64,000 bases of DNA from an uncultured Oxalobacteraceae bacterium (GTDB lineage: Bacteria; Pseudomonadota; Gammaproteobacteria; Burkholderiales; Burkholderiaceae_D): contig CAITOF010000068.1 of assembly GCA_903893945.1 (NCBI GenBank), positions 1 to 64,000 of the forward strand, written 5' to 3'. This document shows positions 1 to 64,000 of this stretch, one piece after another. Under the pieces are notes generated by a model. It did not search any database and was not told the DNA's origin. It saw only the letters and a program-made list of their open reading frames with translations. Within the stretch, counting starts at the first letter, position 1; every line of letters starts with the position of its first letter. The position numbers and the translations under genes were made by a program.

Positions 1-536
1 GCACGGTGCATCAGGTCACTGACACCAATCACGGAAACCAGCGCGGTACTTTTTACCAATACCATCCAGTTGTTCGAAAAACCGGGTAATGCGTGCGGGA
101 TCATCTGCGGTAACGTGATGCGCCGAAATACCGATAGCGGGGTCATGCCCAGTGATAAACCCGCCTCACGCTGGCCTTTCGGTATGGCCAGTATGGCACC
201 GCGAAAGGTTTCGGTCATGTAGGCACCAAAAATAAATCCGATCGTGACAATGCCGGCCATGATCGGATCAATATCGATCGCGTCAATGTCTAACCAGTTG
301 CATAATTGATTTAACCAGATCTGCGCGCCAAAAAACAGAAACAGCATCCACACAAGTTCAGGCACGCCGCGCACCACGGTAGAATAGGCGTAGGCAATAA
401 CATGCAGGGCTCTAAACGGCGATAATTTACATGCAGCACCGATCAGGCCCAACACCACGGCGATCAATAACGAGCCCAGGGCAATGAACAGTGTCACGCC
501 CACACCCGAAATAATATGCGGCAGATAATTCCCCAT
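1..536 (-). CDS. Polar amino acid ABC transporter permease (HisM/ArtQ type), 3' end missing
   Basis: Inner-membrane permease subunit of an ABC importer for polar amino acids or similar solutes. Translating the minus strand from the ATG at 536 gives MGNYLPHIISGVGVTLFIALGS, then several hydrophobic segments. The family's cytoplasmic EAA loop is visible (GQREAGLSLGMTPLSVFRRI), followed by TLPQMIPHALPGF. The reading frame is open at the window edge, so the C-terminal end lies outside. Its start codon shares one base with the stop of the CoA-transferase gene (TGATG), so the two are probably translationally coupled. It would carry the substrate for the catabolic operon; the binding protein, ATPase and any second permease are not in view. 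Confidence 0.9.
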   Translation of the reverse strand, partial: MGNYLPHIISGVGVTLFIALGSLLIAVVLGLIGAACKLSPFRALHVIAYAYSTVVRGVPELVWMLFLFFGAQIWLNQLCNWLDIDAIDIDPIMAGIVTIGFIFGAYMTETFRGAILAIPKGQREAGLSLGMTPLSVFRRITLPQMIPHALPGFSNNWMVLVKSTALVSVIGVSDLMHR

Positions 537-1330
537 CAGGCGGCCTCGTGTCCGTGTGCCATGGCAGTACGTGCTTTTAAATCACGTAACATGGTTAATT
601 CGTAATCGGTAGGTTCTGCCAGCAGTTCCATGTGTTGCGCTGCTTTCAATTCCCATCCGGTGGCCGCTCTGGCCTGTTCCAGCGTCCGCCCGGGATACAG
701 TGCTGTCATCGTCAGCTCACGTGTCACCGGATCGGGTTCCAGCAGGCCAAAATCCGTGATCACGTGCGTCGGTCCCTTCCCGGGAATACCGGCTGCTTCC
801 CTTGAATTTCCACCGGTCAGATAACCTGCCGACGTAATAAAATCCAGCTGTTTCACGAAACTGCGCGGGCTTTGCCGCAGTATCAAAAATACTTCCTTTG
901 CCGAACCGGCAATTTCAGGTGCGCCACCTGCGCCAGGCAACCGGGTTTTCGGGTGGTGATAGTCGCCGATCACCGTGGTATTAATATTGCCAAACCGGTC
1001 AATCTGCGCTGCGCCCAGAAAACCGACATCAATCCGGCCGGCTTGCAGGAAATAGCGAAAAATATCGGGTATCGAGACAATAAAATCCGCTGTGGTCGCC
1101 AGTTCACTGTCGCCTATCGACAACGGTAACACATTGGGCTTGGCGCCTATCGTCCCCGACTCGTAAATTAACACAACTTCCGGTGCATGCGTTAAGCGCG
1201 CCAGGTTCGCCGCAGCACTTGGCAAACCAATGCCCACAAAACAGACGGTTCCGTCGCCGAGCAGCCGACTCGCTGCCACGGTCATCATTTCGTCGGTACT
1301 ATACACTCTATCAGATGTCATTTTACTCAC
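536..1330 (-). CDS. CoA-transferase family I, subunit B
   Basis: Beta subunit of a heterodimeric CoA-transferase of the glutaconate/3-oxoadipate/3-oxoacid family, 264 residues, cytoplasmic. The YESGTIG segment near residue 56 fits the conserved region holding the catalytic Glu that forms the glutamyl-CoA thioester; GGAP and LTGG glycine motifs follow. The start is taken at a GTG (1330) because GGGGAC lies six bases upstream; an ATG nine bases further in is the alternative. It follows subunit A by 35 bases and overlaps the ABC permease by one base. The acid substrate cannot be read from sequence. The PcaR-like regulator next door suggests a dicarboxylic or oxo acid (inference). Confidence 0.85.
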   Translation of the reverse strand: MSKMTSDRVYSTDEMMTVAASRLLGDGTVCFVGIGLPSAAANLARLTHAPEVVLIYESGTIGAKPNVLPLSIGDSELATTADFIVSIPDIFRYFLQAGRIDVGFLGAAQIDRFGNINTTVIGDYHHPKTRLPGAGGAPEIAGSAKEVFLILRQSPRSFVKQLDFITSAGYLTGGNSREAAGIPGKGPTHVITDFGLLEPDPVTRELTMTALYPGRTLEQARAATGWELKAAQHMELLAEPTDYELTMLRDLKARTAMAHGHEAA

Positions 1331-1365
1331 AGGTCGTCCCCATTAATCGGTGTTACGTAGCGCTG

Positions 1366-2250
1366 TCACTTGTTTCTGTCACGACTGGCCGTCATTTTTT
1401 CCTGATAGTCCAGAAAATCGGCACTGCCCATGACCATTTTTTCCATCCAGGAAGTAAAACTGTCACGCTCCCGCGCGATGTCATCCCACTCTTTGCAGAA
1501 GGCGTTATCGCGTTCGTAATAGCCATGCGCATAGGATGGTGCAGCGCCACCAGGCACGTGGCACACCGCAGTCACAACCCAGTGCGGTAATACATGGGCA
1601 TTAATAGTCAGATCGAGCTGGTCGACGACTTCTTCCACGGTGACAATCACTCGCTGGGCAGCCAGCGCCGCTTCGCGCTGAATACCGACTATTCCACCAA
1701 TAAAAACATTGCCGGCATAGTCCGCTTTTTGTGCGTGAATAATGGTCACATCCGGACGTAATGCCGGCACTGTCGCCAGCTTTTCATTTGTATACGGACA
1801 GTTGATCCAGCGGATGTTGCCATTCACCTTGGGCAGGTCACATCCCAGATAACCACGCAGCACCGCAAACGGGAGATTCGATGCGCCCGCCTGATAAGCC
1901 GCTGCCATCGCAGCATGACTATGCTCATCCAGTTCCAGTTCCTGTGGCCAGGCATGCTCCACAGCATCGCGAAACCGGTGCAGAGAACCGACTCCCGGAT
2001 TGCCACCCCACGAAAAGACCAGCTTTTTTACACAGCCCATGCCTATCATCTGGTCGTAAATCAGGTCGGGCGTCATGCGAATGACGGTCAAGTGACGTTT
2101 CTTCTGACGGATAATTTCATGACCCGCTGCAAACGGAATCAGATGCGTGAAGCCTTCCATGGCAATATGCTGCCCGTCGTGAACAAATTGCTCAATCGCC
2201 GTTTTCAACGGCATATGTTTGGCGCTCATCGCCCTGTGTTGAGTCGTCAT
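1366..2250 (-). CDS. CoA-transferase family I, subunit A
   Basis: Alpha subunit of the same CoA-transferase, 294 residues. The N-terminal part (HDGQHIAMEGFTHLIPFAAG) matches the start of glutaconate CoA-transferase-like A subunits, followed by the FSWGGNPGVGS segment and AQKADYAGNVFIGG near residue 180, which belongs to the CoA-binding core. Its ATG overlaps the aminotransferase stop by four bases (ATGA), so the three genes form one translation-coupled operon. The length is nearer to glutaconate-type A subunits than to the shorter PcaI/ScoA type. It should be inactive without subunit B. Confidence 0.85.
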   Translation of the reverse strand: MTTQHRAMSAKHMPLKTAIEQFVHDGQHIAMEGFTHLIPFAAGHEIIRQKKRHLTVIRMTPDLIYDQMIGMGCVKKLVFSWGGNPGVGSLHRFRDAVEHAWPQELELDEHSHAAMAAAYQAGASNLPFAVLRGYLGCDLPKVNGNIRWINCPYTNEKLATVPALRPDVTIIHAQKADYAGNVFIGGIVGIQREAALAAQRVIVTVEEVVDQLDLTINAHVLPHWVVTAVCHVPGGAAPSYAHGYYERDNAFCKEWDDIARERDSFTSWMEKMVMGSADFLDYQEKMTASRDRNK

Positions 2251-3581
2251 GATGTCAGTCCTTGCAGGGCGGGCGCCAATTCGGTAAGTAACTCGTCCAG
2301 CACCGAAAGTGCCATGGCCAATTCGTTTTCAGTAATTACAAGTGGCGGCGCAATCACGATCAGATTGCTCCGGACGGCGAACGAGACGCCGCGCTCGCGC
2401 GCCTGATTGACTAACCCGCGCAGCGCATGGCTGGAACTTCCCCAGGGAACAATCGATTCACGCGTGGTCCGATTTTTGACCAGTTCCAGCACGGCAAACA
2501 AACCGGAACCACGCACGTCGCCGATAATCTCATGGTGCGCCTGCAACCCTTTCAGCGACGCCTGCAACGACCGCCCCAACTGCTCAGAGCGATCAATCAA
2601 TTTCTCATTCTCATAAGCCTGCACGGCAGCCAATCCTGCCGCACACGACAACGGGTGACCGCAATAAGTCAGCCCGGTAAACAGCATCTGGCTCTGCAGT
2701 TCTGCATTGACTTGCGCTGAAACCACCACGGCACCAAGAGGAATATGCGCACCGGTGATGCCTTTTGCCAGTGTCATCATGTCAGGGCGAAACTCGTTGC
2801 CGGCATGCTGCCAGCCAAACCATTTTCCGGTCCGGCCAAAACCTGCCATCACTTCGTCAGCGATCAGGTAAATACCGTTTTCCCGGCATATCTGGTGCAG
2901 CGAAGGCCAATAATCGGACGGCGCCACAATGCCATTGGTCCCCGCATGTGATTCCATCAATACCGCCGCAATCGATTTTGCGCCGGCATTCTCGACCGCC
3001 TGCCGGACATCACTCACGCAGTCGCGACGGCATTCGGTGTTGGACTTGAAGCCGAACGGGCAGCGATAACAGTAAGGCGGCTCAACCCGTACCACATGTT
3101 CGAGTTCCGGATACATGATGCCGCGTGGATCGCCGCTGTAATTCATGGTCGCGTTTGACGCGCCATGGTACGAGCGCTGACGCGCCAGGACGTAGCCATT
3201 ATTTTTGCCGGACGCCCAACGGGCAAATTTAACCGCGTTTTCATTGGCATCGGCGCCAGCCAGGGTAAAAAATACCCGACCACCTTCAAAGCCGCTCACA
3301 TCCAGAATTTTCTCTGCCAGTGCACGTCGTGGTTCCGCGCCCCATTCCGAGGTGATGAAACATAGTTGACCGGCCTGCTGCCGGATCGCGGCGATGACGT
3401 CAGGATGCTGGTGCCCCAGATTGGAACATTCCGCCAGACTGCTCATGTCAATATAGTGGTGACCTTCACTGTCCCAAAACGTGGCGCCTTGACCTCCGAC
3501 GATTTCGGGTGCATTCCAATTGTCCTGTATGCACCAGCTGTGCATTACTGCCTGTTGTTCGGATAATTTTTTAATTGACAT
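2247..3581 (-). CDS. PLP-dependent class III aminotransferase
   Basis: Omega-aminotransferase-type enzyme of about 444 residues. Visible are the N-terminal TFWDSEGHHYIDMSS segment, the PLP-binding Asp in IADEVMAGFGRTGKW, and the Schiff-base Lys at about residue 273 in TLAKGITGAHIPLG. A cysteine-rich stretch (CYRCPFGFKSNTECRRDC) is seen in some taurine/beta-alanine/aspartate-like transaminases. I start at ATG 3581 (MSIKKLSE) because the 26 upstream residues are non-conserved and hydrophobic. It is the first gene of the operon, divergent from the IclR regulator. The likely job is deamination of an imported amino acid or amine to an oxo acid or aldehyde; the substrate is unknown. Confidence 0.85.
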   Translation of the reverse strand: MSIKKLSEQQAVMHSWCIQDNWNAPEIVGGQGATFWDSEGHHYIDMSSLAECSNLGHQHPDVIAAIRQQAGQLCFITSEWGAEPRRALAEKILDVSGFEGGRVFFTLAGADANENAVKFARWASGKNNGYVLARQRSYHGASNATMNYSGDPRGIMYPELEHVVRVEPPYCYRCPFGFKSNTECRRDCVSDVRQAVENAGAKSIAAVLMESHAGTNGIVAPSDYWPSLHQICRENGIYLIADEVMAGFGRTGKWFGWQHAGNEFRPDMMTLAKGITGAHIPLGAVVVSAQVNAELQSQMLFTGLTYCGHPLSCAAGLAAVQAYENEKLIDRSEQLGRSLQASLKGLQAHHEIIGDVRGSGLFAVLELVKNRTTRESIVPWGSSSHALRGLVNQARERGVSFAVRSNLIVIAPPLVITENELAMALSVLDELLTELAPALQGLTS

Positions 3582-3603
3582 TATAACGAGAACCTGTAAA
3601 ATA

Positions 3604-3639
3604 TTCGCACAGAGAACATATGTTCGCAATAAGCACATT
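3604..3639. promoter_or_regulatory. Candidate IclR-type operator between divergent genes
   Basis: A perfect 12-base palindrome, GAACATATGTTC (3614-3625), is flanked by TTCGCAC on the left and GTTCGCAATAAGCAC on the right. The right part resembles the GTTCG...CGCAC operator I remember for PcaR/PobR-type IclR regulators. It lies between the divergently transcribed aminotransferase and IclR genes. The palindrome is seen; its binding by the adjacent regulator is inferred. Confidence 0.5.
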
Positions 3640-3693
3640 GTAATGCAAGCCAAAATCAACTGTCAACGTTAAAGCGTAGATCAGCCAGAGACC

Positions 3694-4458
3694 ATGACCG
3701 AAAAAGAAAAACCGAACGAATTTATTCAAAGTTTTGCTAACGGGTTAACACTTATTTGCGCCTTTGATGCAGACGATACCAAAATGACCCTGTCACAGGT
3801 CGCCGCCAAATGCGGCATGACACGCGCCATGGCGCGCAGGTTGCTGTGGACCCTGGAAAAACTGGGTTACGTCGAAAATTCCGGGCGGTTGTTTTATTTG
3901 AAACCCAAAATCCTGGAACTGGGTTATGCCTACCTGTCGTCGCAACGATTAATTGCCGTTGCTGAACCGATCATGGAACGGCTCGCCGAACAGGTACAGG
4001 AATCATGTTCCATGTCCGTGATGGACGGATTGGATATTGTGTATGTGCTGCGCATTCCGACCAAACGCATCATGAAAATCAGCCTGGGTGTCGGAACCCG
4101 TTTGCCGGCGTGGGCAACCTCCATGGGGAGAATATTACTGGGGGCCATGAGTGATGCGGAGCTCGACACCTATTTTGCACAGGTCAATCCGACACCGTTA
4201 ACGGAATACACCATTACAGACAAGGAACACCTCAAGAAAATTATTATTGACGCACGCAGGCAGCAATGGATTGTGGTCAATCAGGAACTGGAACTGGGCT
4301 TATGTTCGGCCGCCGTACCTGTCCTGAACAGCCAGGGCAAACCGGTTGCCGCCATCAATATCGGTACGCCGAGCAGTTCGTCGGTGCTGGACACGTTCAC
4401 GCAGAACTACCTGCCGGCCTTACGTTCCGCTGCCAATGAAATAATGCGGTTGATGTAA
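3694..4458 (+). CDS. IclR-family transcriptional regulator (PcaR/PobR/PcaU subgroup)
   Basis: DNA-binding regulator of 254 residues. An N-terminal winged helix-turn-helix (about 12-70, with TLSQVAAKCGMTRAMARRLLWTLEKLGYV) is followed by the IclR effector domain (about 80-250). The sequence style (FANGLTLICAFDAD; LPAWATSMGRILLG; VNQELELGLCSAAVPV) is that of the PcaR/PcaU/PobR subgroup, which controls aromatic and oxoadipate catabolism. It is divergent from the aminotransferase/CoA-transferase/ABC operon across a 112-base gap with a palindromic operator, so it most likely controls that operon and itself. The effector is unknown. Confidence 0.9.
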   Translation: MTEKEKPNEFIQSFANGLTLICAFDADDTKMTLSQVAAKCGMTRAMARRLLWTLEKLGYVENSGRLFYLKPKILELGYAYLSSQRLIAVAEPIMERLAEQVQESCSMSVMDGLDIVYVLRIPTKRIMKISLGVGTRLPAWATSMGRILLGAMSDAELDTYFAQVNPTPLTEYTITDKEHLKKIIIDARRQQWIVVNQELELGLCSAAVPVLNSQGKPVAAINIGTPSSSSVLDTFTQNYLPALRSAANEIMRLM

Positions 4459-4504
4459 TACGCGTACAGAGTAGACTGAACCCTTTCAATCACCGGAAAG
4501 CACC

Positions 4505-5035
4505 GTGATACGACTACGACAAGCCCACAGAGACGATGCCGCGTCCATTGCTGAACTGCATGCCAGAAGCTGGCGCCTGGCCTACCAGGGCCTGTTAAGT
4601 GACGCCTACCTGACCAGAGAACTGGACACGGACCGCCTGAATGACTGGACCCACCGGCTAAACACACCCGAAAAAAATCAGTACGTCATCGTGGCCGAAA
4701 GTGATGAGGCTCCCGAGGGCTTAATCGGCTTTGCCTGCGCCTACGGGGCATTTGACGAACAGGCCGGCACATTGCTGGAAAATCTCCATGCGCATCCGGA
4801 GTACAAAAAGACCGGAATAGGCAAACTGCTGCTGCGCCACATCGCCCAATGGAATGCACACCATTACCCGGGCAAACTTCTGCATCTGTGGGTATTGACA
4901 AAAAATACGCCAGCAATAGGTTTTTACCGGCACATGGGTGCGGTTCAGGATGCCGAAGCCCTCTGGGATGCACCGGGCGGAACACAGGTACCGGAATTAA
5001 GGTTTACCTGGTACGAGCCGGGCAAACTGCTTTAA
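4505..5035 (+). CDS. GNAT family N-acetyltransferase
   Basis: Cytoplasmic acetyltransferase of 176 residues. MIRLRQAHRDDAASIAELHARSWRLAYQG is a typical GNAT N-terminus. The acetyl-CoA-binding motif A is HPEYKKTGIGKLLL (about residues 97-110), and the C-terminal NTPAIGFYRHMGA is the usual end of the fold. Translation starts at GTG (4505), with GGAAAG just upstream. The stop is directly followed by a possible ATG of the next gene, but that gene's conserved start is 43 bases further on. The acyl acceptor cannot be predicted. Confidence 0.85.
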   Translation: MIRLRQAHRDDAASIAELHARSWRLAYQGLLSDAYLTRELDTDRLNDWTHRLNTPEKNQYVIVAESDEAPEGLIGFACAYGAFDEQAGTLLENLHAHPEYKKTGIGKLLLRHIAQWNAHHYPGKLLHLWVLTKNTPAIGFYRHMGAVQDAEALWDAPGGTQVPELRFTWYEPGKLL

Positions 5036-5077
5036 ATGACCTGTCCACGTCGACCACAAGGACCATCAGGCGTTACC

Positions 5078-7171
5078 ATGACAACTTACCTTACTTCATT
5101 ATTGCGCGGGTTATTCTTGCTGGTGCTCAGCGCCTGCCCCGGCCTGGCCGGTGCAGTTGAACCGGCCTCCCCACCCCTGTATGGCATGGAAATCAGGGAA
5201 GCCACGATAACAATGCCGGATGGCACCCAGATCGCGGCTGATTTATATAAGCCCACCGGCACCAGCGAAAACCAGACGTTCCCGGTATTGCTGGAATACC
5301 TGCCCTACCGCAAAACCGATTCACGCGATCGCAATGCGAAGCTGTACTCCTATTTTGTGGTGCGCGGCTATATCGTCGCCAGAGTGGATATTCGTGGCAC
5401 CGGCAACAGTCAGGGGCAACTGATATCCAGCGAATATTCCGACCAGGAATTACGCGACGGCGAAGCCATCATAGACTGGCTGTCGCGCCAGACCTGGTCC
5501 AACGGACACGTTGGCATGTTCGGTATTTCATGGAGCGGTTTCAATGCCATCCAGATGACATTAAAAAACCCGCCGGCATTAAAAGCGATCATCGCCATCG
5601 ATGCAACCGAAGACCTGTATCAGGATGACGTGCATTTCATGGACGGTGTCATGCACCTTGATTCCTGGGAAATCAGCCAGGACCTCGACAACACCCGCCC
5701 CGGCGCACCGGATTACCGCATCGATGATGCCTATTTCCACGACCGGTTTGATACCCCCCCCTGGCTGCTCACCTACAAGGCGCAGCAGCGCGATGGCCCC
5801 TTCTGGGACCGGGCCTCGCTAAAAGGCCGCTACCACTCCGTGACAATTCCGACCTTTCTGATCGGCGGCTGGTATGACGGCTATCGCAACAGCATTCCGC
5901 GCATGCTTGAACACCTTCAAGCCCCTGTCAAAGCCATCGTCGGCCCGTGGTCACATTCTTTTCCGCACGATGCCTATCCTCAACCGGGTATGGAATGGCG
6001 TCACGAAGCGGTGCGCTGGTTTGATTATTGGCTCAAGGGTCATGATACCGGGATCATGGCAGAACCGAAACTGGCGGTATTCATGCGCGAATGGCACGCA
6101 CCCGGACCGGTACTGGAACGCGATCTGGGCACCTGGCGATCGGAAGAGGGCTGGCCACTCAGGGGCAGTAAAAACCGCACATTTTACCCGCAATCCAACC
6201 ATTCGCTTTCGGCCGTCGCCGGTAGCACGGCCGTCCACCAATTGCGTTACGTACCGGGCAGCGGCGTCGAAGCCGGTGGCCCGGTCATGTGGTGGGGCGA
6301 CATCGCTTACGATCAGCGCGGCACCGATGCGTACAGTCTGGTGTATGACAGTGAACCACTCAAAGAAAAAATCGAAATTCTTGGCCTGCCACAGGCACGG
6401 TTGAACGTGGCAAGCGACGCCCGGCGAGCTGACTGGATAGTACGCCTGTCCGACGTTGCCCCGGACGGACGCGTGACGATGGTCACGGGCGCCGCGTTCA
6501 ATGGAACACACCGTCATTCTTCACGTGAACCCGACGACATACAACCGGGCAAGTTGTTCCCTTTAACGATCAACCTGCATTTTACCTCCTGGGTGTTTGC
6601 ACCGGGTCACCGGATCCGGTTCGCCGTGAATAACGCCCAATGGCCCATGCTCTGGCCTACACCCTACCCGATGACAACCCAGCTGGCGATCGGCGGACGT
6701 ACAGGCTCCCGTTTCATTTTGCCGATTGCGCCAAAACCTCATCTGCCACCACCCGACTATTTACCACCCGCCGAAACGGGCAACGACAGTCTGCCCGGGT
6801 TCGCCGTTCTGAATGAAGGCAGCACCTCCGGCTTTGGCGAGATTTCTTCCGTGAACCACAACCCGCAAACCGGCGAGCACACGGTCACGGTCACCAACCA
6901 GTCGGCGCAGAGTTATCCGTGGGGTACCGAACATTATCAGGAAAAAATTGAACATAAAGTCACTGATGACCATCCTGAATCAGCCTCGGTGCACACCACG
7001 AACCGTTTTCAGGTTGATGTCACCGGCCGGAATATCGTGTGGCAGGCGGAGAGCAATTTTCACAGCGACAAAGACAATTTCTATTACGATTACCAGCGCA
7101 GGCTTTATGAAAACGGCGTGCTGCTACGCGAACGAAGCTGGAACACGGCGATACCGCGGGACTTTCAATAA
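5078..7171 (+). CDS. Secreted CocE/NonD-type alpha/beta hydrolase (X-Pro dipeptidyl-peptidase-like)
   Basis: Exported serine hydrolase of about 697 residues. A signal peptide (MTTYLTSLLRGLFLLVLSAC, cleaved near AGA-VEP) supports the ATG at 5078 over one 42 bases upstream. The S15/CocE catalytic domain holds YLPYRKTDSRDR, DIRGTGNSQG and the nucleophile elbow GISWSG (Ser about 151); the acid and base are likely in GGWYDGYRNS and GPWSHSFPHD. A C-terminal X-Pro-DAP galactose-binding-like domain follows (VRLSDVAPDGRV; APGHRIRFAVNNAQWP). Family members hydrolyse acyl esters, N-terminal prolyl peptides or beta-lactam esters; the substrate here is unknown. Confidence 0.9.
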   Translation: MTTYLTSLLRGLFLLVLSACPGLAGAVEPASPPLYGMEIREATITMPDGTQIAADLYKPTGTSENQTFPVLLEYLPYRKTDSRDRNAKLYSYFVVRGYIVARVDIRGTGNSQGQLISSEYSDQELRDGEAIIDWLSRQTWSNGHVGMFGISWSGFNAIQMTLKNPPALKAIIAIDATEDLYQDDVHFMDGVMHLDSWEISQDLDNTRPGAPDYRIDDAYFHDRFDTPPWLLTYKAQQRDGPFWDRASLKGRYHSVTIPTFLIGGWYDGYRNSIPRMLEHLQAPVKAIVGPWSHSFPHDAYPQPGMEWRHEAVRWFDYWLKGHDTGIMAEPKLAVFMREWHAPGPVLERDLGTWRSEEGWPLRGSKNRTFYPQSNHSLSAVAGSTAVHQLRYVPGSGVEAGGPVMWWGDIAYDQRGTDAYSLVYDSEPLKEKIEILGLPQARLNVASDARRADWIVRLSDVAPDGRVTMVTGAAFNGTHRHSSREPDDIQPGKLFPLTINLHFTSWVFAPGHRIRFAVNNAQWPMLWPTPYPMTTQLAIGGRTGSRFILPIAPKPHLPPPDYLPPAETGNDSLPGFAVLNEGSTSGFGEISSVNHNPQTGEHTVTVTNQSAQSYPWGTEHYQEKIEHKVTDDHPESASVHTTNRFQVDVTGRNIVWQAESNFHSDKDNFYYDYQRRLYENGVLLRERSWNTAIPRDFQ

Positions 7172-7216
7172 GCGCCAGCATGGGCTCCGTTCGGCCCGGG
7201 ACAGGCCGGCAGATGT

Positions 7217-8635
7217 CTACGCCGACAAGACGATCTGTGCCAGATTCCGGGCATGTACCCGCAGTTCAGGCACCGCAATTGCTTCCCAGTAGCGGGCCTT
7301 CAGCATCGGACCAATATAATAAAGATTCGGTAAAGTGCTGCAACGATACCTGTCATCGACGGCAAATCCGATTTTTACCGCATCCTGCTGCAGTAACCCG
7401 CGCTTTGCGAGCCGGCTTACCAATAAATTGCTGACACGATGAATATCATAGTTCGGTCCCGTGCAATTGATGACCGAGCCGACCCGCATACTGCGCCTCA
7501 GCTGCGCACCGCGTAACTGAACCTCCACGTCAATCTCATTGCCGGTTTCGAGAAAATTCAACCGCGTCAGGCGCCCGGCAATAACCTCGACCCGACCGCT
7601 CGCAACAAGTCCTTCCAGACGTCGGATCGCTATCGGTGCCAATCGGTGACGACGCACATCCCAGTGGTACACCACGTGTCGCAAAAACCGCGCGCGTTCC
7701 CTGAACGGCAACGCCATCCAGATATCCGGCGTAATCTGGCGCAGACCATTGATTACATCGCGCCAGTTTCCGCCTTGTGCGCCATGCTGTCTGATCAACT
7801 GGCGCACGGCAGACAGCAGCGCACGGATTGTCGGTAGTCTGGCCAGCAGACTTTTGACCGTGACTTCAATTTCCTTATGGAGCGGCGGTATTTTGACAAA
7901 CTCACCCGCTTTCCGGTGTCCGTTGGGTGATTCGCCATGGCGCGAAATCATGACAATCTTACGTGGTGGTGACGACGATACCAGTCGAAACAAGATGTCG
8001 ATCGCCGTATGCCCAGTTCCAACAATCAGCACATCTTTATCAAGCGGCAGTGCGTCCACGGCACAGATATCCCAGGGATTATCAACACACAGGCGCGGGG
8101 GAATTGTTGAAGAAAAGATTTTTTCGCCCAACATATCGGCTATCGATCGGGGCGCAAAATGACCGAAAGCCAAAACGACCCGGTCAGCGCGAATCTGTTT
8201 TCCCGACACGCAGGTCAGCAGCCATTGCCCTGCGGGTCCCGGATGCAGATCCTCCACCTGATCATCAATCAGAAGCAGCATGCCGGGCCGAGCGGTCTGC
8301 GCCTGCTGCAACCGGGTTTTCAGGTACTCGCCATACACCCGACGGAAAATAAACGAACCCGGATTCAATGCTGCATCAATCTCATGGCAGTAATCCAGAA
8401 AATCATCCGGCCTGTCAGCAAAAACACTCATGTTCCCAATCGGGACGTTAAGCACCAGATTGTCATCTTCAGTAGCGTAAGCCAGTCCTTTTCCGGTCGC
8501 ATCAGTCCGGTCAATCAAAACGACCCGAAGCGGCATCTGCTGTTCGCCTGCCTGGGAAAGCAGATTGATGGCCGTCGCCGTGCCACTGAAACCGCCACCA
8601 ATGATGGCGACAGTTTTTTCCTGAAATAAAGTCAT
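7217..8635 (-). CDS. FAD/NAD(P)-binding protein, YdhS-like
   Basis: Predicted flavoprotein of 472 residues. The N-terminal Rossmann motif is AIIGGGFSGTATAINLL with the acidic end at VVLIDR. GKGLAYATEDDNLVLNVP and the second nucleotide-binding motif VLIVGTGHTAIDILFRL (near residue 200) are typical of the FAD_NAD_bind/YdhS group (PF13454), related to hydroxylase-like monooxygenases. Its ATG overlaps the stop of the upstream peptidase by four bases (ATGA), so the two are co-translated, an unusual pairing. The biochemical function of this group is not established. Confidence 0.8.
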   Translation of the reverse strand: MTLFQEKTVAIIGGGFSGTATAINLLSQAGEQQMPLRVVLIDRTDATGKGLAYATEDDNLVLNVPIGNMSVFADRPDDFLDYCHEIDAALNPGSFIFRRVYGEYLKTRLQQAQTARPGMLLLIDDQVEDLHPGPAGQWLLTCVSGKQIRADRVVLAFGHFAPRSIADMLGEKIFSSTIPPRLCVDNPWDICAVDALPLDKDVLIVGTGHTAIDILFRLVSSSPPRKIVMISRHGESPNGHRKAGEFVKIPPLHKEIEVTVKSLLARLPTIRALLSAVRQLIRQHGAQGGNWRDVINGLRQITPDIWMALPFRERARFLRHVVYHWDVRRHRLAPIAIRRLEGLVASGRVEVIAGRLTRLNFLETGNEIDVEVQLRGAQLRRSMRVGSVINCTGPNYDIHRVSNLLVSRLAKRGLLQQDAVKIGFAVDDRYRCSTLPNLYYIGPMLKARYWEAIAVPELRVHARNLAQIVLSA

Positions 8636-10860
8636 TTCAGTTGCGCAACGCCAAAGTGCTGATCAAAAAACTGGCTGATTGTCTTGAACACATGCAGGTT
8701 ACTCGATCTTTTCGAAATACCGTGCTTCTGACCCGGATAGGTCATCATATTGAACAATATGCCGCGGTTCTGAAGTTCTTCCATCAGGCGGGTTGAATTG
8801 ACAAACAGCACATTGTCGTCAGCCATGCCGTGGATGAGTAACAGCGGCGACTTCAGACCGTCCAGATGAGCCATGACACCACTCTGTTTGTACCCTTCCG
8901 GATTTTCCTTCGGATGGCCCAGAAACTGTTCGGTGTAATGGGTATCATACAGATCCCATTCTGTCACGGGTGCCACGGCCACCCCGAGGGCGATGCGATC
9001 TGAAGCGGCTTCCAGCAAACGCAAGGTCATGAAGCCGCCATAGCTCCACCCGAAAACACCGATACGCTTGGCATCGACATACGGTTGCGTAGCCAGCCAG
9101 TCCACACCGACCAGTTGATCCTCGACTTCATGCTTGCCCAGATTCTTGTAGATCACATCAGTGAATTGCCGCGCACGTCGCGACGACCCCCGATTGTCCA
9201 GTTTAAACACGATATATCCCTGCTGTGCCATGTATTGGCTGAACAGATCTCCCCAGCGTCGCTCCACAGTCTGTGCATGAGGGCCACCATAGACACTCAG
9301 GAACACCGGATAATGCCTGGCCGGATCAAAGCCGGATGGCTTCAGCATGGCATAGTGCAGCACCTGACCGTCCGAGGCGACCAGCGTGCCGTACTCTGTC
9401 GGAACATGCGATTTTTGATACGGCGCATAAGGATGCCTGTCGTTGATTTCATTATGCGACAGCCATGAAATCAGACTGCCGTCGGCATGGCGCACGCTGA
9501 TCTGGGGCGGATGCTCCGGGTCGGACCAGGTGTCAATAAACGCCTCACCCTGTCTGGAAAAACTCGCCTCATGCCATCCGTCGGCCGACGTAATGCGTTT
9601 GGGTGTATTGGCAGAACTTCCGTCCAATGGCAGTGAATAAACCTGTTTATCGGTCACCGCATCGTGATTGGACGTCACATACACCAGCCCATTTTTCTCG
9701 TCCACGGCCAACAGCTGATCAACACCCCAGTCACCGGACGAAATGGCATGCACCAGCAAGCCGTTTTTATCCATCAAATAAAGGTGATTTGTGCCGCTGC
9801 GTTCGGACTCCCAGATGAATTCCTGGCTGTTTTCCAGAAAGTGCGGGCGATTCCCCACCGTGACCCAGGTGTCCGACGTTTCGGCGAACAGGTTACGCTG
9901 AACAAACGTGGCGGCATCGACCGAGATCAGATCCAGACGTTTCTGGTCACGTGTTTCTCGCTGGTAAACCAGTTTTCTGGAATCGGAGCTCCAGTCCGCG
10001 CGCACCAGATAAATGTCTTTATCCGGCCCCAGATCAATCGGCGTAATTTTCCCGCCCGCCGGAGCAACGATCGCCAGACTCACCAGCACGTTACGCTCCC
10101 CGGCGGCCGGATAGCGCTGTTCAATCATTTCCGTATGATCGGCATAGATCTCAAATCGTCGCGCGTTCGGCACCGGGGATTCATCGAAGTGTTTGAACGC
10201 GATGGCAGAATCATCCGGAGCCCACCAATAGCCACTGGTTTGTCCCATCTCCTCCTGGGCAACGAATTCAGCCTCGGCATTATGGATCACCCCACCCCCA
10301 TCCGTGGTGAGCTGAATCTCCCTGTCAGTGGCCAGTTCTATGGTGAACAGATTCTGGTCACGCACAAATGAGACGTAATGTCCTTTGGGTGAAATTTTAG
10401 GGTCGATTACATCGCCGGAAACGATTTTGCGTGCTTTGTCAGGCTGAGCGATATCAACCAGGTAAAGGCTGCCCGCCAGCGTGACCAGCAACTGTTTGCT
10501 GTCCGGTGACCAGCTGTAATCCGAAATCCCCCTGAAACCGGCGGTACGTGTGCGTTCACGGCGCGCTTTTTCCGCGTCCGACAACTTTTCCTCGGGCACC
10601 AGTAACCTGGAATCAAGGAGCCGGCGCGTGGTGTTGTCCCTGATATTGAATTCCCACAGATCAAGCTGATACCGATCATCATCACGACCGCGTAAAAACG
10701 TCACCCTGGCACCATCCGGCGACATCACCAGGTCTCCCATGCCAGGACCAGACAGCGACGGATCGCCATAAATACGTTCGAGGGTGAGCCGTTCGGCAAA
10801 GGAAGCCATACTGGCGACAGATAAAGTCATGGTGATCAGCAACGTTGAAAATAAGCGCAT
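8632..10860 (-). CDS. Prolyl oligopeptidase family (S9B, DPP-IV-like) peptidase, secreted
   Basis: Exported serine peptidase of 742 residues with a signal peptide (MRLFSTLLITMTLSVASMASFA). Residues about 30-480 form the DPP-IV beta-propeller, including the EEMG double-Glu motif (AEFVAQEEMGQTSGYWW) that anchors the substrate N-terminus. The C-terminal hydrolase domain has GWSYGG (Ser about 606), the acid in HGMADDNV and the base in GQKHGISKR. It probably releases dipeptides, often X-Pro, in the periplasm. It is first in a two-gene operon with the FAD protein. All catalytic motifs are intact. Confidence 0.92.
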   Translation of the reverse strand: MRLFSTLLITMTLSVASMASFAERLTLERIYGDPSLSGPGMGDLVMSPDGARVTFLRGRDDDRYQLDLWEFNIRDNTTRRLLDSRLLVPEEKLSDAEKARRERTRTAGFRGISDYSWSPDSKQLLVTLAGSLYLVDIAQPDKARKIVSGDVIDPKISPKGHYVSFVRDQNLFTIELATDREIQLTTDGGGVIHNAEAEFVAQEEMGQTSGYWWAPDDSAIAFKHFDESPVPNARRFEIYADHTEMIEQRYPAAGERNVLVSLAIVAPAGGKITPIDLGPDKDIYLVRADWSSDSRKLVYQRETRDQKRLDLISVDAATFVQRNLFAETSDTWVTVGNRPHFLENSQEFIWESERSGTNHLYLMDKNGLLVHAISSGDWGVDQLLAVDEKNGLVYVTSNHDAVTDKQVYSLPLDGSSANTPKRITSADGWHEASFSRQGEAFIDTWSDPEHPPQISVRHADGSLISWLSHNEINDRHPYAPYQKSHVPTEYGTLVASDGQVLHYAMLKPSGFDPARHYPVFLSVYGGPHAQTVERRWGDLFSQYMAQQGYIVFKLDNRGSSRRARQFTDVIYKNLGKHEVEDQLVGVDWLATQPYVDAKRIGVFGWSYGGFMTLRLLEAASDRIALGVAVAPVTEWDLYDTHYTEQFLGHPKENPEGYKQSGVMAHLDGLKSPLLLIHGMADDNVLFVNSTRLMEELQNRGILFNMMTYPGQKHGISKRSSNLHVFKTISQFFDQHFGVAQLK

Positions 10861-11064
10861 TATATTGTCTCTGTTTGTTATGTCGACCTGTCAGGGGTCC
10901 AAACCACCGGCGTGATGTGTTAGCCGCCCGACATCATTTTTTGCAATCACGAGACGATAGCAGATGCAATATTGAATAACAATAGGAGGTGCACAACATC
11001 AGGCCGGTCGCACCATTGGGATTTAGTGCAAGGCTTCAGCCTCAGACAGACCTGTGCAAGGGAT

Positions 11065-12207
11065 TTACATGATGGTTGCGACGCTGACCTGGCCTTCCAG
11101 CATCGTAAACAGACAGTCCGTTTCGGCATCGGTCAGAATGACACGCACACGTTCCATATCCAGATTGATCTGTTCTTGATTGATTAGAATACAGATCTTG
11201 CTTAGCAGATCGGCCCGGTCCAGCACGCTGGCCAGCGGCGCCCTGACCGGCGCGGTTTTGTCCGGACCCTGCGATTCTATCGCCTTGATGACCACGTCCG
11301 GCAATGCCCAGATTTGCCCGATGCGTGTGGATAACACCAGAGACTTCTGTTGAAACGCACGACGAAACTCACTCGAGGTGGGCAACGCCGCATTCCCGCT
11401 GCTTCGATCGAAAACTCGTAACGCCACCATCAAGCCAACATCCTGCATCAGACCCGCCAAAAAGGCCATAAATGGATCAACCTGTTGGATTTTTGCCAAT
11501 AAATAGCACACCAGTGCCCGTTTCTGCGACTCTTCCCAGATTTTGGCGGCAGTGACTTTGGTATAGGGTCCCAGCTGCGCATTAAAAATGGGGGTGAACG
11601 AAAGTTTGGCCAGCACCATGCGCAGGCGATTATGCCCCAGCAGCAATATCGCCTGGCTCAACTCGGTTATTTTTTCTGACTTGTTGTAAAAAGAACTATT
11701 CACTTCATTCAGGATGGCCGCAAGCAGAACCACATCCTTGGTAATAATGCGTGACAGTTCGGCGCCAGACACGTTTTCCTCGTGCATGCGTTTGAGCAAT
11801 TGAACCATCACCGTCGGAACACGCGGAATCAGATTCGACCCTGCATGCTCAGATTCAGCCACCACGTCCAGGTATTCAATGATTTTCCGTTCGAAAGCAT
11901 CTTCCTTGATGACATTGTCTTCTTCTTTTCCGGCCACCCAGTCAAAATAAGTCGCATCAATATAGGACGGCAACGCCTTATAGTCGCCGGCATATTCCGG
12001 CACCGCTTTATTGCCCTGGGTTGAAAAAGCCGACTTGGCCGACTTGGCCAGCTGGGCAAATTTGGCAGCGGGCTTCCCTTCCTGGACGGTCGAATTTTTA
12101 GCCTGCGTTATCGTGTCAGACCGGCCGGTTGCGCCCTGTCCTTTACCATTTTTTGGCACGTAGGCCGGATTCAGTATTTTAAAAAACCATGCAATCAAAG
12201 GCAGCAT
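11065..12207 (-). CDS. HDOD-domain signalling protein
   Basis: Protein of 380 residues. A short hydrophobic N-terminus (MLPLIAWFFKIL), a low-complexity Lys/Ala/Gln-rich linker (about 20-80), then an HDOD domain (about 120-330) with IPRVPTVMVQLLKRMHEENVS, LLGHNRLRMVLAKL and FLAGLMQDVGLMVAL. HDOD domains resemble HD phosphodiesterases but lack catalytic residues and act as scaffolds in motility and c-di-GMP signalling. GGGGAACAT directly precedes the ATG. It seems to be a single-gene unit with about 200 bases downstream and 294 upstream free of genes. The partner is unknown. Confidence 0.8.
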   Translation of the reverse strand: MLPLIAWFFKILNPAYVPKNGKGQGATGRSDTITQAKNSTVQEGKPAAKFAQLAKSAKSAFSTQGNKAVPEYAGDYKALPSYIDATYFDWVAGKEEDNVIKEDAFERKIIEYLDVVAESEHAGSNLIPRVPTVMVQLLKRMHEENVSGAELSRIITKDVVLLAAILNEVNSSFYNKSEKITELSQAILLLGHNRLRMVLAKLSFTPIFNAQLGPYTKVTAAKIWEESQKRALVCYLLAKIQQVDPFMAFLAGLMQDVGLMVALRVFDRSSGNAALPTSSEFRRAFQQKSLVLSTRIGQIWALPDVVIKAIESQGPDKTAPVRAPLASVLDRADLLSKICILINQEQINLDMERVRVILTDAETDCLFTMLEGQVSVATIM

Positions 12208-12501
12208 ATGTTCCCCATGCGTTCAATTTATGCTCTGTTTCATTCATGCTCCGAATCAGTTACTTATAAAAGAACTAACGTCCTCAGCGCCGAAAGTGCA
12301 ACGGCAATACGGCGGGAGGCAGGATGTCGGTTCACTGCAACTGATAACCGCGCGGTGTACGTATTCACCATAGCAGATAATCGCCGCTTGAAGAAGGTCA
12401 GATCAGGCAGGACATGGCCTGGACACGTGAAAAATCGGGGGAGTGAAAAAATCGGCGCGGTCAGCGACGGTGTCTGAGGGTGACGCCGGTCAAGCGGACT
12501 A

Positions 12502-13512
12502 TTACAGAAACTGCTTTCCAACCCACCACGCAACCGCAGCCACGAACGATGATGCAGGAATCGTCAAAACCCATGCCCAGACGATATTGCTGGCAACACC
12601 CCAGCGTACAGCGGAAACGCGATGCGCCGCACCGACGCCAACAATCGCACCGGTAATCGTGTGCGTTGTGGAAACCGGAACGCCCAGTGCCGTGGCCGCA
12701 AACAGGGTGATCGCGCCGCCAGTTTCAGCACAAAAACCGCCGACCGGTTTGAGTTTGGTTATACGCTGCCCCATCGTTTTCACAATACGCCACCCCCCGA
12801 ACAGCGTGCCAAAACCGATCGCCGTGTAGCACGACAAGGCGACCCACAAGGGCGGGTTCACGTCACCGGCATGCGAATAGCCCGTCGCAATTAACAGCAT
12901 CCAGATAATGCCCATCGTTTTCTGCGCATCATTGGCGCCGTGCCCCAGACTGTACATACCTGCCGAAACCAGTTGCAGGCGACGAAACCATTTGTCGACT
13001 TTCTTTGGTGTCGTGCCGACAAATAGCCACGACACCAGCAGCATCATCAGCGAGCCGAGGATAAAGCCCAGCAACGGCGACACCACGATGAAAATGACCG
13101 TCATCCACAAGCCTTTGCCAACCAGACTGCCGACGCCCGCCTTGGCAACCGCGGAGCCAACCAGCCCGCCAATCAGCGCGTGCGACGAGGACGACGGTAT
13201 GCCAAAATACCAGGTGATGAAATTCCACGTCACCGCGCCAACCAGTGCACCGAAAATGACGTACTGATCAATAATGGTCGGGTCTATCATCCCCTTGCCC
13301 ACCATCGCCGCGACCTTGGTCGGGAAGAAAAAGAAAGCAACCACATTAAAAAAGGCCGCCATGGCAACGGCCGTCTGTGGCTTCAGCACGCCGGTTGACA
13401 CCACCGTGGCGATGGCATTGGCTGCGTCATGGAAGCCGTTCATGAAATCGAATACAAGTGCAATGCCAATCAGTAGTACCAACAAGGAAATGCTGAGTTG
13501 AAGTGTGTGCAT
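12502..13512 (-). CDS. pit: Low-affinity inorganic phosphate transporter (Pit family)
   Basis: Inner-membrane phosphate/metal-phosphate symporter of 336 residues with about ten membrane segments. Both Pit signature repeats are present: DFMNGFHDAANAIATVVSTGVL near the N-terminus and MYSLGHGANDAQKTMGIIWM in the second half, plus GIPSSSSHALIGGLVG and GVPVSTTHTITGAI. CAGGGCGTCC precedes the ATG. It lies 71 bases downstream of a DUF47 gene, the standard bacterial pair in which the PhoU-like DUF47 protein supports Pit. No Pho box was recognised. Confidence 0.92.
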   Translation of the reverse strand: MHTLQLSISLLVLLIGIALVFDFMNGFHDAANAIATVVSTGVLKPQTAVAMAAFFNVVAFFFFPTKVAAMVGKGMIDPTIIDQYVIFGALVGAVTWNFITWYFGIPSSSSHALIGGLVGSAVAKAGVGSLVGKGLWMTVIFIVVSPLLGFILGSLMMLLVSWLFVGTTPKKVDKWFRRLQLVSAGMYSLGHGANDAQKTMGIIWMLLIATGYSHAGDVNPPLWVALSCYTAIGFGTLFGGWRIVKTMGQRITKLKPVGGFCAETGGAITLFAATALGVPVSTTHTITGAIVGVGAAHRVSAVRWGVASNIVWAWVLTIPASSFVAAVAWWVGKQFL

Positions 13513-13583
13513 GGACGCCCTGAGAAATAATCTGCTATTAAGTTCTGAAAATGCGCGGAATAAATACGCAGCCGGATTGACGA

Positions 13584-14210
13584 CTACGCGTTTTCCAGCA
13601 CGATGCCTTCAATAATGTTGGCCACATCTTCACAGCGATCAGTGACGGTTTCCAGAATCTCATAAATGGCTTTCAGCTTGATCAGATTGCGCACATCAGG
13701 CTCGTCACGAAATAATTTCGACATCGCCGCACGCATTACATGGTCAGCATCCGATTCAAGTCGGTCGATCTCTTCGCATATCTTCATGATTTCTTTGGAA
13801 TTATTCATGCTGTGCAGCAGTCCGACAGCCGCAGCCACTTTTTCCGCACAGGCCAGACACAGTTCGGCCAGCCGTTTTGCCTCAGGCGTCACGTGCTGGA
13901 TATCGTAGAGGGAAATGGTCTGACCCGCGTCTTCCAGCAAATCCAGAATATCATCCATCCGCGTGATCAACTGATGGATATCGTCGCGATCTATCGGCGT
14001 GATAAAGGTCCGGTGGAGCAGGTCAATGCATTCATGGGTAATTTTGTCTGCCTGCTTTTCAATGCCTTCAATCGCATGAACCCGAATTTCCAGGTCATCA
14101 AAATCTTTCATCAAAGCGACCATCTCCTGGCAACCTTTTATACATAAATCAGCGTGCTGGTTAAAGAGTGTAAAAAATTTGCCTTCTGTCGGCATCAGTC
14201 GTCCAAACAT
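13584..14210 (-). CDS. DUF47 family, PhoU-like Pit accessory protein
   Basis: Cytoplasmic, all-helical protein of 208 residues. It shows the DUF47/PhoU-like signature: FFTLFNQHADLCIKGCQEM, IEGIEKQADKITHECIDLLHRTFITPIDRDDIHQL, and EETVTDRCEDVANIIEGIVLENA-type C-terminus. Acidic clusters (ESDADHVM, DRCEDV) fit metal binding in PhoU proteins. It is the first gene of a two-gene unit with pit and probably modulates phosphate uptake. GAGACTATT before the ATG is a good ribosome site. Confidence 0.9.
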   Translation of the reverse strand: MFGRLMPTEGKFFTLFNQHADLCIKGCQEMVALMKDFDDLEIRVHAIEGIEKQADKITHECIDLLHRTFITPIDRDDIHQLITRMDDILDLLEDAGQTISLYDIQHVTPEAKRLAELCLACAEKVAAAVGLLHSMNNSKEIMKICEEIDRLESDADHVMRAAMSKLFRDEPDVRNLIKLKAIYEILETVTDRCEDVANIIEGIVLENA

Positions 14211-14284
14211 AATAGTCTCGCTTTGAGTTTAGTTATTACCAACCATTCAACTGGTCAATTCAGTTCATGTACACCTGGCGGCGT

Positions 14285-15673
14285 TCATTCTGTATCGCCG
14301 TAAAGTGACAGCGATCCCGTGTAATTTTCAAACTTGGTATATTCGCCCATGAAAGTCAAACGAACGCTACCAATCGGGCCATTCCGCTGCTTGCCTATAA
14401 TGATTTCTGCCGTGCCCTTGTCTTGCGAGTCGGGATTATAAACTTGGTCGCGATAAATAAAAAGTATCACATCGGCATCCTGCTCAATAGCGCCGGACTC
14501 GCGCAAATCCGACATTACCGGACGTTTATTGGGACGCTGCTCCAGCGACCGGTTCAACTGGGACAGGGCGATCACCGGGCAATTCAGTTCCTTTGCCAAT
14601 CCTTTCAGATTGCGGGAAATTTCAGAAATTTCCGTCGCGCGATTTTCGCCCAGGGTGTTCGCAGACATCAGTTGCAGGTAATCGATCACAATCAGGCCCA
14701 GTTTCCCGCACTGGCGTGACAGGCGTCGGGCGCGACCACGCAACTCCATTGAATTCAATGCCGGTGTTTCATCGATGTACAGTTGCGCGTCATTCATTTT
14801 CTGGATGGCGTGCGTAAGCCGTGGCCAGTCTTCATCGTTCAGCTGCCCGGTGCGCAAACGATGCTGGTCGAGCCGGCCGACAGAACCCAACATCCGCATG
14901 GCCAATTGCGTGCCACCCATTTCCATTGAAAACACGGCGACAGGCAAGCCACTTTCAATCGCCACATGCTCGCCAATATTGATGGAAAATGCGGTTTTGC
15001 CCATCGAAGGGCGCCCTGCCACAATAATCAGATCACCCGGCTGCAATCCCGACGTCATCTTGTCCAGATCAGTAAATCCGGTTGGGACCCCGGTGATGTC
15101 ATTCTGATTGTCACGACTATAGAGTTCATCGATGCGTTCAACCACCTGTTTCAGCAACGGCTGAATTTCCTGAAATCCCTGTTTGCCCCTGGCACCTTCT
15201 TCGGCAATGGCCATGATTTTGGATTCAGCTTCGTCCAGCATCTGCTTGACTTCTTTGCCCTGCGGATTAAATGCCGTTCCCGAAATTTCATCCGCCACCG
15301 TAATCAGTTTGCGCAGTACGCCACGTTCGCGCACCAGTTCGGCATAACGGCGAATATTCGCGGCAGAGGGCGTGTTCTGCGCCAGCGCATTCAGATACGC
15401 GATACCACCGACCTCGTCGGCACGACCGATCCCGTTTAATGCCTCAAAAACGGTAATCACGTCAGCAGGACGACTGGCGCTTATCAGCTTCACTATCGCC
15501 TGAAAAATAAGGCGATGATCGTAACGGTAAAAATCGTCCGCATTGATAAAATCGGCAATTCTGTCCCACGCCGCATTATCAAGCAGCAACCCTCCCAGTA
15601 CGGATTGTTCGGATTCGATCGAATGCGGTGGAACACGAAGAGAATCGAGTTGTGGATCTGAAGGCTTATTCAT
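14285..15673 (-). CDS. dnaB: Replicative DNA helicase DnaB
   Basis: Hexameric 5'-3' helicase of the replication fork, 462 residues. The N-terminal primase-binding domain starts at VPPHSIESEQSVLGGLLLDN. A linker helix follows near residue 170, then the RecA-like motor with Walker A GRPSMGKTA, Walker B LIVIDYLQLM and the arginine-finger region DLRESGAIEQDADVI. The start matches the family. There is no Shine-Dalgarno sequence; a TATAAT box ends seven bases before the ATG, suggesting leaderless expression. It lies downstream of rplI but behind a terminator, so it is a separate transcription unit. Confidence 0.97.
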   Translation of the reverse strand: MNKPSDPQLDSLRVPPHSIESEQSVLGGLLLDNAAWDRIADFINADDFYRYDHRLIFQAIVKLISASRPADVITVFEALNGIGRADEVGGIAYLNALAQNTPSAANIRRYAELVRERGVLRKLITVADEISGTAFNPQGKEVKQMLDEAESKIMAIAEEGARGKQGFQEIQPLLKQVVERIDELYSRDNQNDITGVPTGFTDLDKMTSGLQPGDLIIVAGRPSMGKTAFSINIGEHVAIESGLPVAVFSMEMGGTQLAMRMLGSVGRLDQHRLRTGQLNDEDWPRLTHAIQKMNDAQLYIDETPALNSMELRGRARRLSRQCGKLGLIVIDYLQLMSANTLGENRATEISEISRNLKGLAKELNCPVIALSQLNRSLEQRPNKRPVMSDLRESGAIEQDADVILFIYRDQVYNPDSQDKGTAEIIIGKQRNGPIGSVRLTFMGEYTKFENYTGSLSLYGDTE

Positions 15674-15680
15674 GGCCGGA

Positions 15681-15688
15681 ATTATACA
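15681..15688 (-). promoter_or_regulatory. Extended -10 promoter element directly before dnaB
   Basis: On the minus strand TGTATAAT is followed by TCCGGCC and then the dnaB ATG (15673). Transcription would start about 6-8 bases after the box, which is at or next to the A of the ATG. No good -35 box was found, consistent with an extended TG -10 promoter. This is predicted from sequence only. Confidence 0.5.
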
Positions 15689-15828
15689 TTGTTCGTTCTT
15701 TGATTTACGACATTGGAAAAATCTTATTTTAAAGTTTTTTTTTGAATTTTCGCGCTGAAATAACCGATCAAAATCGGGTTTTCAGTGAGCACCTTTACAG
15801 CCTGCCGTAAGGCAGTATCGTTTGTGCA

Positions 15829-15857
15829 TAAAAAAAGCCAGGCATTAAGCCTGGCCT
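15829..15857 (-). terminator. Intrinsic terminator after rplI
   Basis: A perfect 7-bp stem (GCCAGGC 15837-15843 with GCCTGGC 15849-15855) and a 5-base loop, followed on the minus strand by seven or more T residues. It ends the rpsF-priB-rpsR-rplI transcript and insulates dnaB. Confidence 0.85.
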
Positions 15858-15891
15858 GTTTACGACGTGAACATCTTACCAATGTTTCACT

Positions 15892-16344
15892 TTAGGCATG
15901 CTCACCTAACACTGCAACAATAACGTCAACCACAACGTCAGTGTGCAGAGCGACCGACACTGGATGATCACCGATAATTTTCAGTGGTCCCTGTGGGAGG
16001 CGGATTTGTGCTTTTTCAACAGCGAAACCCTGTTTGGTTAATGCCTCTGCAATGTCCGTATTTGTCACTGAACCAAACAGACGGCCATCAACACCGGACT
16101 TCTGGCTGATTTGAACAGTCAGTCCATTCAATTTTTCACCGGCAGCAACAGCGACAGCCAGCTTGGCCGCGGCGGCATTTTCCAGCTCGGTACGTTTTGC
16201 TTCAAATTCAGCTTTAGCGGTCGTTGTCGCACGACGTGCTTTACGTTGTGGAATGAGGAAGTTACGTGCGTAACCATTTTTGACACGAACAACATCACCG
16301 AGATTGCCAAGATTTACAACTTTTTCTAACAGAATAATTTCCAT
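15892..16344 (-). CDS. rplI: 50S ribosomal protein L9
   Basis: Large-subunit ribosomal protein of 150 residues. The N-terminal domain [33 protein letters not shown] contains the L9 signature, a long connecting helix follows (about 40-75, rich in Ala/Glu/Lys), then the C-terminal rRNA-binding domain. CGGAGAAAAAA precedes the ATG. It is the last gene of the rpsF-priB-rpsR-rplI operon, 35 bases after rpsR, with a strong terminator behind it. Confidence 0.98.
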
Positions 16345-16379
16345 TTTTTTCTCCGATATTTAGTAATTGATCATTCCAA

Positions 16380-16664
16380 TTACGCGTGGTGCAGATCGGT
16401 GTATGGCAACAGGGCCAAATAACGAGCGCGCTTGATGGCTGTATCTACCTGACGTTGATACAGTGCTTTGGTACCAGTCAAACGTGCTGGCATGATTTTG
16501 CCGTTTTCTTGGACGAAATCTTTTAATGTGTCGATATCTTTGTAGTCAACCTGTTCTACGTTTGCAGCTGTAAAGCGGCAGAATTTCTTACGCTTGAACA
16601 ACGGATTCTGTTGTTGACGTTTCTGTTTCAATTTGCTTTTATCAAATTTTTTACCGAATGCCAT
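16380..16664 (-). CDS. rpsR: 30S ribosomal protein S18
   Basis: Small-subunit ribosomal protein of 94 residues. A basic N-terminal extension ([22 protein letters not shown]) precedes the S18 core: [16 protein letters not shown], then [29 protein letters not shown]. The extension is usual in betaproteobacteria. It forms the S6:S18 heterodimer with the rpsF product from the same operon and binds near the ribosomal platform. AGGAGCCATC precedes the ATG. Confidence 0.98.
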
Positions 16665-16677
16665 GATGGCTCCTAAT

Positions 16678-16980
16678 CTATTTTATTGCCTGCAGTTCAC
16701 TTATTTCTGTAATGTGAAAGACGAGGCTTTTGCTATTGCGATTTTTGCGAGTCAAAAATCCTGTGAACTGAAATGGCCTGCCAAGTTCGATCTGGCTGAA
16801 ACGACCTGAAATTTCGCCGACTACCAGGGCAGAAATTTCAAACTCAACCAGTCGCAGGACCTGCGCTTCCAACTGTTGCGAACTGTGCGCCAACCTGGCG
16901 GACACTATCGGTATTCCGGCTGGAGAGTAACGTATCATCTCTCGCTCGACGACCTGTGCAACTAGTTGAAATTGATTCAT
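16678..16980 (-). CDS. priB: Primosomal replication protein PriB
   Basis: Single-stranded DNA-binding OB-fold protein of the replication restart primosome, 100 residues. It has the PriB/SSB fold pattern, [31 protein letters not shown] then [38 protein letters not shown]. Its position between rpsF and rpsR is the conserved location in beta- and gammaproteobacteria. It works with PriA and DnaT at stalled forks and may compete with S6:S18 expression levels through the shared transcript. Confidence 0.93.
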
Positions 16981-17042
16981 TCCACTTTCATATTCTGACT
17001 TGCTGAATCACTCCTGATCAACGTTACGGACGACGCTACAAA

Positions 17043-17411
17043 TTAATAAGCGGGAACTTCAGCACGTTGGGTTTTCGCTGCATCTTCTTTCTGAACCGAT
17101 TTCATCATGGGTGACGGCGCTGTTTCCGCTTTTTTCACTTTGACGGTCAGATGACGCAAAACGGCGTCGTTGAATTTGAAACTGGTTTCCAGTTCAGTCA
17201 GTGTCTCGCTGTCGCATTCAATGTTCATGCAAACATAGTGTGCTTTAGCCAGTTTCTGAATCATGTAAGCCAACTGGCGACGACCCCAGTCTTCAATACG
17301 GTGAACTTTCCCGTTTTTTGCGATAACGTTCGCTTTGTAACGTTCGATCATTGCGGGCACTTGCTCGCTTTGATCAGGATGCACGATAAATACTATTTCA
17401 TAATGACGCAT
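17043..17411 (-). CDS. rpsF: 30S ribosomal protein S6
   Basis: Small-subunit ribosomal protein of 122 residues. [25 protein letters not shown] and [32 protein letters not shown] are classic S6 segments; the last 25 residues form a charged, disordered tail ([11 protein letters not shown]...VPAY). AAGGAGATTAC precedes the ATG. It is the first gene of the operon, and its leader holds a GC-rich hairpin that may control the S6:S18 pair. Confidence 0.98.
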
Positions 17412-17432
17412 GTAATCTCCTTGTGGACAATA

Positions 17433-17464
17433 AAAGCCCGCCTCAGCGTCAAGTTGAGTGCGGG
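17433..17464 (-). promoter_or_regulatory. Leader hairpin upstream of rpsF, possible attenuator or S6:S18 site
   Basis: On the minus strand CCCGC-A-CTCA pairs with TGAG-GCGGG (arms 17455-17464 and 17437-17445) around a 9-base loop, with one bulged A. CTTTTATT follows, then the ribosome site of rpsF about 15 bases on. The structure looks like a terminator inside the leader. Ribosomal protein S6:S18 is known to control its own mRNA through a leader stem in many bacteria; whether this is that site is inference. Confidence 0.5.
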
Positions 17465-17584
17465 AAGAGGTAAGCCCGACATAATACCCCGACTCCTGTT
17501 TAATTTCAAGAGCTCGTTGATTTTATTGGACATTTATGCCGAAAAATGACGGGCCGGGCAATTAAAATTGCCATAACAGTAATT

Positions 17585-17992
17585 TTAGAGGTTCAGCGCG
17601 GCAATGCCTGCCTTCGCAATTTGGGCGTCCTCGGCTGATTTCACACCTGAAACACCGACCGCACCGACACAGACCCCGTTTACCATGACCGGCACTCCAC
17701 CCTCCAGCATGCCGTCGATCAGCGGTACACTTAGAAACGAAAAACGGCCATTGTTGATCATGTCTTCGTATATTTTCGATTCACGGCAACCGAGGGCAGC
17801 CGTGCGCGCTTTGGCCGGCGCAATATGCGCAGAAATCGGCGCAACGCCGTCCAGTCGCTGCAACCAGAGCAGATGACCGCCATCATCGACGATGGAAATG
17901 ACCACGGCCCATTTATTGGCATGCGCTTCCGCTTCGGCCGCAGCGGCTATTTTTTTTACATCATCCAGCGTCAGTAAGGGTTTGGTCTGCAT
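17585..17992 (-). CDS. GlcG/HbpS family heme-binding-like protein
   Basis: Small protein of 135 residues of the GlcG/HbpS/DUF336 family (PF03928). LTLDDVKKIAAAAEAEAHANKWAVVISIVDDGGHLLWLQRLDGV and the glycine-rich GGVPVMVNGVCVGAVGVSG are diagnostic. Members sit beside glycolate oxidase or bind heme or cobalamin; the function is not settled. I start at ATG 17992, preceded by GGAGAAAAA; the upstream in-frame extension is non-conserved. It is a single-gene unit with no supporting neighbours. Confidence 0.85.
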   Translation of the reverse strand: MQTKPLLTLDDVKKIAAAAEAEAHANKWAVVISIVDDGGHLLWLQRLDGVAPISAHIAPAKARTAALGCRESKIYEDMINNGRFSFLSVPLIDGMLEGGVPVMVNGVCVGAVGVSGVKSAEDAQIAKAGIAALNL

Positions 17993-18145
17993 TTTTTCTC
18001 CGGGGAAATGGCCCAACGTGCATTGTAAGCCACAGAACCTGGCCTGGGGCAAAAAATAACTTTTAGCTAATTTTTACAAAACTATTTTGACACAATCAGC
18101 TTACTCGATTACATTTCGCTAGTCTTCAGCACAGCAATTTTAAAA

Positions 18146-18679
18146 ATGGCAATAAAACACCCTTCCCGATATACACGCGCTGCGGCTGCATTTTGCGTCG
18201 CGCTGTGCGTCAGTATGCCGGCATGGTGTGCCGAAACCGAACCGCAGGAACAGACAACGGTTCTGACCAAGATTCAGGAAATCACCGATCGTGCTTCCAG
18301 TCTGGTCGCTAAAGCCGTCGATTTTCTGGGCACACGCTACAAACGCGGTGGCAATACCACCGATCAGGGACTGGATTGCAGTGGCCTGGTTCGACTGGTC
18401 TTTAAAGATGCCGTCAATGTTGATTTACCCCGTACTGCGGCAGAAATCAGCCGCGCAGGCGAAAAGATCGAACCGGCTGAATTACAACCGGGTGATTTAG
18501 TGTTTTACAACACGCTGAAACGAGGGTTTTCCCACGTTGGTATTTATCTGGGCGACAATAAATTCATCCATTCACCCTCTAAAGGGGGGCAGGTTCGCAT
18601 CGAAAGCATGGACTTGGCGTACTGGAAAAAACGATTTAATGGTGCGCGCCGCATTAACGACGATTATTCGCCCAATTGA
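18146..18679 (+). CDS. Secreted NlpC/P60 (C40) cell-wall peptidase
   Basis: Exported cysteine peptidase of 177 residues. The signal peptide spans about 1-29 (ending SMPAWCA). The NlpC/P60 domain (about 50-170) has the catalytic Cys in GLDCSGLVRLVF, the His in GFSHVGIYLG and the third polar residue region at FIHSPSKGG. Family members cut the D-Glu-mDAP bond of peptidoglycan. It is short, with no SH3 or LysM domain, like Spr/MepS-type enzymes. It appears to be a single-gene unit, convergent with the patatin lipoprotein. Confidence 0.9.
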   Translation: MAIKHPSRYTRAAAAFCVALCVSMPAWCAETEPQEQTTVLTKIQEITDRASSLVAKAVDFLGTRYKRGGNTTDQGLDCSGLVRLVFKDAVNVDLPRTAAEISRAGEKIEPAELQPGDLVFYNTLKRGFSHVGIYLGDNKFIHSPSKGGQVRIESMDLAYWKKRFNGARRINDDYSPN

Positions 18680-18688
18680 TCGCTTTCA

Positions 18689-18712
18689 GACCCCCTTTCG
18701 GGGTCAGCCCTG
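18689..18712 (+). terminator. Hairpin between convergent peptidase and patatin genes
   Basis: GACCCC (18689-18694) pairs with GGGGTC (18700-18705) around a short loop, ten bases after the peptidase stop. Only a weak T-rich stretch follows, so it is a moderate terminator at best; it could serve both directions. Confidence 0.45.
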
Positions 18713-19711
18713 TTATTTCTCCTGCATTTCCCTGATCTTGCGTTTGATTTCTGCCATGGCATTCATGGTGGCCCGCTCACCGGCCAGTATGGCAGTATGC
18801 CGGCCCGCGAAATCGCCGCTTTTCATGTCAGCCAGCTCCGGCCGGATCACAATATCCGCCCCTTTTAATTCGTACTGGTTGATGGTTTGCCCCATGATCG
18901 AAAAGGTCTGCATCAACACATTCAGGGACGACGACGATGCCTGAGCATCCGGTTCTGCCGAAATATTGACGGCTATTACAAAATCCGCCCCCATCTCGCG
19001 GGCGAACGACACAGGCACCGGCGCAATCAGTCCACCGTCCACATATAACTTGTCACCAATTCTCACCGGCTGAAAGACCCCGGGCACCGCCGAGGAAGCC
19101 CTGACGGCCGCGCCCGTATTGCCGCGCCTGAACAAAATCGGGAGTCCGGTATTGAGGTCGGTCGCCACGGCACCAAACGGTTTTTTTAATTTTTCTATGG
19201 GCAACTGATGAACTTCCCGGTTAACGAAATTCTGCAGTCCCTCGCCTTTCAATACGCCGGTCGTATTGCCAAACAACGGCACTTTCCAGTCGGACAAGGT
19301 TGCCTCATCCATGGACAGCGCAATTTTCTGCAGCGCAAATCCGCTGTTGCCTGCGGCATATAAAGCCCCGACCAGACTACCGGCACTGGTCCCGGTGACA
19401 ATCTCCACGTCGATATCCTGCGACTCAAGTGCCTTGATGACGCCCACATGGGCAAAGCCCCGCGCGGCACCACCACCGAGTGCCAATCCGATTCGGATAT
19501 GTTTCGGCAGCGGTCTGGTGACCGGTTCAGGTATGGCGATTGCAACAGGGGCGGCCACCGTGCCGACCGGCGACGGCGTCGCTGTAACAACTGGCACTGC
19601 CGTACTCACCAAAGGCGGCGGCGTCACCGGGGCCACGGACGGCGGGGTTTTACAACCCGAGAAAATAACAACGGCAGCAACAGGAATAAACTGCAGGTAA
19701 CGTGTGAACAT
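18713..19711 (-). CDS. Patatin-like phospholipase lipoprotein (RssA/NTE type)
   Basis: Predicted lipoprotein lipase of 332 residues. The N-terminus MFTRYLQFIPVAAVVIFSGC carries a lipobox with Cys20. A Pro/Thr/Val-rich linker (about 22-65) precedes the patatin domain: oxyanion loop LGGGAARGFAHVGV, nucleophile GTSAGSLVGA and the Asp of the dyad in DGGLIAPVPV. It probably hydrolyses phospholipid or acyl esters at the envelope. All catalytic motifs are intact. It may be monocistronic; a terminator hairpin precedes it. Confidence 0.9.
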   Translation of the reverse strand: MFTRYLQFIPVAAVVIFSGCKTPPSVAPVTPPPLVSTAVPVVTATPSPVGTVAAPVAIAIPEPVTRPLPKHIRIGLALGGGAARGFAHVGVIKALESQDIDVEIVTGTSAGSLVGALYAAGNSGFALQKIALSMDEATLSDWKVPLFGNTTGVLKGEGLQNFVNREVHQLPIEKLKKPFGAVATDLNTGLPILFRRGNTGAAVRASSAVPGVFQPVRIGDKLYVDGGLIAPVPVSFAREMGADFVIAVNISAEPDAQASSSSLNVLMQTFSIMGQTINQYELKGADIVIRPELADMKSGDFAGRHTAILAGERATMNAMAEIKRKIREMQEK

Positions 19712-19757
19712 AAGGCCAGATGAATAATGGAGATCGGTGAAACGTCCGGAAAAAATG

Positions 19758-19792
19758 AAAACAGCATAAGCAGGTTACCTATGCTGTTTTCA
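19758..19792 (-). terminator. Terminator downstream of the small membrane protein gene
   Basis: A perfect 11-bp stem (19758-19768 with 19780-19790) has the sequence AAAACAGCATA and its complement. On the minus strand it is followed by TTTTCATTTTTT. The A/T-rich ends make it work in both directions; its main user is the gene at 19840-20214. Confidence 0.8.
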
Positions 19793-19839
19793 ATTAACTG
19801 TTTGGGCGCATTATATCAAACTGCAATGCCCGGTCCGGA

Positions 19840-20214
19840 TTAAACTGCCGGATACACCGCGACCTTCTTTTTGCGGCTGAACAGCATCATCAAGCCGCCC
19901 ACCATTAACAGGGGCACGAGCAGCGGCGAGAACAATACCAGCATGCCTGACAGTATCACGGCAAACAGGACCATGACCAAAAGCGACACGCCCGTCAGTA
20001 TGAAACCGACAAACAGGAGTGCAAAAAATGCAATGGCAAGCCCGGCCAACAGGCCGCCCACCGCATAACCGAGACCGGCAAAACCGGTGACCGGCTGCCC
20101 GCCGGCCACCACTGTCCAGTTGCCGGGCAAACCGGCACCGGAACACAGCGCAAGCAGCACCAAAGCCAGTGCAAAACCGGATACCAGTAACAGTGTTCGT
20201 TGACGAGTCATCAT
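19840..20214 (-). CDS. Small integral membrane protein, unknown function
   Basis: I do not recognise this 124-residue protein. It is very hydrophobic, with an N-terminal segment (LLLVSGFALALVLLALC) that may be a signal anchor, two or three further membrane spans (GLLAGLAIAFFALLFVGFIL, VMVLFAVILSGMLVLF, PLLVPLLMVGGLMML) and a basic end (SRKKKVAVYP) that is probably cytoplasmic. AGGACACTATC precedes tandem ATG codons. It has its own terminator. Codon use resembles its neighbours, so it is likely a genuine gene. Confidence 0.6.
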   Translation of the reverse strand: MMTRQRTLLLVSGFALALVLLALCSGAGLPGNWTVVAGGQPVTGFAGLGYAVGGLLAGLAIAFFALLFVGFILTGVSLLVMVLFAVILSGMLVLFSPLLVPLLMVGGLMMLFSRKKKVAVYPAV

Positions 20215-20358
20215 GATAGTGTCCTTTTTTCGTTAAAGATAATGTTGATGTGCTCATCTTAACGGCACTGACAATAAACTCAACGGCCATGCGACAGACT
20301 GCAAAAGGCGACGCCTGAAACGAATTCTGCGCGGATCAGATGACTGGGCGGCGAGTAC

Positions 20359-21261
20359 TCAGCGCCGCTTGCAACATGCCCGCAAGGCATCGTCAAGCCG
20401 CTCATACCGGAATTGAAACCCGCCGCTCTGCAGTCTGGCCGGCAGCACTTTCTGCCCGCCGGTCAACAGGATGGCCCGGGCACCCATTACCCAGGTCAGA
20501 AGAAAGGATGGCGCCACCAGCCAGGCCGGGCGGCTCAGCACGCCTGCCAATGTCGCTGTAAACGCACGATTCGTTTCAGGCTGGGGCGCGGTCATGTTGA
20601 ATGCTCCTTGCGCATTCGCATCGGCCATTAATTGCATTACGATGGCGACATAATCATCAATGTGGATCCAGCTCATCCACTGACGGCCGCTGCCCAGGCG
20701 CGCACCCAAACCGAGTTTAAACGGCAGCACCATCCGTTTCAGCAGCCCCCCGTTAGCGGACAGCACCAATCCTGTACGCAGCAGGCAGACCCGAACACCG
20801 GCATCGGCAGCCCGGCTGGCTTCCTGTTCCCAGGCCAGACACAGCTGCGCCGCGAAATCGTTGCCGGGCCCGGACAGATCGTTCAGGGCTTCGTCGCCGC
20901 GGTCGCCATAATAACCGATGGCCGAGCCACTCAGTAACAGGCCAGGTCGACGCTGTCTCGCCGCAATGTGCCGGACCAGATTTCCCGTGAACGTGACACG
21001 ACTGTCCCACAAGGCTTTTTTTCTGGATTCAGTCCAGGCAGCGTCCACGATCGGCTCACCGGCCAGATTGATAATCACGTCAAAATCAAGTTGTTCATGC
21101 CATTCATCCAGCCGCGACACAGCCGCAACAGCACCGCTCCATTTTTTCGTTACCCCCGCAGGCTTTCTGGAAAAAACTGTCACCTGATGTCCCGCATCCA
21201 TCAGCGCAGCGCATAACGCGCTACCTATCAACCCTGTACCACCCGTCATTAATATATTCAC
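20359..21261 (-). CDS. TIGR01777 family NAD(P)-dependent epimerase (YfcH/SulA-like)
   Basis: SDR-type oxidoreductase of 300 residues. The N-terminal MNILMTGGTGLIGSALCAALMDAGHQVTVFSRKP is a Rossmann motif; NLAGEPIVDAAWTESRKKALWDSRV is the TIGR01777 signature; SGSAIGYYGDRG is the active-site region, and the DUF1731-like C-terminus carries LTWVMGARAILLTGGQKVLPARL. Translation starts at GTG (21261). It is 44 bases downstream of a LitR-like regulator that faces folE. Homologues are often found in such light-regulated clusters; the substrate is unknown. Confidence 0.88.
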   Translation of the reverse strand: MNILMTGGTGLIGSALCAALMDAGHQVTVFSRKPAGVTKKWSGAVAAVSRLDEWHEQLDFDVIINLAGEPIVDAAWTESRKKALWDSRVTFTGNLVRHIAARQRRPGLLLSGSAIGYYGDRGDEALNDLSGPGNDFAAQLCLAWEQEASRAADAGVRVCLLRTGLVLSANGGLLKRMVLPFKLGLGARLGSGRQWMSWIHIDDYVAIVMQLMADANAQGAFNMTAPQPETNRAFTATLAGVLSRPAWLVAPSFLLTWVMGARAILLTGGQKVLPARLQSGGFQFRYERLDDALRACCKRR

Positions 21262-21305
21262 GGTGCATTCACTTTCTGCCAGCCATCAATCAAAAGTGCG
21301 GCAAC

Positions 21306-22334
21306 TCAAACCGCCTTCTCGCCCACAGTGCGTGCCGGCAAAGGCAGTCCCTCGGCCCGCGCCACTTTCTCCAGGACCTGCTCCATGGTAAAACGCGCCT
21401 GCACCGTGGCCAGATAAATCTGCTGATGTAATTTCTCGTCCGCGGCATTCCGATTTTCACATTCCCGGCTGTAGCGCTCGAAACTGCCCAGCATGTACAG
21501 AATTTCCACCAGATGACGAGGACATTCACAATAGATGCCGTTCGCGGCTGTCGTCACGGCAGCCAGTGCCTGATCATCAAACAGCACCGCTGGCACCCGG
21601 TCTGTTGCGGTACCAACGGATTTTCCGCGTGTTGGCCGGCTTGTCCCGGCCGGCAGGGCCAGCCGGCACAGGGAATCGAGCTCATCCATATCCGTTGGTA
21701 TTCGCGACACCAGATAACCGGCAGAACGCAGTTTCCGGATCGCTTCATGACGGGCAAATCGGTACAGGATCAACACACCTCGCGCATTAAAGTGTTTTTT
21801 TACAGTATCAATCAGGTCACGTTCAATCTGGTTAATTTCCGATATTTCGATCAGGAGCAGATCGGCAGTCAATGCCTGCTGGGTCAAGGCCATCTGCATC
21901 GATAGACTGTGCCCGGCAACATCAATGATATGGGACAGCGGATCAATGTCTGCCAGGGATCCGCTCATGTGCCGGGCCACAATAAAGGTGCGGATTAACT
22001 GGCCCGGGCCTGCACTGACATCCTCGTTGGTGCCGGATGCCACATCGGTGACAGGGTGCTGTTCAAGCATGGCGCGCAATTCGTCGTCGTTCAGGTGTGC
22101 AATGGCGCCTATCGGATTGCCCCGGTCAACCAGTTGTTTTATGATACTCAAATGCCTGATCTCCTCCATCGAGTACTCACGATGGCCATGCGCCGATCGA
22201 TGCGGCCGGACCAGATTATATCGACGCTCCCACACACGCAACGTCTCGACAGGCACACCTGACAGCCGTGCGGCCGAACCACTGCGATACATTGGCGTTA
22301 TACGGTCTTTCCCGTTTTCGTTTATAGTTCCCAT
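21306..22334 (-). CDS. MerR-family regulator, class II LitR/PplR-like
   Basis: Regulator of 342 residues. The N-terminal MerR helix-turn-helix is visible at about 15-80 (YRSGSAARLSGVPVETLRVWERRYNLVRPHRSAHGHREYSMEEI, interrupted by normal wing). The rest (about 90-280) has the fold pattern of a B12-binding-type domain, but I find no DxHxxG cobalamin motif. That fits the class II LitR/PplR regulators of Pseudomonas, which lack their own cofactor. AGGAACACG precedes the ATG. The neighbours (TIGR01777 epimerase downstream, divergent folE) match light-inducible clusters. Control of folE is inferred. Confidence 0.8.
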   Translation of the reverse strand: MGTINENGKDRITPMYRSGSAARLSGVPVETLRVWERRYNLVRPHRSAHGHREYSMEEIRHLSIIKQLVDRGNPIGAIAHLNDDELRAMLEQHPVTDVASGTNEDVSAGPGQLIRTFIVARHMSGSLADIDPLSHIIDVAGHSLSMQMALTQQALTADLLLIEISEINQIERDLIDTVKKHFNARGVLILYRFARHEAIRKLRSAGYLVSRIPTDMDELDSLCRLALPAGTSRPTRGKSVGTATDRVPAVLFDDQALAAVTTAANGIYCECPRHLVEILYMLGSFERYSRECENRNAADEKLHQQIYLATVQARFTMEQVLEKVARAEGLPLPARTVGEKAV

Positions 22335-22416
22335 CGTGTTCCTGTTTATTTCTGGTTAAGCTGCCCTATAATTGGCTTGTCGATCACGTCACCATCAATA
22401 CGGATGACCAAGTCTA

Positions 22417-22457
22417 TTGAACAGTTATTGTACAGGTTATATTCGCAAAAAGTGCGA
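22417..22457. promoter_or_regulatory. Candidate LitR-like operator in the regulator/folE gap
   Basis: Two adjacent direct repeats, TTGAACAGTTA (22417-22427) and TTGTACAGGTTA (22428-22439), are followed by an inverted repeat TCGCA-n5-TGCGA (22443-22457). TGTACA is the type of half-site I recall from LitR/PplR operators. They lie in the 234-base gap between the divergent MerR and folE genes. The repeats are seen; the function is inference. Confidence 0.35.
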
Positions 22458-22568
22458 TAAATATATGAACACCATATGGACAACACGCCGGATAACTAGT
22501 ATCTTACCCTGGACAACACCGCTTTATCGAATATAGGTAACAAGCATTTTATTAATGGAATATCAATA

Positions 22569-23288
22569 ATGTCCAACTACAACCTGCACCTGACCCACCC
22601 TCGTCACCCGAAAACGACGGGTTCCGTGTCAGAAAAAATACGGGCCCGACTGGTCGCCGCCAAGGCTCGATTTCATGCGAACGACAACATTGCCGATTTT
22701 GTACAGGAAGGCGAGCTGAATCAACTGGTCGAGGAAGTGGAAGGCAAGCTGGCAAGCGTACTGGACAGCCTGGTGATTGACACGGAAAACGACCACAACA
22801 GCAAAGAGACGGCACGCCGGGTGGCAAAAATGTACGTGCACGAGATATTCAAGGGACGATACACAAAGCTGCCGCAGATTACCGAGTTTCCGAATGCCTC
22901 AAAGCTGAATGAGTTGATGATCGTCGGCCCGATCACGGTACGAAGCGCGTGCAGTCATCATTTATGTCCGGTAATCGGCAAGGTATGGGTCGGTGTGCTA
23001 CCGAACGAAGACACCAATATCATCGGGCTGTCCAAATACGCCCGCTTAACCGAATGGATCATGAGCCGGCCGCAAATCCAGGAAGAGGCCGTTATTCAGC
23101 TGGCTGATTTGATTGAACAGAAGACCCAGCCAGACGGCCTGGCCATCGTCATGGAAGCCACCCATTTCTGCATGACCTGGCGCGGCGTAAAAGATATGGA
23201 TAACAAAATGATCAACTCCGTTATGCGCGGCAGCTTCCTGACGAATCCGGAATTACGCCAGGAATTTTTATCGCTGATACCGCGCTGA
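22569..23288 (+). CDS. folE: GTP cyclohydrolase I (light-cluster type FolE paralogue)
   Basis: Zinc enzyme converting GTP to 7,8-dihydroneopterin triphosphate, first step to tetrahydrofolate and pterins; 239 residues. The zinc and catalytic motifs are present in a variant form: SACSHHLCPVIGKVWVG (usually CEHH) and EATHFCMTWRGV, with GLSKYARL and a C-terminal EFLSLIPR. The N-terminal 40 residues are longer than in housekeeping FolE. It is divergent from the LitR-like regulator. In Pseudomonas such folE genes are light-induced and supply pterin to photolyase or cryptochrome; here that is inferred from context. Confidence 0.9.
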   Translation: MSNYNLHLTHPRHPKTTGSVSEKIRARLVAAKARFHANDNIADFVQEGELNQLVEEVEGKLASVLDSLVIDTENDHNSKETARRVAKMYVHEIFKGRYTKLPQITEFPNASKLNELMIVGPITVRSACSHHLCPVIGKVWVGVLPNEDTNIIGLSKYARLTEWIMSRPQIQEEAVIQLADLIEQKTQPDGLAIVMEATHFCMTWRGVKDMDNKMINSVMRGSFLTNPELRQEFLSLIPR

Positions 23289-23297
23289 ACGACCCGG

Positions 23298-24674
23298 TCA
23301 GGACAGCCGTGTCACGTTGGAATCCGCATAATCATCGTCATCCAGTAATTGCGCCGGCAAACTCTTAGTCGGTATCACGCCCAGCTTCCTGACCTGTTCG
23401 GCCTGGCGTATCAGGTTGCCACGACCGGTGCTCAGTTTCGCTTTGGCATCATCAAATGACTTCTGGGTCTGCCCCAGTTTTTTACCGATATCTTCCAGAT
23501 CGTCCACAAATCCGACAAATTTGTCGTATAACTTCGCGCACTGCTGGGCAATTTCCTGGGCATTCCGGTTTTGCTGCTCCGAACGCCAGATGTAAGCTAT
23601 CGTGCGCAAATTCGCCAGCAAGGTACTGGGACTGACCAACAGCACATTCTTGGCCAGTGCATCGTTGAACAGACTGGCATCGTGACTGAAGGCCAGCATG
23701 AATGCAGGTTCCACGGCGATGAACAGCATCACAAAATCCGGCGCATTCAGCCCCGTTAGCGTCTGATAATTTTTTTCAGATAAACCGCGGATGTGTGACC
23801 GAACTGACATCAGGTGCTGCTTGAGACTTTCTTCGCGTTCCGTATCCGTGTCTGCGCTAACGTAGCGTTCATACGCCACCAGCGACATTTTGGCGTCCAC
23901 CACCATGTGGCGTCCTTCTGGCAGATGGATGATCACGTCGGGACGGTATTGCCCACCCTCTTCCCGGTCAAAACTGTTTTGCACCTGGTATTCTTCACCT
24001 TTGCGCAGGCCAGACGATTCCAGCACCTTTTCCAGCACCATCTCGCCCCAGATACCCTGGGTCTTGTTGCTTCCTTTCAGCGCGTGCGTAAGATTGATGG
24101 CATCTTCACTTATCTTTCCGTTCAACGCAGCCAACCGTTCAATTTCATTTTTCAGCGTCAGCCGCTCTTTTGAATCTTTATCGTAGGTATCGGCAACCTG
24201 TGTCTGAAACTGGGCAATTTTTTCCTGCAGAGGCAACAGAATGCCGCCCAGATTCAGCTGATTCTGTTCAGTGAATTTTTTGGATTTTTCTTCCAGAATC
24301 TGGTTGGCCAGCAGTTGAAACTGCTGGCCGAATTCGCTGCGGGCCGCCTCCAGGAGAGCAATTTTTTCATTGGCCTGCAAACGATCAGACTCAAGGCGCG
24401 TTGACAGTTCGGCGATGCGAGCCTGCTGGTTCGCCAGTTCGGTCTGTTGATCGTCACACCGTGATTTCAGGGCATTGGACTGCAGCAGCCACTGTTCAGC
24501 GATATTCACCTGCGCCGTGAGCCGTTCCTTTAACGAGACAATGTCGGTGGACGCCTGCCGCTCTGCTACCGACAAACGCTGGCTGAATTGGGCGCTCAGG
24601 ACGACCCACGCCGCCAGCCCGCCGACCACCAGCCCGATGCCCAACCCGACCACCAGCAATCCGCTCAATTCCAT
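23298..24674 (-). CDS. rmuC: DNA recombination protein RmuC
   Basis: Membrane-anchored RmuC of about 458 residues, linked to limiting inversions and handling DNA ends. An N-terminal membrane anchor (MELSGLLVVGLGIGLVVGGL) is followed by a coiled coil (about 30-190) and the nuclease-like RmuC domain (GNKTQGIWGEMVLEKVLESSG-type region; EYQVQNSFDREEGGQYRPDVIIHLPEGRHMVVDAKMSL). I start at ATG 24674 because AAAAGGATT lies just upstream and the earlier in-frame ATG adds non-conserved sequence. It is convergent with folE, only nine bases apart. Confidence 0.92.
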   Translation of the reverse strand: MELSGLLVVGLGIGLVVGGLAAWVVLSAQFSQRLSVAERQASTDIVSLKERLTAQVNIAEQWLLQSNALKSRCDDQQTELANQQARIAELSTRLESDRLQANEKIALLEAARSEFGQQFQLLANQILEEKSKKFTEQNQLNLGGILLPLQEKIAQFQTQVADTYDKDSKERLTLKNEIERLAALNGKISEDAINLTHALKGSNKTQGIWGEMVLEKVLESSGLRKGEEYQVQNSFDREEGGQYRPDVIIHLPEGRHMVVDAKMSLVAYERYVSADTDTEREESLKQHLMSVRSHIRGLSEKNYQTLTGLNAPDFVMLFIAVEPAFMLAFSHDASLFNDALAKNVLLVSPSTLLANLRTIAYIWRSEQQNRNAQEIAQQCAKLYDKFVGFVDDLEDIGKKLGQTQKSFDDAKAKLSTGRGNLIRQAEQVRKLGVIPTKSLPAQLLDDDDYADSNVTRLS

Positions 24675-25183
24675 TGGTTTTAATCCTTTTAAAAAATCAG
24701 CCAACCATTCAGGCTTGTGCACGGAATAATAACATTTCCGTATGCAAGCGCTAAGGCGCTGTGCCTGCCCGCAGCGCATCTGTCACAATAAAGTCCTTTT
24801 CAGGCACAAATTCAGAGCTGGGCAGCCCACTGTCCGGTTAAACATTATCAGGGCATTAATGTCCCATTTTTGCCTGGTCAAGGACGAATTACAACGTCTA
24901 ACCAGTGTCGGCAAATAACAGCGCCTATTTTTTCTCACCGCACATTTTCTGCAGCAGCCCAACCCCGGTAACGATACGTGTTGTGTGTATAAAAAAGCAA
25001 TGTTATTATACGGTCGAACAGAAGTGGCAGTTGACAGGGAGTGCCTTTGTCTCACATTCTGCCGTCCCCCAAAGTGACATTTAATCACCTTGGGTGAAAT
25101 AGCCCGGCACCATGATGCGCACCGTGAACGATCAACTTCGCCTTACCTTCTGCAATACCGTTAACGCTTTAATAGAGAATTAA
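24675..25183. other. Intergenic region of about 509 bases without a recognised gene
   Basis: After rmuC is started at 24674, no protein here has recognisable similarity; the open frames on the minus strand are Cys/Arg-rich and lack codon bias. An A/T-rich patch (about 24988-25013) could hold promoters for the small gene at 25184, but I see no convincing -35/-10 pair. No RNA gene was recognised. Confidence 0.5.
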
Positions 25184-25558
25184 ATGCTCAGATTTCAATT
25201 TCAATCGACTGCCGCAAACCAACCGTACAAGCCCTGTTCGCCCCAACCCACAATCAACCCGGGAAACGCGGGGCAAACCACCGCATTGAACCCGCCCAAT
25301 CTGACAAAAAATAGCCCGCCGGATGCCAACCTGCTCGCTAAAACGGCAACAACAATGTGCAAAATGATGGGGTCGCCCATGACGCGCGATGCGTTGGCTC
25401 TCATAGCGGCCGTTATGTTAATTGTCGGTATTTTCTTGTGTGCAAGCGGAGCCGGAGGTCCGCTTGGCGCTTTGCTTATAGGACTCAGCCTGGGCCTGTT
25501 TCTCGGTACGCCCATCCTGACTGGGCTAGCCAGTACGTATAACCGGGCTGCCGCTTAG
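25184..25558 (+). CDS. Small hypothetical protein with a membrane hairpin
   Basis: I do not recognise this 124-residue protein. Residues 1-55 are rich in Pro, Asn, Gln and Thr (low complexity, with two Cys), and residues about 68-115 hold two hydrophobic, glycine-rich segments (ALALIAAVMLIVGIFLCASG and GALLIGLSLGLFLGTPILTG) that could form a membrane hairpin. A poor AGAG ribosome site precedes the ATG. Four 14-bp tandem repeats follow 12 bases after the stop. This architecture is also seen in some secreted or membrane-targeted effectors, but there is no direct evidence for that. Confidence 0.5.
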   Translation: MLRFQFQSTAANQPYKPCSPQPTINPGNAGQTTALNPPNLTKNSPPDANLLAKTATTMCKMMGSPMTRDALALIAAVMLIVGIFLCASGAGGPLGALLIGLSLGLFLGTPILTGLASTYNRAAA

Positions 25559-25569
25559 TTGTACTCAAG

Positions 25570-25625
25570 TTCGCTTACTGAAATTCGCTTATTGAAATTC
25601 GCTTACTGAAATTCACTTACTGACC
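25570..25625. repeat. 14-bp tandem repeat, four copies
   Basis: TTCGCTTACTGAAA is present at 25570-25583 and 25598-25611, with a one-base variant at 25584-25597 (TTCGCTTATTGAAA) and a degenerate fourth copy at 25612-25625. It lies between a small hypothetical gene and moaA. Confidence 0.9.
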
Positions 25626-25665
25626 CAGGATTTCTGAACTTCGGTCCTGGTCATTGCATAAAAAT

Positions 25666-25686
25666 ACAGGTGATCTGAACACCTGT
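25666..25686. repeat. Inverted repeat upstream of moaA
   Basis: ACAGGTG (25666-25672) and CACCTGT (25680-25686) form a perfect 7-bp arm pair around ATCTGAA, 37 bases before the preferred moaA start. It may be an operator or a small leader hairpin. It is too short for a molybdenum-cofactor riboswitch. Confidence 0.4.
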
Positions 25687-25722
25687 TAAAATATTACTTT
25701 GATGCACTTTCAAAGTACGCCA

Positions 25723-26835
25723 ATGACAAGCCGATTTATTCCTATCCATCCGCAAAACGACAGCCCTTTACTGTCGTTGCGTTCTGATATCCACACGCCC
25801 GCCCGTGGAATTTTGATGGATAGACTGCAACGTCCCTTGCGTGATTTGCGTATTTCGGTCACGGACCGCTGCAATTTTCGTTGCGTGTATTGCATGCCCA
25901 GTGCCGTGTTCGATCAGAACTACCCCTATCTCCCGCACAAAGACCTGCTCACTTTTGAAGAAATCACCCGTCTGGCAAGACTGCTGGTGGCCCACGGTGT
26001 GACCAAAATCAGGCTCACCGGTGGCGAGCCACTTTTACGAAAAAACCTGGACCGTCTGGTTGGCATGTTGCGCCAGATCGATACGCCCGATGGCACGCCA
26101 CTTGATCTAACGTTAACCACCAACGGCGCCCTTTTAGCGCAAAAAGCACAGCAGCTTAAAGACGCCGGTCTCAATCGCGTGACCGTTTCACTGGATGCGC
26201 TGGATGACGCCGTATTCAAGAAAATGAACGATGTCGATTTTTCCGTATCCGAGGTCTTGAATGGAATCGACGTGGCGCACCAAATCGGACTGGGCCCCAT
26301 TAAAATCAACATGGTCGTAAAAGCCGGCATGAATGAACATCAGATTATCCCGATGGCACGGCACTTTAAAACATCACCCCACATTTTACGATTTATCGAA
26401 TACATGGACGTCGGCGATTCCAATGGATGGCAGATGGATGACGTCATTTCATCACAACAGATTATTCACCAGATCAGCCAGTCATCGCCTGACATGCAAC
26501 TGGTAGCACTTGAGCCCAATTACCGTAGCGAGACGGCACAACGCTGGAGATACCGGGACGGGGGCGGCGAAGTGGGCGTCATTTCCAGCGTCACACAATC
26601 GTTTTGCAGGGACTGTACACGTTTGCGCCTTTCGACAGAGGGAAAACTATATACCTGCCTGTTCGCCGGCCACGGCCACGAAATTCGCGCCTTGTTACGA
26701 GGTAATGCGGACGATGCCGACATTTCCAACGCACTGGCCTATGTCTGGCAGATGCGCGGTGATCGTTATTCCGAATTGCGTGGCCAGCAAAACAGTCCGA
26801 CAAAAAAAGTGGAAATGTCATACATCGGCGGATGA
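25723..26835 (+). CDS. moaA: GTP 3',8-cyclase MoaA
   Basis: Radical-SAM enzyme of the first step of molybdenum cofactor synthesis; converts GTP to 3',8-cyclo-GTP with MoaC. The N-terminal SAM cluster is [15 protein letters not shown], the second cluster is [21 protein letters not shown], and the C-terminal GG is present (SYIGG). The start is uncertain: ATG at 25702, 25723 or 25816 are all possible and none has a strong ribosome site; 25723 gives a usual length. moaC is not in view. It heads moaA-mobA-moeA. Confidence 0.95.
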
Positions 26836-26851
26836 CCAGGATGAATTCAGC

Positions 26852-27520
26852 ATGACAGCCAATTCTGCAATCCATCAAGTGACCGGTTTAATCCTGGCGG
26901 GTGGACGTGGCAGCCGTATGAATCATCTGGATAAAGGTTTGCAGGAATTAAATGGCAAAACGCTGATTGACCACGTCATTTCAAGATTGGCACCACAGGT
27001 TGATTTCATCGCCATAAACGCGAACCGAAATGGTCCGACCTACGCCCGATGGGGATTTCCGGTATGGTCAGATAAAGATCTCAACCCAGACGCCACTGGC
27101 GATGCAGGTAATCGCAGTGCGTCAACCAATGAAGCAGGTTACCGGGGACCCCTGGCTGGTCTTGAAACCGGATTAATGCATTGCACTACGCCCTATTTGC
27201 TGACTGTGCCGTGTGATTCGCCCTTTTTACCGACAAATCTGGCTGAGCGCCTGATAGCATCGCTACAACAGCAACAGGCCAGCATTGCCGTCGCGTGCAC
27301 TGTAGAAAAAAATCAGGTCAGACTGCAACCTGTGTTTTGCCTGCTCCATGTATCGTTACTAAATCAATTACAATCGTATCTGGAGTCGGGTGGTCGAAAA
27401 ATGGACGGGTGGTTTGGTGAACAAAAGGTGGCCCACGTTATTTTTGACGATGTGTCGGAGTTCAGAAACCTCAATACTCTGGACGACATACGCGCCTGCA
27501 CCCATACCATCAACAACTAA
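26852..27520 (+). CDS. mobA: Molybdenum cofactor guanylyltransferase MobA
   Basis: Attaches GMP to molybdopterin to form the MGD cofactor used by DMSO-reductase-type enzymes; about 222 residues. The nucleotidyltransferase signature GLILAGGRGSRMNHLDKGLQELNGKTLIDHV is at the N-terminus, followed by YRGPLAGLETGL and the metal-binding LTVPCDSPFLP. The true start is ATG 26852, 14 bases after the moaA stop codon, with AGGA upstream; a longer in-frame reading would run back into moaA. It implies that the host makes MGD-type molybdoenzymes. Confidence 0.93.
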   Translation: MTANSAIHQVTGLILAGGRGSRMNHLDKGLQELNGKTLIDHVISRLAPQVDFIAINANRNGPTYARWGFPVWSDKDLNPDATGDAGNRSASTNEAGYRGPLAGLETGLMHCTTPYLLTVPCDSPFLPTNLAERLIASLQQQQASIAVACTVEKNQVRLQPVFCLLHVSLLNQLQSYLESGGRKMDGWFGEQKVAHVIFDDVSEFRNLNTLDDIRACTHTINN

Positions 27521-27545
27521 AAATCTCTTCAGAAACTGAGCTGCC

Positions 27546-28805
27546 ATGCCATCCGCCAACCAATCCGCCACTGACAACCTGCCCGTGTCAGACGTTCAAA
27601 AACAAATTCAGGACGCCATTACACCGATTACGGACAGTGAGAAAATTGACTTGTCGGGCGCGTTAAACCGCATTCTTGCAGCAGATGTTGTCGCAACAAT
27701 CGATGTACCCGCGTTTGATAACGCTGCCATGGATGGCTATGCCTTTTCAGGTACGGATGCACAACAACATCAACTGTTAAAAATTGTGGGGCGCTCGTAC
27801 GCTGGCCACCCGTTTTCGGGTCCACTCCAAGCCGGTCAAGCCATACGTATCACCACTGGCGCACCTGTTCCCTTGAACGCAGATACCATTTTGCCCCACG
27901 AGCTCGCGGTACTCACAGACGATAATTTGCTGGATGTGCGCCCGGTTAATTTCCGCACAGGTCAGAACCGGCGACGCCGGGGTGAAGACATTGCCAAAGG
28001 AAGTGTCGGCCTGCACAAAGGTACGCGGCTGTCGCCGGCCGAACTGGGTTTGTTGGCATCGTTGGGCGTTCCGGAGGTTCAGGTTCAGCGTCGGCTACGT
28101 GTCGCCATTTTTTCAACCGGTGACGAATTGCGCACGCCCGGGCAAGCCATGAATGAGGGTGGTGTCTTTGACAGTAACCGCATCAGTTTGGGTGCTATGT
28201 TAACTTTATCCGGTGCTGAGGTCATTGATTTGGGCGTTCTGATTGACGATCCTGCCGAGATCGAATCAGCCTTACGCAAAGCCGCGCAGGATGTCGACGT
28301 CATCATCACCTCCGGTGGCGTATCTGCAGGTGACGCGGACTACACAAAACAGGTAATGCAGCGACTCGGCCAGATGAACTTCTGGTCAGTTAATATGCGT
28401 CCGGGTCGGCCGCTGGCTTTCGGACAAATCAGGACGACCGTTCGACCTGCTACAACCTATATTTTTGGGCTTCCGGGAAATCCGGTGGCAATGATGGTCA
28501 GTTTTTATTTCTTTGTACGCCCTGCCCTGCAATTATTATCGGGCACGCAGGTAAAAATGCCGCCACAAATCCCCGCCATCGCTACTGAAGCCATGCCGAA
28601 AAAAATCGGCCGCACCGAATTTCAACGAGGTATATGCAAACTGAACGCGGAAGGTCAGATGACGGTCAGCAGTACGGGTATGCAAGGTTCCGGCATGCTG
28701 AGCTCCATGACCCAAGCCAATTGCCTGATCGTGTTACCTTCTGGACAGGGCGCGGTCAGCGCCGGTGACCGAGTCCATCTGGTGTTATTTGATGGACTGA
28801 TCTGA
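27546..28805 (+). CDS. moeA: Molybdopterin molybdenumtransferase MoeA
   Basis: Inserts molybdate into adenylated molybdopterin; 419 residues, cytoplasmic. Domain order: the MoeA N-terminal part (DVPAFDNAAMDGYAFSG), the linker (GAPVPLNADTILPHE), the MoCF-binding domain (RVAIFSTGDELRTPG; SGGVSAGDADYTKQV; NMRPGRPLAFG; FGLPGNPVAMMVSFY) and the C-terminal barrel (RTEFQRG). It ends a moaA-mobA-moeA unit; mobA-moeA spacing is 25 bases. It is convergent with the rRNA methyltransferase gene. All key motifs are intact. Confidence 0.96.
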   Translation: MPSANQSATDNLPVSDVQKQIQDAITPITDSEKIDLSGALNRILAADVVATIDVPAFDNAAMDGYAFSGTDAQQHQLLKIVGRSYAGHPFSGPLQAGQAIRITTGAPVPLNADTILPHELAVLTDDNLLDVRPVNFRTGQNRRRRGEDIAKGSVGLHKGTRLSPAELGLLASLGVPEVQVQRRLRVAIFSTGDELRTPGQAMNEGGVFDSNRISLGAMLTLSGAEVIDLGVLIDDPAEIESALRKAAQDVDVIITSGGVSAGDADYTKQVMQRLGQMNFWSVNMRPGRPLAFGQIRTTVRPATTYIFGLPGNPVAMMVSFYFFVRPALQLLSGTQVKMPPQIPAIATEAMPKKIGRTEFQRGICKLNAEGQMTVSSTGMQGSGMLSSMTQANCLIVLPSGQGAVSAGDRVHLVLFDGLI

Positions 28806-28826
28806 CGCCGAAAATTCCGACTTAAT

Positions 28827-29600
28827 TCAATGGCCTGTTTGCCTGACCTGCTCAAAAAAGCAGATGGCGGCACTCGCTGCGACATTCAACGATTCCATTT
28901 TACCCACGTGAGGAATTTTTACGGTCTCGGTTGCGCAGGCCATCAGTTCATCGGAAATGCCATGGCCTTCATGACCGAACGTCCAGATTACCTGCTGATT
29001 CAGGTCGCATTCATAAATCGTTTTTGACGCGTGCGAACTGGTCGCCAGAATGGGCAAGGTCGACTTTTTGACCAGCGCAAATAAATCGGCATTCTCATAA
29101 ATGTTGAGCAAAAAATGGGCGCCCATACCAGCACGCAGGACTTTCGGTGACCAGGCGGATGCCGTTTCCGAACTGCAGAATACCTGTTTTATGCCCGCCG
29201 TTGCTGCACTTCGCAACACGGAACCCAGATTACCGGGGTCCTGCAGATTTTCCAGCAGGACGGAGGTCTGGGTTAGGTTGGCTGGCGGCGCTGAATCCGG
29301 CGTTGGAATGACAAAAAAAATGCCGACACCATGATCAACCTGGCTCAGCGATTGGTACAGCGAATCTGAAAAGATAAGCAGATGCTCTGCTTTTTTAAGT
29401 AGTGGAGCAATTTCTAGATGGTATTGCGAAGATTCATTGACCACACACCAGGTCGGCTGGCCAAAATTATCCAGATAGGACTGACATAAATGGGTTCCAT
29501 CCAGCACTGTGCTCGCCATTTTCCGGCGCGCCTGTGCACTGCTGGCCAGATGCTTGAGTTCTTTATAGAGCGCATTGTCGCGCGACGAAATCTGTTTCAT
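28827..29600 (-). CDS. SpoU-family (TrmH) RNA methyltransferase
   Basis: SPOUT-fold 2'-O-ribose methyltransferase acting on rRNA or tRNA, 257 residues. The N-terminal substrate-binding part includes [25 protein letters not shown]. The three SpoU motifs follow: [39 protein letters not shown] and [23 protein letters not shown]. The knot structure they form binds SAM. It overlaps rnhB by four bases (ATGA) and is probably co-transcribed with it. The exact target nucleotide cannot be told from sequence. Confidence 0.9.
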
Positions 29601-30229
29601 GGGTTAGCCAGAATCGCTCGCACAGGTGCGTAGGTTAATCGATGAACGGGTGACACGCCATGCTCTTTTAATCGCGCCAGATGCAAGGCCGTTGGATAGC
29701 CTTTATGCTGGTCAAACGCGTATTGGGGATAGAGTCGATGCAGTGCCATCAATGCCGCATCCCGCGCTGTTTTTGCCAGTATCGATGCCGCCGAGATGGC
29801 GTCAACTTTGTCGTCACCTTTCACAATGGCTTCGGCGGGCATAGGCAGGATCGGGCAGCGATTGCCGTCAATCAGGGCCAATCCAGGCTGTACTGACAAT
29901 CCCTGTACCGCGCGTTGCATGGCGAGCAGTGTCGCCTGCAGAATGTTGAGCTGGTCAATTTCCTGTTCCGACGCCTGTGCAATACACCAGGCCAGGGCAT
30001 GTTTTTTAATTTCAATGGCCAACTGGTCACGTCGGGTTTCACTCAATTTTTTTGAATCGCGCAATCCGTCAATTTTATGATGGGGATCCAGAATAACAGC
30101 GGCCGCATAAACGGCACCTGCCAATGGTCCTCTGCCAGCCTCATCCACACCGCACACGAGTTGAACCGTGGCCGGATTTCCATTATCGACTCGCGTGTCA
30201 AACAACGGCAATTCATAATTACTCATCAT
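29597..30229 (-). CDS. rnhB: Ribonuclease HII
   Basis: Removes ribonucleotides from DNA and RNA primers; 210 residues. The signature [21 protein letters not shown] supplies the first catalytic Asp-Glu, [21 protein letters not shown] the next Asp pair, and [21 protein letters not shown] the C-terminal substrate loop. Tandem ATG codons are at 30229 and 30226, and either may be used. It is followed by the SpoU gene with a four-base overlap. The usual lpxA-lpxB neighbours are absent. Confidence 0.95.
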
Positions 30230-30235
30230 TATCCA

Positions 30236-30502
30236 TTACAAAAGCGCCTTCACCTTGTCGACATCCAGATGATAATGACACAATTCGGTGCCTGCGCCTG
30301 TCGGTGCCACCTCATTGGCCTTTCGGGCAAACAGAACCGGAACCCATTCGTCGTACTGTTCCAGTAAATCGGGATCCTGATCGACATCGATAACCGTTAT
30401 CTGATGCGGTACGTGCCGCACCAGATTTTCCAGGGCGAGTCGCATGTCATCACAAAGATGACAATAGCTTCGACTGTATAAAGTGAAAAGTATCATTGCC
30501 AT
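30236..30502 (-). CDS. Glutaredoxin-like protein (DUF836)
   Basis: Small thioredoxin-fold protein of about 89 residues. The N-terminal FTLYSRSYCHLCDDMRLALENL has a CxxC redox pair (YCHLC), typical of DUF836. The following segment ITVIDVDQDPDLLEQYDEWVPVLF is the usual middle of the fold. I prefer ATG 30502 (MAMILF); ATG 30496 is equally possible. It lies directly after the degP terminator. In many Burkholderiales this gene is followed by lepA-lepB-rnc, which is not the case here. Confidence 0.8.
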   Translation of the reverse strand: MAMILFTLYSRSYCHLCDDMRLALENLVRHVPHQITVIDVDQDPDLLEQYDEWVPVLFARKANEVAPTGAGTELCHYHLDVDKVKALL

Positions 30503-30519
30503 GCGGGCTAGGATAATCC

Positions 30520-30560
30520 AAACGAAAAGGCTGCACAACCCTGTGCAGCCTTTCGTTTGC
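30520..30560 (-). terminator. Strong terminator after degP
   Basis: A long near-perfect hairpin (AACGAAAGGCTGCACA with its complement, arms 30520-30537 and 30542-30558, one bulged base). On the minus strand it is followed by TTTTCGTTT-type T-rich sequence. It closes the rpoE-rseA-rseB-degP operon. Confidence 0.85.
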
Positions 30561-30589
30561 TTAAATACCCGGAAATGGAGTCGCGGACA

Positions 30590-32038
30590 TCAATTTACAG
30601 GAGTGGGTCTTAACGGAACAAATTGTGAGGAATCGCCCCTGCGTACCAGTACAACGGCGATTTTCTTGGGATCCAATTTGGCGCTGAGTGCATAAAACTG
30701 CTTCGCATCCCTGATTTCATTGTTGTTTAACTGGGTGATCAGATCGCCTGGTTGCAAGCCGGCCCGCGCGGCACTGCCATCCACGTTGTCGACAAGGACT
30801 CCGCCGGCAACTTTAAGTTCGCGTTTTTGATCATCCGTCAAATCCGTCACGGATAAGCCGAGCAGATTCTTTTCAGGTTCCGGCGATTTCTCGTTGGCCT
30901 TGCCGGCTTTATTGTCCTGGTCCATCTCAGCAGTGACCAGGCTGACTGTATGGGTTTTACCTTTGTTCCACACCGTCAGTGTTGATTTGGTACCCGGTTT
31001 GGTGTTGCCCACCAGGCGACTGAGTTCATTCCACTTCGTCACTGGCTGCCCATTAAATTCAAGCACAATATCACCTGCCACCATGCCGGCCTTTTCTGCG
31101 GGTGAGCCCGGTTCAACCAGAGAGATAAACGCGCCCTGACCTTTTGCCAAACCAAAAGATTCAGCGACATCCTTGGGTACTTCAGACAGTCTGACGCCAA
31201 TACGGCTGCGACTGACCTTGCCAGATGCCCTTAACTGCTCCACAACCGCCATCGCTTCGTCTATGGGAACCGCAAACGAGATTCCCATGTACCCGCCAGA
31301 ACGGCTGACGATCTGTGAATTAATCCCGATCACTTCACCATTCATGTTTAACAACGGCCCGCCAGAATTGCCGGGATTGACAGCCGCATCGGTCTGGATC
31401 AAAGGCAGAAATTCGCCGGTATCACGCGCCTTCGACGACACAATACCTGCAGATACGGAATTATCCAGTCCAAACGGCGATCCGATAGCAATGACCCATT
31501 GACCGGCTTTAATCTTGTCTGAATCGCCAATCGGCAGCCAGGGCAATTTTGTCGCCTCAATTTTTACCACTGCCACATCGGTACGTTTGTCCAGACCGAT
31601 CACCTTTGCCTTGAATTCACGCTTGTCAGTCAGGTTCACATACACTTCATCAGCACCATCCACCACATGCGCATTGGTTAATACATAACCGTCCTGGGAA
31701 ATAATAAAGCCGGATCCGATACCACGCGGCACTTCCTCCTCATTGCCCTGAGGCGAAGGCCGGCGTTTTTTGGGAACCTGGTTCGGCAACTGGGGAACCG
31801 GGCCACCGAAAAAGCGTCTGAAGAATTCCTGCATTTCTTCGTCGCCCGGTCCGGACTGGTTTACGGAAACTTTTTCAGTCGTACGGATGTTGACCACGGC
31901 GGGGCTGGCCTTTTCCGCCAGCTCCGTGAAATCAAACGCAGGTACGGCGGCCACAGCAGGCGTGGCCAGCATAAAACCTGACACAGGCACAAGGAATGTG
32001 AGCGCAGAGGCTAAATAAACAGAAACGATTTTTTTCAT
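30590..32038 (-). CDS. degP: Periplasmic serine endoprotease DegP/MucD
   Basis: Periplasmic heat-shock protease/chaperone of 482 residues. A signal peptide (MKKIVSVYLASALTFLVPVSGF, cleaved near AVAA) supports start at ATG 32038 rather than the longer upstream ATG. The trypsin-like domain has His in VLTNAHVVDG, Asp in KRTDVAVVKI and Ser in NPGNSGGPLLN. Two PDZ domains follow (about residues 275-370 and 395-478). It is the last gene of the sigma-E operon and degrades misfolded envelope proteins. About 145 bases of gap separate it from the rseB remnant. Confidence 0.95.
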   Translation of the reverse strand: MKKIVSVYLASALTFLVPVSGFMLATPAVAAVPAFDFTELAEKASPAVVNIRTTEKVSVNQSGPGDEEMQEFFRRFFGGPVPQLPNQVPKKRRPSPQGNEEEVPRGIGSGFIISQDGYVLTNAHVVDGADEVYVNLTDKREFKAKVIGLDKRTDVAVVKIEATKLPWLPIGDSDKIKAGQWVIAIGSPFGLDNSVSAGIVSSKARDTGEFLPLIQTDAAVNPGNSGGPLLNMNGEVIGINSQIVSRSGGYMGISFAVPIDEAMAVVEQLRASGKVSRSRIGVRLSEVPKDVAESFGLAKGQGAFISLVEPGSPAEKAGMVAGDIVLEFNGQPVTKWNELSRLVGNTKPGTKSTLTVWNKGKTHTVSLVTAEMDQDNKAGKANEKSPEPEKNLLGLSVTDLTDDQKRELKVAGGVLVDNVDGSAARAGLQPGDLITQLNNNEIRDAKQFYALSAKLDPKKIAVVLVRRGDSSQFVPLRPTPVN

Positions 32039-32182
32039 AATTAAACCATCTTCAGAAAATGTTAAACAAAAATCATAATCGCACCAGACATCATAAACAG
32101 CTTCAACAGCAACATCAATCACACAGCACTGCATTCAACCGACCCGGGCATACTGACGCAAGGGCTATCTTATTCAAAGAAG

Positions 32183-32332
32183 TCATTTCGGTTTGTATTC
32201 AATTGAATCAGAAAGTAATTTTACAGTGGCCAGCGGCACTTCCCCTACCAGGGTGATCCAGAAGTCGCCATACTGAAACGCGGACAGCGCCGTTGCTCCC
32301 TGCTGCACAATACGGGGGCGACGAATACTGGT
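32183..32332 (-). pseudogene. rseB: Out-of-frame-free 3' remnant of rseB behind an amber codon
   Basis: Reading straight on in the rseB frame past the TAG at 32333 gives 49 further codons to a TGA at 32185-32183. These encode RRPRIVQQGATALSAFQYGD and WITLVGEVPLATVKLLSDSI, the normal C-terminal end of RseB. With it the protein would be about 326 residues, the usual length. There is no frameshift, only a stop. Confidence 0.85.
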
Positions 32333-33163
32333 CTACGGTTCAATAAAAACCGAAATGGTGGCCAGACTGTCTGAAAATACCAGTTGAACAACGTCTTGCC
32401 ACTCATTAACCGTCTTCGCCGGGAGCGAATCACCGCCGCCGTGCAATGGCCAGCGAACTTCCCTGATTTTTTTGAATCCGGCTGGCAGCACCTTCACTCC
32501 CCAGCCCGATTCGGTGGACACAGCGACTGTGTCATGGACGGTTTTCCAGCCCGAAACATCCGCATAATGTGTTTTTAAACTGGCTTCATCAACCGGACCC
32601 AGAGTCAGCGACGTGAACGCAACCTGCTCCAGGATCAGATTGTTGACACCGGTGGTTTGGGCCAGCACCAGCAGATTCGATGGTAGTGCCGCACATAGAC
32701 GATAGCCCAGGCGATACTGATCCCTGGGCAGTATGACGATCATCTGGCAGTTGACGCCGGCTACCCGCACCGTCTGTGCCAGTTTAAGCTGGTAGTGGTC
32801 ACCCAAATTCGCATCATTAAAAGCCAGCAGTGCAGGAAACATGTCCTGCACCTGACGCTTTTCGGAACGAAGCGTCTTTATATCGGGTTGATAATTCACC
32901 ACATCGTCGTTATGCCGGATGTATTCACGTCGACGGCCGTCCAGCGTTTCCACCTTTTCCAGTTCATCGCCCGAGGCATACCGGTGCAGAATAAGCGACG
33001 CAGACAGTTGCCCATCGCGCTGCAGGACGAAGGTTCCGGCATAATTTTCTTTTCTCGAGGCAGCCTGCATCTTTTGCAATAAAAGCTGAACGTCCCCTGA
33101 GTCATCGGCATACACCGAGGCCATCGAACCGAAAAAAAGTAAAAGTAAAAGAAAAAATCGCAT
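32333..33163 (-). CDS. rseB: Sigma-E regulatory protein RseB/MucB, C-terminally truncated
   Basis: Periplasmic sensor that shields RseA and responds to lipid or LPS ligands; 276 residues as read. The signal peptide ends near VYADD. The lipoprotein-like domain (MQAASRKENYAGTFVLQRDGQ, LGYRLC) and most of the C-terminal domain are intact. Translation stops at a TAG (32335-32333) right after ISVFIEP, where homologues continue for about 50 more residues that are still encoded downstream in the same frame. The lost part belongs to the RseA-contacting C-terminal domain, so control may be altered. Its ATG overlaps the rseA stop by one base. Confidence 0.85.
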   Translation of the reverse strand: MRFFLLLLLFFGSMASVYADDSGDVQLLLQKMQAASRKENYAGTFVLQRDGQLSASLILHRYASGDELEKVETLDGRRREYIRHNDDVVNYQPDIKTLRSEKRQVQDMFPALLAFNDANLGDHYQLKLAQTVRVAGVNCQMIVILPRDQYRLGYRLCAALPSNLLVLAQTTGVNNLILEQVAFTSLTLGPVDEASLKTHYADVSGWKTVHDTVAVSTESGWGVKVLPAGFKKIREVRWPLHGGGDSLPAKTVNEWQDVVQLVFSDSLATISVFIEP

Positions 33164-33786
33164 TACCTGTCCGGTTCCTGGATGATAGGATGGGTTTGAT
33201 ATTCCACCGCACTATACATTGATTTTGAATAGCGCTGATGGGCTGCCAGATAATCATCAATGTCCGGGTCCCTCAACATCTCGGGCGGGGTGGCAGGCCG
33301 CTGCAACGGCGCAGAGATCACGTGATCGGCTGACGCTGACGAGGCCATCGTTGCACCGGTCTGCATGCCTTGGGCGGCTGACGCCAGCAGGTTACTTGAA
33401 AATGGGCGTCGTGATTGGGTAGCGTCATTACCGGCAAATTCCGGCATCATGACCATGACCAGGGCCGCTATACACGCGGCCGCATAAGCCATTTTCCGAC
33501 TGAAAAAAGTCGGCACTCTGGCACCCGGTTGAATAAATACGGGCTCGGATGCCAACTTCGCCCGCAGAGCGGGTGCGAAATTGTCGCTCAGCGTCATTGA
33601 CAGATCGTCTGAATTAATCAGGTCACCAATCTGGTGGTACAAGAGCCAATCCTGGCGGGCCGTTTCGGTTTGCAATTGCTGAAGCACCCGATCCAGTTCA
33701 TTGAACTGAACTTCCCCGTCAACAAAAGCTGAAATTTGTTCTTTTAATGGATTATTCGGCTGTATTTCAGCGCTGTTATCAATCAT
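33163..33786 (-). CDS. rseA: Anti-sigma-E factor RseA
   Basis: Inner-membrane anti-sigma factor of 207 residues. The cytoplasmic N-terminal domain (LKEQISAFVDGEVQFNELDRVL, about 14-90) binds RpoE. A single membrane helix (MAYAAACIAALVMVMMPEF, about 103-121) follows, then a periplasmic domain that RseB should bind and DegS would cut. The domain layout fits RseA/MucA. It shares one base with the rseB start (TAATG). AGGGAAAAT precedes the ATG. Confidence 0.93.
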   Translation of the reverse strand: MIDNSAEIQPNNPLKEQISAFVDGEVQFNELDRVLQQLQTETARQDWLLYHQIGDLINSDDLSMTLSDNFAPALRAKLASEPVFIQPGARVPTFFSRKMAYAAACIAALVMVMMPEFAGNDATQSRRPFSSNLLASAAQGMQTGATMASSASADHVISAPLQRPATPPEMLRDPDIDDYLAAHQRYSKSMYSAVEYQTHPIIQEPDR

Positions 33787-33832
33787 ATTTTCCCTGTTAT
33801 TGCTTATTCAACTACTGTCATTCCACCCCTGG

Positions 33833-34441
33833 TCACCACCGTTTGTCTGTCGACGTGCCCAGCAGCGGTCGAATTTTAATTGCAATAGCCTCCCGTGCCC
33901 GAAAAATCCGGCTTCGAACAGTACCAATCGGGCATTCCATCATTTCAGCAATCTCTTCATAACTCAACCCTTCAATTTCACGCAGTGAAATGGCGATACG
34001 CAATTCATCCGGGAGCTGCTCCATGGCACTGTTGACCGTTTCCGCCAATTGTTTTGAGGCCAACACTGATTCAGGCGTACTGAATTCGGATTCCCCTTCT
34101 GATGCATGGCCCGTATAGGCCTGGTTGTCATCGGTGCTGCTTTCGGCAATATTTTCAGCCTTCTTTTTCTGTATCACCAGCTGATTTTTCGCATTATTGA
34201 CGCCGATGCGGTAAAGCCAGGTATAGAACGCAGATTCACCCCGGAAATTGGGCAAGGCCCGGTACGCTTTAATAAATGTTTCCTGAACGACATCTTCGGC
34301 TTCGGCATGATCTTTCACAAAGTAAAGGACCAGACGCATCAATTTTCGCTGGTATTTAAGTACCAATAACTCAAAAGCTCGCTTGTCTCCATTCAGCACA
34401 CAGTCAACCAGCACCTGGTCCGCATCACGTTCTGTTGCCAC
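33833..34441 (-). CDS. rpoE: RNA polymerase sigma factor RpoE (sigma-E/AlgU)
   Basis: ECF sigma factor of envelope stress, about 202 residues. Region 2 (FELLVLKYQRKLMRLV, then DVVQETFIKAYRALPNFRGESAFYTWLYRIGVNNAKN) and region 4 (MEQLPDELRIAISLREIEGLSYEEIAEMMECPIGTVRSRIFRAREAI) are intact. I prefer the GTG at 34441 because AGGGGATGCGGT lies just upstream and it gives the usual N-terminus (ATERDADQVLVDC). It begins the rpoE-rseA-rseB-degP operon, and a sigma-E-type promoter lies 42 bases upstream. Confidence 0.95.
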   Translation of the reverse strand: MATERDADQVLVDCVLNGDKRAFELLVLKYQRKLMRLVLYFVKDHAEAEDVVQETFIKAYRALPNFRGESAFYTWLYRIGVNNAKNQLVIQKKKAENIAESSTDDNQAYTGHASEGESEFSTPESVLASKQLAETVNSAMEQLPDELRIAISLREIEGLSYEEIAEMMECPIGTVRSRIFRAREAIAIKIRPLLGTSTDKRW

Positions 34442-34482
34442 ACCGCATCCCCTTGTTTCCTTGCAACATGTCCGGGACAAAA

Positions 34483-34511
34483 TATAGACTCAAGGCACTG
34501 TTTTTAGTTCC
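34483..34511 (-). promoter_or_regulatory. Sigma-E-type promoter of rpoE
   Basis: On the minus strand GGAACTA (34511-34505), a 15-base spacer and GTCTATA (34489-34483) match the ECF sigma-E consensus GGAACTT-n15/16-GTCTAA closely. It suggests that RpoE transcribes its own operon. Confidence 0.7.
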
Positions 34512-34603
34512 CCAAATCATTATTTAGTGTTTCCGTTCCATAGTTGGTCTTGTTTCGCAATGACTATTGATCGGTTTCTTGCCATAAAGTCATAAAATCG
34601 TTG

Positions 34604-34626
34604 CAGGTAAGCCTGTGACTTACCTG
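34604..34626. repeat. Inverted repeat between the ygfX-like gene and rpoE
   Basis: CAGGTAAG (34604-34611) and CTTACCTG (34619-34626), perfect 8-bp arms with a 7-base loop. On the minus strand it is followed by CAACGATTTTATG, so it may be a weak terminator of the gene upstream. Confidence 0.45.
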
Positions 34627-34697
34627 ACTGATAATAGCTTTGACATGAGGTATTAAATATAACAACCTGATTTTAAATAGAAAATTAAATGAATATG

Positions 34698-35183
34698 TTA
34701 ATGTCCGATGTTCCCGTGTGCGTCAATCCAGTGACAGGCGATCGCTAATCGGCGGAACTCGTCATGCGTTAAAGCGTCAGAGAGTATCACTAAATTTATC
34801 ATTTCGTCATCATTTAATCGACGTAAGCGTAAAAATAATGTGCGGTGCCAAAGGGTAGTCCCGTGCATCAATTGATAAGGATTCGAAGGGTAAACATGGT
34901 TTATTTTTAATGATCTCGGGCAGAAATCGCCGCGTCGACAATGAATTTCACCCTTTGAATCAATCGTTATCTGCCAGACACATTGCTGTAACCTGTTGAT
35001 TTTAAAATAATTTAGGCCAGAAACTGCAAAGCACGCCGTTGCCAGTACAACGCGCGCCAACACGGAAAGGTGGGGCAGTTCGGCAATGAATACCCCGACC
35101 AGAATCAGTAGCAATGAGAATAAAATTGCATATTTCCGCAATTTTTTAGATGGATACGCTGTTGCTGTAAGCGCCAGGGACAT
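34698..35183 (-). CDS. YgfX-like membrane protein (hypothetical)
   Basis: Protein of 161 residues. Two hydrophobic segments near the N-terminus (YAILFSLLLILVGVFIAEL and VVLATACFAVSGLNYF, about 18-60) are followed by a soluble domain with WQITIDSKGEIHCRRGDFCPRS and LFLRLRRLNDDEMINLVILSDALTHDEFRRL. This fits the YgfX (CptA) family, two helices plus a cytoplasmic domain, but similarity is only in style. The ATG lies eight bases after the U-run of a terminator, without any Shine-Dalgarno sequence. Its role is unknown. Confidence 0.6.
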   Translation of the reverse strand: MSLALTATAYPSKKLRKYAILFSLLLILVGVFIAELPHLSVLARVVLATACFAVSGLNYFKINRLQQCVWQITIDSKGEIHCRRGDFCPRSLKINHVYPSNPYQLMHGTTLWHRTLFLRLRRLNDDEMINLVILSDALTHDEFRRLAIACHWIDAHGNIGH

Positions 35184-35191
35184 AATTGATG

Positions 35192-35226
35192 AAAAAAAAG
35201 CGACGAATTAAAATTCGTCGCTTTTT
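35192..35226. terminator. Bidirectional terminator after fabF
   Basis: GCGACGAATT (35200-35209) pairs with AATTCGTCGC (35212-35221), flanked by eight A on the left and five T on the right. Terminates the fab operon on the minus strand and would also work in the other direction. Confidence 0.85.
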
Positions 35227-35238
35227 GGCAGACTGAGA

Positions 35239-36486
35239 TTAAATTTTTCCAAATACCAGCGTGCCATTCGTTCCACCAAAACCAAACGAGTTTTTTACTG
35301 CAATATTAATCGGCAGGTCTCGCGCGGTATTAGCACAATAATCCAGATCACATTCCGGATCCTGGTTAAATATGTTAATGGTAGGTGGTGACAATTGATG
35401 ATGCACAGCCAACACCGTCAGCACAGATTCCAGTCCACCTGCGCCACCCAATAAATGACCCGTCATTGATTTGGTCGAATTCACCACGAGTTTGCTGGCG
35501 TGGTCACCAAACGTGAATTTGATGCCTTTGGTTTCAGCCAGATCGCCTAATGGCGTTGACGTACCGTGGGCATTGATATAATTGACCTGTTCCGGATTCA
35601 CTCCAGCGTTACGCAGCGCTGAAACCATGCACCGCTTTGCTCCGCTGCCGTCTTCCAGGGGTGCCGTCATGTGGTACGCATCTGCGCTCATGCCGAATCC
35701 AAGCAGCTCGGCGTAAATACGCGCCCCACGCGCCTTGGCATGTTCGTATTCTTCAAGCACCATCACGCCAGCGCCTTCGCCCAGCACAAAACCATCGCGG
35801 TCTTTATCCCATGGACGGGACGCCGTTGCAGGGTCGTCATTGCGCGCTGAAAGAGCGCGTGCCGACGCAAAGCCACCTAACCCGAGCGGTGACATGGTTG
35901 ATTCGGCACCACCAGCGACCATCACGTCGGCATCGCCGTATTCAATCATGCGTGCCGCAGCACCAATGCAATGCAAGCCCGTTGAGCACGCTGTTACGAT
36001 GGATAAATTGGGGCCTTTCAGCCCATATTTGATCGACAGATGCCCGGAGATCATGTTAATGATCGATGCGGGCACAAAGAAGGGGCTGATGCGGCGTGCC
36101 CCCCTGTTCAGGTATTCCGTATGAGTTTCCTCGATCAGTGGCAATCCGCCGATACCCGAACCGACCATGACACCGATCTGTTCGGCATTCTGTTCCGTGA
36201 CAACCAGCCCGCTGTCCTGAATGGCCTGCATACCGGCCGCAAGCCCGTAATGGATAAATGTATCCATATGGCGTGCTTCTTTTGCGGGGATATAGTTTTC
36301 AATCTGAAACCCCTTAACTTCACCGCCAAAATGGGTTGAAAATGGGGAGGGATCAAATTTGGTGATGGTTGCAATACCGGACCGACCGGAAACAATGGCG
36401 CTCCAGGTTTCTGACAAAGTATTTCCAACCGGTGATACGCAGCCCATTCCTGTGACTACGACACGTCGTTGTTGCGATCGGCTCAA
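35239..36486 (-). CDS. fabF: 3-oxoacyl-ACP synthase II FabF
   Basis: Condensing enzyme that elongates acyl-ACP with malonyl-ACP; 415 residues. The catalytic Cys is in [12 protein letters not shown], the two His in [11 protein letters not shown] and [12 protein letters not shown], and GFGGTNG closes the C-terminus. Translation starts at TTG (36486), preceded by an excellent site CCAGGAGAATCGC; the family's SRRRVVVTG start follows. It is the last gene of the fabH-fabD-fabG-acpP-fabF block, with a terminator after it. Confidence 0.97.
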
Positions 36487-36519
36487 GCGATTCTCCTGGA
36501 GTCGGCCCTTATGCCCGAT

Positions 36520-36759
36520 TTATTTGCCAATATGCGCTTTGGCATAGTCAATTGCATTTTGAACGGTAGCGATTTTCTCAGCTTCTTCGTCAGGAATTTC
36601 CATTTCAAATTCGTCTTCCAAAGCCATCACCAATTCAACTGTGTCCAAAGAATCTGCACCCAAATCATCAACGAATGAAGATTCGTTTTTAATGTCGGCC
36701 TCAGCCACACCGAGTTGTTCGGCTACAATTTTTTTTACACGTTGTTCGATATCTGACAT
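36520..36759 (-). CDS. acpP: Acyl carrier protein
   Basis: Acidic, four-helix carrier of growing acyl chains, 79 residues. [18 protein letters not shown] is the standard start and [30 protein letters not shown] holds the phosphopantetheine Ser (DSL). GGAGACTTAT precedes the ATG at 36759, so the longer in-frame reading is not used. It sits between fabG and fabF as in most proteobacteria. Its 154-base upstream gap suggests an own promoter for high expression. Confidence 0.98.
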
Positions 36760-36952
36760 ATAAGTCTCCATGGTGTGTGTTTCAGAAAGTGCGCGCATTT
36801 TAACAGAGTTATGCGCAAAAAACAGGGGGCAAATTAATTTACGACTTATCTTCGCTTATTTTTTGTCAACTTCTTCTATCTGCAGTTTTATTTTGGAGTC
36901 AAATTATCAATATTAATACTGCAAAAATCGTACCCCAGCACCGTTTCAGCGC

Positions 36953-37723
36953 CTAGGTCAGATACATCCCGCCGTTCACATGCAGCGTGGTGCCCGTCAC
37001 GTAGCCCGCCTCGGCGGATGCCAGGAACAGAACCGCCGCGGCAATTTCCTGCGGCTGGCCCAACCGCCCCAGCGGTATCTGCTGCAGTATGGCGGTGCTT
37101 TGCTGCTCGTTCAGCGATTTGGTCATATCGGTGTCAATAAACCCGGGGGCAATACAGTTGACCGTAATGTTACGGCTGCCGATTTCACGTGCCAGCGCAC
37201 GACTCATCCCAGCCACGCCGGCTTTGGCGGCGGCGTAGTTGATCTGTCCTGGATTGCCCGCGGAACCGACTACCGAGGTAATATTTATGATGCGACCGTA
37301 CCGGGCCTTCATCATCGGTCGCAGAACAGCACGGGAGAGTCGACCGACCGCGGTCAGGTTGGTCGCAATGACCGCATCCCATTCATCGTCTTTCATGCGC
37401 ATTGCCAACTGGTCCTGGGTAATTCCCGCGTTATTGACCAGAATTGACAATCCTGAAAATTCCTTCTGAATCTGCTCGACCAGCGACACGCTGGCAGTTG
37501 CGTCACAGACATCAAGCACCACCCCGCGCCCTGCAGGTCCATTGCGTCCACCTGCCGCCTCCGCCAGATAAGCGGTAATACTGTCAGCACCTGATTGTGT
37601 CGTCGCTGTGCCGATCACAGTCGCACCCTGTTGTGCCAGCAAGGTTGCGATGGCGCGTCCTATACCCCGCGAAGCGCCGGTGACCAGTGCAACCTGGCCC
37701 GTTAAACCAAAAATTGAATTCAT
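36953..37723 (-). CDS. fabG: 3-oxoacyl-ACP reductase FabG
   Basis: NADPH-dependent SDR that reduces 3-oxoacyl-ACP; 256 residues. The cofactor motif is VTGASRGIGRAIATLLAQQG, LVNNAGITQDQL follows, and the catalytic triad is in NITSVVGSAGNPGQINYAAAKAGVAG (Ser, Tyr, Lys). TGTTLHVNGGMYL is the normal C-terminus. The loop GAEAAGGRNGPAGRG-like insert near residue 56-68 is slightly longer than in E. coli. It lies between fabD and acpP. Confidence 0.96.
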   Translation of the reverse strand: MNSIFGLTGQVALVTGASRGIGRAIATLLAQQGATVIGTATTQSGADSITAYLAEAAGGRNGPAGRGVVLDVCDATASVSLVEQIQKEFSGLSILVNNAGITQDQLAMRMKDDEWDAVIATNLTAVGRLSRAVLRPMMKARYGRIINITSVVGSAGNPGQINYAAAKAGVAGMSRALAREIGSRNITVNCIAPGFIDTDMTKSLNEQQSTAILQQIPLGRLGQPQEIAAAVLFLASAEAGYVTGTTLHVNGGMYLT

Positions 37724-37771
37724 TGTTCACGCCTCTCCAAATTAATCCGACCGCATGCACCCAAACAGCGT

Positions 37772-38707
37772 TCAGCTGTTCAGCAGCAACTTCACCTTAT
37801 TCAATGATGCGTCATCAAACAGTGCATCGCCGACCAGATCCGGATTGATCCGCTTGACGAGTCCCGATAACACTTTTCCCGGACCGCATTCAATCACATG
37901 GGTGATGCCTGCTCCGGCCATTTTCTGAACAGTCTCAACCCAACGCACCGGATTAGCCGCCTGGCGAACCAGCGCATCTTTCATCGCATCTGCCTCATCC
38001 AGGATGGCGACGTCGACATTATTTATTAATGGAATCTGTGGCAATGCAAACGGAACCTGTGCAAGATAGTCGCGCAACCGGTCTGAAGCCGGCTTTAACA
38101 GGGAAGAATGAAATGGTGCCGAGACGGATAAAACCAGAGCCCGCTTTGCACCGCGCGCTTTCGCGGCTTCACAGGCACGTTCCACGGCCGCTTTATGCCC
38201 GGCAATGACGACCTGGGCAGGTGCATTAAAATTAACCGGCTCAACCACTTCACCCTGCGCGGACTCCTCACACGCCAGACGCACTTCGCCGTCGGACAAG
38301 CCCAAAATCGCCGCCATCCCTCCCACGCGCAGCGGAACCGCCTCCTGCATGACTTTTGCACGGAAACGCACCAGCGGGACGGCGTCCTTAAACGCCAGAA
38401 CCCCAGCGGCCACCAGCGCAGAATATTCACCGAGACTGTGTCCTGCCACCAGTCGTGGCTGTTGCCCGCCAGCTTCAATCCACGCACGATAACAGGCCAC
38501 TGCAGCGGTCAACATCGCAGGCTGGGTGTTGATGGTTAAATCCAGTTCTTCCCTGGGTCCTTCGGCAATCAGCTTGCCGAGATCAAAATTCAATGCGTCA
38601 GACGCTTCTGCCACCACCTGTTTCACAATCGGATGATGGTCGAAACCGTTCAACATTCCGATGGCCTGGGAACCCTGGCCTGGAAAAACGAAAGCAAAAT
38701 TATTCAT
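37772..38707 (-). CDS. fabD: Malonyl-CoA:ACP transacylase FabD
   Basis: Moves the malonyl group from CoA to ACP; 311 residues. FAFVFPGQGSQAIGML is the N-terminal oxyanion motif, AGHSLGEYSALVAAG carries the nucleophile Ser, and SVSAPFHSSLLKPA the catalytic His. The C-terminal VIECGPGKVLSGLVKRI is typical. The ribosome site is weak. Forms fabH-fabD-fabG with 46-48 base spacings, consistent with one transcript. Confidence 0.97.
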   Translation of the reverse strand: MNNFAFVFPGQGSQAIGMLNGFDHHPIVKQVVAEASDALNFDLGKLIAEGPREELDLTINTQPAMLTAAVACYRAWIEAGGQQPRLVAGHSLGEYSALVAAGVLAFKDAVPLVRFRAKVMQEAVPLRVGGMAAILGLSDGEVRLACEESAQGEVVEPVNFNAPAQVVIAGHKAAVERACEAAKARGAKRALVLSVSAPFHSSLLKPASDRLRDYLAQVPFALPQIPLINNVDVAILDEADAMKDALVRQAANPVRWVETVQKMAGAGITHVIECGPGKVLSGLVKRINPDLVGDALFDDASLNKVKLLLNS

Positions 38708-38753
38708 ATAAATTTCTGAGATTAATTTAAAAACGGAGGTTCGCAGGACCCGG

Positions 38754-39737
38754 TTACATCCGGATCAATGCAGCACCCCAGGTAAAGCCGCCCCCCACAC
38801 CTTCTATCAGTATCGTCTGGCCCGCTTTGATACGGCCATCGCGAACCGCGCAGTCCAGTGCCAGGGGAATCGATGCAGCCGACGTGTTACCGTGCTGGTC
38901 GACGGTGACCACAACTTTTTCAGCCGGTATATGCAATTTTTTTGCCGTACTCTGCATGATGCGTATATTTGCCTGATGGGGTATCAGCCAGTCCAGATCG
39001 GCCGCCGTCATATTCGCCGACTCCAGAACTTCCACGGCCACTTTTTCGAGCACCGAGACTGCAACCTTGAAAACGGCCGGCCCATCCATCTGCACGAAAG
39101 CACTGCCCTGGACAGCGCCATTGGCGGCTTTACCGGGCACTGACAGAATATGGGAATAATGTCCGTCGGCATGCAATTTTGTGGCCAGAACACCGGGCTG
39201 TTTCGAGGCAGACATCACCACAGCACCTGCACCATCACCAAACAGTACACAGGTACCACGATCTTTGAAATCGAGAATGCGGGAGAACACTTCAGCGCCG
39301 ATCACCAGAACATTTTTATGTGTGCCGGCCTTTATCATTGCATCCGCAATCGAGACAGCATAAATAAAACCGCTGCACACTGCCTGCACATCAAACGCCG
39401 CACAATTATTCATGGCAAGCTTTTTCTGCACGATGCAGGCCGTACTTGGGAATCCCCCCAGATGATCGGGCGTTGAAGTAGCCACGATGATCAAATCGAT
39501 CTGATTTTTTTCCAGACCGGCCTGTTCAATGGCACGTTGTGCGGCAATGACAGCCATGTCGCTCGCGCTGACATCAGCTTCGGCAAAATGGCGGGCTGAA
39601 ATGCCGCTGCGGCTCAGTATCCATTCGTCGGATGTTTCTATGCCGTCGGCGGCCAATTGAATCGTCAAATCCTGGTTTGTTACTCGCCGGGGCGGCAAAT
39701 AACTCCCTGTTCCGGTTATTTTGCTAAACACATTCAT
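38754..39737 (-). CDS. fabH: 3-oxoacyl-ACP synthase III FabH
   Basis: Starts fatty-acid synthesis by condensing acetyl-CoA with malonyl-ACP; 327 residues. The catalytic Cys is in [13 protein letters not shown], His in [11 protein letters not shown] and Asn in [14 protein letters not shown]. The protein begins [17 protein letters not shown] as in the family. It lies 21 bases after plsX, which precedes it in the same direction. Confidence 0.97.
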
Positions 39738-39758
39738 ACTTGATGTTCTCTTTTATGA

Positions 39759-40835
39759 TTAATTTGTCCCGGTTTCACCTAAAGACACGTCATTACCCAT
39801 GTCGTTCAATGATAACGCCACCAGTTCTGCCATCGCTTTTTCGATCTGTTCAAGCACACCATTTTTTGCTGTGTCGTACCCGCGTTTCAGGGCACATTCA
39901 AAACTGTACGCATCGGCACTGCCATGGCTCTTGATGACCAGGCCACGCAGTCCCAACAGACTGCCACCATTATAATTGGAGGGATTCAGTCTGCCTGCCA
40001 CGGCTCGCAAAGCAGCGCGCGCGATCAGGCCGCCCAACATCGAAACCACATTGCGCCTGAATTCGCTCACCATGACTGTCTTGACAAACCTGCCGAGGCC
40101 TTCCGCCGCCTTCAGCGTCACATTTCCCACGAACCCGTCGCAGACAACAATATCGGTGGTCCCGGCAAATATGTCGTTGCCTTCCACATTCCCGTAAAAA
40201 TTTATCACACCTCTGGCATGTTCTTCGCGTAATAGTAACGCCGTTTTTTTGACCAGTTCATTGCCCTTGATGTCTTCCTCACCCACGTTCAGCAACCCGA
40301 CGGTTGGCCTTAAATGGCCTTCAACCGATGAAAAAAGAGCCGATGCCATGGTGGCGAACTGTTGCAGGTGGCGCGGTTCACAATCCACATTGGCCCCCAG
40401 ATCCAGCATATACGTGGGTTTATTTTTCTGGTTCGGCAAAATACTGCAGATAGCCGGCCTGTCAACGTTGGGCAATGTTTTAAGAACGTAACGGGATACG
40501 GCCATGAGCGCGCCGGTATTGCCGGCAGACACGCAGACATCAGCCTTGCCGTCCTTGATCTGATTGATGGCAACGCGCATCGATGAATCTTTCTTTCTTC
40601 GCAGCGCTATTTCAAGAGGATCGTCCATGGTCACAATTTCAGTTGCATGGATAACCGAAATACGCGGGTGCTGCTCAACCCTGTTTTTTTTCAGCTCGGC
40701 ATGAATGATGTTTTCCTGCCCGACCAGAATCAATTGCGCATCGTCGATACGTTTGACAAACGATATTGCCGCTGCCACGGTCACCGCCGGACCATGATCC
40801 CCGCCCATGCAATCAATTGAAATACGTATTGTCAT
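39759..40835 (-). CDS. plsX: Phosphate acyltransferase PlsX
   Basis: Converts acyl-ACP to acyl-phosphate for phospholipid synthesis; 358 residues. The N-terminus RISIDCMGGDHGPAVTVAAA is typical, as are SAGNTGALMAVSRYVL, MLDLGANVDCEPRHLQQFA and VCDGFVGNVTLKAAEGL. GGAGA precedes the ATG, with an 11-base spacing. A 443-base gap with a terminator separates it from rpmF, so plsX seems to have its own promoter here, whereas rpmF-plsX are usually close. Confidence 0.95.
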   Translation of the reverse strand: MTIRISIDCMGGDHGPAVTVAAAISFVKRIDDAQLILVGQENIIHAELKKNRVEQHPRISVIHATEIVTMDDPLEIALRRKKDSSMRVAINQIKDGKADVCVSAGNTGALMAVSRYVLKTLPNVDRPAICSILPNQKNKPTYMLDLGANVDCEPRHLQQFATMASALFSSVEGHLRPTVGLLNVGEEDIKGNELVKKTALLLREEHARGVINFYGNVEGNDIFAGTTDIVVCDGFVGNVTLKAAEGLGRFVKTVMVSEFRRNVVSMLGGLIARAALRAVAGRLNPSNYNGGSLLGLRGLVIKSHGSADAYSFECALKRGYDTAKNGVLEQIEKAMAELVALSLNDMGNDVSLGETGTN

Positions 40836-41008
40836 TTTCGATTTCGTCTCCTGAATTCAAACTGAATTCATTAAGCTGTCCATTTTAGATTGGTTGGAGC
40901 ACATTTCCTAGAACCAATTCGGCTTTACGCCGCATTTCTTGTTCTGGCCAACCGGATTAAGTTATTCTAAAAACAAATAATCAACCGGTGGCGTACTGAT
41001 TTCAATCA

Positions 41009-41049
41009 TAAAAAAAGCGGCGCCAAGTCAATATTGGTTACGCCGCTTT
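41009..41049 (-). terminator. Terminator downstream of rpmF
   Basis: AAAGCGGCG (41014-41022) pairs with CGCCGCTTT (41041-41049), and an inner CCAA/TTGG pair shortens the loop. On the minus strand it is followed by a run of six T. Confidence 0.8.
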
Positions 41050-41164
41050 ATTTGCTTAATCAGTCCGACCCACAGTTAAGCTCTGTGTTCAGGTCGCGTT
41101 GCCGACGAACTTTTCGTGTAGCCTGATCGCGCATAAGTTCTACGAAACTTCAGCATCCGAATTC

Positions 41165-41194
41165 ACAATTGCCTGCAATTGCCCGCAATTGCAG
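41165..41194. repeat. 10-bp tandem units (GCAATTGCCC-like), three copies
   Basis: ACAATTGCCT, GCAATTGCCC and GCAATTGCAG follow one another; each contains the palindrome CAATTG. They lie in the 3' region of rpmF, before its terminator. Confidence 0.6.
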
Positions 41195-41278
41195 ATTGCC
41201 CATGCCACCTGTTTCAGTTGTCGTCGCCATCAAGTCACACTGAATTCACATCGAATTCACGTCAGATCCGCCCTGAAA

Positions 41279-41461
41279 TTACTCGTCGTTTTTGGTTTTC
41301 AGCACTTTACGACCGCGATAAAAGCCATTTGGGCTGATATGGTGACGCATGTGTGTCTCACCTGTTGTTGGCTCAATAGACAACTGAGGCGCGACCAGAA
41401 AGTCGTGTGAACGGTGCATACCGCGTTTAGACGGGGTCTTTTTGTTTTGCTGAACAGCCAT
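41279..41461 (-). CDS. rpmF: 50S ribosomal protein L32
   Basis: Small basic ribosomal protein of 60 residues. [20 protein letters not shown] is the family start and [16 protein letters not shown] its end; the zinc-binding cysteines found in some L32 proteins are absent, as is usual in this group. TAGGAGTTATC precedes the ATG. It follows yceD with a 228-base gap. Confidence 0.98.
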
Positions 41462-41628
41462 GATAACTCCTAATACTCGAACGAAAGTTCTTAAATTTTA
41501 ACATATCCGGCCAGCCAACTTATCGCCCCAGCCCAGAATCCAAATTACAATTTACTACCCAAACACTCAATCAGTTTTCAGTCGGATGCACGCTGGCGCT
41601 TGAGTCTGAGCTTCGGGCTTCGCTTCTG

Positions 41629-41654
41629 CCTGATTTTCCGACCTGATTTTCCGA
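41629..41654. repeat. 13-bp perfect tandem duplication
   Basis: CCTGATTTTCCGA occurs twice with no spacing (41629-41641 and 41642-41654), just downstream of yceD on its strand. It lies in the gap before rpmF. Confidence 0.9.
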
Positions 41655-41689
41655 CCTGCCTTCCCAACTCAGTACCTCAACCTGACACC

Positions 41690-42205
41690 TCAGTCGATCT
41701 GCTTCTTCAGTGCCGCAAACGGCGATTCTTTTTTTGCTATCGCAAATGCATCAAGTATCTCCTGTTCCGGACAAACTTCATGCTTTGGCGATAACGGTAT
41801 TGCCAGTAAAGCCTCGTCTTCTATCAATGCCACCATATCAAACGATTTGCTGCCCACTATCACTTCCAGTTCTTCATCATCCAATGATGTTTCTATCTGG
41901 TCCGCTGCCAATTCGCTGACCGCCAATAACATTGTTGATTCCGACTGAATTTGAAAATCAAGGGGTGTCAGACAACGCTGACACAACAACTGCATGGTAC
42001 CCGTGATGGTCAACCGAAGCGTTGGATGTCCTCTGGCTGCCATGCTAGCCGATGCATGACCGGCCTGATTACCAACCAGATCCCACTCCACTTCCCCGTT
42101 ATCGGAAACGCATTCTGCGCGTAACCTCGGCAGCATGGGTAACGTTAATTTACCTGTCTGGCGCTCGCCGCTCCGGCAAAATGCAAACGCATCAATGATC
42201 AGCAT
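41690..42205 (-). CDS. yceD: YceD family protein (DUF177)
   Basis: Protein of 171 residues next to rpmF, where yceD nearly always is. The DUF177 signature is the segment MQLLCQRCLTPLDFQIQSE (two Cys) followed by acidic ETSLDDEELEVIVGS and LIEDEALLAIPLSPKHEVC. Linked to 23S rRNA maturation and L32 expression in some bacteria and plants. It is divergent from the Maf-type gene. Its ribosome site is poor. Confidence 0.92.
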   Translation of the reverse strand: MLIIDAFAFCRSGERQTGKLTLPMLPRLRAECVSDNGEVEWDLVGNQAGHASASMAARGHPTLRLTITGTMQLLCQRCLTPLDFQIQSESTMLLAVSELAADQIETSLDDEELEVIVGSKSFDMVALIEDEALLAIPLSPKHEVCPEQEILDAFAIAKKESPFAALKKQID

Positions 42206-42277
42206 AATGCATTACAGAGTTAGAAAACCTGCGATAATAACAGCATTACCCCTTTTAAGTCAAAGGTTTACCGCGAA

Positions 42278-42895
42278 ATGACTGAGATTAATCGCCAAAA
42301 ACGTATCATACTCGCCTCCAGTTCACGTTATCGAAAAGAATTATTGTCTCGTTTGCAATTTTCGTTTGAAGTCATGGTACCGAACCTTGATGAATCGGCC
42401 CTTTTAAATGAAACACCACAGGCAACGGCAATGCGTTTAGCCGAGCAGAAAGCGCGCACCATTGCTTCCCTGATCACCCTGTCACCCGATACGCTCATCA
42501 TCGGCTCCGATCAGGTCGCCACACTCGATAATGTCCAGATCGGCAAACCGGGGAACCATCAAAATGCATTGGCACAATTACAAATGATGCGTGGCAGAGA
42601 CGTTATTTTTCACAGTGCATTATGTGTTTATCAACACCGCGTGCCCACGCCCTTCATCCAGACAGAGAATGTTCAGACCATTGTGCGGTTCCGTGATTTA
42701 CCCGACAGGGAGTTGGAGGCCTATCTGCACATTGAACAACCCTACGACTGTGCAGGCAGCGCGAAAAACGAGGGACTCGGTATTGCACTGATCGAGCGCA
42801 TCGACAGCAGCGATCCAACGGCATTAACCGGCTTACCGCTGATAACATTAACAGGCATGTTGAGAAATGCCGGTGTGAGTTTCTTTGGTAGCTGA
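42278..42895 (+). CDS. yceF: Maf/YceF-type nucleotide pyrophosphatase
   Basis: House-cleaning pyrophosphatase acting on 7-methyl-GTP in the YceF subgroup; 205 residues. The N-terminal IILASSSRYRKELLSRL binds substrate, then DESALLNETPQATAMRLAEQKA, the metal-binding IIGSDQVATLD, and DCAGSAKNEGLGIALIERID. Divergence from yceD-rpmF, as in E. coli, supports YceF rather than YhdE. The stop is nearly adjacent to that of the receiver gene, on the opposite strand. Confidence 0.93.
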   Translation: MTEINRQKRIILASSSRYRKELLSRLQFSFEVMVPNLDESALLNETPQATAMRLAEQKARTIASLITLSPDTLIIGSDQVATLDNVQIGKPGNHQNALAQLQMMRGRDVIFHSALCVYQHRVPTPFIQTENVQTIVRFRDLPDRELEAYLHIEQPYDCAGSAKNEGLGIALIERIDSSDPTALTGLPLITLTGMLRNAGVSFFGS

Positions 42896-42898
42896 CGA

Positions 42899-43318
42899 TT
42901 AATCCTCGTCATCGGTCGATTCGCCCGGACCTGACGCCTTTTTCATTTCACCAACAAACTTGACCACGGCATTCCGGATCGCTGTATTCACCTTGTTGGT
43001 ATTAAAAGGTTTAACGATAAAGCCCCTGACTCCGTGTGCCTGTCCCTGCCGGATACTTTCTTCGTTAAAACTGTTAGATACCAGAAACAGGATGGTTTTG
43101 GGCAGTTCCTCGCGAATTTTGTCCAGTACCTCCATCTTGTCGCCTTCGACCTTAGCCAGGTCAATACAGATAAGCTGTGGCTTGAGCTTGACCATGCGGG
43201 CAATGCCGGTAAAACTGACGTTACTGTCACCGACAACGAGGTGGCCGCCATTGGTCAATACCGAATTCAATAACCCGCGCGAGATCGCATTTCCATCCAT
43301 GACGACGACCTTAAGCAT
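42899..43318 (-). CDS. Stand-alone CheY-like response regulator receiver
   Basis: Single receiver domain of about 139 residues with no output domain. LKVVVMDGNAISRGLLNSVLTNGG is the first strand and helix, LICIDLAKVEGDKM carries the likely phosphoacceptor Asp, and KPFNTNKVNTAI the conserved Lys. The usual acidic pair before the phosphoacceptor is reduced to one Asp. The tail (GPGESTDDED) is acidic. ATG 43318 follows GGAGATGAATAC. No sensor kinase is nearby, so partners are unknown. Confidence 0.8.
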   Translation of the reverse strand: MLKVVVMDGNAISRGLLNSVLTNGGHLVVGDSNVSFTGIARMVKLKPQLICIDLAKVEGDKMEVLDKIREELPKTILFLVSNSFNEESIRQGQAHGVRGFIVKPFNTNKVNTAIRNAVVKFVGEMKKASGPGESTDDED

Positions 43319-43576
43319 GTATTCATCTCCAGACTTGTCAGGCAATCACAACCGCTCCGTATCATCGCTCAGAATAAGGTGATTTATTGAAACTTTCAAG
43401 CACTGAACCTTCCAACCCTGCAAGAAAAACTTTCTTAAGCCCCTATTGTCCAATATAATTCATACTTTCTTACAATTTGACTCATTTTTCTGTCATCCAA
43501 AACGGTGCTCACGGAGCTAATGACAGTAAGGCAGATCATTCGGTTTGCTTAATCAAACCCTAAAATGGATATCACG

Positions 43577-43930
43577 ATGAAAAATACTATTTTGCTATGC
43601 GGTGTGGCACTTGTGGCGTCAACGTTACTGACAGGCTGCGTTGTTGCACCGGAACCTTACCATTATCATCCCCAGGTGGTTTATCCGGAAGTTGCTCCGG
43701 CACCGGTGGTGGTTTCCGTGGCACCTCCTGCGCCCCAGTTTGAAGAAATTGGCACACCACCCGTTGCAGGCTATTTCTGGATCGGTGGCGTGTGGCTCTG
43801 GGAAGGCGGACGCCATGTCTGGCACCCTGGTCACTGGCAGGCACCCAAACCTGGCTACGTATGGGTTCCGCACCACTGGCACCAGGTTGGCAACGAATGG
43901 CACATGGACGGTGGTCACTGGCAGCGTTAA
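43577..43930 (+). CDS. YXWGXW-repeat lipoprotein
   Basis: Small envelope lipoprotein of about 117 residues. MKNTILLCGVALVASTLLTGC gives a lipobox with Cys; a Pro/Val-rich stretch (about 25-60) follows. The YXWGXW repeats (PF12779) are PVAGYFWIGGVWLW, HVWHPGHWQAPKPGYVWVPHHWH and WHMDGGHWQR, very rich in Trp, Gly and His. Their function is unknown. Four codons earlier another ATG (43565) exists but adds nothing conserved. Confidence 0.85.
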   Translation: MKNTILLCGVALVASTLLTGCVVAPEPYHYHPQVVYPEVAPAPVVVSVAPPAPQFEEIGTPPVAGYFWIGGVWLWEGGRHVWHPGHWQAPKPGYVWVPHHWHQVGNEWHMDGGHWQR

Positions 43931-43989
43931 GCGAGCGCCAGCACGCATTCAGGGTTAATTCAGCACGCCATTTACCGTCGTTACCCGCC

Positions 43990-44022
43990 GCCTGTCCGAT
44001 CTGCTCTCAGTAGCGGACAGGC
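43990..44022 (+). terminator. Hairpin after the YXWGXW lipoprotein gene
   Basis: GCCTGTCCG (43990-43998) and CGGACAGGC (44014-44022) are perfect 9-bp arms with a 15-base loop. There is no clear U-run after it, so termination is only likely; it may also be a regulatory stem. Confidence 0.45.
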
Positions 44023-44088
44023 TACTTCCCAGGAAAACTTCGCCGTCCGCGCAGCGTTGTACGCGAATCAGTTCAAGAAAATTAACGT

Positions 44089-45441
44089 ATGCGCTTACAA
44101 GATACTCGTGCCACCTGGCAGCTGGCGTGGCCTATCGCGGTGGGCCAGTTAGCGTCAACCGGCACTGCATTTATTGATACGGTGATGGCTGGCCATGTGT
44201 CGGCCGGTGATCTGGCTGCCGTGTCGGTCGGCTCGTCGATCTGGGTTACGTTGATTGTCACCATTATGGGCTTTCTGCTCGCCACCAGTCCCATGGTTGC
44301 GCATCAGGTCGGCGCCGACGATACCGCATCGATACCGTCACTCACCCAGCAGGCATTGCTGCAGGCGCTCCTGCTGGCGGCGATCGCCTGGGTCATTACC
44401 CGCTTTATTGCGCCGATTTTCCCCCTGCTGGGATTGGAGCCTGACATTGCCCGTAAAGCGGGTGAATTCCTGAAAGCAATCAGTTTGGGGCTGCCGGCAT
44501 TTGCCTGTTACCGGGTACTTTACAGTTACAGCGCCGCTTTGAAACACACCAAGCCAATGATGGTCATTTCCATTTTCTGTCTGTTACTGAATATTCCGAC
44601 AAACTGGATACTGATTTATGGACATTTCGGTTTTACAGCTCTCGGTGGTGTCGGCTGTGGCTGGGCAACGGCGTTTTGCGTCTGGGTCAATTTTCTGCTG
44701 CTCTCCTTCTGGATACTGCGCACAAAACATTATCGGCACACCCATCCTTTCAGAGCCTGGCAAGGGTGGAATCCTTCCGTCCAACAGCAATTATTCAAAC
44801 TGGGGCTACCGATCGGCATCATGTTTCTGGTTGAGGTGAGCGCCTTCAGTCTGATTGCATTAATCATTGCCAGACTGGGCACCACATCGGTCGCCGCACA
44901 TCAGATCGCACTGAACTTTTCCTCGCTGACTTTTATGGTTCCCATGGCTATCGGCACCGCGTTGACCGTTCGTGTCGGACACGCTGTCGGTGCCAATAAT
45001 TTTGAACAGGCGCGTGCCATCGGCAAGAACGGCATTCGCCTGGGCCTGTTTATCGCCATCGTGACCGGTTGCGTGATGATCTTTGGTTCGCATTGGGTGT
45101 CAGGCTGGTACACAGACGATGCCGCCGTATTGAAACTGGCAGGGCAATTGATTGTACTGGCCGGATTCTTCCAATTTTCCGACATTACCCAGGTGGTCAG
45201 CGCCGGGGTATTACGTGGTTACAAAATCACCCGTGCTCCAATGATTATCCATATGACCGCCTTCTGGCTGATTGGCATGCCGGTTGGTTATCTGTTGACC
45301 TTCGGGACCCGGAACCATGACGGCCTGGGTATTCGCGGCTACTGGATTGCCCTGATCATTGCGCTCACGTTCACCGCCCTGTCATTACAGATTCTGTTCC
45401 GGCGCAAAAGCCGGCAACTGCTGGTTCAGCACCCAAAATGA
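44089..45441 (+). CDS. MATE family multidrug efflux pump (NorM type)
   Basis: Inner-membrane cation-coupled efflux protein of 450 residues with 12 membrane segments. It shows the MATE duplicated pattern: AWPIAVGQLASTGTAFIDTVMAGHVSAGDLAAVSVGSS in the first half and KLGLPIGIMFLVEVSAFSLIALIIARLGTTSVAAHQIALN in the second. It exports drugs or metabolic by-products; the substrate cannot be told. It overlaps the pseudouridine synthase by four bases (ATGA). Confidence 0.93.
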   Translation: MRLQDTRATWQLAWPIAVGQLASTGTAFIDTVMAGHVSAGDLAAVSVGSSIWVTLIVTIMGFLLATSPMVAHQVGADDTASIPSLTQQALLQALLLAAIAWVITRFIAPIFPLLGLEPDIARKAGEFLKAISLGLPAFACYRVLYSYSAALKHTKPMMVISIFCLLLNIPTNWILIYGHFGFTALGGVGCGWATAFCVWVNFLLLSFWILRTKHYRHTHPFRAWQGWNPSVQQQLFKLGLPIGIMFLVEVSAFSLIALIIARLGTTSVAAHQIALNFSSLTFMVPMAIGTALTVRVGHAVGANNFEQARAIGKNGIRLGLFIAIVTGCVMIFGSHWVSGWYTDDAAVLKLAGQLIVLAGFFQFSDITQVVSAGVLRGYKITRAPMIIHMTAFWLIGMPVGYLLTFGTRNHDGLGIRGYWIALIIALTFTALSLQILFRRKSRQLLVQHPK

Positions 45442-46349
45442 TTCAGGTTCACGAACCACCAAAATCACCTTTGCCGGTTCGGGACGGTGTCGCACCCAGT
45501 TATATCTGGCTGCAAAAAGGATCGTGGCCGACCATCCTTGATTTTTTGAACCAGCGGTTTCCTGAGGTTGGCAGCACCGTCTGGCTGGGCCGGCTTGATC
45601 GGGGTGACGTGGTCGACGAATCCGGACAGGTTCTGACCTGTTCCAGCCCGTATTTCTGGGGTCGGCGCATCTTTTATTACCGTGAAATTGAACTGGAAAC
45701 ACCGGTTCCGTTCAAGGAAAACATCCTGTTCCGGGACGCCCACTTGCTGGTCGTCGACAAGCCACACTTTCTGCCTGTGATTCCCACCGGCAGATTTCTG
45801 CACGAAACATTATTGGTCAGACTGAAAGACCAGCTTAAACTGGATGCGTTAACGCCGATACACCGACTGGACAGGGAAACCGCCGGCGTCATGATTTTCT
45901 CGCTGAACAGGCAGACGCGCGGCGCGTACCAGTCGCTATTCCAGCAGCGCAGCGTTCGAAAAAAATATCAGGCACTGGCTCGCCATTTGAACAACTATGC
46001 AGGCCCGTTCGTCTACCAAAGTCGTCTGGTCCCGGGGACACCTTTTTTCAGAATGCAGGAAATGGCAGGTACCCCGAATTCGGAAACTGCGATTGCACTG
46101 CTCGAACAGCAGGGTAATGTGTGTCGTTACCAGTTGGAACCTTTAACAGGTCGAAAACATCAGCTTCGCGTCCACATGGCTGCACTCGGCATTCCGATTT
46201 TAAACGACGCATTTTATCCGGCAGCACTGCCATGTAAAGGCGACGATTTTTCACAGCCTCTGAAACTGCTGTCCCAGTCGATTCAGTTTGTCGACCCGTT
46301 GACAGGCCTGGATCGCTGTTTTGAAAGTGACATGAAACTGCTGTACTGA
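45438..46349 (+). CDS. RluA-family pseudouridine synthase
   Basis: RNA pseudouridine synthase of 303 residues. The catalytic Asp is in TPIHRLDRETAGVMIFSL; HLLVVDKPHFLPV, TGRKHQLRVHMAALGIPI and RKKYQALARH complete the RluA motifs. The N-terminal part (about 1-75) lacks a clear S4 domain. The overlap with the MATE pump suggests co-translation without functional meaning. Target RNA unknown, perhaps 23S rRNA or tRNA. Confidence 0.88.
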   Translation: MIQVHEPPKSPLPVRDGVAPSYIWLQKGSWPTILDFLNQRFPEVGSTVWLGRLDRGDVVDESGQVLTCSSPYFWGRRIFYYREIELETPVPFKENILFRDAHLLVVDKPHFLPVIPTGRFLHETLLVRLKDQLKLDALTPIHRLDRETAGVMIFSLNRQTRGAYQSLFQQRSVRKKYQALARHLNNYAGPFVYQSRLVPGTPFFRMQEMAGTPNSETAIALLEQQGNVCRYQLEPLTGRKHQLRVHMAALGIPILNDAFYPAALPCKGDDFSQPLKLLSQSIQFVDPLTGLDRCFESDMKLLY

Positions 46350-46358
46350 CCACGAATG

Positions 46359-47300
46359 TCAATCCAGCGTGCACCAGACTCTGCCGCGCCCTTCCTGTTT
46401 CGCCCGTGTCAGCGCCGCCGAGGCCAGTTCAATCAGCGCCAGACTGTTTTCAACCGAACTGTTTTTTCCTGCCAGTCCGAGACTGATCGTCATACGATTG
46501 CCATTACTGGATTCAGAATGTTGAATGGCCAATTCCCGCACCTGTTTTTCCAGGTTCTGCGCGAACGGGAATGCGCTGATGACTGGCGTATCCGGGAGCA
46601 GGCAGACAAATTTGCCGCCATCATACCGGGCCACGAAGTCCGCCGGTCGCTTGCAGCATCGTTTAAGGCAATTGGCAATGCGTCGCAGCGAGTCGTCGCC
46701 GGCCTGATAACCGTAGATATCATTGAAACGCTTAAAATCGTCCACATCAATACTGAGCAGAGAAAGAAAGCTCCCTGAGCGCTGTGAACGTTGAAATTCA
46801 CTTTTCATTCTGTCGTCGAAAAATCGCCGGTTATACAAACCCGTCATGCCGTCGATGAACGCCATTCTTTTTAACAGTTCGGTCTGGCGCTTCATCGTGA
46901 TATGGGTTTTGACTTTGGCCTGCAGTGCGCGCAAATTCAGTGGTTTGGTCACAAAATCTACCGCACCCGCGTCCAGGCCGCGGATTTCATCGTCCGAACT
47001 GAGTGACGACATGATAAAAATCACCGGGATAAAGTCAGTCGATACATCGGCCTTCAACTGACGACAGACATCATAGCCATTCATGTCCGAGCTATCCACA
47101 TCAAGAAGCACCAGATCAGGTTGATGTTGCCGGCACTGGTCAACGACAGTGGCGTGGTCTGTCAATCCGTACACAAGGAAATTCTCTGAAAATACCTGTT
47201 GCAAGAACTGGAGATTGTCTGCCTGATCGGCGACGATCAACAGGGATTGTTTTGGTTTCTCAATGTACTGATAGAGATTTGAATATGACGTGTCTATCAT
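46359..47300 (-). CDS. Response regulator with degenerate GGDEF domain
   Basis: Two-domain signalling protein of 313 residues. The receiver (about 18-135) carries LLDVDSSDMNGYD (phosphoacceptor Asp about 67) and the Lys in FVTKPLNLRALQ. The GGDEF domain (about 150-310) has DGMTGLYNRRFFDD and SIDVDDFKRFND, but the signature motif reads DGGKF (227-231) where GGDEF is expected, so the catalytic Glu is replaced by Lys. The inhibitory site RxxD is intact as RPAD (218-221), five residues before. It likely senses c-di-GMP rather than makes it. Convergent with the pseudouridine synthase. Confidence 0.85.
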   Translation of the reverse strand: MIDTSYSNLYQYIEKPKQSLLIVADQADNLQFLQQVFSENFLVYGLTDHATVVDQCRQHQPDLVLLDVDSSDMNGYDVCRQLKADVSTDFIPVIFIMSSLSSDDEIRGLDAGAVDFVTKPLNLRALQAKVKTHITMKRQTELLKRMAFIDGMTGLYNRRFFDDRMKSEFQRSQRSGSFLSLLSIDVDDFKRFNDIYGYQAGDDSLRRIANCLKRCCKRPADFVARYDGGKFVCLLPDTPVISAFPFAQNLEKQVRELAIQHSESSNGNRMTISLGLAGKNSSVENSLALIELASAALTRAKQEGRGRVWCTLD

Positions 47301-47330
47301 TTATTTTCTGATAATTTATTGTTAAATTGC

Positions 47331-48395
47331 CTATTTCAAAATGGCGACGCCCTTGATCTGTGCAAACAACGGCATTCCGGCATGCAGTCGCAACAGGTCG
47401 GCGGATTTACGTGTAATGCGGGCCAGCAGGCGTGTTTTGCTGGCATCCAGTTCCACCAGCAGCTGACCCTTCATGTCGTCACGAATCGCCGAGATAGTCA
47501 CAGGTATCGTATTCAATATACTTGATCCTGAAGGAGGATTCAAAATTAAACTTACATCACGCGCCTGTATCCGACAGCGTACCGGCGTCCCGATTTGCGC
47601 CGGGTTCTGGGCCAGCCATAGGTCACCACCTGTAAACCGCATTTGTGTGAGTTGATAATCAGGATCCTGTGCAATTATGCGACCCGAAATTAACGTACAA
47701 GCCTGATCGCCACGAGAGTACGGCAAATCGGGATGACTGATAATGTCAAAAATGCTACCGTGGGCTTTGACCTGTCCCTGGTCCAGCACCACGGCATAGT
47801 CTGCCAAACGTGCCAGTTCGTCAGTTGCATGACTGACGTACAGCACAGGAATCGCCAATTCACGATGCAACTCGTCAAAGTAAGGCAAAAGCTCGGACTT
47901 ACGCAACTCGTCCAGTGACGCGAGCGGTTCGTCCATAAGTAACAGATCAGGGCGCGTAGCCAGGGCACGCGCAATGGCAACACGCTGCTTTTCACCGCCC
48001 GACAGGGTTTCAGTGGACCGCCGCAGTAACGCGCCAATGTCCAATAAATCAACCGCTTTTGACAAGGCGGTGTTCTGTTCAGGCATCGCGCCCCGGCGCA
48101 GGCCAAATTCCAGATTTTGCTGCACTGTCAGATGGGGAAACAGGCTCGGTTCCTGAAAGACGAAGCCAACAGAACGCTTATGCGTTGGCAGGAAGACGCT
48201 GGTTCGGTCATCCTGCCAGATTTGATCATTGATCTGTATTTTGCCTCGTGCCCGGGGTTCCAGACCGGCCACGGCGCGCAACAGCGTGGTTTTTCCTGCG
48301 CCCGACGGGCCGCATATGGCACTGATTCCCCTGCCAGGCAGCGACAGGTCGACGTCCAGACTGGCCAGGCTGATCTGAACAATAATCTCGCTCAT
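47331..48395 (-). CDS. modC: Molybdate ABC transporter ATP-binding protein ModC
   Basis: ATPase of the molybdate importer, about 354 residues. Walker A GPSGAGKTTLL, Q-loop FVFQEPSLFPH, signature LSGGEKQRVAIARAL and Walker B LLMDEPLASLD are followed by a C-terminal Mop/TOBE domain (about 290-354). I take ATG 48395 because its start overlaps the modB stop by four bases and AGGAA is well spaced; the ATG nine bases earlier has no room for a ribosome site. Order is modA-modB-modC. Confidence 0.95.
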   Translation of the reverse strand: MSEIIVQISLASLDVDLSLPGRGISAICGPSGAGKTTLLRAVAGLEPRARGKIQINDQIWQDDRTSVFLPTHKRSVGFVFQEPSLFPHLTVQQNLEFGLRRGAMPEQNTALSKAVDLLDIGALLRRSTETLSGGEKQRVAIARALATRPDLLLMDEPLASLDELRKSELLPYFDELHRELAIPVLYVSHATDELARLADYAVVLDQGQVKAHGSIFDIISHPDLPYSRGDQACTLISGRIIAQDPDYQLTQMRFTGGDLWLAQNPAQIGTPVRCRIQARDVSLILNPPSGSSILNTIPVTISAIRDDMKGQLLVELDASKTRLLARITRKSADLLRLHAGMPLFAQIKGVAILK

Positions 48396-49075
48396 GGAAC
48401 CCATTTCCTGGTTGCCTGACCGGGATTGATCCTATGAATCAATAGCAGTAGTGTGAACGAAAAGACCAGCATGGCCAGCGCCAGACCATGCGCATGCAGA
48501 TAATTGAGCTGTTCGACATGATCATAAATCTGTACCGACACGACGCGTGTCTTGCCGGGTATATCGCCACCTATCATGAGCACCACGCCAAATTCGCCGA
48601 CAGTATGCGCGAAACCCATCACGATCGCCGTCAGATAACCGGGCCTGGACAAGGGAAGCACAACCGAAAAAAACGTGTCGGCCGGTGATGCGCGCAATGT
48701 CGCCGCCACCTCCAGCGGGCGCTCGCCAAGTGCTTCAAATGCGTTGTGCAACGGCTGAACGACAAACGGCATGGAATACAGCATGGAAGCAATGACCAGC
48801 CCGGAAAAGGTAAAGGGCAGCAGCCCCCACCCCGAAGCCTGGGTCACTCGCCCGATGACGCCAGACGGCCCCATTACTATCAGCAGATAGAATCCTATGA
48901 CGGTTGGCGGCAGGACCAGAGGCAGGGCGACTAAAGTTCGAACCGTATTTTTGAAGACCGATCGGGTACGGGCCAGCCACCAGGCTAAAGGTGTCCCCGT
49001 TATCAGCAGCAGAACGGTGGTCAGGGTGGCCAATTTGAGTGTCAGCCAAATTGCTCCTGCGTCAGCAGCATCCAT
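48392..49075 (-). CDS. modB: Molybdate ABC transporter permease ModB
   Basis: Inner-membrane channel subunit, 227 residues. Several hydrophobic segments are visible, with TPLAWWLARTRSVFKNTVRTLVALPLVLPPTVIGFYLL near the N-terminus and the EAA-type loop FEALGERPLEVAATLRASPADTFFSVVLPLSRPG. VMGFAHTVGEFGVVLMIGGDIPGKT is typical of ModB. It shares one base with the modA stop (TAATG). Confidence 0.95.
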   Translation of the reverse strand: MDAADAGAIWLTLKLATLTTVLLLITGTPLAWWLARTRSVFKNTVRTLVALPLVLPPTVIGFYLLIVMGPSGVIGRVTQASGWGLLPFTFSGLVIASMLYSMPFVVQPLHNAFEALGERPLEVAATLRASPADTFFSVVLPLSRPGYLTAIVMGFAHTVGEFGVVLMIGGDIPGKTRVVSVQIYDHVEQLNYLHAHGLALAMLVFSFTLLLLIHRINPGQATRKWVP

Positions 49076-49818
49076 TAAATCTGGTATCCATAAGTTCGTA
49101 TGATTTTTCTGGCTGCGTCGGATTTTAGAAACTCCAGAAACCCACGTGCTGCCGGATTATCTTTTCCGTGCCTGAGTAACACGGCATCCTGTCGCAACGG
49201 CTGGTACAATTCCTCAGGCACCATCCACACCGACCCTGATTTGATTTTATTGTTTTCCCAGACCTGGGACAACGCAACAAAACCCAGCTCCGCATTGCCG
49301 GTTGCAACGAATGCGTATGTCTGTCCGATACTTTCTCCCTGAACGAACTTTGGCGCCAGTTTATCGAGCAGCTTCAATGAGGTTAATGTTTCGATGGCGG
49401 CCTGTCCATAAGGCGCCTGTTCAGGCGAGGCGAGCGCCAGATGCCTGTAGTGACCTGAAGCAAGTATCTGGCCGTGGTCATCGACCAGTTGCGGATCCGC
49501 AGACCACAAGACCAGTTTTCCAACCGCATAGGTAAACCGGGTTTCAGCCAATGCCTGCTGCTCCATGATCAACTTGCCGGGTGTTGCCTGATCGGCTGAC
49601 AGCAGCACATCAAACGGCGCTGCATTTCTGATCTGCGCGTAGAATTTTCCGGTGGCTCCGGCAGAAAAAGTGACCCTGTTGCCGGTCTCCTGTTCGAAGG
49701 CAGCGGCAATCTGCTGCATAGGCTGAGCAAAGTTGGCGGCGACAGCCACCTGCACGTCGCCACACCAGGCCGCCCCTCCAAACAGGCCCGCCAATAAAAG
49801 CACTATCAGGCGCGTCAT
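49075..49818 (-). CDS. modA: Molybdate-binding periplasmic protein ModA
   Basis: Substrate-binding protein of 247 residues. A signal peptide (MTRLIVLLLAGLFGGAAWC) is followed by VQVAVAANFAQPMQQIAAAFEQETGNRVTFSAGATGKFYAQI, the usual ModA motif, and APFDVLLSADQATP. The molybdate ligands are Ser/Asn/Tyr-type and not assigned here. It begins modABC; the DUF1631 stop is only 39 bases upstream, so an own promoter is not obvious. No ModE box seen. Confidence 0.95.
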   Translation of the reverse strand: MTRLIVLLLAGLFGGAAWCGDVQVAVAANFAQPMQQIAAAFEQETGNRVTFSAGATGKFYAQIRNAAPFDVLLSADQATPGKLIMEQQALAETRFTYAVGKLVLWSADPQLVDDHGQILASGHYRHLALASPEQAPYGQAAIETLTSLKLLDKLAPKFVQGESIGQTYAFVATGNAELGFVALSQVWENNKIKSGSVWMVPEELYQPLRQDAVLLRHGKDNPAARGFLEFLKSDAARKIIRTYGYQI

Positions 49819-49857
49819 GGCAGGACGGTGCCCGCGTACGGGACATCCGGCGGTGTG

Positions 49858-52752
49858 TCAGGCGGCATGGGCCAGGTCAACCAGATCAGCGGATTCCAGA
49901 AGTGACTGAACGGCACGCTCGAACAGGGGCGCCACTTCGACAAACCGCGCCCGCGAATTTTTCAGCATGCGCCTGAACATGCGCACACTGATGATGGAAG
50001 GGGCTTCCTGTCCATTGACTGTCAAAATCAGGTTCGACGAATTCGGGCTGATCCAGTTCAGGCGTCCCTTGGTTGGGCTTCCTGAAAGATTGATTTCCAC
50101 AATTACACCGCTTCGGAGACGATCCAGTATATCTTCCTCGGGCTTTGTGTCGGCGTGCTCGCTGTTATCGTTGGAAGGCTCGGCATTGAACGCCGATGCG
50201 TCGCCCTCCATGCTCCGAAATACCAGCGCCCGGTCGTTCGCCACCGATTCGGACTGTTCAGATTCCGTGCTGTCGGTTTCGTCGAACGCATCGTCGTCCA
50301 TGACATCCGGGACGGAACCAGGATCCTGCACAGCACCGTCCTGATGCAATTCCTGCTCAAGTTCCTTGATCGCCTCGTCCAGGAAAACCCGGCTGACATC
50401 GACCTTTTCCGTACTCTGTCTGGCTGGCAAGGGTTCTGCATCAGGGTAAACAAACTCATAGAAATGGCGCTGGATTTCCACCAGCGATAACACTTTGTCG
50501 TCCGTGATGGCAGCACGCATGACTGTCGTGTGCGCATCAACCAGCCAGTTCAACATCTCCTGCTGGTGTTCGGGCAACCAGGCAACCAGACTCATGCCTT
50601 CACGCAGCACGGGAACAATGATGGGAATAATCTGCAGCAACATCGACCGGTCATCGCGATTCGACTTCGGCAGTATGCTCCACAGCAGGTTAGGCACCAG
50701 CAACCGGAACCGGGTTGAATCGGCCATGGGATTGCGTTCCACACGTTCGATGACGTGCGCCCAGGTATCCAGCAGAAAACGCCTCAGGTAGGGCGTAATC
50801 ATAATGCCTTCCAGCATTTTTTCCAGCTTTGCGCTTTCCTGGTTCAACCGGTTCGACCGCTGTTCAGCATTCACAACGACCTTAACGGCGTTCTCAATTT
50901 TATTATTGGAGGCTAACAGTTCGCGCGCAATGAATGCGTCCAGCTGATCCAGCATTTTACTGAACAGTTCCGGATTCTCTGAATCACTCGCCAGCAGTTC
51001 CTCAACTATGCGACAGATCTCGGCTGAAATTCGTTCGCCGGTCGGATCGATCTGTTGCAGACCGACCGAGATGGAACCAATGCGGTTTACCAGCATTCGT
51101 GCCGGATGACTTTTCTTGGTCAATAATGCCGAATCCATCAGTGCCATTTTCAGCACGGAAAACTGCAAGCGCCCCAATTGCGCCCTGACCTCTGCAGGAA
51201 CCTGATGATCCTTTAAAATAAATTCAAACAGCATCGCGACAATGTCGATGGTCATTTTTTCGTGCTGATCGGCGGCGACCGAATTCAGGCTGTCACGTCG
51301 CTCAATAATCAGATTGCGCACCTGACCATCGTGACCCACCATCTCGCTGGTGCTTGGAATAGGCGTCTGAAGGGCGATACTCAGTTGCGGAGAAATCGAA
51401 AAAATCTGTGATGAACCGCCTGCGCCGTCCGCTTGCCATGCAGGTTGTCCAAAGCTTCCCTGCAATCCGGTGTCTGCGCCGGATGCCCCGACACTTCCGG
51501 TTGGGTTTCCACCCTGCACGCCGCCCTCAGCAGTCTCGCCATTCTGTGCACTTAATGCCCGGGTGCCGCCGCCAAAAAAGACGCGGCGCAAGGTACCGCC
51601 CACTTCCTGCGCCCCTTCCAGCCAGCCGGTCACCGCGCTGCCGGCCTGATTGAAGAATCCACCGACCGATCCTGCTGCTGCGCCGCCCGCACCACCACCG
51701 GCACCGCCACCACCACCCTGCTGTCCGCTTCCGGCGCCAGCGCCACCTTCGCCCGCTTCGCCACCGTCGGTGCCATTACCGCTGGCTGCCCCGCCACCCG
51801 CCATACCCGCACCCAGGCCCTGAAAAAAACCACGGTTCAATCCAAAACCGCTGCCTGTTCCAGCGACACCCTGACTGCCGGTCTGACCGAGTTGCGAATT
51901 GCGTGCCTTAACGATATTAATTAATTGCTCAATTTTTCCTGGTCTGCTTTGCGACGGCATTTCGCCCTGCGAATGAGGTGCATTCCTCGATGGCGGGTAA
52001 TGTGATTGGCGTGACTGGCCGGATGATCCGGATGTCGACTTCGAGGCTTCATCGGACGCATTACTTTCTGCATCATAACCAACCGGTTTGGTCAAATCTG
52101 ACGGCATGCGTTGCGGTTTAAACTGGAGTTGAGCGGCGACACCGCATTCCGACAAATGCAAATTGACGTCTTCATACAGGGATGCAACCTTCAGCAGCAA
52201 TTCCTCTGCAATCTGGTCTGTCAGGATCACAAATAATTCTGGCTCCATGTGGATTGCTTCAACACCCAGGCAGATGGCGCGTGTCAGTATGTAAGGTCTG
52301 AAGGGATTTTCGCGTTCCGCAATATCATTTCGTTCAAACAGGATCGCAATACGTATATTCAGGTCACGTAACTGTTCTTCTGATTCAGAACGGAAACGGC
52401 CTGTAATAATGTCGTTGCGAAGATCGTCTTCGAACGCATTCAGGTCCATTAGAGCCAATGGGCTATTTTTTGCGGCATTGAAAAAGGAGGGTCGGAACGT
52501 GTTATAGGCAGTTTTAAAACTGCGCTGCAACAGTGAATCGATTTCTCTGATAATGTTCTGAGTTATCGCTTTTTCGTGGCGAGTCAACAGGATCCTCGCA
52601 TCCAGGAACTCACGTTGTTCTTTGGAATTCGCGCTTTTCTCCGCTTTTGAATAAAGTTCTTTAATCGATCGGTGCACGACGCCATCGATTATTTCATTAA
52701 ATACAGAAAGAAATTTTGAGCGGCACGAATTGAGTAGTGTATTTCTATCCAT
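49858..52752 (-). CDS. DUF1631 family protein with Gly-rich centre
   Basis: Large cytoplasmic protein of 964 residues of a family restricted mainly to beta- and gammaproteobacteria. Residues 1-230 and about 460-880 are mostly helical. Residues about 285-440 are a disordered linker dominated by Gly, Ala, Ser and Gln, and the end (about 895-955; GRLNWISPNSSNLILTVNGQ) is beta-rich and resembles PilZ-like folds without the RxxxR motif. Database names such as thymidine phosphorylase for this family are unreliable. AGGAAAACAGGA precedes the ATG. Function unknown. Confidence 0.8.
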   Translation of the reverse strand: MDRNTLLNSCRSKFLSVFNEIIDGVVHRSIKELYSKAEKSANSKEQREFLDARILLTRHEKAITQNIIREIDSLLQRSFKTAYNTFRPSFFNAAKNSPLALMDLNAFEDDLRNDIITGRFRSESEEQLRDLNIRIAILFERNDIAERENPFRPYILTRAICLGVEAIHMEPELFVILTDQIAEELLLKVASLYEDVNLHLSECGVAAQLQFKPQRMPSDLTKPVGYDAESNASDEASKSTSGSSGQSRQSHYPPSRNAPHSQGEMPSQSRPGKIEQLINIVKARNSQLGQTGSQGVAGTGSGFGLNRGFFQGLGAGMAGGGAASGNGTDGGEAGEGGAGAGSGQQGGGGGAGGGAGGAAAGSVGGFFNQAGSAVTGWLEGAQEVGGTLRRVFFGGGTRALSAQNGETAEGGVQGGNPTGSVGASGADTGLQGSFGQPAWQADGAGGSSQIFSISPQLSIALQTPIPSTSEMVGHDGQVRNLIIERRDSLNSVAADQHEKMTIDIVAMLFEFILKDHQVPAEVRAQLGRLQFSVLKMALMDSALLTKKSHPARMLVNRIGSISVGLQQIDPTGERISAEICRIVEELLASDSENPELFSKMLDQLDAFIARELLASNNKIENAVKVVVNAEQRSNRLNQESAKLEKMLEGIMITPYLRRFLLDTWAHVIERVERNPMADSTRFRLLVPNLLWSILPKSNRDDRSMLLQIIPIIVPVLREGMSLVAWLPEHQQEMLNWLVDAHTTVMRAAITDDKVLSLVEIQRHFYEFVYPDAEPLPARQSTEKVDVSRVFLDEAIKELEQELHQDGAVQDPGSVPDVMDDDAFDETDSTESEQSESVANDRALVFRSMEGDASAFNAEPSNDNSEHADTKPEEDILDRLRSGVIVEINLSGSPTKGRLNWISPNSSNLILTVNGQEAPSIISVRMFRRMLKNSRARFVEVAPLFERAVQSLLESADLVDLAHAA

Positions 52753-53076
52753 TCCTGTTTTCCTGTAACTGCATTTTAGTTAATGATGCTTAACTAAACT
52801 AACAATTCCAACGTTAGGTGCTTTGTAAAATCATGTTTATTAACAAAATGGAAAGGTCTGACAAATCCCGGATGTCTGGGTTCAATTTTACGTTAAATAG
52901 CAGCAATTATGTCATCTGCGTCACTTAACAGATTAGTCTTAAATTAGGCTAATAACAAGATTTGCTGTCGTGAATACCGTGAAACCGTCAAGTAAATTTA
53001 TTATTTGACAATCATGTTGAATCATATTCGAACAAATACTCTATTTAAAAGAGTGCATGAGTGACATTTTCTGCAC
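52753..53076. other. Gap upstream of the DUF1631 gene
   Basis: About 324 A/T-rich bases without a gene. It holds an inverted repeat (52776-52797) next to the DUF1631 start and the thrC terminator at its other end. I see no RNA gene. Confidence 0.6.
52776..52797. repeat. Inverted repeat before the DUF1631 gene
   Basis: TTAGTTAA (52776-52783) and TTAACTAA (52790-52797), perfect 8-bp arms with a 6-base loop, 24 bases upstream of the ATG. It may be an operator. Confidence 0.5.
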
Positions 53077-53079
53077 TCA
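53043..53079 (-). terminator. Terminator overlapping the thrC stop
   Basis: GAGTGCA (53051-53057) pairs with TGCACTC (53072-53078), the arm running into the thrC stop codon. On the minus strand it is followed by TTTTAAAT. Confidence 0.65.
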
Positions 53080-54522
53080 ACATTCCGTTTGGTGAGCTAT
53101 ATAGGATTTCACCTGTTCGACGTCCGCCTGCATCACCACAAAGCGCTGTGGCAACGTTTCAATGCGTTCAAAACCGGCGGGACGCGGCGCATCGAAGCCG
53201 AGTGCTTCATGAATGGTTTCATTAAATTTTGCCGGCAAGGCTGTCTCCAGAATGATCATGGGCACCTGCTGATCTCTGTGTTCCAATGCAACCTTGATCC
53301 CGTCGGCAGTGTGCGTGTCGACGATAGTCCCGTATTTTTCATAAACCTGACGCAGGGTTGCCAGGCGATCGCGATGCACCGATTTGCCGGATAAAAATCC
53401 AAACCCGGCAACCCGGTTGAATTCATCACCATCACTACCGGGTCTCCCGGACAAATCGAAGCCGCCGGTGCTCTCGACTTTTTTGAACAGCGCTGTCAAA
53501 CGCTGACTGTCGCGCCCGATCAGGTCAAAAACAAATCGTTCGAAATTGGAGGCTTTGGAAATATCCATCGAAGGACTGCTGGTGTGAAAGGTTTGGTGCG
53601 CTTTGCGCACCTGATAGGTCCCGGTTTTAAAAAATTCATCCAGCACATCATTTTCATTGGTGGCGACAACCAGTTTATCGATCGGCAATCCCATCATGCG
53701 TGCGATATGCCCGGAACACACATTGCCAAAATTGCCGGACGGGACGGTAAAAGACACCTTCTCGCTGTTGGTCGCTGTTACGCTCAGGTAGCCACGGAAA
53801 TAATACACAACCTGCGCGACCACACGGGCCCAGTTGATCGAATTGACAGTACCAATCTTGTACAGGCTCTTAAAATGCAGATCGCTGGATACCGCCTTTA
53901 CCATATCCTGGCAATCATCAAAGACGCCTTCAACGGCAATGTTGAAGATATTACTGTCGTCAAGACTGAACATTTGTGCCGTCTGAAACGCGCTCATTTT
54001 TTTGTACGGCGACAGCATGAAAACGCGTATTCCACGTTTGCCTCGCATGGCATACTCGGCCGCACTGCCGGTATCGCCGGAGGTGGCACCAAAAATATTG
54101 AGTTCGGCATGCTGTTTATCTAACGTATATTCAAACAGGTTGCCCAACAACTGCATTGCCATGTCTTTAAACGCCAGCGTCGGGCCATTCGATAACCCCT
54201 GCAGATACAGACCGGGTTCCAGCTGTTTCAGCGGGGTAATCTGGGAAGCATCTCCATCGCCAGCATTACAGTAGACTTTTCCGGTGTAGGTCTTTTGGGT
54301 TAGCGTGCGCAAATCCGCCAGCGGAATATCGGTGGCAAACTTTGCCAATACGGCACAAGCCAGATCCGCATAGGAATAGGTGCGCCACAGATTCAGTTCA
54401 TCGTCTGTAACTTGCGGATAACTTTCCGGCAGGTATAAACCGCCATCTTCAGCCAGTCCTCCGAGCAAAATTGTTGAAAACGTATGCCGGGCTGCAATGC
54501 CGCGTGTCGAAATGTAATGCAT
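53077..54522 (-). CDS. thrC: Threonine synthase
   Basis: PLP enzyme converting O-phosphohomoserine to threonine; 481 residues. The N-terminal MHYISTRGIAARHTFSTILLGGLAEDGGLYLPE is typical, the Schiff-base Lys is in GPTLAFKDMAMQLLGNLFEY, and NIFGATSGDTGSAAEYAMRGKRGI binds the PLP phosphate. It is of the longer, type II bacterial class. hom, usually adjacent, is not in the window; the neighbours here are unrelated genes. The gene starts well downstream of the divergent DUF455 gene. Confidence 0.96.
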   Translation of the reverse strand: MHYISTRGIAARHTFSTILLGGLAEDGGLYLPESYPQVTDDELNLWRTYSYADLACAVLAKFATDIPLADLRTLTQKTYTGKVYCNAGDGDASQITPLKQLEPGLYLQGLSNGPTLAFKDMAMQLLGNLFEYTLDKQHAELNIFGATSGDTGSAAEYAMRGKRGIRVFMLSPYKKMSAFQTAQMFSLDDSNIFNIAVEGVFDDCQDMVKAVSSDLHFKSLYKIGTVNSINWARVVAQVVYYFRGYLSVTATNSEKVSFTVPSGNFGNVCSGHIARMMGLPIDKLVVATNENDVLDEFFKTGTYQVRKAHQTFHTSSPSMDISKASNFERFVFDLIGRDSQRLTALFKKVESTGGFDLSGRPGSDGDEFNRVAGFGFLSGKSVHRDRLATLRQVYEKYGTIVDTHTADGIKVALEHRDQQVPMIILETALPAKFNETIHEALGFDAPRPAGFERIETLPQRFVVMQADVEQVKSYIAHQTEC

Positions 54523-54605
54523 GGGAACAGTTCTGGTTAATGAATTCTTGCTGAATGTGAATCGACTTTTATCGGGTGAATTATAGCCTTAGTCATGAAA
54601 TTGAG

Positions 54606-55433
54606 CTATTTCTGATCGACACGGTCTGACAATATCCGCATTTCAGCGTCTGAAAACCCGGCCGCGCGGCGCGCCTCGAGGTTGAACGGGCCCCTTAATC
54701 TCGGGGCTCTGTACCGGACGGCCAGCTCGGCATAACAGTCGACGGGATCGAGACCGCGCTGCCTGCACAAGTAACCAAACCAGCGGTTTCCGATCGCCAC
54801 ATGGCCGATTTCATCGCGCAGAATGATCTCGATAATGGCCGCGCCCGCGACGTCGCCTACCTGTTTCAGTTTGTTATAGGTGCCCGGAGCCGCATCAAGG
54901 CCACGGGCTTCCATGGTACGTGGCACCAGCGCCATGCGCGCCAGAACGTCATCCTGTGTTTTGGCAACCATTTCCCACAAGGTATCATGGCCCGGGAAAT
55001 CACCGTACTCGTAGCCCAGGCCGTTCAAGTGACTTGACAGCAGAACAAAATGCAGCGCTTCTTCCACAGCGACCTTCAGCCAGTCTTCGTAGTACTCGCG
55101 CGGCATGTCGCGGAATCGCCAGATCGCGTCCAGCGCCAGATTGATGGCATTAAATTCAATATGCGTCAGCGCGTGCAACAAGACCGCACGTCCTTCCGGT
55201 GTACTCATCGTGCGGCGTTTTACCTTGAGTGGCGGCACCAGTTCAGGCTTGACAGGGCGACCGGGAATCGGCCATCCAGCGGCTGGCGTACAGGAAATGC
55301 CTGTATCCAGATAAAGCGCGCCCGCGTGATACTGTGCCGAGATGGCCTGGGTCTGCGCAACTTTTTGGGCCGGGTCGGTCACGCACAGTGCGCAAAGTGC
55401 CTGAAAACGTAATTCATTGGCAATGGATTGCAT
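54606..55433 (-). CDS. DUF455 ferritin-like protein
   Basis: Di-iron-like protein of about 275 residues of the DUF455 family (PF04305). The Glu/His motifs fit a ferritin-like four-helix bundle: LLHALTHIEFNAINLALDAIWRF, WLKVAVEEALHFVLLSSHLN and EIILRDEIGHVAIGNRWFGYL. Known relatives include MiaE-type hydroxylases, but no function is proven. ATG 55433 (MQSIANELRFQ) is chosen; an upstream in-frame ATG adds a non-conserved start. It is divergent from the gamma carbonic anhydrase gene. Confidence 0.85.
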   Translation of the reverse strand: MQSIANELRFQALCALCVTDPAQKVAQTQAISAQYHAGALYLDTGISCTPAAGWPIPGRPVKPELVPPLKVKRRTMSTPEGRAVLLHALTHIEFNAINLALDAIWRFRDMPREYYEDWLKVAVEEALHFVLLSSHLNGLGYEYGDFPGHDTLWEMVAKTQDDVLARMALVPRTMEARGLDAAPGTYNKLKQVGDVAGAAIIEIILRDEIGHVAIGNRWFGYLCRQRGLDPVDCYAELAVRYRAPRLRGPFNLEARRAAGFSDAEMRILSDRVDQK

Positions 55434-55524
55434 AATTTTGGCAAGAGGAAGTGAGGGAGAGTAAAATGACACCGGAACCAAACTGCATTTTACCCAAATC
55501 CAACCTCATCCACCGACTTCAATT

Positions 55525-56049
55525 ATGGCTATTTACCAGATCAGCGAATTCTCTCCACAGATAGACGACAGCGCATACATCGCCGATTCCGCCAGTGTGA
55601 TCGGCAAGGTTCACATAGGGCGGCACGCCAGCGTGTGGTTTAATGTCACCCTGCGCGGGGACAATGAACTGATTACCATCGGTGAACGGAGCAACCTCCA
55701 GGAAAGCGTTGTTGTCCATACTGACATGGGCTATCCGCTGACGCTGGGACGCAATGTCACCATCGGGCATCAGGCCATGCTGCACGGGTGCACCATCGAT
55801 GACGGCACCTTGATCGGTATTCAGGCAGTCGTCCTCAATGGTGCCGTCATTGGGAAAAACTGTCTGGTCGGTGCCGGTGCACTGGTCACGGAAGGCAAGC
55901 ATTTTCCGGACAATTCGCTGATTATCGGATCACCCGCCAAGGTGGCACGCTCGTTAACTGACGCAGAAATAGCTGCCTTGAGCAAGATTGCAGAAGGTTA
56001 TGTCCAGCGTGCGCAGCTTTTTAAAACAGAATTAGTGCGCCTGAAATAA
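55525..56049 (+). CDS. Gamma carbonic anhydrase family protein (YrdA-like)
   Basis: Left-handed beta-helix hexapeptide protein of 174 residues. The repeat strands and the metal-binding His residues are visible: VVVHTDMGYPLTLG and TIGHQAMLHGCTIDDG. Members bind zinc or iron but many lack anhydrase activity. It is preceded by a short gap with no good ribosome site and followed 26 bases later by hslO. Confidence 0.9.
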   Translation: MAIYQISEFSPQIDDSAYIADSASVIGKVHIGRHASVWFNVTLRGDNELITIGERSNLQESVVVHTDMGYPLTLGRNVTIGHQAMLHGCTIDDGTLIGIQAVVLNGAVIGKNCLVGAGALVTEGKHFPDNSLIIGSPAKVARSLTDAEIAALSKIAEGYVQRAQLFKTELVRLK

Positions 56050-56075
56050 CACCACCCTACTCCTTTACAATCTTC

Positions 56076-57011
56076 ATGACCGATACCCTGACCAAATTCA
56101 TGTTTGACGACGCGACTGTCCGTGGCGAACTGGTGGAACTCCAGGTAGCATGGCAGCAAATCTTAAAGCACCACCATTACCCGGTTCCGGTCAGAAATCT
56201 GCTTGGTGAAATGACCGCCGCCGCGGCGCTGTTATGTGCCAACCTGAAATTCGACGGCAGCATGATAATGCAGATCCATGGTGACGGTGCCATAAAACTG
56301 CTGGTCGTCGAATGCAACAATCATCTGCACATCCGCTCGATGGCCAAATTGACTGACGACGCCATCATCGGTGAGCAGGCCAGCCTGACAGAATTGATCA
56401 ATGCACGGGGCAACGGACGATTCATCATCACGCTGGATCCGCACGACAAATCGATGGGGCAAACGCCGTATCAGGGCATTGTGCCACTGGAAGGCGTATC
56501 GATTTCAGCAATTATCCAGAATTACATGAAACAGTCCGAGCAGCTCGATACCCAATTGTGGTTGGCATCGAATGACCAGGTCTGTCGCGGAATGCTGCTG
56601 CAGCGACTGCCCGATGTCGGTGGCACCGCGAATCCTGATACTGACACCGTGGACCAAACTGCCGAATCAACCTGGGATCGAACCTGCATCCTCGGCAACA
56701 CGCTGACAGCGCACGAACTCACAAGCACCGATACTGCCACATTAATGCACCGGCTCTTCTGGGAAGAAACCGTACGTGTCTTTGATCCACTGAAAGTCCG
56801 GTTCACCTGCACCTGCAGTCACGAAAAAGTCAGCAATATGCTGGTCATGCTGGGCAAAGAAGAAGTCATGGAGGCCGTGACAAGTCTGGGCAAACTTGAC
56901 ATCAACTGCGATTTCTGTGGCAAGCCCTACAGTTTTGACGCCGTAGACTGTATTGAATTATTTCTGCCACCCGTCATCAAGCTTCATTCCGACACCGACC
57001 GGCCACATTAA
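56076..57011 (+). CDS. hslO: Hsp33 redox-regulated chaperone
   Basis: Holdase activated by oxidation, 311 residues. The N-terminal domain starts DTLTKFMFDDATVRGELV. The C-terminal zinc centre has the four Cys in RFTCTCSHEKV and DINCDFCGKPYSFD, the redox switch. Residues about 185-210 differ in loop length from E. coli. It is likely co-transcribed with the gamma carbonic anhydrase gene and convergent with the TonB receptor. Confidence 0.95.
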   Translation: MTDTLTKFMFDDATVRGELVELQVAWQQILKHHHYPVPVRNLLGEMTAAAALLCANLKFDGSMIMQIHGDGAIKLLVVECNNHLHIRSMAKLTDDAIIGEQASLTELINARGNGRFIITLDPHDKSMGQTPYQGIVPLEGVSISAIIQNYMKQSEQLDTQLWLASNDQVCRGMLLQRLPDVGGTANPDTDTVDQTAESTWDRTCILGNTLTAHELTSTDTATLMHRLFWEETVRVFDPLKVRFTCTCSHEKVSNMLVMLGKEEVMEAVTSLGKLDINCDFCGKPYSFDAVDCIELFLPPVIKLHSDTDRPH

Positions 57012-57013
57012 CC

Positions 57014-59260
57014 TCAGAACGGTTGCGAAACTGATATGAACATGCCACGTCGCGGCCCGTATTGTGGAGCGAATTCGCCGATCCCTGTCCCAGAGCGTAA
57101 CAGGTAAGTCTTGTCAAACAGATTCACGGCACTTAAACGCAACGTCAGCGGACTATGGCTCTGCCAGGGGTCGAATTCTCTGGCAATGGCAGCGTTCCAT
57201 TGTGTATAGCCTGGTGAATGCTGTTCATTGGCATAGCCTGCACGCAATCCGCTACCGTAAATACCGTCGATGCTGAACAATAGGCGCTGCCAGCGATAAG
57301 AAGAGCCAACTGACGAACTGACGGTCTGTGCATCGGAAGCATAAGTGTAATGGCCAGCCAGATAGGCCAGCAAAACAGGGTCCCCGATCAGGTATTGGTT
57401 GGAAACGACATTTTTACCTTTGGTAAGCTCGCCGGACAAATTGGCATAGGCGCGAAAATCATGCTGCTGATAATTCAGTTTGAATTCGATTCCTTTACTG
57501 AATCCCTGTTCGTAGTTGTACTGTTGCAGCACCACCGCCTGCCCGAATTGCCCATCATCCAGCACATCGGTTGAACGTTTGTAATAAGTATCGGCCCCGA
57601 TGGACAGGTATTCAGTCATTTTCTGGTCGACACCCAAATCCAGGTAGGTAGCGCGTTCCGGTTTGACCGGATCGGCCTGTGTCACCGTCTGCTGTTGCGT
57701 CGTATTCTGAAACAGCGTCAGGTTGTTCGGCGAGGCCTGCGCCTGCATCGGCGGCGTAAAATATCGGGAAACACCGGCATGCAAGCTCATATCGGCCTCG
57801 GGCCGGTAAGCCAGCGCAATTCGCGGACTCAGCTGACTGGCAGATACAAATTGTCGCATCTGATCAAATCTCAGGCCGGTATTCAAGGTCAGATTCTGGC
57901 GCAGGATCCATTCATCCTGGACATACCCGCCCAGATTCCAGCCATACTTTGAGACGGTGTCATTCAGGGTAACCGGTGTGGCGAGCGGATTGCCAGCCGC
58001 GTCGAGCGGCAGAACGGTCGAGGAATTGCCCACCTGGGTCTGCTCCCCGCTGAATCCAAAACCGGCGCGCAACGTATGCGTATCGTTCAGATGGTTGGCC
58101 GCATCAAACTGGACTCCGCTGAGCCAGCTGTTACGTGACACGTCGGACGCCACATTATTGAACGCCAGATCATAATACGTGTCCGGTTTGAAATGCACAC
58201 TGGCCTGGCGCGTGAAAACCGACACCTGGGTGTCCAGATTTTCCGCATGTGTTTGCAACGCCACCAGCGCAAAGAAAAACCGGTCAGTTTCATGCTCATT
58301 GATATCGGCAGAGGACAGGTTGTCCGGTCCATAATTGCCCTGCGGGGTGAGCCCCACAACATTCGGTATCTGAAAATGCCCGGTGAAATCACCGGCCATA
58401 TAGGTCAATCGGCTTGAATCGCCCAGCAGTGTTGAGCCATAGCCAAATAATTTTTCCTGTGTAGTACGGTCATGAATCGGACTCGCTGTCGGCATGGCAT
58501 TTTCCAGACCCTGATCGCTCTGCAGATAACGGGCCGTCAGGAAATACTGGGTCTGTCCCTGACTGCCGCCATATTCAACACTGGGGCTGAATGTGCCCCA
58601 GCTTCCGCCATACAAGTCCAGGCTGCCACCCGGATAAAATTCGCTCTTGGTCGTCAAATCCACCACGCCTGCGGTACGCAAACCGTACTGCGCCGGCAGC
58701 GCGCCGTCGAGCAGGTTGAGGTTACCGATAAACCCTGTTTCCAGTATCGGTCCGAGTGCCGACACGCCATCGGGCAACTGGATACCATTGATGCGGTACT
58801 GGACATTGGCATATTCATTCCGGACATGAAAGTCCGGATTGCTGATGGCAGAATCGTAGGACACCCCCGGTGCCTGAAGCAGTACCTTATCGATGGCTGT
58901 GTTCTTGCCCTGTGGAAGGACGTCGATCACCTCGTCACTCATCGTGAATGACGTTGCACCGATTTTGGGTAACAGAATCTTGTCACGGGCATCATCCAGT
59001 TCCCGGCTCTTCTTGCGCAGCAACTCGGAGTCACTGTTGCCGGTCACCACCACTTCCAGTACCGACTGATCCTCATCAGCCGCCAGTCCGAGCGCTGACG
59101 CACCGGCTTCAGACTGGCTCCGCCCCGAGGCGTCCATCGCTGCGGAAGAATGACCATAGAACAAAAACACCAGGACACCTGACGCGCCACACAGGTTACG
59201 CAAGGTGAGGCGGCGACACGATGTTAAAAAAGGCAATACGGACAGGATGAATGAGGACAT
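57014..59260 (-). CDS. TonB-dependent outer-membrane receptor
   Basis: Outer-membrane receptor of about 748 residues. A long-n-region signal sequence ends near HSSAAM. The plug domain (about 85-215) includes VIDVLPQGKNTAIDKVLLQAPGVSYDSA and VRNEYANVQYRINGIQLPD; a TonB-box-like LEVVVTG precedes it. The C-terminal barrel ends with RRGMFISVSQPF. I start at ATG 59260; the upstream in-frame TTG is unlikely. A Fur box lies about 70 bases upstream, suggesting uptake of an iron chelate. The ligand is unknown. Confidence 0.9.
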   Translation of the reverse strand: MSSFILSVLPFLTSCRRLTLRNLCGASGVLVFLFYGHSSAAMDASGRSQSEAGASALGLAADEDQSVLEVVVTGNSDSELLRKKSRELDDARDKILLPKIGATSFTMSDEVIDVLPQGKNTAIDKVLLQAPGVSYDSAISNPDFHVRNEYANVQYRINGIQLPDGVSALGPILETGFIGNLNLLDGALPAQYGLRTAGVVDLTTKSEFYPGGSLDLYGGSWGTFSPSVEYGGSQGQTQYFLTARYLQSDQGLENAMPTASPIHDRTTQEKLFGYGSTLLGDSSRLTYMAGDFTGHFQIPNVVGLTPQGNYGPDNLSSADINEHETDRFFFALVALQTHAENLDTQVSVFTRQASVHFKPDTYYDLAFNNVASDVSRNSWLSGVQFDAANHLNDTHTLRAGFGFSGEQTQVGNSSTVLPLDAAGNPLATPVTLNDTVSKYGWNLGGYVQDEWILRQNLTLNTGLRFDQMRQFVSASQLSPRIALAYRPEADMSLHAGVSRYFTPPMQAQASPNNLTLFQNTTQQQTVTQADPVKPERATYLDLGVDQKMTEYLSIGADTYYKRSTDVLDDGQFGQAVVLQQYNYEQGFSKGIEFKLNYQQHDFRAYANLSGELTKGKNVVSNQYLIGDPVLLAYLAGHYTYASDAQTVSSSVGSSYRWQRLLFSIDGIYGSGLRAGYANEQHSPGYTQWNAAIAREFDPWQSHSPLTLRLSAVNLFDKTYLLRSGTGIGEFAPQYGPRRGMFISVSQPF

Positions 59261-59329
59261 AGGCAAACAATAAAGGTTAGAAGGATCAGAAGGCAGATTG
59301 AAACGCCATACCCTATAAATCTAATTAGT

Positions 59330-59348
59330 AATGAGAACGATTCTCATT
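59330..59348. promoter_or_regulatory. Fur box upstream of the TonB receptor
   Basis: A 19-base site AATGAGAA-CGA-TTCTCATT with perfect 8-bp arms matches the classic Fur consensus (GATAATGATAATCATTATC) pattern. It is 70 bases before the receptor start, on the same side as its promoter. It suggests repression by iron. Confidence 0.85.
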
Positions 59349-59613
59349 CTAATTTAAAAATAGATCGAAAGCAACACTTCATTTATCCATGATGCGCGGA
59401 TCGGGACATTTACAGTTTGACCATACCGGCAGAGTTGCCAACTCGAATTATCGTTGGCTACAGATACCTGCGAACTTGAAACCGACCGGTACAGACAGAA
59501 TTGCTGCGTATTTCTCGGAATGACAGGTCAATGGTGAAACCTGTCGGCAACTCCAATACACAGAGGAGCGGGTGTGCGAAAAAACCACCTCAGATCGGTG
59601 GTAGTGCGAACGT

Positions 59614-59627
59614 TTGAGCTAGATCAA
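59614..59627 (+). promoter_or_regulatory. FNR/ANR-type box upstream of ompW
   Basis: TTGAG-CTAG-ATCAA differs in one base from the FNR consensus TTGAT-n4-ATCAA. Its centre lies about 41 bases before a putative start site set by the TATAGA box at 59648-59653, the class II activation position. It suggests oxygen-limited induction, as known for ompW in enterobacteria. Confidence 0.7.
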
Positions 59628-59697
59628 ATTGTGCAAGGCAACAAAAATATAGAATGAACTCAGTTTAAACAAAGTGGAAATAAAAGAGGAAAATATC

Positions 59698-60309
59698 ATG
59701 AAAAAAAATACATTAGCTATCGCTTTAGCGGCACTTGCCTTCAGTTCAATCAGTGCCTATGCGCAGGAAAGCCCCTGGCTGGTGCGGGTTCGCGCTGTCG
59801 ATGTGGACACTGCTAACAAGTCAGATCCGGTTGGCGGAACAGGTCCTTCCGACCTGATTACGGTTGAGAAGAAAGTTATTCCTGAAGTCGATATTTCATA
59901 TTTCTTTACGCCAAATTGGGCGACCGAACTGATCTTGACTTACCCGCAAACCCATGATGTGTATTTGTCAGGTAAAGAAATTGGTTCCCTGAAACAGTTG
60001 CCACCGACACTGACATTGCAGTATCACTTTTTGCCTCGTGAACAATTCAACCCTTACTTGGGTGTGGGTGTCAACTACACCAACTTCTCCAATGTCAACC
60101 TGGGTAATGGTGCGATAACACTGGATAGCGGCAGCTTTGGTTATGCGTTAGAAGGTGGTGTCGACTATAAAATTGACAAGAACTGGTCATTGAATCTGGA
60201 TCTGAAATATGTCGAAATGCGCAGCAACGTGTATGCAGGCGGCGCGACCATCAGCAACGTTCAGGTCAATCCATGGTTGATCGGTGTTGGTGTAGGTTAT
60301 CGTTTCTAA
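59698..60309 (+). CDS. ompW: Outer-membrane protein OmpW
   Basis: Eight-stranded outer-membrane barrel of 203 residues, forming a narrow hydrophobic channel. The signal peptide ends at AYAQE. SPWLVRVRAVDVD, ISYFFTPNWATELILTYPQTHDV and LQYHFLPREQFNPYLGVGVNYTNF are OmpW hallmarks; the C-terminal GVGVGYRF is the barrel end. AGAGGAAAATATC precedes ATG 59698. FNR-type control is likely. It has its own terminator. Confidence 0.95.
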   Translation: MKKNTLAIALAALAFSSISAYAQESPWLVRVRAVDVDTANKSDPVGGTGPSDLITVEKKVIPEVDISYFFTPNWATELILTYPQTHDVYLSGKEIGSLKQLPPTLTLQYHFLPREQFNPYLGVGVNYTNFSNVNLGNGAITLDSGSFGYALEGGVDYKIDKNWSLNLDLKYVEMRSNVYAGGATISNVQVNPWLIGVGVGYRF

Positions 60310-60326
60310 GCAGGTGGAAACACAGA

Positions 60327-60347
60327 GCACCGTTATAACAACGGTGC
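60327..60347 (+). repeat. Small hairpin between ompW and its terminator
   Basis: GCACCGTT (60327-60334) and AACGGTGC (60340-60347), perfect 8-bp arms with a 5-base loop, 17 bases after the ompW stop. Possibly an mRNA-stabilising stem. Confidence 0.6.
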
Positions 60348-60355
60348 AGTTGTTG

Positions 60356-60388
60356 AAAAGGGCGACCTTCCGGGTTGCCCTTTTTATT
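60356..60388 (+). terminator. Terminator after ompW
   Basis: Twelve-bp stem (60356-60367 with 60373-60384; one G-U pair) around a 5-base loop, ending in a run of T (TTTTTATTG). A typical strong intrinsic terminator. Confidence 0.88.
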
Positions 60389-60439
60389 GTCCGCGTCAGT
60401 CAAACACAGGTGAGGTTGACGAAGTCACCCTCCGAGGTG

Positions 60440-61501
60440 TCAGAAACCCAGCACGATCGCCAGCACGCCCCCGAGAATACCAAAAGCAATCACCGTTGCA
60501 GTGATCCCGAACAGCAGGCGCGGTTTGAAGGAGCGCACAAGCATGGCCAGTGAAGGAATGCTCACGGGCGGCAATGTCATCAGCAGTGCGCCAGCCGGTC
60601 CGACGCCCAGACCCAGCGCCAGCATCGCCTGAATAATCGGGACTTCCCCCGCAGTCGGAATCACAAACAGCGTTCCTGCAATGGCAAATGCGACTATCCA
60701 GCCCGGATTGTTCCCTATATCAGCACCGATATGAGGAAAAAGAAAAGCCCGTGCGGCACCCAGCAACAGGATCAGAATCACGTATTCCGGGATGAGGCGT
60801 ACCGCCATTTTTGCGAAAATGGTCAGCCAGCGGGCAAACATGTTAGCTGCACCCGCCTCCTCTGCCATCTGCGCGAGTTGCAGCTCGGCGGCATTTTTCT
60901 CCTCGGCGCTAACGAACCGGTTTGCCAGATAACCTGTGCCGAACACCATCAGCAGACCGAGTACCAGACGTAACGCGCTCCAGTTCCAGCCCAGTACAAA
61001 ACCCATAAACACAAGCGTGGCCGGATTGAGCACGGTATTCCCCAGCCAGAAGGCAATTGCTGCGCCAGCAGACGCTTTCTGTGTGCGCAGACCGGCCACG
61101 ACCGGCGCTGCACAACAGGTACACATCATGCTGGGAATGGACAATAACCCGCCTGCAGCCACACTGCCAAAACCTGTCCCACCCAGCACTCTGGTGATCC
61201 ATCGGGGTGGCAGGAGCGCCTGAACACCGGATCCCAGCAACAGACCAAGCACCATGGCCTGCCAGATTGCCTTGCCGTACGCAAGCGCATAATTGAGCGC
61301 AGAATCAAACGACACAGGCGGAGGACTCGACGCCGTTCCCATTAAAATGGACTGACCGATTGCGTGATTTGACGCGGCCACGAAAGCACGATGGTAATAA
61401 GGTGACCATTTCACATAAAAAAGGCCAGCCACCGCGATGAAGAAAAATGTAATGAATCCAATCGCCTGATTGGATTGTTTGCTCTGGTTTAACGTATTCA
61501 T
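60440..61501 (-). CDS. ArsP_1/YraQ-family permease (DUF318)
   Basis: Inner-membrane permease of 353 residues with eight or more membrane segments. The family core is visible: GLLLGSGVQALLPPRWI, then GGLLSIPSMMCTCCAAPVVAGLRTQKASAGAAIAFWLGNTVLNPATL, and GTLFVIPTAGEVPIIQAMLALGLG near the end. The CTCC cysteine cluster resembles that of ArsP proteins, which export methylated or aromatic arsenicals. No arsenic gene is nearby, so the substrate is open. Confidence 0.85.
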   Translation of the reverse strand: MNTLNQSKQSNQAIGFITFFFIAVAGLFYVKWSPYYHRAFVAASNHAIGQSILMGTASSPPPVSFDSALNYALAYGKAIWQAMVLGLLLGSGVQALLPPRWITRVLGGTGFGSVAAGGLLSIPSMMCTCCAAPVVAGLRTQKASAGAAIAFWLGNTVLNPATLVFMGFVLGWNWSALRLVLGLLMVFGTGYLANRFVSAEEKNAAELQLAQMAEEAGAANMFARWLTIFAKMAVRLIPEYVILILLLGAARAFLFPHIGADIGNNPGWIVAFAIAGTLFVIPTAGEVPIIQAMLALGLGVGPAGALLMTLPPVSIPSLAMLVRSFKPRLLFGITATVIAFGILGGVLAIVLGF

Positions 61502-61969
61502 GGCTAATCTGTTGTTCGATCCGGAGGGTAGAAGCCGACGATATTAACAGGTAAAACCGTCACAGATAACCTGGAAATCATCCGGCATGGCAATTTCGAA
61601 TCAAAAATCCAACAAGGCCGCCCGATTGGCCAATCTCGTTAATCAACCACCGCGTGATGAGTTTCCCGGGGCCTGCCTGCGACTGCGGCGAATTGATACT
61701 CCGGTTGGTCTCATCTGTGCACGAGGCGCAAGTATTGTATTCTTGACTGATTTATCGAAATTACAACAAAATGACCCGTGTCTGTTTTATGCGATTTTTC
61801 CTTAGGCTGTCCTGCCTATTTGCGTTTGAAACATTCGGTAACCAAAAAAACTAATATTATTACATCTGGCGGTAGGCGTTTTTATACCCCATGCCGTTAG
61901 TACGCTTGCAGGCCATCGCAACAGACTGGCCCGGCAACGACAAACCATAACATTAAACTGGAGAAAATC
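61502..61969. other. Gap of about 468 bases
   Basis: No convincing gene. A 72-codon plus-strand frame at 61587 has no ribosome site and no recognisable protein. The sequence nearer to 61960 should hold the promoter of the secreted protein gene. Confidence 0.5.
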
Positions 61970-62350
61970 ATGTTCGACACGCCACGTAAACTTGCTGCAG
62001 TCGCCGTACTGACTGGCTCTGCAATCCTCTCAATTCAGTCCTCCTACGCGCAGGAATCAAATTTTGCCAAGGAACACCCGCGCCGCGCCGAAGTGGTCGG
62101 TCGCGAAAAACATGAAAAAGCGAAGACTGCCAACGAAGTAAAAAACGGCAAGCTCACTCAGGCCCAAGGGCACCAGCTCAACAAAGAAGATAACAGCATC
62201 CGACGTGAAGAACGCGCTGATGCGGCAGCCAATGGTGGTCACATTACCAAGGGTGAACAACATCAGCTGAACCAGCAGGAAAACGCCGTCAATGCACAGC
62301 GCAGGGCCGATATTCAATCCAACAAGGCCGGTATATCAACAGGAAACTGA
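61970..62350 (+). CDS. Small secreted repeat protein, unknown function
   Basis: Protein of 126 residues with a signal peptide (MFDTPRKLAAVAVLTGSAILSI, cleaved near SYAQE). The mature part is very hydrophilic and contains two copies of a repeat of about 35 residues: NGKLTQAQGHQLNKEDNSI and GGHITKGEQHQLNQQENAV, each followed by a charged Arg/Glu segment. Proteins of this style occur in Burkholderiales, often annotated as hypothetical. GGAGAAAATC precedes the ATG. Confidence 0.75.
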   Translation: MFDTPRKLAAVAVLTGSAILSIQSSYAQESNFAKEHPRRAEVVGREKHEKAKTANEVKNGKLTQAQGHQLNKEDNSIRREERADAAANGGHITKGEQHQLNQQENAVNAQRRADIQSNKAGISTGN

Positions 62351-62375
62351 GCGTACGCTACGTTTCAAAATCACA

Positions 62376-62402
62376 ACCGGCAGTCGATACCACGCTGCCG
62401 GT
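62376..62402 (+). terminator. Hairpin after the secreted repeat protein
   Basis: ACCGGCAG (62376-62383) and CTGCCGGT (62395-62402) form a perfect 8-bp stem 26 bases after the stop. The following CGTTTCGCG is only weakly T-rich. Confidence 0.5.
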
Positions 62403-62498
62403 CGTTTCGCGTTCTCAACCGGTCCCGGTGGTGGTACTGGGCCAGACTGATGTGCAATTCATCACACCGGCCTGATCAATACCCGACGAGCGCGGTGC

Positions 62499-62873
62499 CT
62501 ACGCGGAAGCGACATGACTGGTTGTGAGGTCGGCGATCACCCGGTCATTGGCCCCGGTAACGGTGGTTCGAATAACGCTCAGTTGACGGCCCCGTTTCAC
62601 AAAACGGGATGTCGCCTTGAATACCCCCTCTTTTTGATTGCCGACCAGAGCAGCATTCAGGCTGATCGCAAGGGGAAACCCTGCTGTGCCCGGTTCAAAC
62701 GTTTTGCCACCCATTATCAGAACCGATGCGCATACGTCTGCAAACCACAATATGGCACCTGCGTTGACAATTCCATACGGATTAAGCATGCCGGGACGTA
62801 TCGGCATTACACCGATAACCTGATCTGACGTCTGCTCAATGATAGTGAATTCAAGTTCGCCTCTGACTTCCAT
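62499..62873 (-). CDS. PaaI/hotdog-fold thioesterase
   Basis: Acyl-CoA thioesterase-type protein of 124 residues. LNPYGIVNAGAILWFADVCASVLIM matches the hotdog catalytic segment (HGG is replaced here by N-A-G, with Asp in WFAD). SRFVKRGRQLSVIRTTVTG is the usual end. Single-domain hotdog enzymes of this group often remove CoA from aromatic or acetyl esters; the substrate is unknown. GGGGATGTT precedes the ATG. Confidence 0.8.
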   Translation of the reverse strand: MEVRGELEFTIIEQTSDQVIGVMPIRPGMLNPYGIVNAGAILWFADVCASVLIMGGKTFEPGTAGFPLAISLNAALVGNQKEGVFKATSRFVKRGRQLSVIRTTVTGANDRVIADLTTSHVASA

Positions 62874-63194
62874 AACATCCCCCGTCTGGTAAATGATTGC
62901 CCGATTTTATTGTCCGATTTTATTGCCCGATTTTAACAAGCCGTCGCGTGACTGGCATTATCCTGTTTTTTATCAGAATCCATCCAGCATCCATAAAGGG
63001 GCAAGTCTCAGTCAGGAGCGTGGCCGATATGCGTTGAGTACGTCAAGATTCATCAGGTAGACCAGCCTGCCTGCAAAAGCGTGGCCTGTCATCAGCAGGT
63101 GACCCAACATTGGGGGAGTGGAATTAGACGTTGATACCTGACACGTCAGGATTTTTGAGGCACCGCTAAAACCACAGGGGTTTCAGCAGTAATA
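62874..63194. other. Gap between the thioesterase and tRNA-Pro
   Basis: About 321 bases without a gene. Besides the 13-bp repeats (62899-62937) I see nothing recognisable; a promoter for the thioesterase should lie here. Confidence 0.6.
62899..62937. repeat. 13-bp tandem repeat, three copies
   Basis: GCCCGATTTTATT (62899-62911), GTCCGATTTTATT (62912-62924) and GCCCGATTTTAAC (62925-62937). They lie in a gene-free gap upstream of the thioesterase. Confidence 0.9.
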
Positions 63195-63271
63195 TGGTCG
63201 GAGTACAAGGATTCGAACCTTGGACCCCCTGGTCCCAAACCAGGTGCGCTACCGGGCTGCGCTACACTCCG
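63195..63271 (-). tRNA. tRNA-Pro (anticodon UGG)
   Basis: The 77-base minus-strand sequence folds to a full cloverleaf: acceptor CGGAGTG with TACTCCG, anticodon arm CTGGT-TTGGGAC-CAG style with anticodon TGG, and T arm with GGTTCGAATCC. The discriminator A is followed by an encoded CCA (63195-63197). Confidence 0.97.
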
Positions 63272-63457
63272 AAGACAGCTATTATAAGGCCCTAAACAAA
63301 TTACGTCAATTGCTATCCTCCCTGCCCCCGTTAAATACCGGACTTCGAAGCCGAAACGTCGCTTTTCACCATGAATAACCGGAGTTTGAAACCAAAATGG
63401 CTTTCATTATTACAAATTATTCGCGCCCCCCCTGCCTCGATTGCAAGGAGAACGCCG

Positions 63458-64000
63458 CTACCGGTGCAAACTTTCCCATACTTTTTGCAAGCGCTTTACG
63501 GACATCGGCATTGGGGTTTTGAGTTCCTGGGCGAACAGCGACACGCGTAATTCCTCCAGCATCCATCGGTATTCCTGCAACTTTTCGTCGCTGTTTCTGG
63601 CCTGGGAACTGGTACGCTGCCACTCGGAGGCCGCCTGATTCCAGTCCTGCATCAACCGCGTATCACGCGACGGATCCGCGCGCATTTTCTCAAGGCGAAC
63701 CGCAATGGCTTTTAAATAACGCGGGTAATGCACCAATTGCAGGTACGGGGTCTCGACGATGAAGCGTTTGTGCATCAACGATTGCAATTGGGATTGCATA
63801 TCGGTGGTTGCCGGTGATTTTACGCCCTGTAACTTCTTGGGCAAGCCCGTGTAGTCTGCCAGGATGGTTGCAACCAGGCGGGCAATTTCACTGGTTAACA
63901 GATTAAGGCGTGCGCGCCCTTCTTCCTTGCGCTGATTAAACGCAGCAGCATTGTCTGGCAGCGGGTTCTGCAGGAAGGTTCTCTGCAACGCAAGTTCAAT
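63458..64000 (-). CDS. hrpA: ATP-dependent RNA helicase HrpA, C-terminal end
   Basis: Carboxy-terminal part of a DEAH-box RNA helicase, cut by the window edge. The last 181 residues match the DUF3418 tail of HrpA: LNLLTSEIARLVATILADY, VETPYLQLVHYPRYLKAIAVRLEKMR and YRWMLEELRVSLFAQELKTPMPMSVKRLQKVWESL. The helicase domains lie outside. The frame continues past the edge (codons I-E-L-A-L-Q). HrpA resolves stalled ribosomes in other bacteria. Confidence 0.93.
   Translation of the reverse strand: MELALQRTFLQNPLPDNAAAFNQRKEEGRARLNLLTSEIARLVATILADYTGLPKKLQGVKSPATTDMQSQLQSLMHKRFIVETPYLQLVHYPRYLKAIAVRLEKMRADPSRDTRLMQDWNQAASEWQRTSSQARNSDEKLQEYRWMLEELRVSLFAQELKTPMPMSVKRLQKVWESLHR

Follow-up and report, generated by a model that had tools for sequence, protein, structure and literature searches.

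An in-frame amber codon interrupts rseB in the sigma-E operon of an uncultured Oxalobacteraceae bacterium

The rseB gene of this uncultured Oxalobacteraceae bacterium ends at a TAG codon beyond which the same frame continues with family-like sequence, raising the question of whether the codon truncates the protein, is read through, or is an error of the draft genome. The window, that is, the whole 64,000-nucleotide stretch of DNA analysed here, lies on contig C68 of an assembly with 125 contigs (3.65 Mb, 90.83% complete, 1.24% contaminated). The database genus of this genome includes Solimicrobium silvestre and Sapientia aquatica, and the NCBI taxonomy places Solimicrobium in Oxalobacteraceae, Betaproteobacteria. 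As argued below, a recent, lineage-specific nonsense mutation has probably cut rseB short, at codon 277 of its 326. The features of the locus are collected in Table 1.

Table 1 Features of the rpoE-rseA-rseB-mucD locus in window coordinates
Feature	Position	Strand	Evidence and remarks
rpoE (sigma-E), intact	33833..34480	minus	TIGR02939 266 bits (cut-off 236)
rseA, intact anti-sigma factor	33163..33786	minus	Pfam RseA_N E 1e-10; congener alignment; C-terminal YLAAH motif
rseB, ORF ending at TAG	32333..33163	minus	276 codons; Pfam MucB_RseB, then MucB_RseB_C (first half)
In-frame amber codon TAG	32333..32335	minus	After Glu-Pro codons; next base A; variable loop column among relatives
rseB frame continuation	32183..32332	minus	49 sense codons and TGA; second half of C-terminal domain; Pfam MucB_RseB_C 59-97/97
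mucD/degP-type protease, intact	30590..32038	minus	TIGR02037 498 bits; order as in S. silvestre

The reading frame opens with an ATG (33163-33161, minus strand), meets the TAG at 32335-32333 directly after ...ISVFIEP, and runs on through 49 sense codons to a TGA at 32185-32183. The codon sum is thus 276 + 1 + 49 = 326, with the TAG as codon 277. The initial annotation had described the same stop, a family-typical continuation of 49 codons and a protein of 326 residues in the absence of the stop; the coordinates and the codon count agree, the length equals that of S. silvestre RseB, and the profile matches bear out the character of the tail. Upstream of the TAG (the head), the frame matches Pfam MucB_RseB (PF03888; E 2e-48, positions 3-174 of 178) and also covers positions 3-51 of 97 of MucB_RseB_C (PF17188). 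The 49-residue tail by itself corresponds to positions 59-97 of the latter domain (E 7.1e-8, 32.9 bits against a cut-off of 30.1), so that the continuation is not due to chance. The RseB C-terminal domain is therefore not contained in one open frame: its halves lie on either side of the TAG, each significant alone. Mean codon scores are 0.24 for the tail and 0.20 for the head. When S. silvestre RseB was used as the query, the match in the window's own assembly displayed one internal TAG. The codon is a real feature of the sequence. A frameshift in place of a stop was rejected, as frame and length fit S. silvestre RseB exactly. Translation might restart at a GTG that lies nine codons into the tail and yield 41 residues; this was likewise rejected, because a product without a signal peptide could not complement in the periplasm.

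The gene sits where RseB/MucB family members are found, after rpoE and rseA; the two coding regions overlap at TAATG, where rseA stops and rseB starts. Downstream follow mucD, a small glutaredoxin-like gene, rnhB and an RNA methyltransferase gene, in an order identical to that of S. silvestre. RseP, the second protease of the pathway, is present in the genome (354 bits). In family, fold and place within the rpoE-rseA-rseB-mucD operon, the gene is the same as those for E. coli RseB (2p4b/2v42/3m4w) and P. aeruginosa MucB (6in8/6in9/6jau); unlike in these, the frame here is cut within the C-terminal domain. Two side observations concern the annotation of the window. The longest mucD frame (30590-32134) opens at 32134, and comparison with S. 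silvestre suggests the ATG at 32038 as the true start. Between rmuC (23298-24779) and moaA (25699-26835) lies a 919-base gap (24780-25698) without a well-scoring ORF.

If the TAG were a natural C-terminus of RseB, relatives would be expected to end there too, a point the initial annotation had singled out for checking. An alignment of 29 RseB loci, three of them from congeners, was used here; a scan of genome contigs retrieved no relatives in its first pass and 20 loci in a second pass run with an alignment. All 29 aligned relatives continue past the site, by which a natural terminus was rejected, and every one of them fills the stop column with a residue (M, V, K, A, G, T, S, E, F, Y, D, I or L). 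Such variety is as in a surface loop, and with no stop in the column among the 29 relatives, the stop is not conserved there. S. silvestre RseB, with 58% identity to the head, has methionine at the site, and Sapientia aquatica RseB (57% identity to the head) has valine; neither contains an internal stop. Another genome of the genus (81% complete) gave no rseB match.

Across the family, a search with S. silvestre RseB matched 178 of 392 genomes, and among the 150 matches listed an internal stop occurred in the row of this genome only (one TAG). About 28 matching genomes lie beyond those listed; seven of them, together with one listed genome, were examined (two matches each). Eight stops interrupt the main match in G128, and a piece of the G295 gene contains one TAA; rseB is therefore broken in other genomes as well. 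The match in a third genome (G102) was cut by a contig end. In G128, a genome of 1.7 Mb, an open rpoE stands beside rseB and mucD in many broken frames (G128:C9:27800-33000, locus L114), a picture of operon decay. In G295 and G350 (loci L115 and L116), rseB lies in several frames on one contig, which may represent frameshifts or real lesions, and rseA and mucD are open as far as seen. Several stops, frameshifts or absent middle portions mark these three genes, which stand beside rpoE, whereas the gene studied here is interrupted by one codon only.

To gauge what a truncation would remove, we refer to a structural model of the read-through RseB (mean pLDDT 82, built with 16 sequences), the best fold matches of which, according to Foldseek, are RseB/MucB structures. 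In this model, strand 269-276 ends at the stop, and strands 284-288, 291-298, 301-307 and 321-323 as well as helix 311-318 lie beyond it. RseB is described as a negative regulator that binds RseA (PMC6737893), and in the reported MucA-MucB structure the MucA alpha-I helix binds primarily to the MucB C-terminal domain (PMC7400510). Because four strands and a helix of this C-terminal, RseA-binding domain would be missing, the truncated RseB is probably inactive, and loss of its function appears likely. Partial function could nevertheless persist, as the LolA-like N-terminal domain is whole in the truncated protein.

Whether the codon is decoded as a stop can be judged from the rest of the genome. 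The window and 20 further stretches, 427,313 bases in all, contain 222 long ORFs, of which 106 end with TGA, 84 with TAA and 32 with TAG; release factor RF1 is present (prfA, 522 bits). Rfam searches found 36 tRNA genes, of which 35 were named by ARAGORN; the remaining one (C25:9-62) is cut by a contig end and received no ARAGORN call, and its loop TTGGTAA, with anticodon GGT, assigns it to Thr by eye. None of the 36 carries a CTA anticodon reading UAG in this assembly of about 91% completeness, and tRNAs for Trp, Ile and Ala were also absent among them, from which it follows that the tRNA set is incomplete. TAG is a working stop in this genome, and amber reassignment was rejected on the combined grounds of stop usage, RF1 and tRNAs. 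The same three observations speak against the suppression by readthrough that the initial annotation had suggested, and the amber-suppressor tRNA it had proposed looking for did not appear among the tRNA genes found.

We also scanned for further broken genes, defined as stops with coding-like sequence on both sides and no other ORF over the downstream part. From 1129 stops in 427 kb (about 12% of the genome), 18 were kept, the rseB TAG included. Of the 17 besides it, seven are followed by short tails without a Pfam match at E 0.1, and ten lead into longer frames that resemble the next gene (by inspection only). An earlier scan by codon score, with 43 candidates, had missed the rseB TAG, the short tail falling below its threshold. 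In the roughly 12% sampled, the genome shows no sign of a general load of errors or of decay.

How long the codon may have been in place was approached through the tail and through RseA. Relative to three congeners, the tail of this RseB has 59/51/45% identity and the head 61/56/55%; between congeners, the corresponding values are 63/51/49% and 68/56/55%, the tail being slightly lower there too, so that no clear speeding up of tail evolution is seen in these comparisons. Of the tail columns, 22 are conserved in 20 or more of the 29 relatives, and this protein keeps 14 of these (relatives range from 9/23 to 21/21). Under neutrality, divergence is roughly bounded at about 0.10-0.16 substitutions per site; as only kept sites enter this figure, it leans towards youth and gives a weak estimate of a young lesion.

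Genomes lacking rseB offer a second comparison. The RseB domain PF03888 was absent from all 20 genomes tested among the 214 without a family match (this genome served as positive control), so that rseB loss is not strange in the family, and RpoE scored above cut-off in 11 of 12 such genomes. Eleven rpoE neighbourhoods could be drawn from these 12, the rpoE of G009 lying at a contig end, and none of them contained RseB. Nine show the order rpoE-rseA-mucD; of the remaining two, one stops at a contig end (L136) and the other has a more distant, rpoE-like sigma factor and mucD with no clear RseA (L140). Three genera (g11, g24 and g28) each mix genomes with and without an rseB match. We compared the RseA C-termini of these rseB-less loci (L130-L140) with those of rseB-bearing loci (L002-L030 and L083-L100). 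The motif Y[LVIMF]xAH, which was picked after viewing congeners and counted in loci that are related to each other, is present C-terminally in RseA in 43 of 46 rseB-bearing loci and in 0 of 11 rseB-less ones. When the duplicates L008/L084 and L018/L086 are dropped, 41 of 44 distinct rseB-bearing loci have it; L095 yielded no RseA, and close variants of the motif occur in L028, L093 and L096, the three loci without it. When RseA was searched against the PDB, no periplasmic chain of MucA or RseA came up. Loss of rseB in this family thus appears to go together with loss of the RseA C-terminal YxxAH motif. RseA of the present genome keeps the motif (YLAAH), so that it does not resemble a settled rseB-less lineage; this suggests that the stop is young, erroneous or leaky.

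The main rival to a recent nonsense allele is an erroneous base. A base-call or assembly error, or a base from a minority strain, could have entered the draft sequence while the organism's rseB is whole; we consider this unlikely, yet it deserves to be taken seriously. The fragmented, incomplete and slightly contaminated assembly would accommodate it, the tail of rseB and RseA look fully maintained, and this genome alone has an internal stop among the 150 family matches listed. No other such stop was recognised in the 427 kb sampled, however, which argues against an assembly generally full of such errors, and internal stops are present in the rseB of G128 and G295 as well. At the other extreme, the loss might be old and adapted, the lineage no longer needing RseB, like many of its relatives. 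The frequent absence of rseB from family genomes (more than half lack a match), the missing PF03888 in those tested, and the rpoE-rseA-mucD loci that retain RpoE without it make such an outcome conceivable. We nonetheless give it very little credence, for the RseA motif that is absent from all 11 rseB-less loci compared is kept here and the rseB tail has not decayed.

It is also improbable, in our assessment, that some full-length RseB is made by readthrough, with a suppressor tRNA, or a near-cognate tRNA at a slow stop, decoding the amber codon. The loop that holds the TAG varies so much among relatives that nearly every amino acid inserted there should be acceptable, and RseA keeps its RseB-type tail. 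The chain end may matter as well: in E. coli, Glu-Pro before a stop leads to high levels of SsrA tagging, which is indicative of slow termination (PMC7246954, citing Hayes 2002), and C-terminal Pro-Pro is reported to interfere with termination (PMC3834316). The base after the TAG is A and not T, which is the base reported to lower readthrough (PMC11126739). Against this stand, besides the stop usage, RF1 and the tRNA set, the report from E. coli that TAG is read through less than TGA (PMC11126739), the report from M. pneumoniae that Glu-Pro-stop occurs without a fall in expression (PMC7246954), and the absence of any stop at the site in the 29 relatives, which gives no sign of conservation. 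SsrA tagging in this genome is at most a possibility; no tmRNA over cut-off was found in the incomplete assembly. Seven matches to RF00023 were weak and stayed below cut-off, and five or more of these coincide with called tRNA genes; RF01850 had no match, that control search being above cut-off in 0 of 14 genomes. A special form of readthrough would make the amber codon a tunable leak, with slow termination at Glu-Pro-stop and small, condition-dependent readthrough of the tolerant loop. Were this true, the amount of full-length RseB, and hence the setting of sigma-E, would depend on translational fidelity, and the retention of both the tail and the RseA motif would be explained; we regard it as highly improbable.

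A recent nonsense mutation, which the initial annotation had named among its readings, is the best supported of these, because the tail is still family-like and RseA keeps the motif that accompanies rseB; the erroneous base, also raised there, retains the lesser probability given above. If the nonsense mutation is genuine, any RseB made would end after Glu-Pro and would be without the C-terminal elements listed above, four strands and one helix. Such a protein would fold wrongly, be degraded or fail to bind RseA; the restraint on DegS-type cleavage of RseA would then be weaker and basal sigma-E activity would rise modestly, while RseA and RseP, the remainder of the pathway, would still work. 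Since RseB is a negative regulator, sigma-E should then be somewhat more active. The lesion itself is ordinary, a further natural disruption of a negative regulator that is not essential. It would nevertheless make a fair natural experiment, since the break is clean, the RseA partner looks unchanged, and many family genomes without rseB lack the RseA motif; with rseB and the RseA tail going together, the order of loss becomes testable.

A natural inactivation in the same gene family is reported from late P. aeruginosa isolates of long infection, in which mucB carries a frameshift (PMC8743555). That case differs in being a one-base insertion in a pathogen in which mucA had changed too, whereas a nonsense codon is found here. 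Our literature search turned up neither this stop nor, for the genus, any naturally occurring nonsense allele of rseB, and viral contigs searched for the site gave no matches. A search of phage DNA returned one short match to the upstream stretch on the rpoE-rseA side, covering 5% of the query, in an unannotated 1.9-kb Salmonella phage record.
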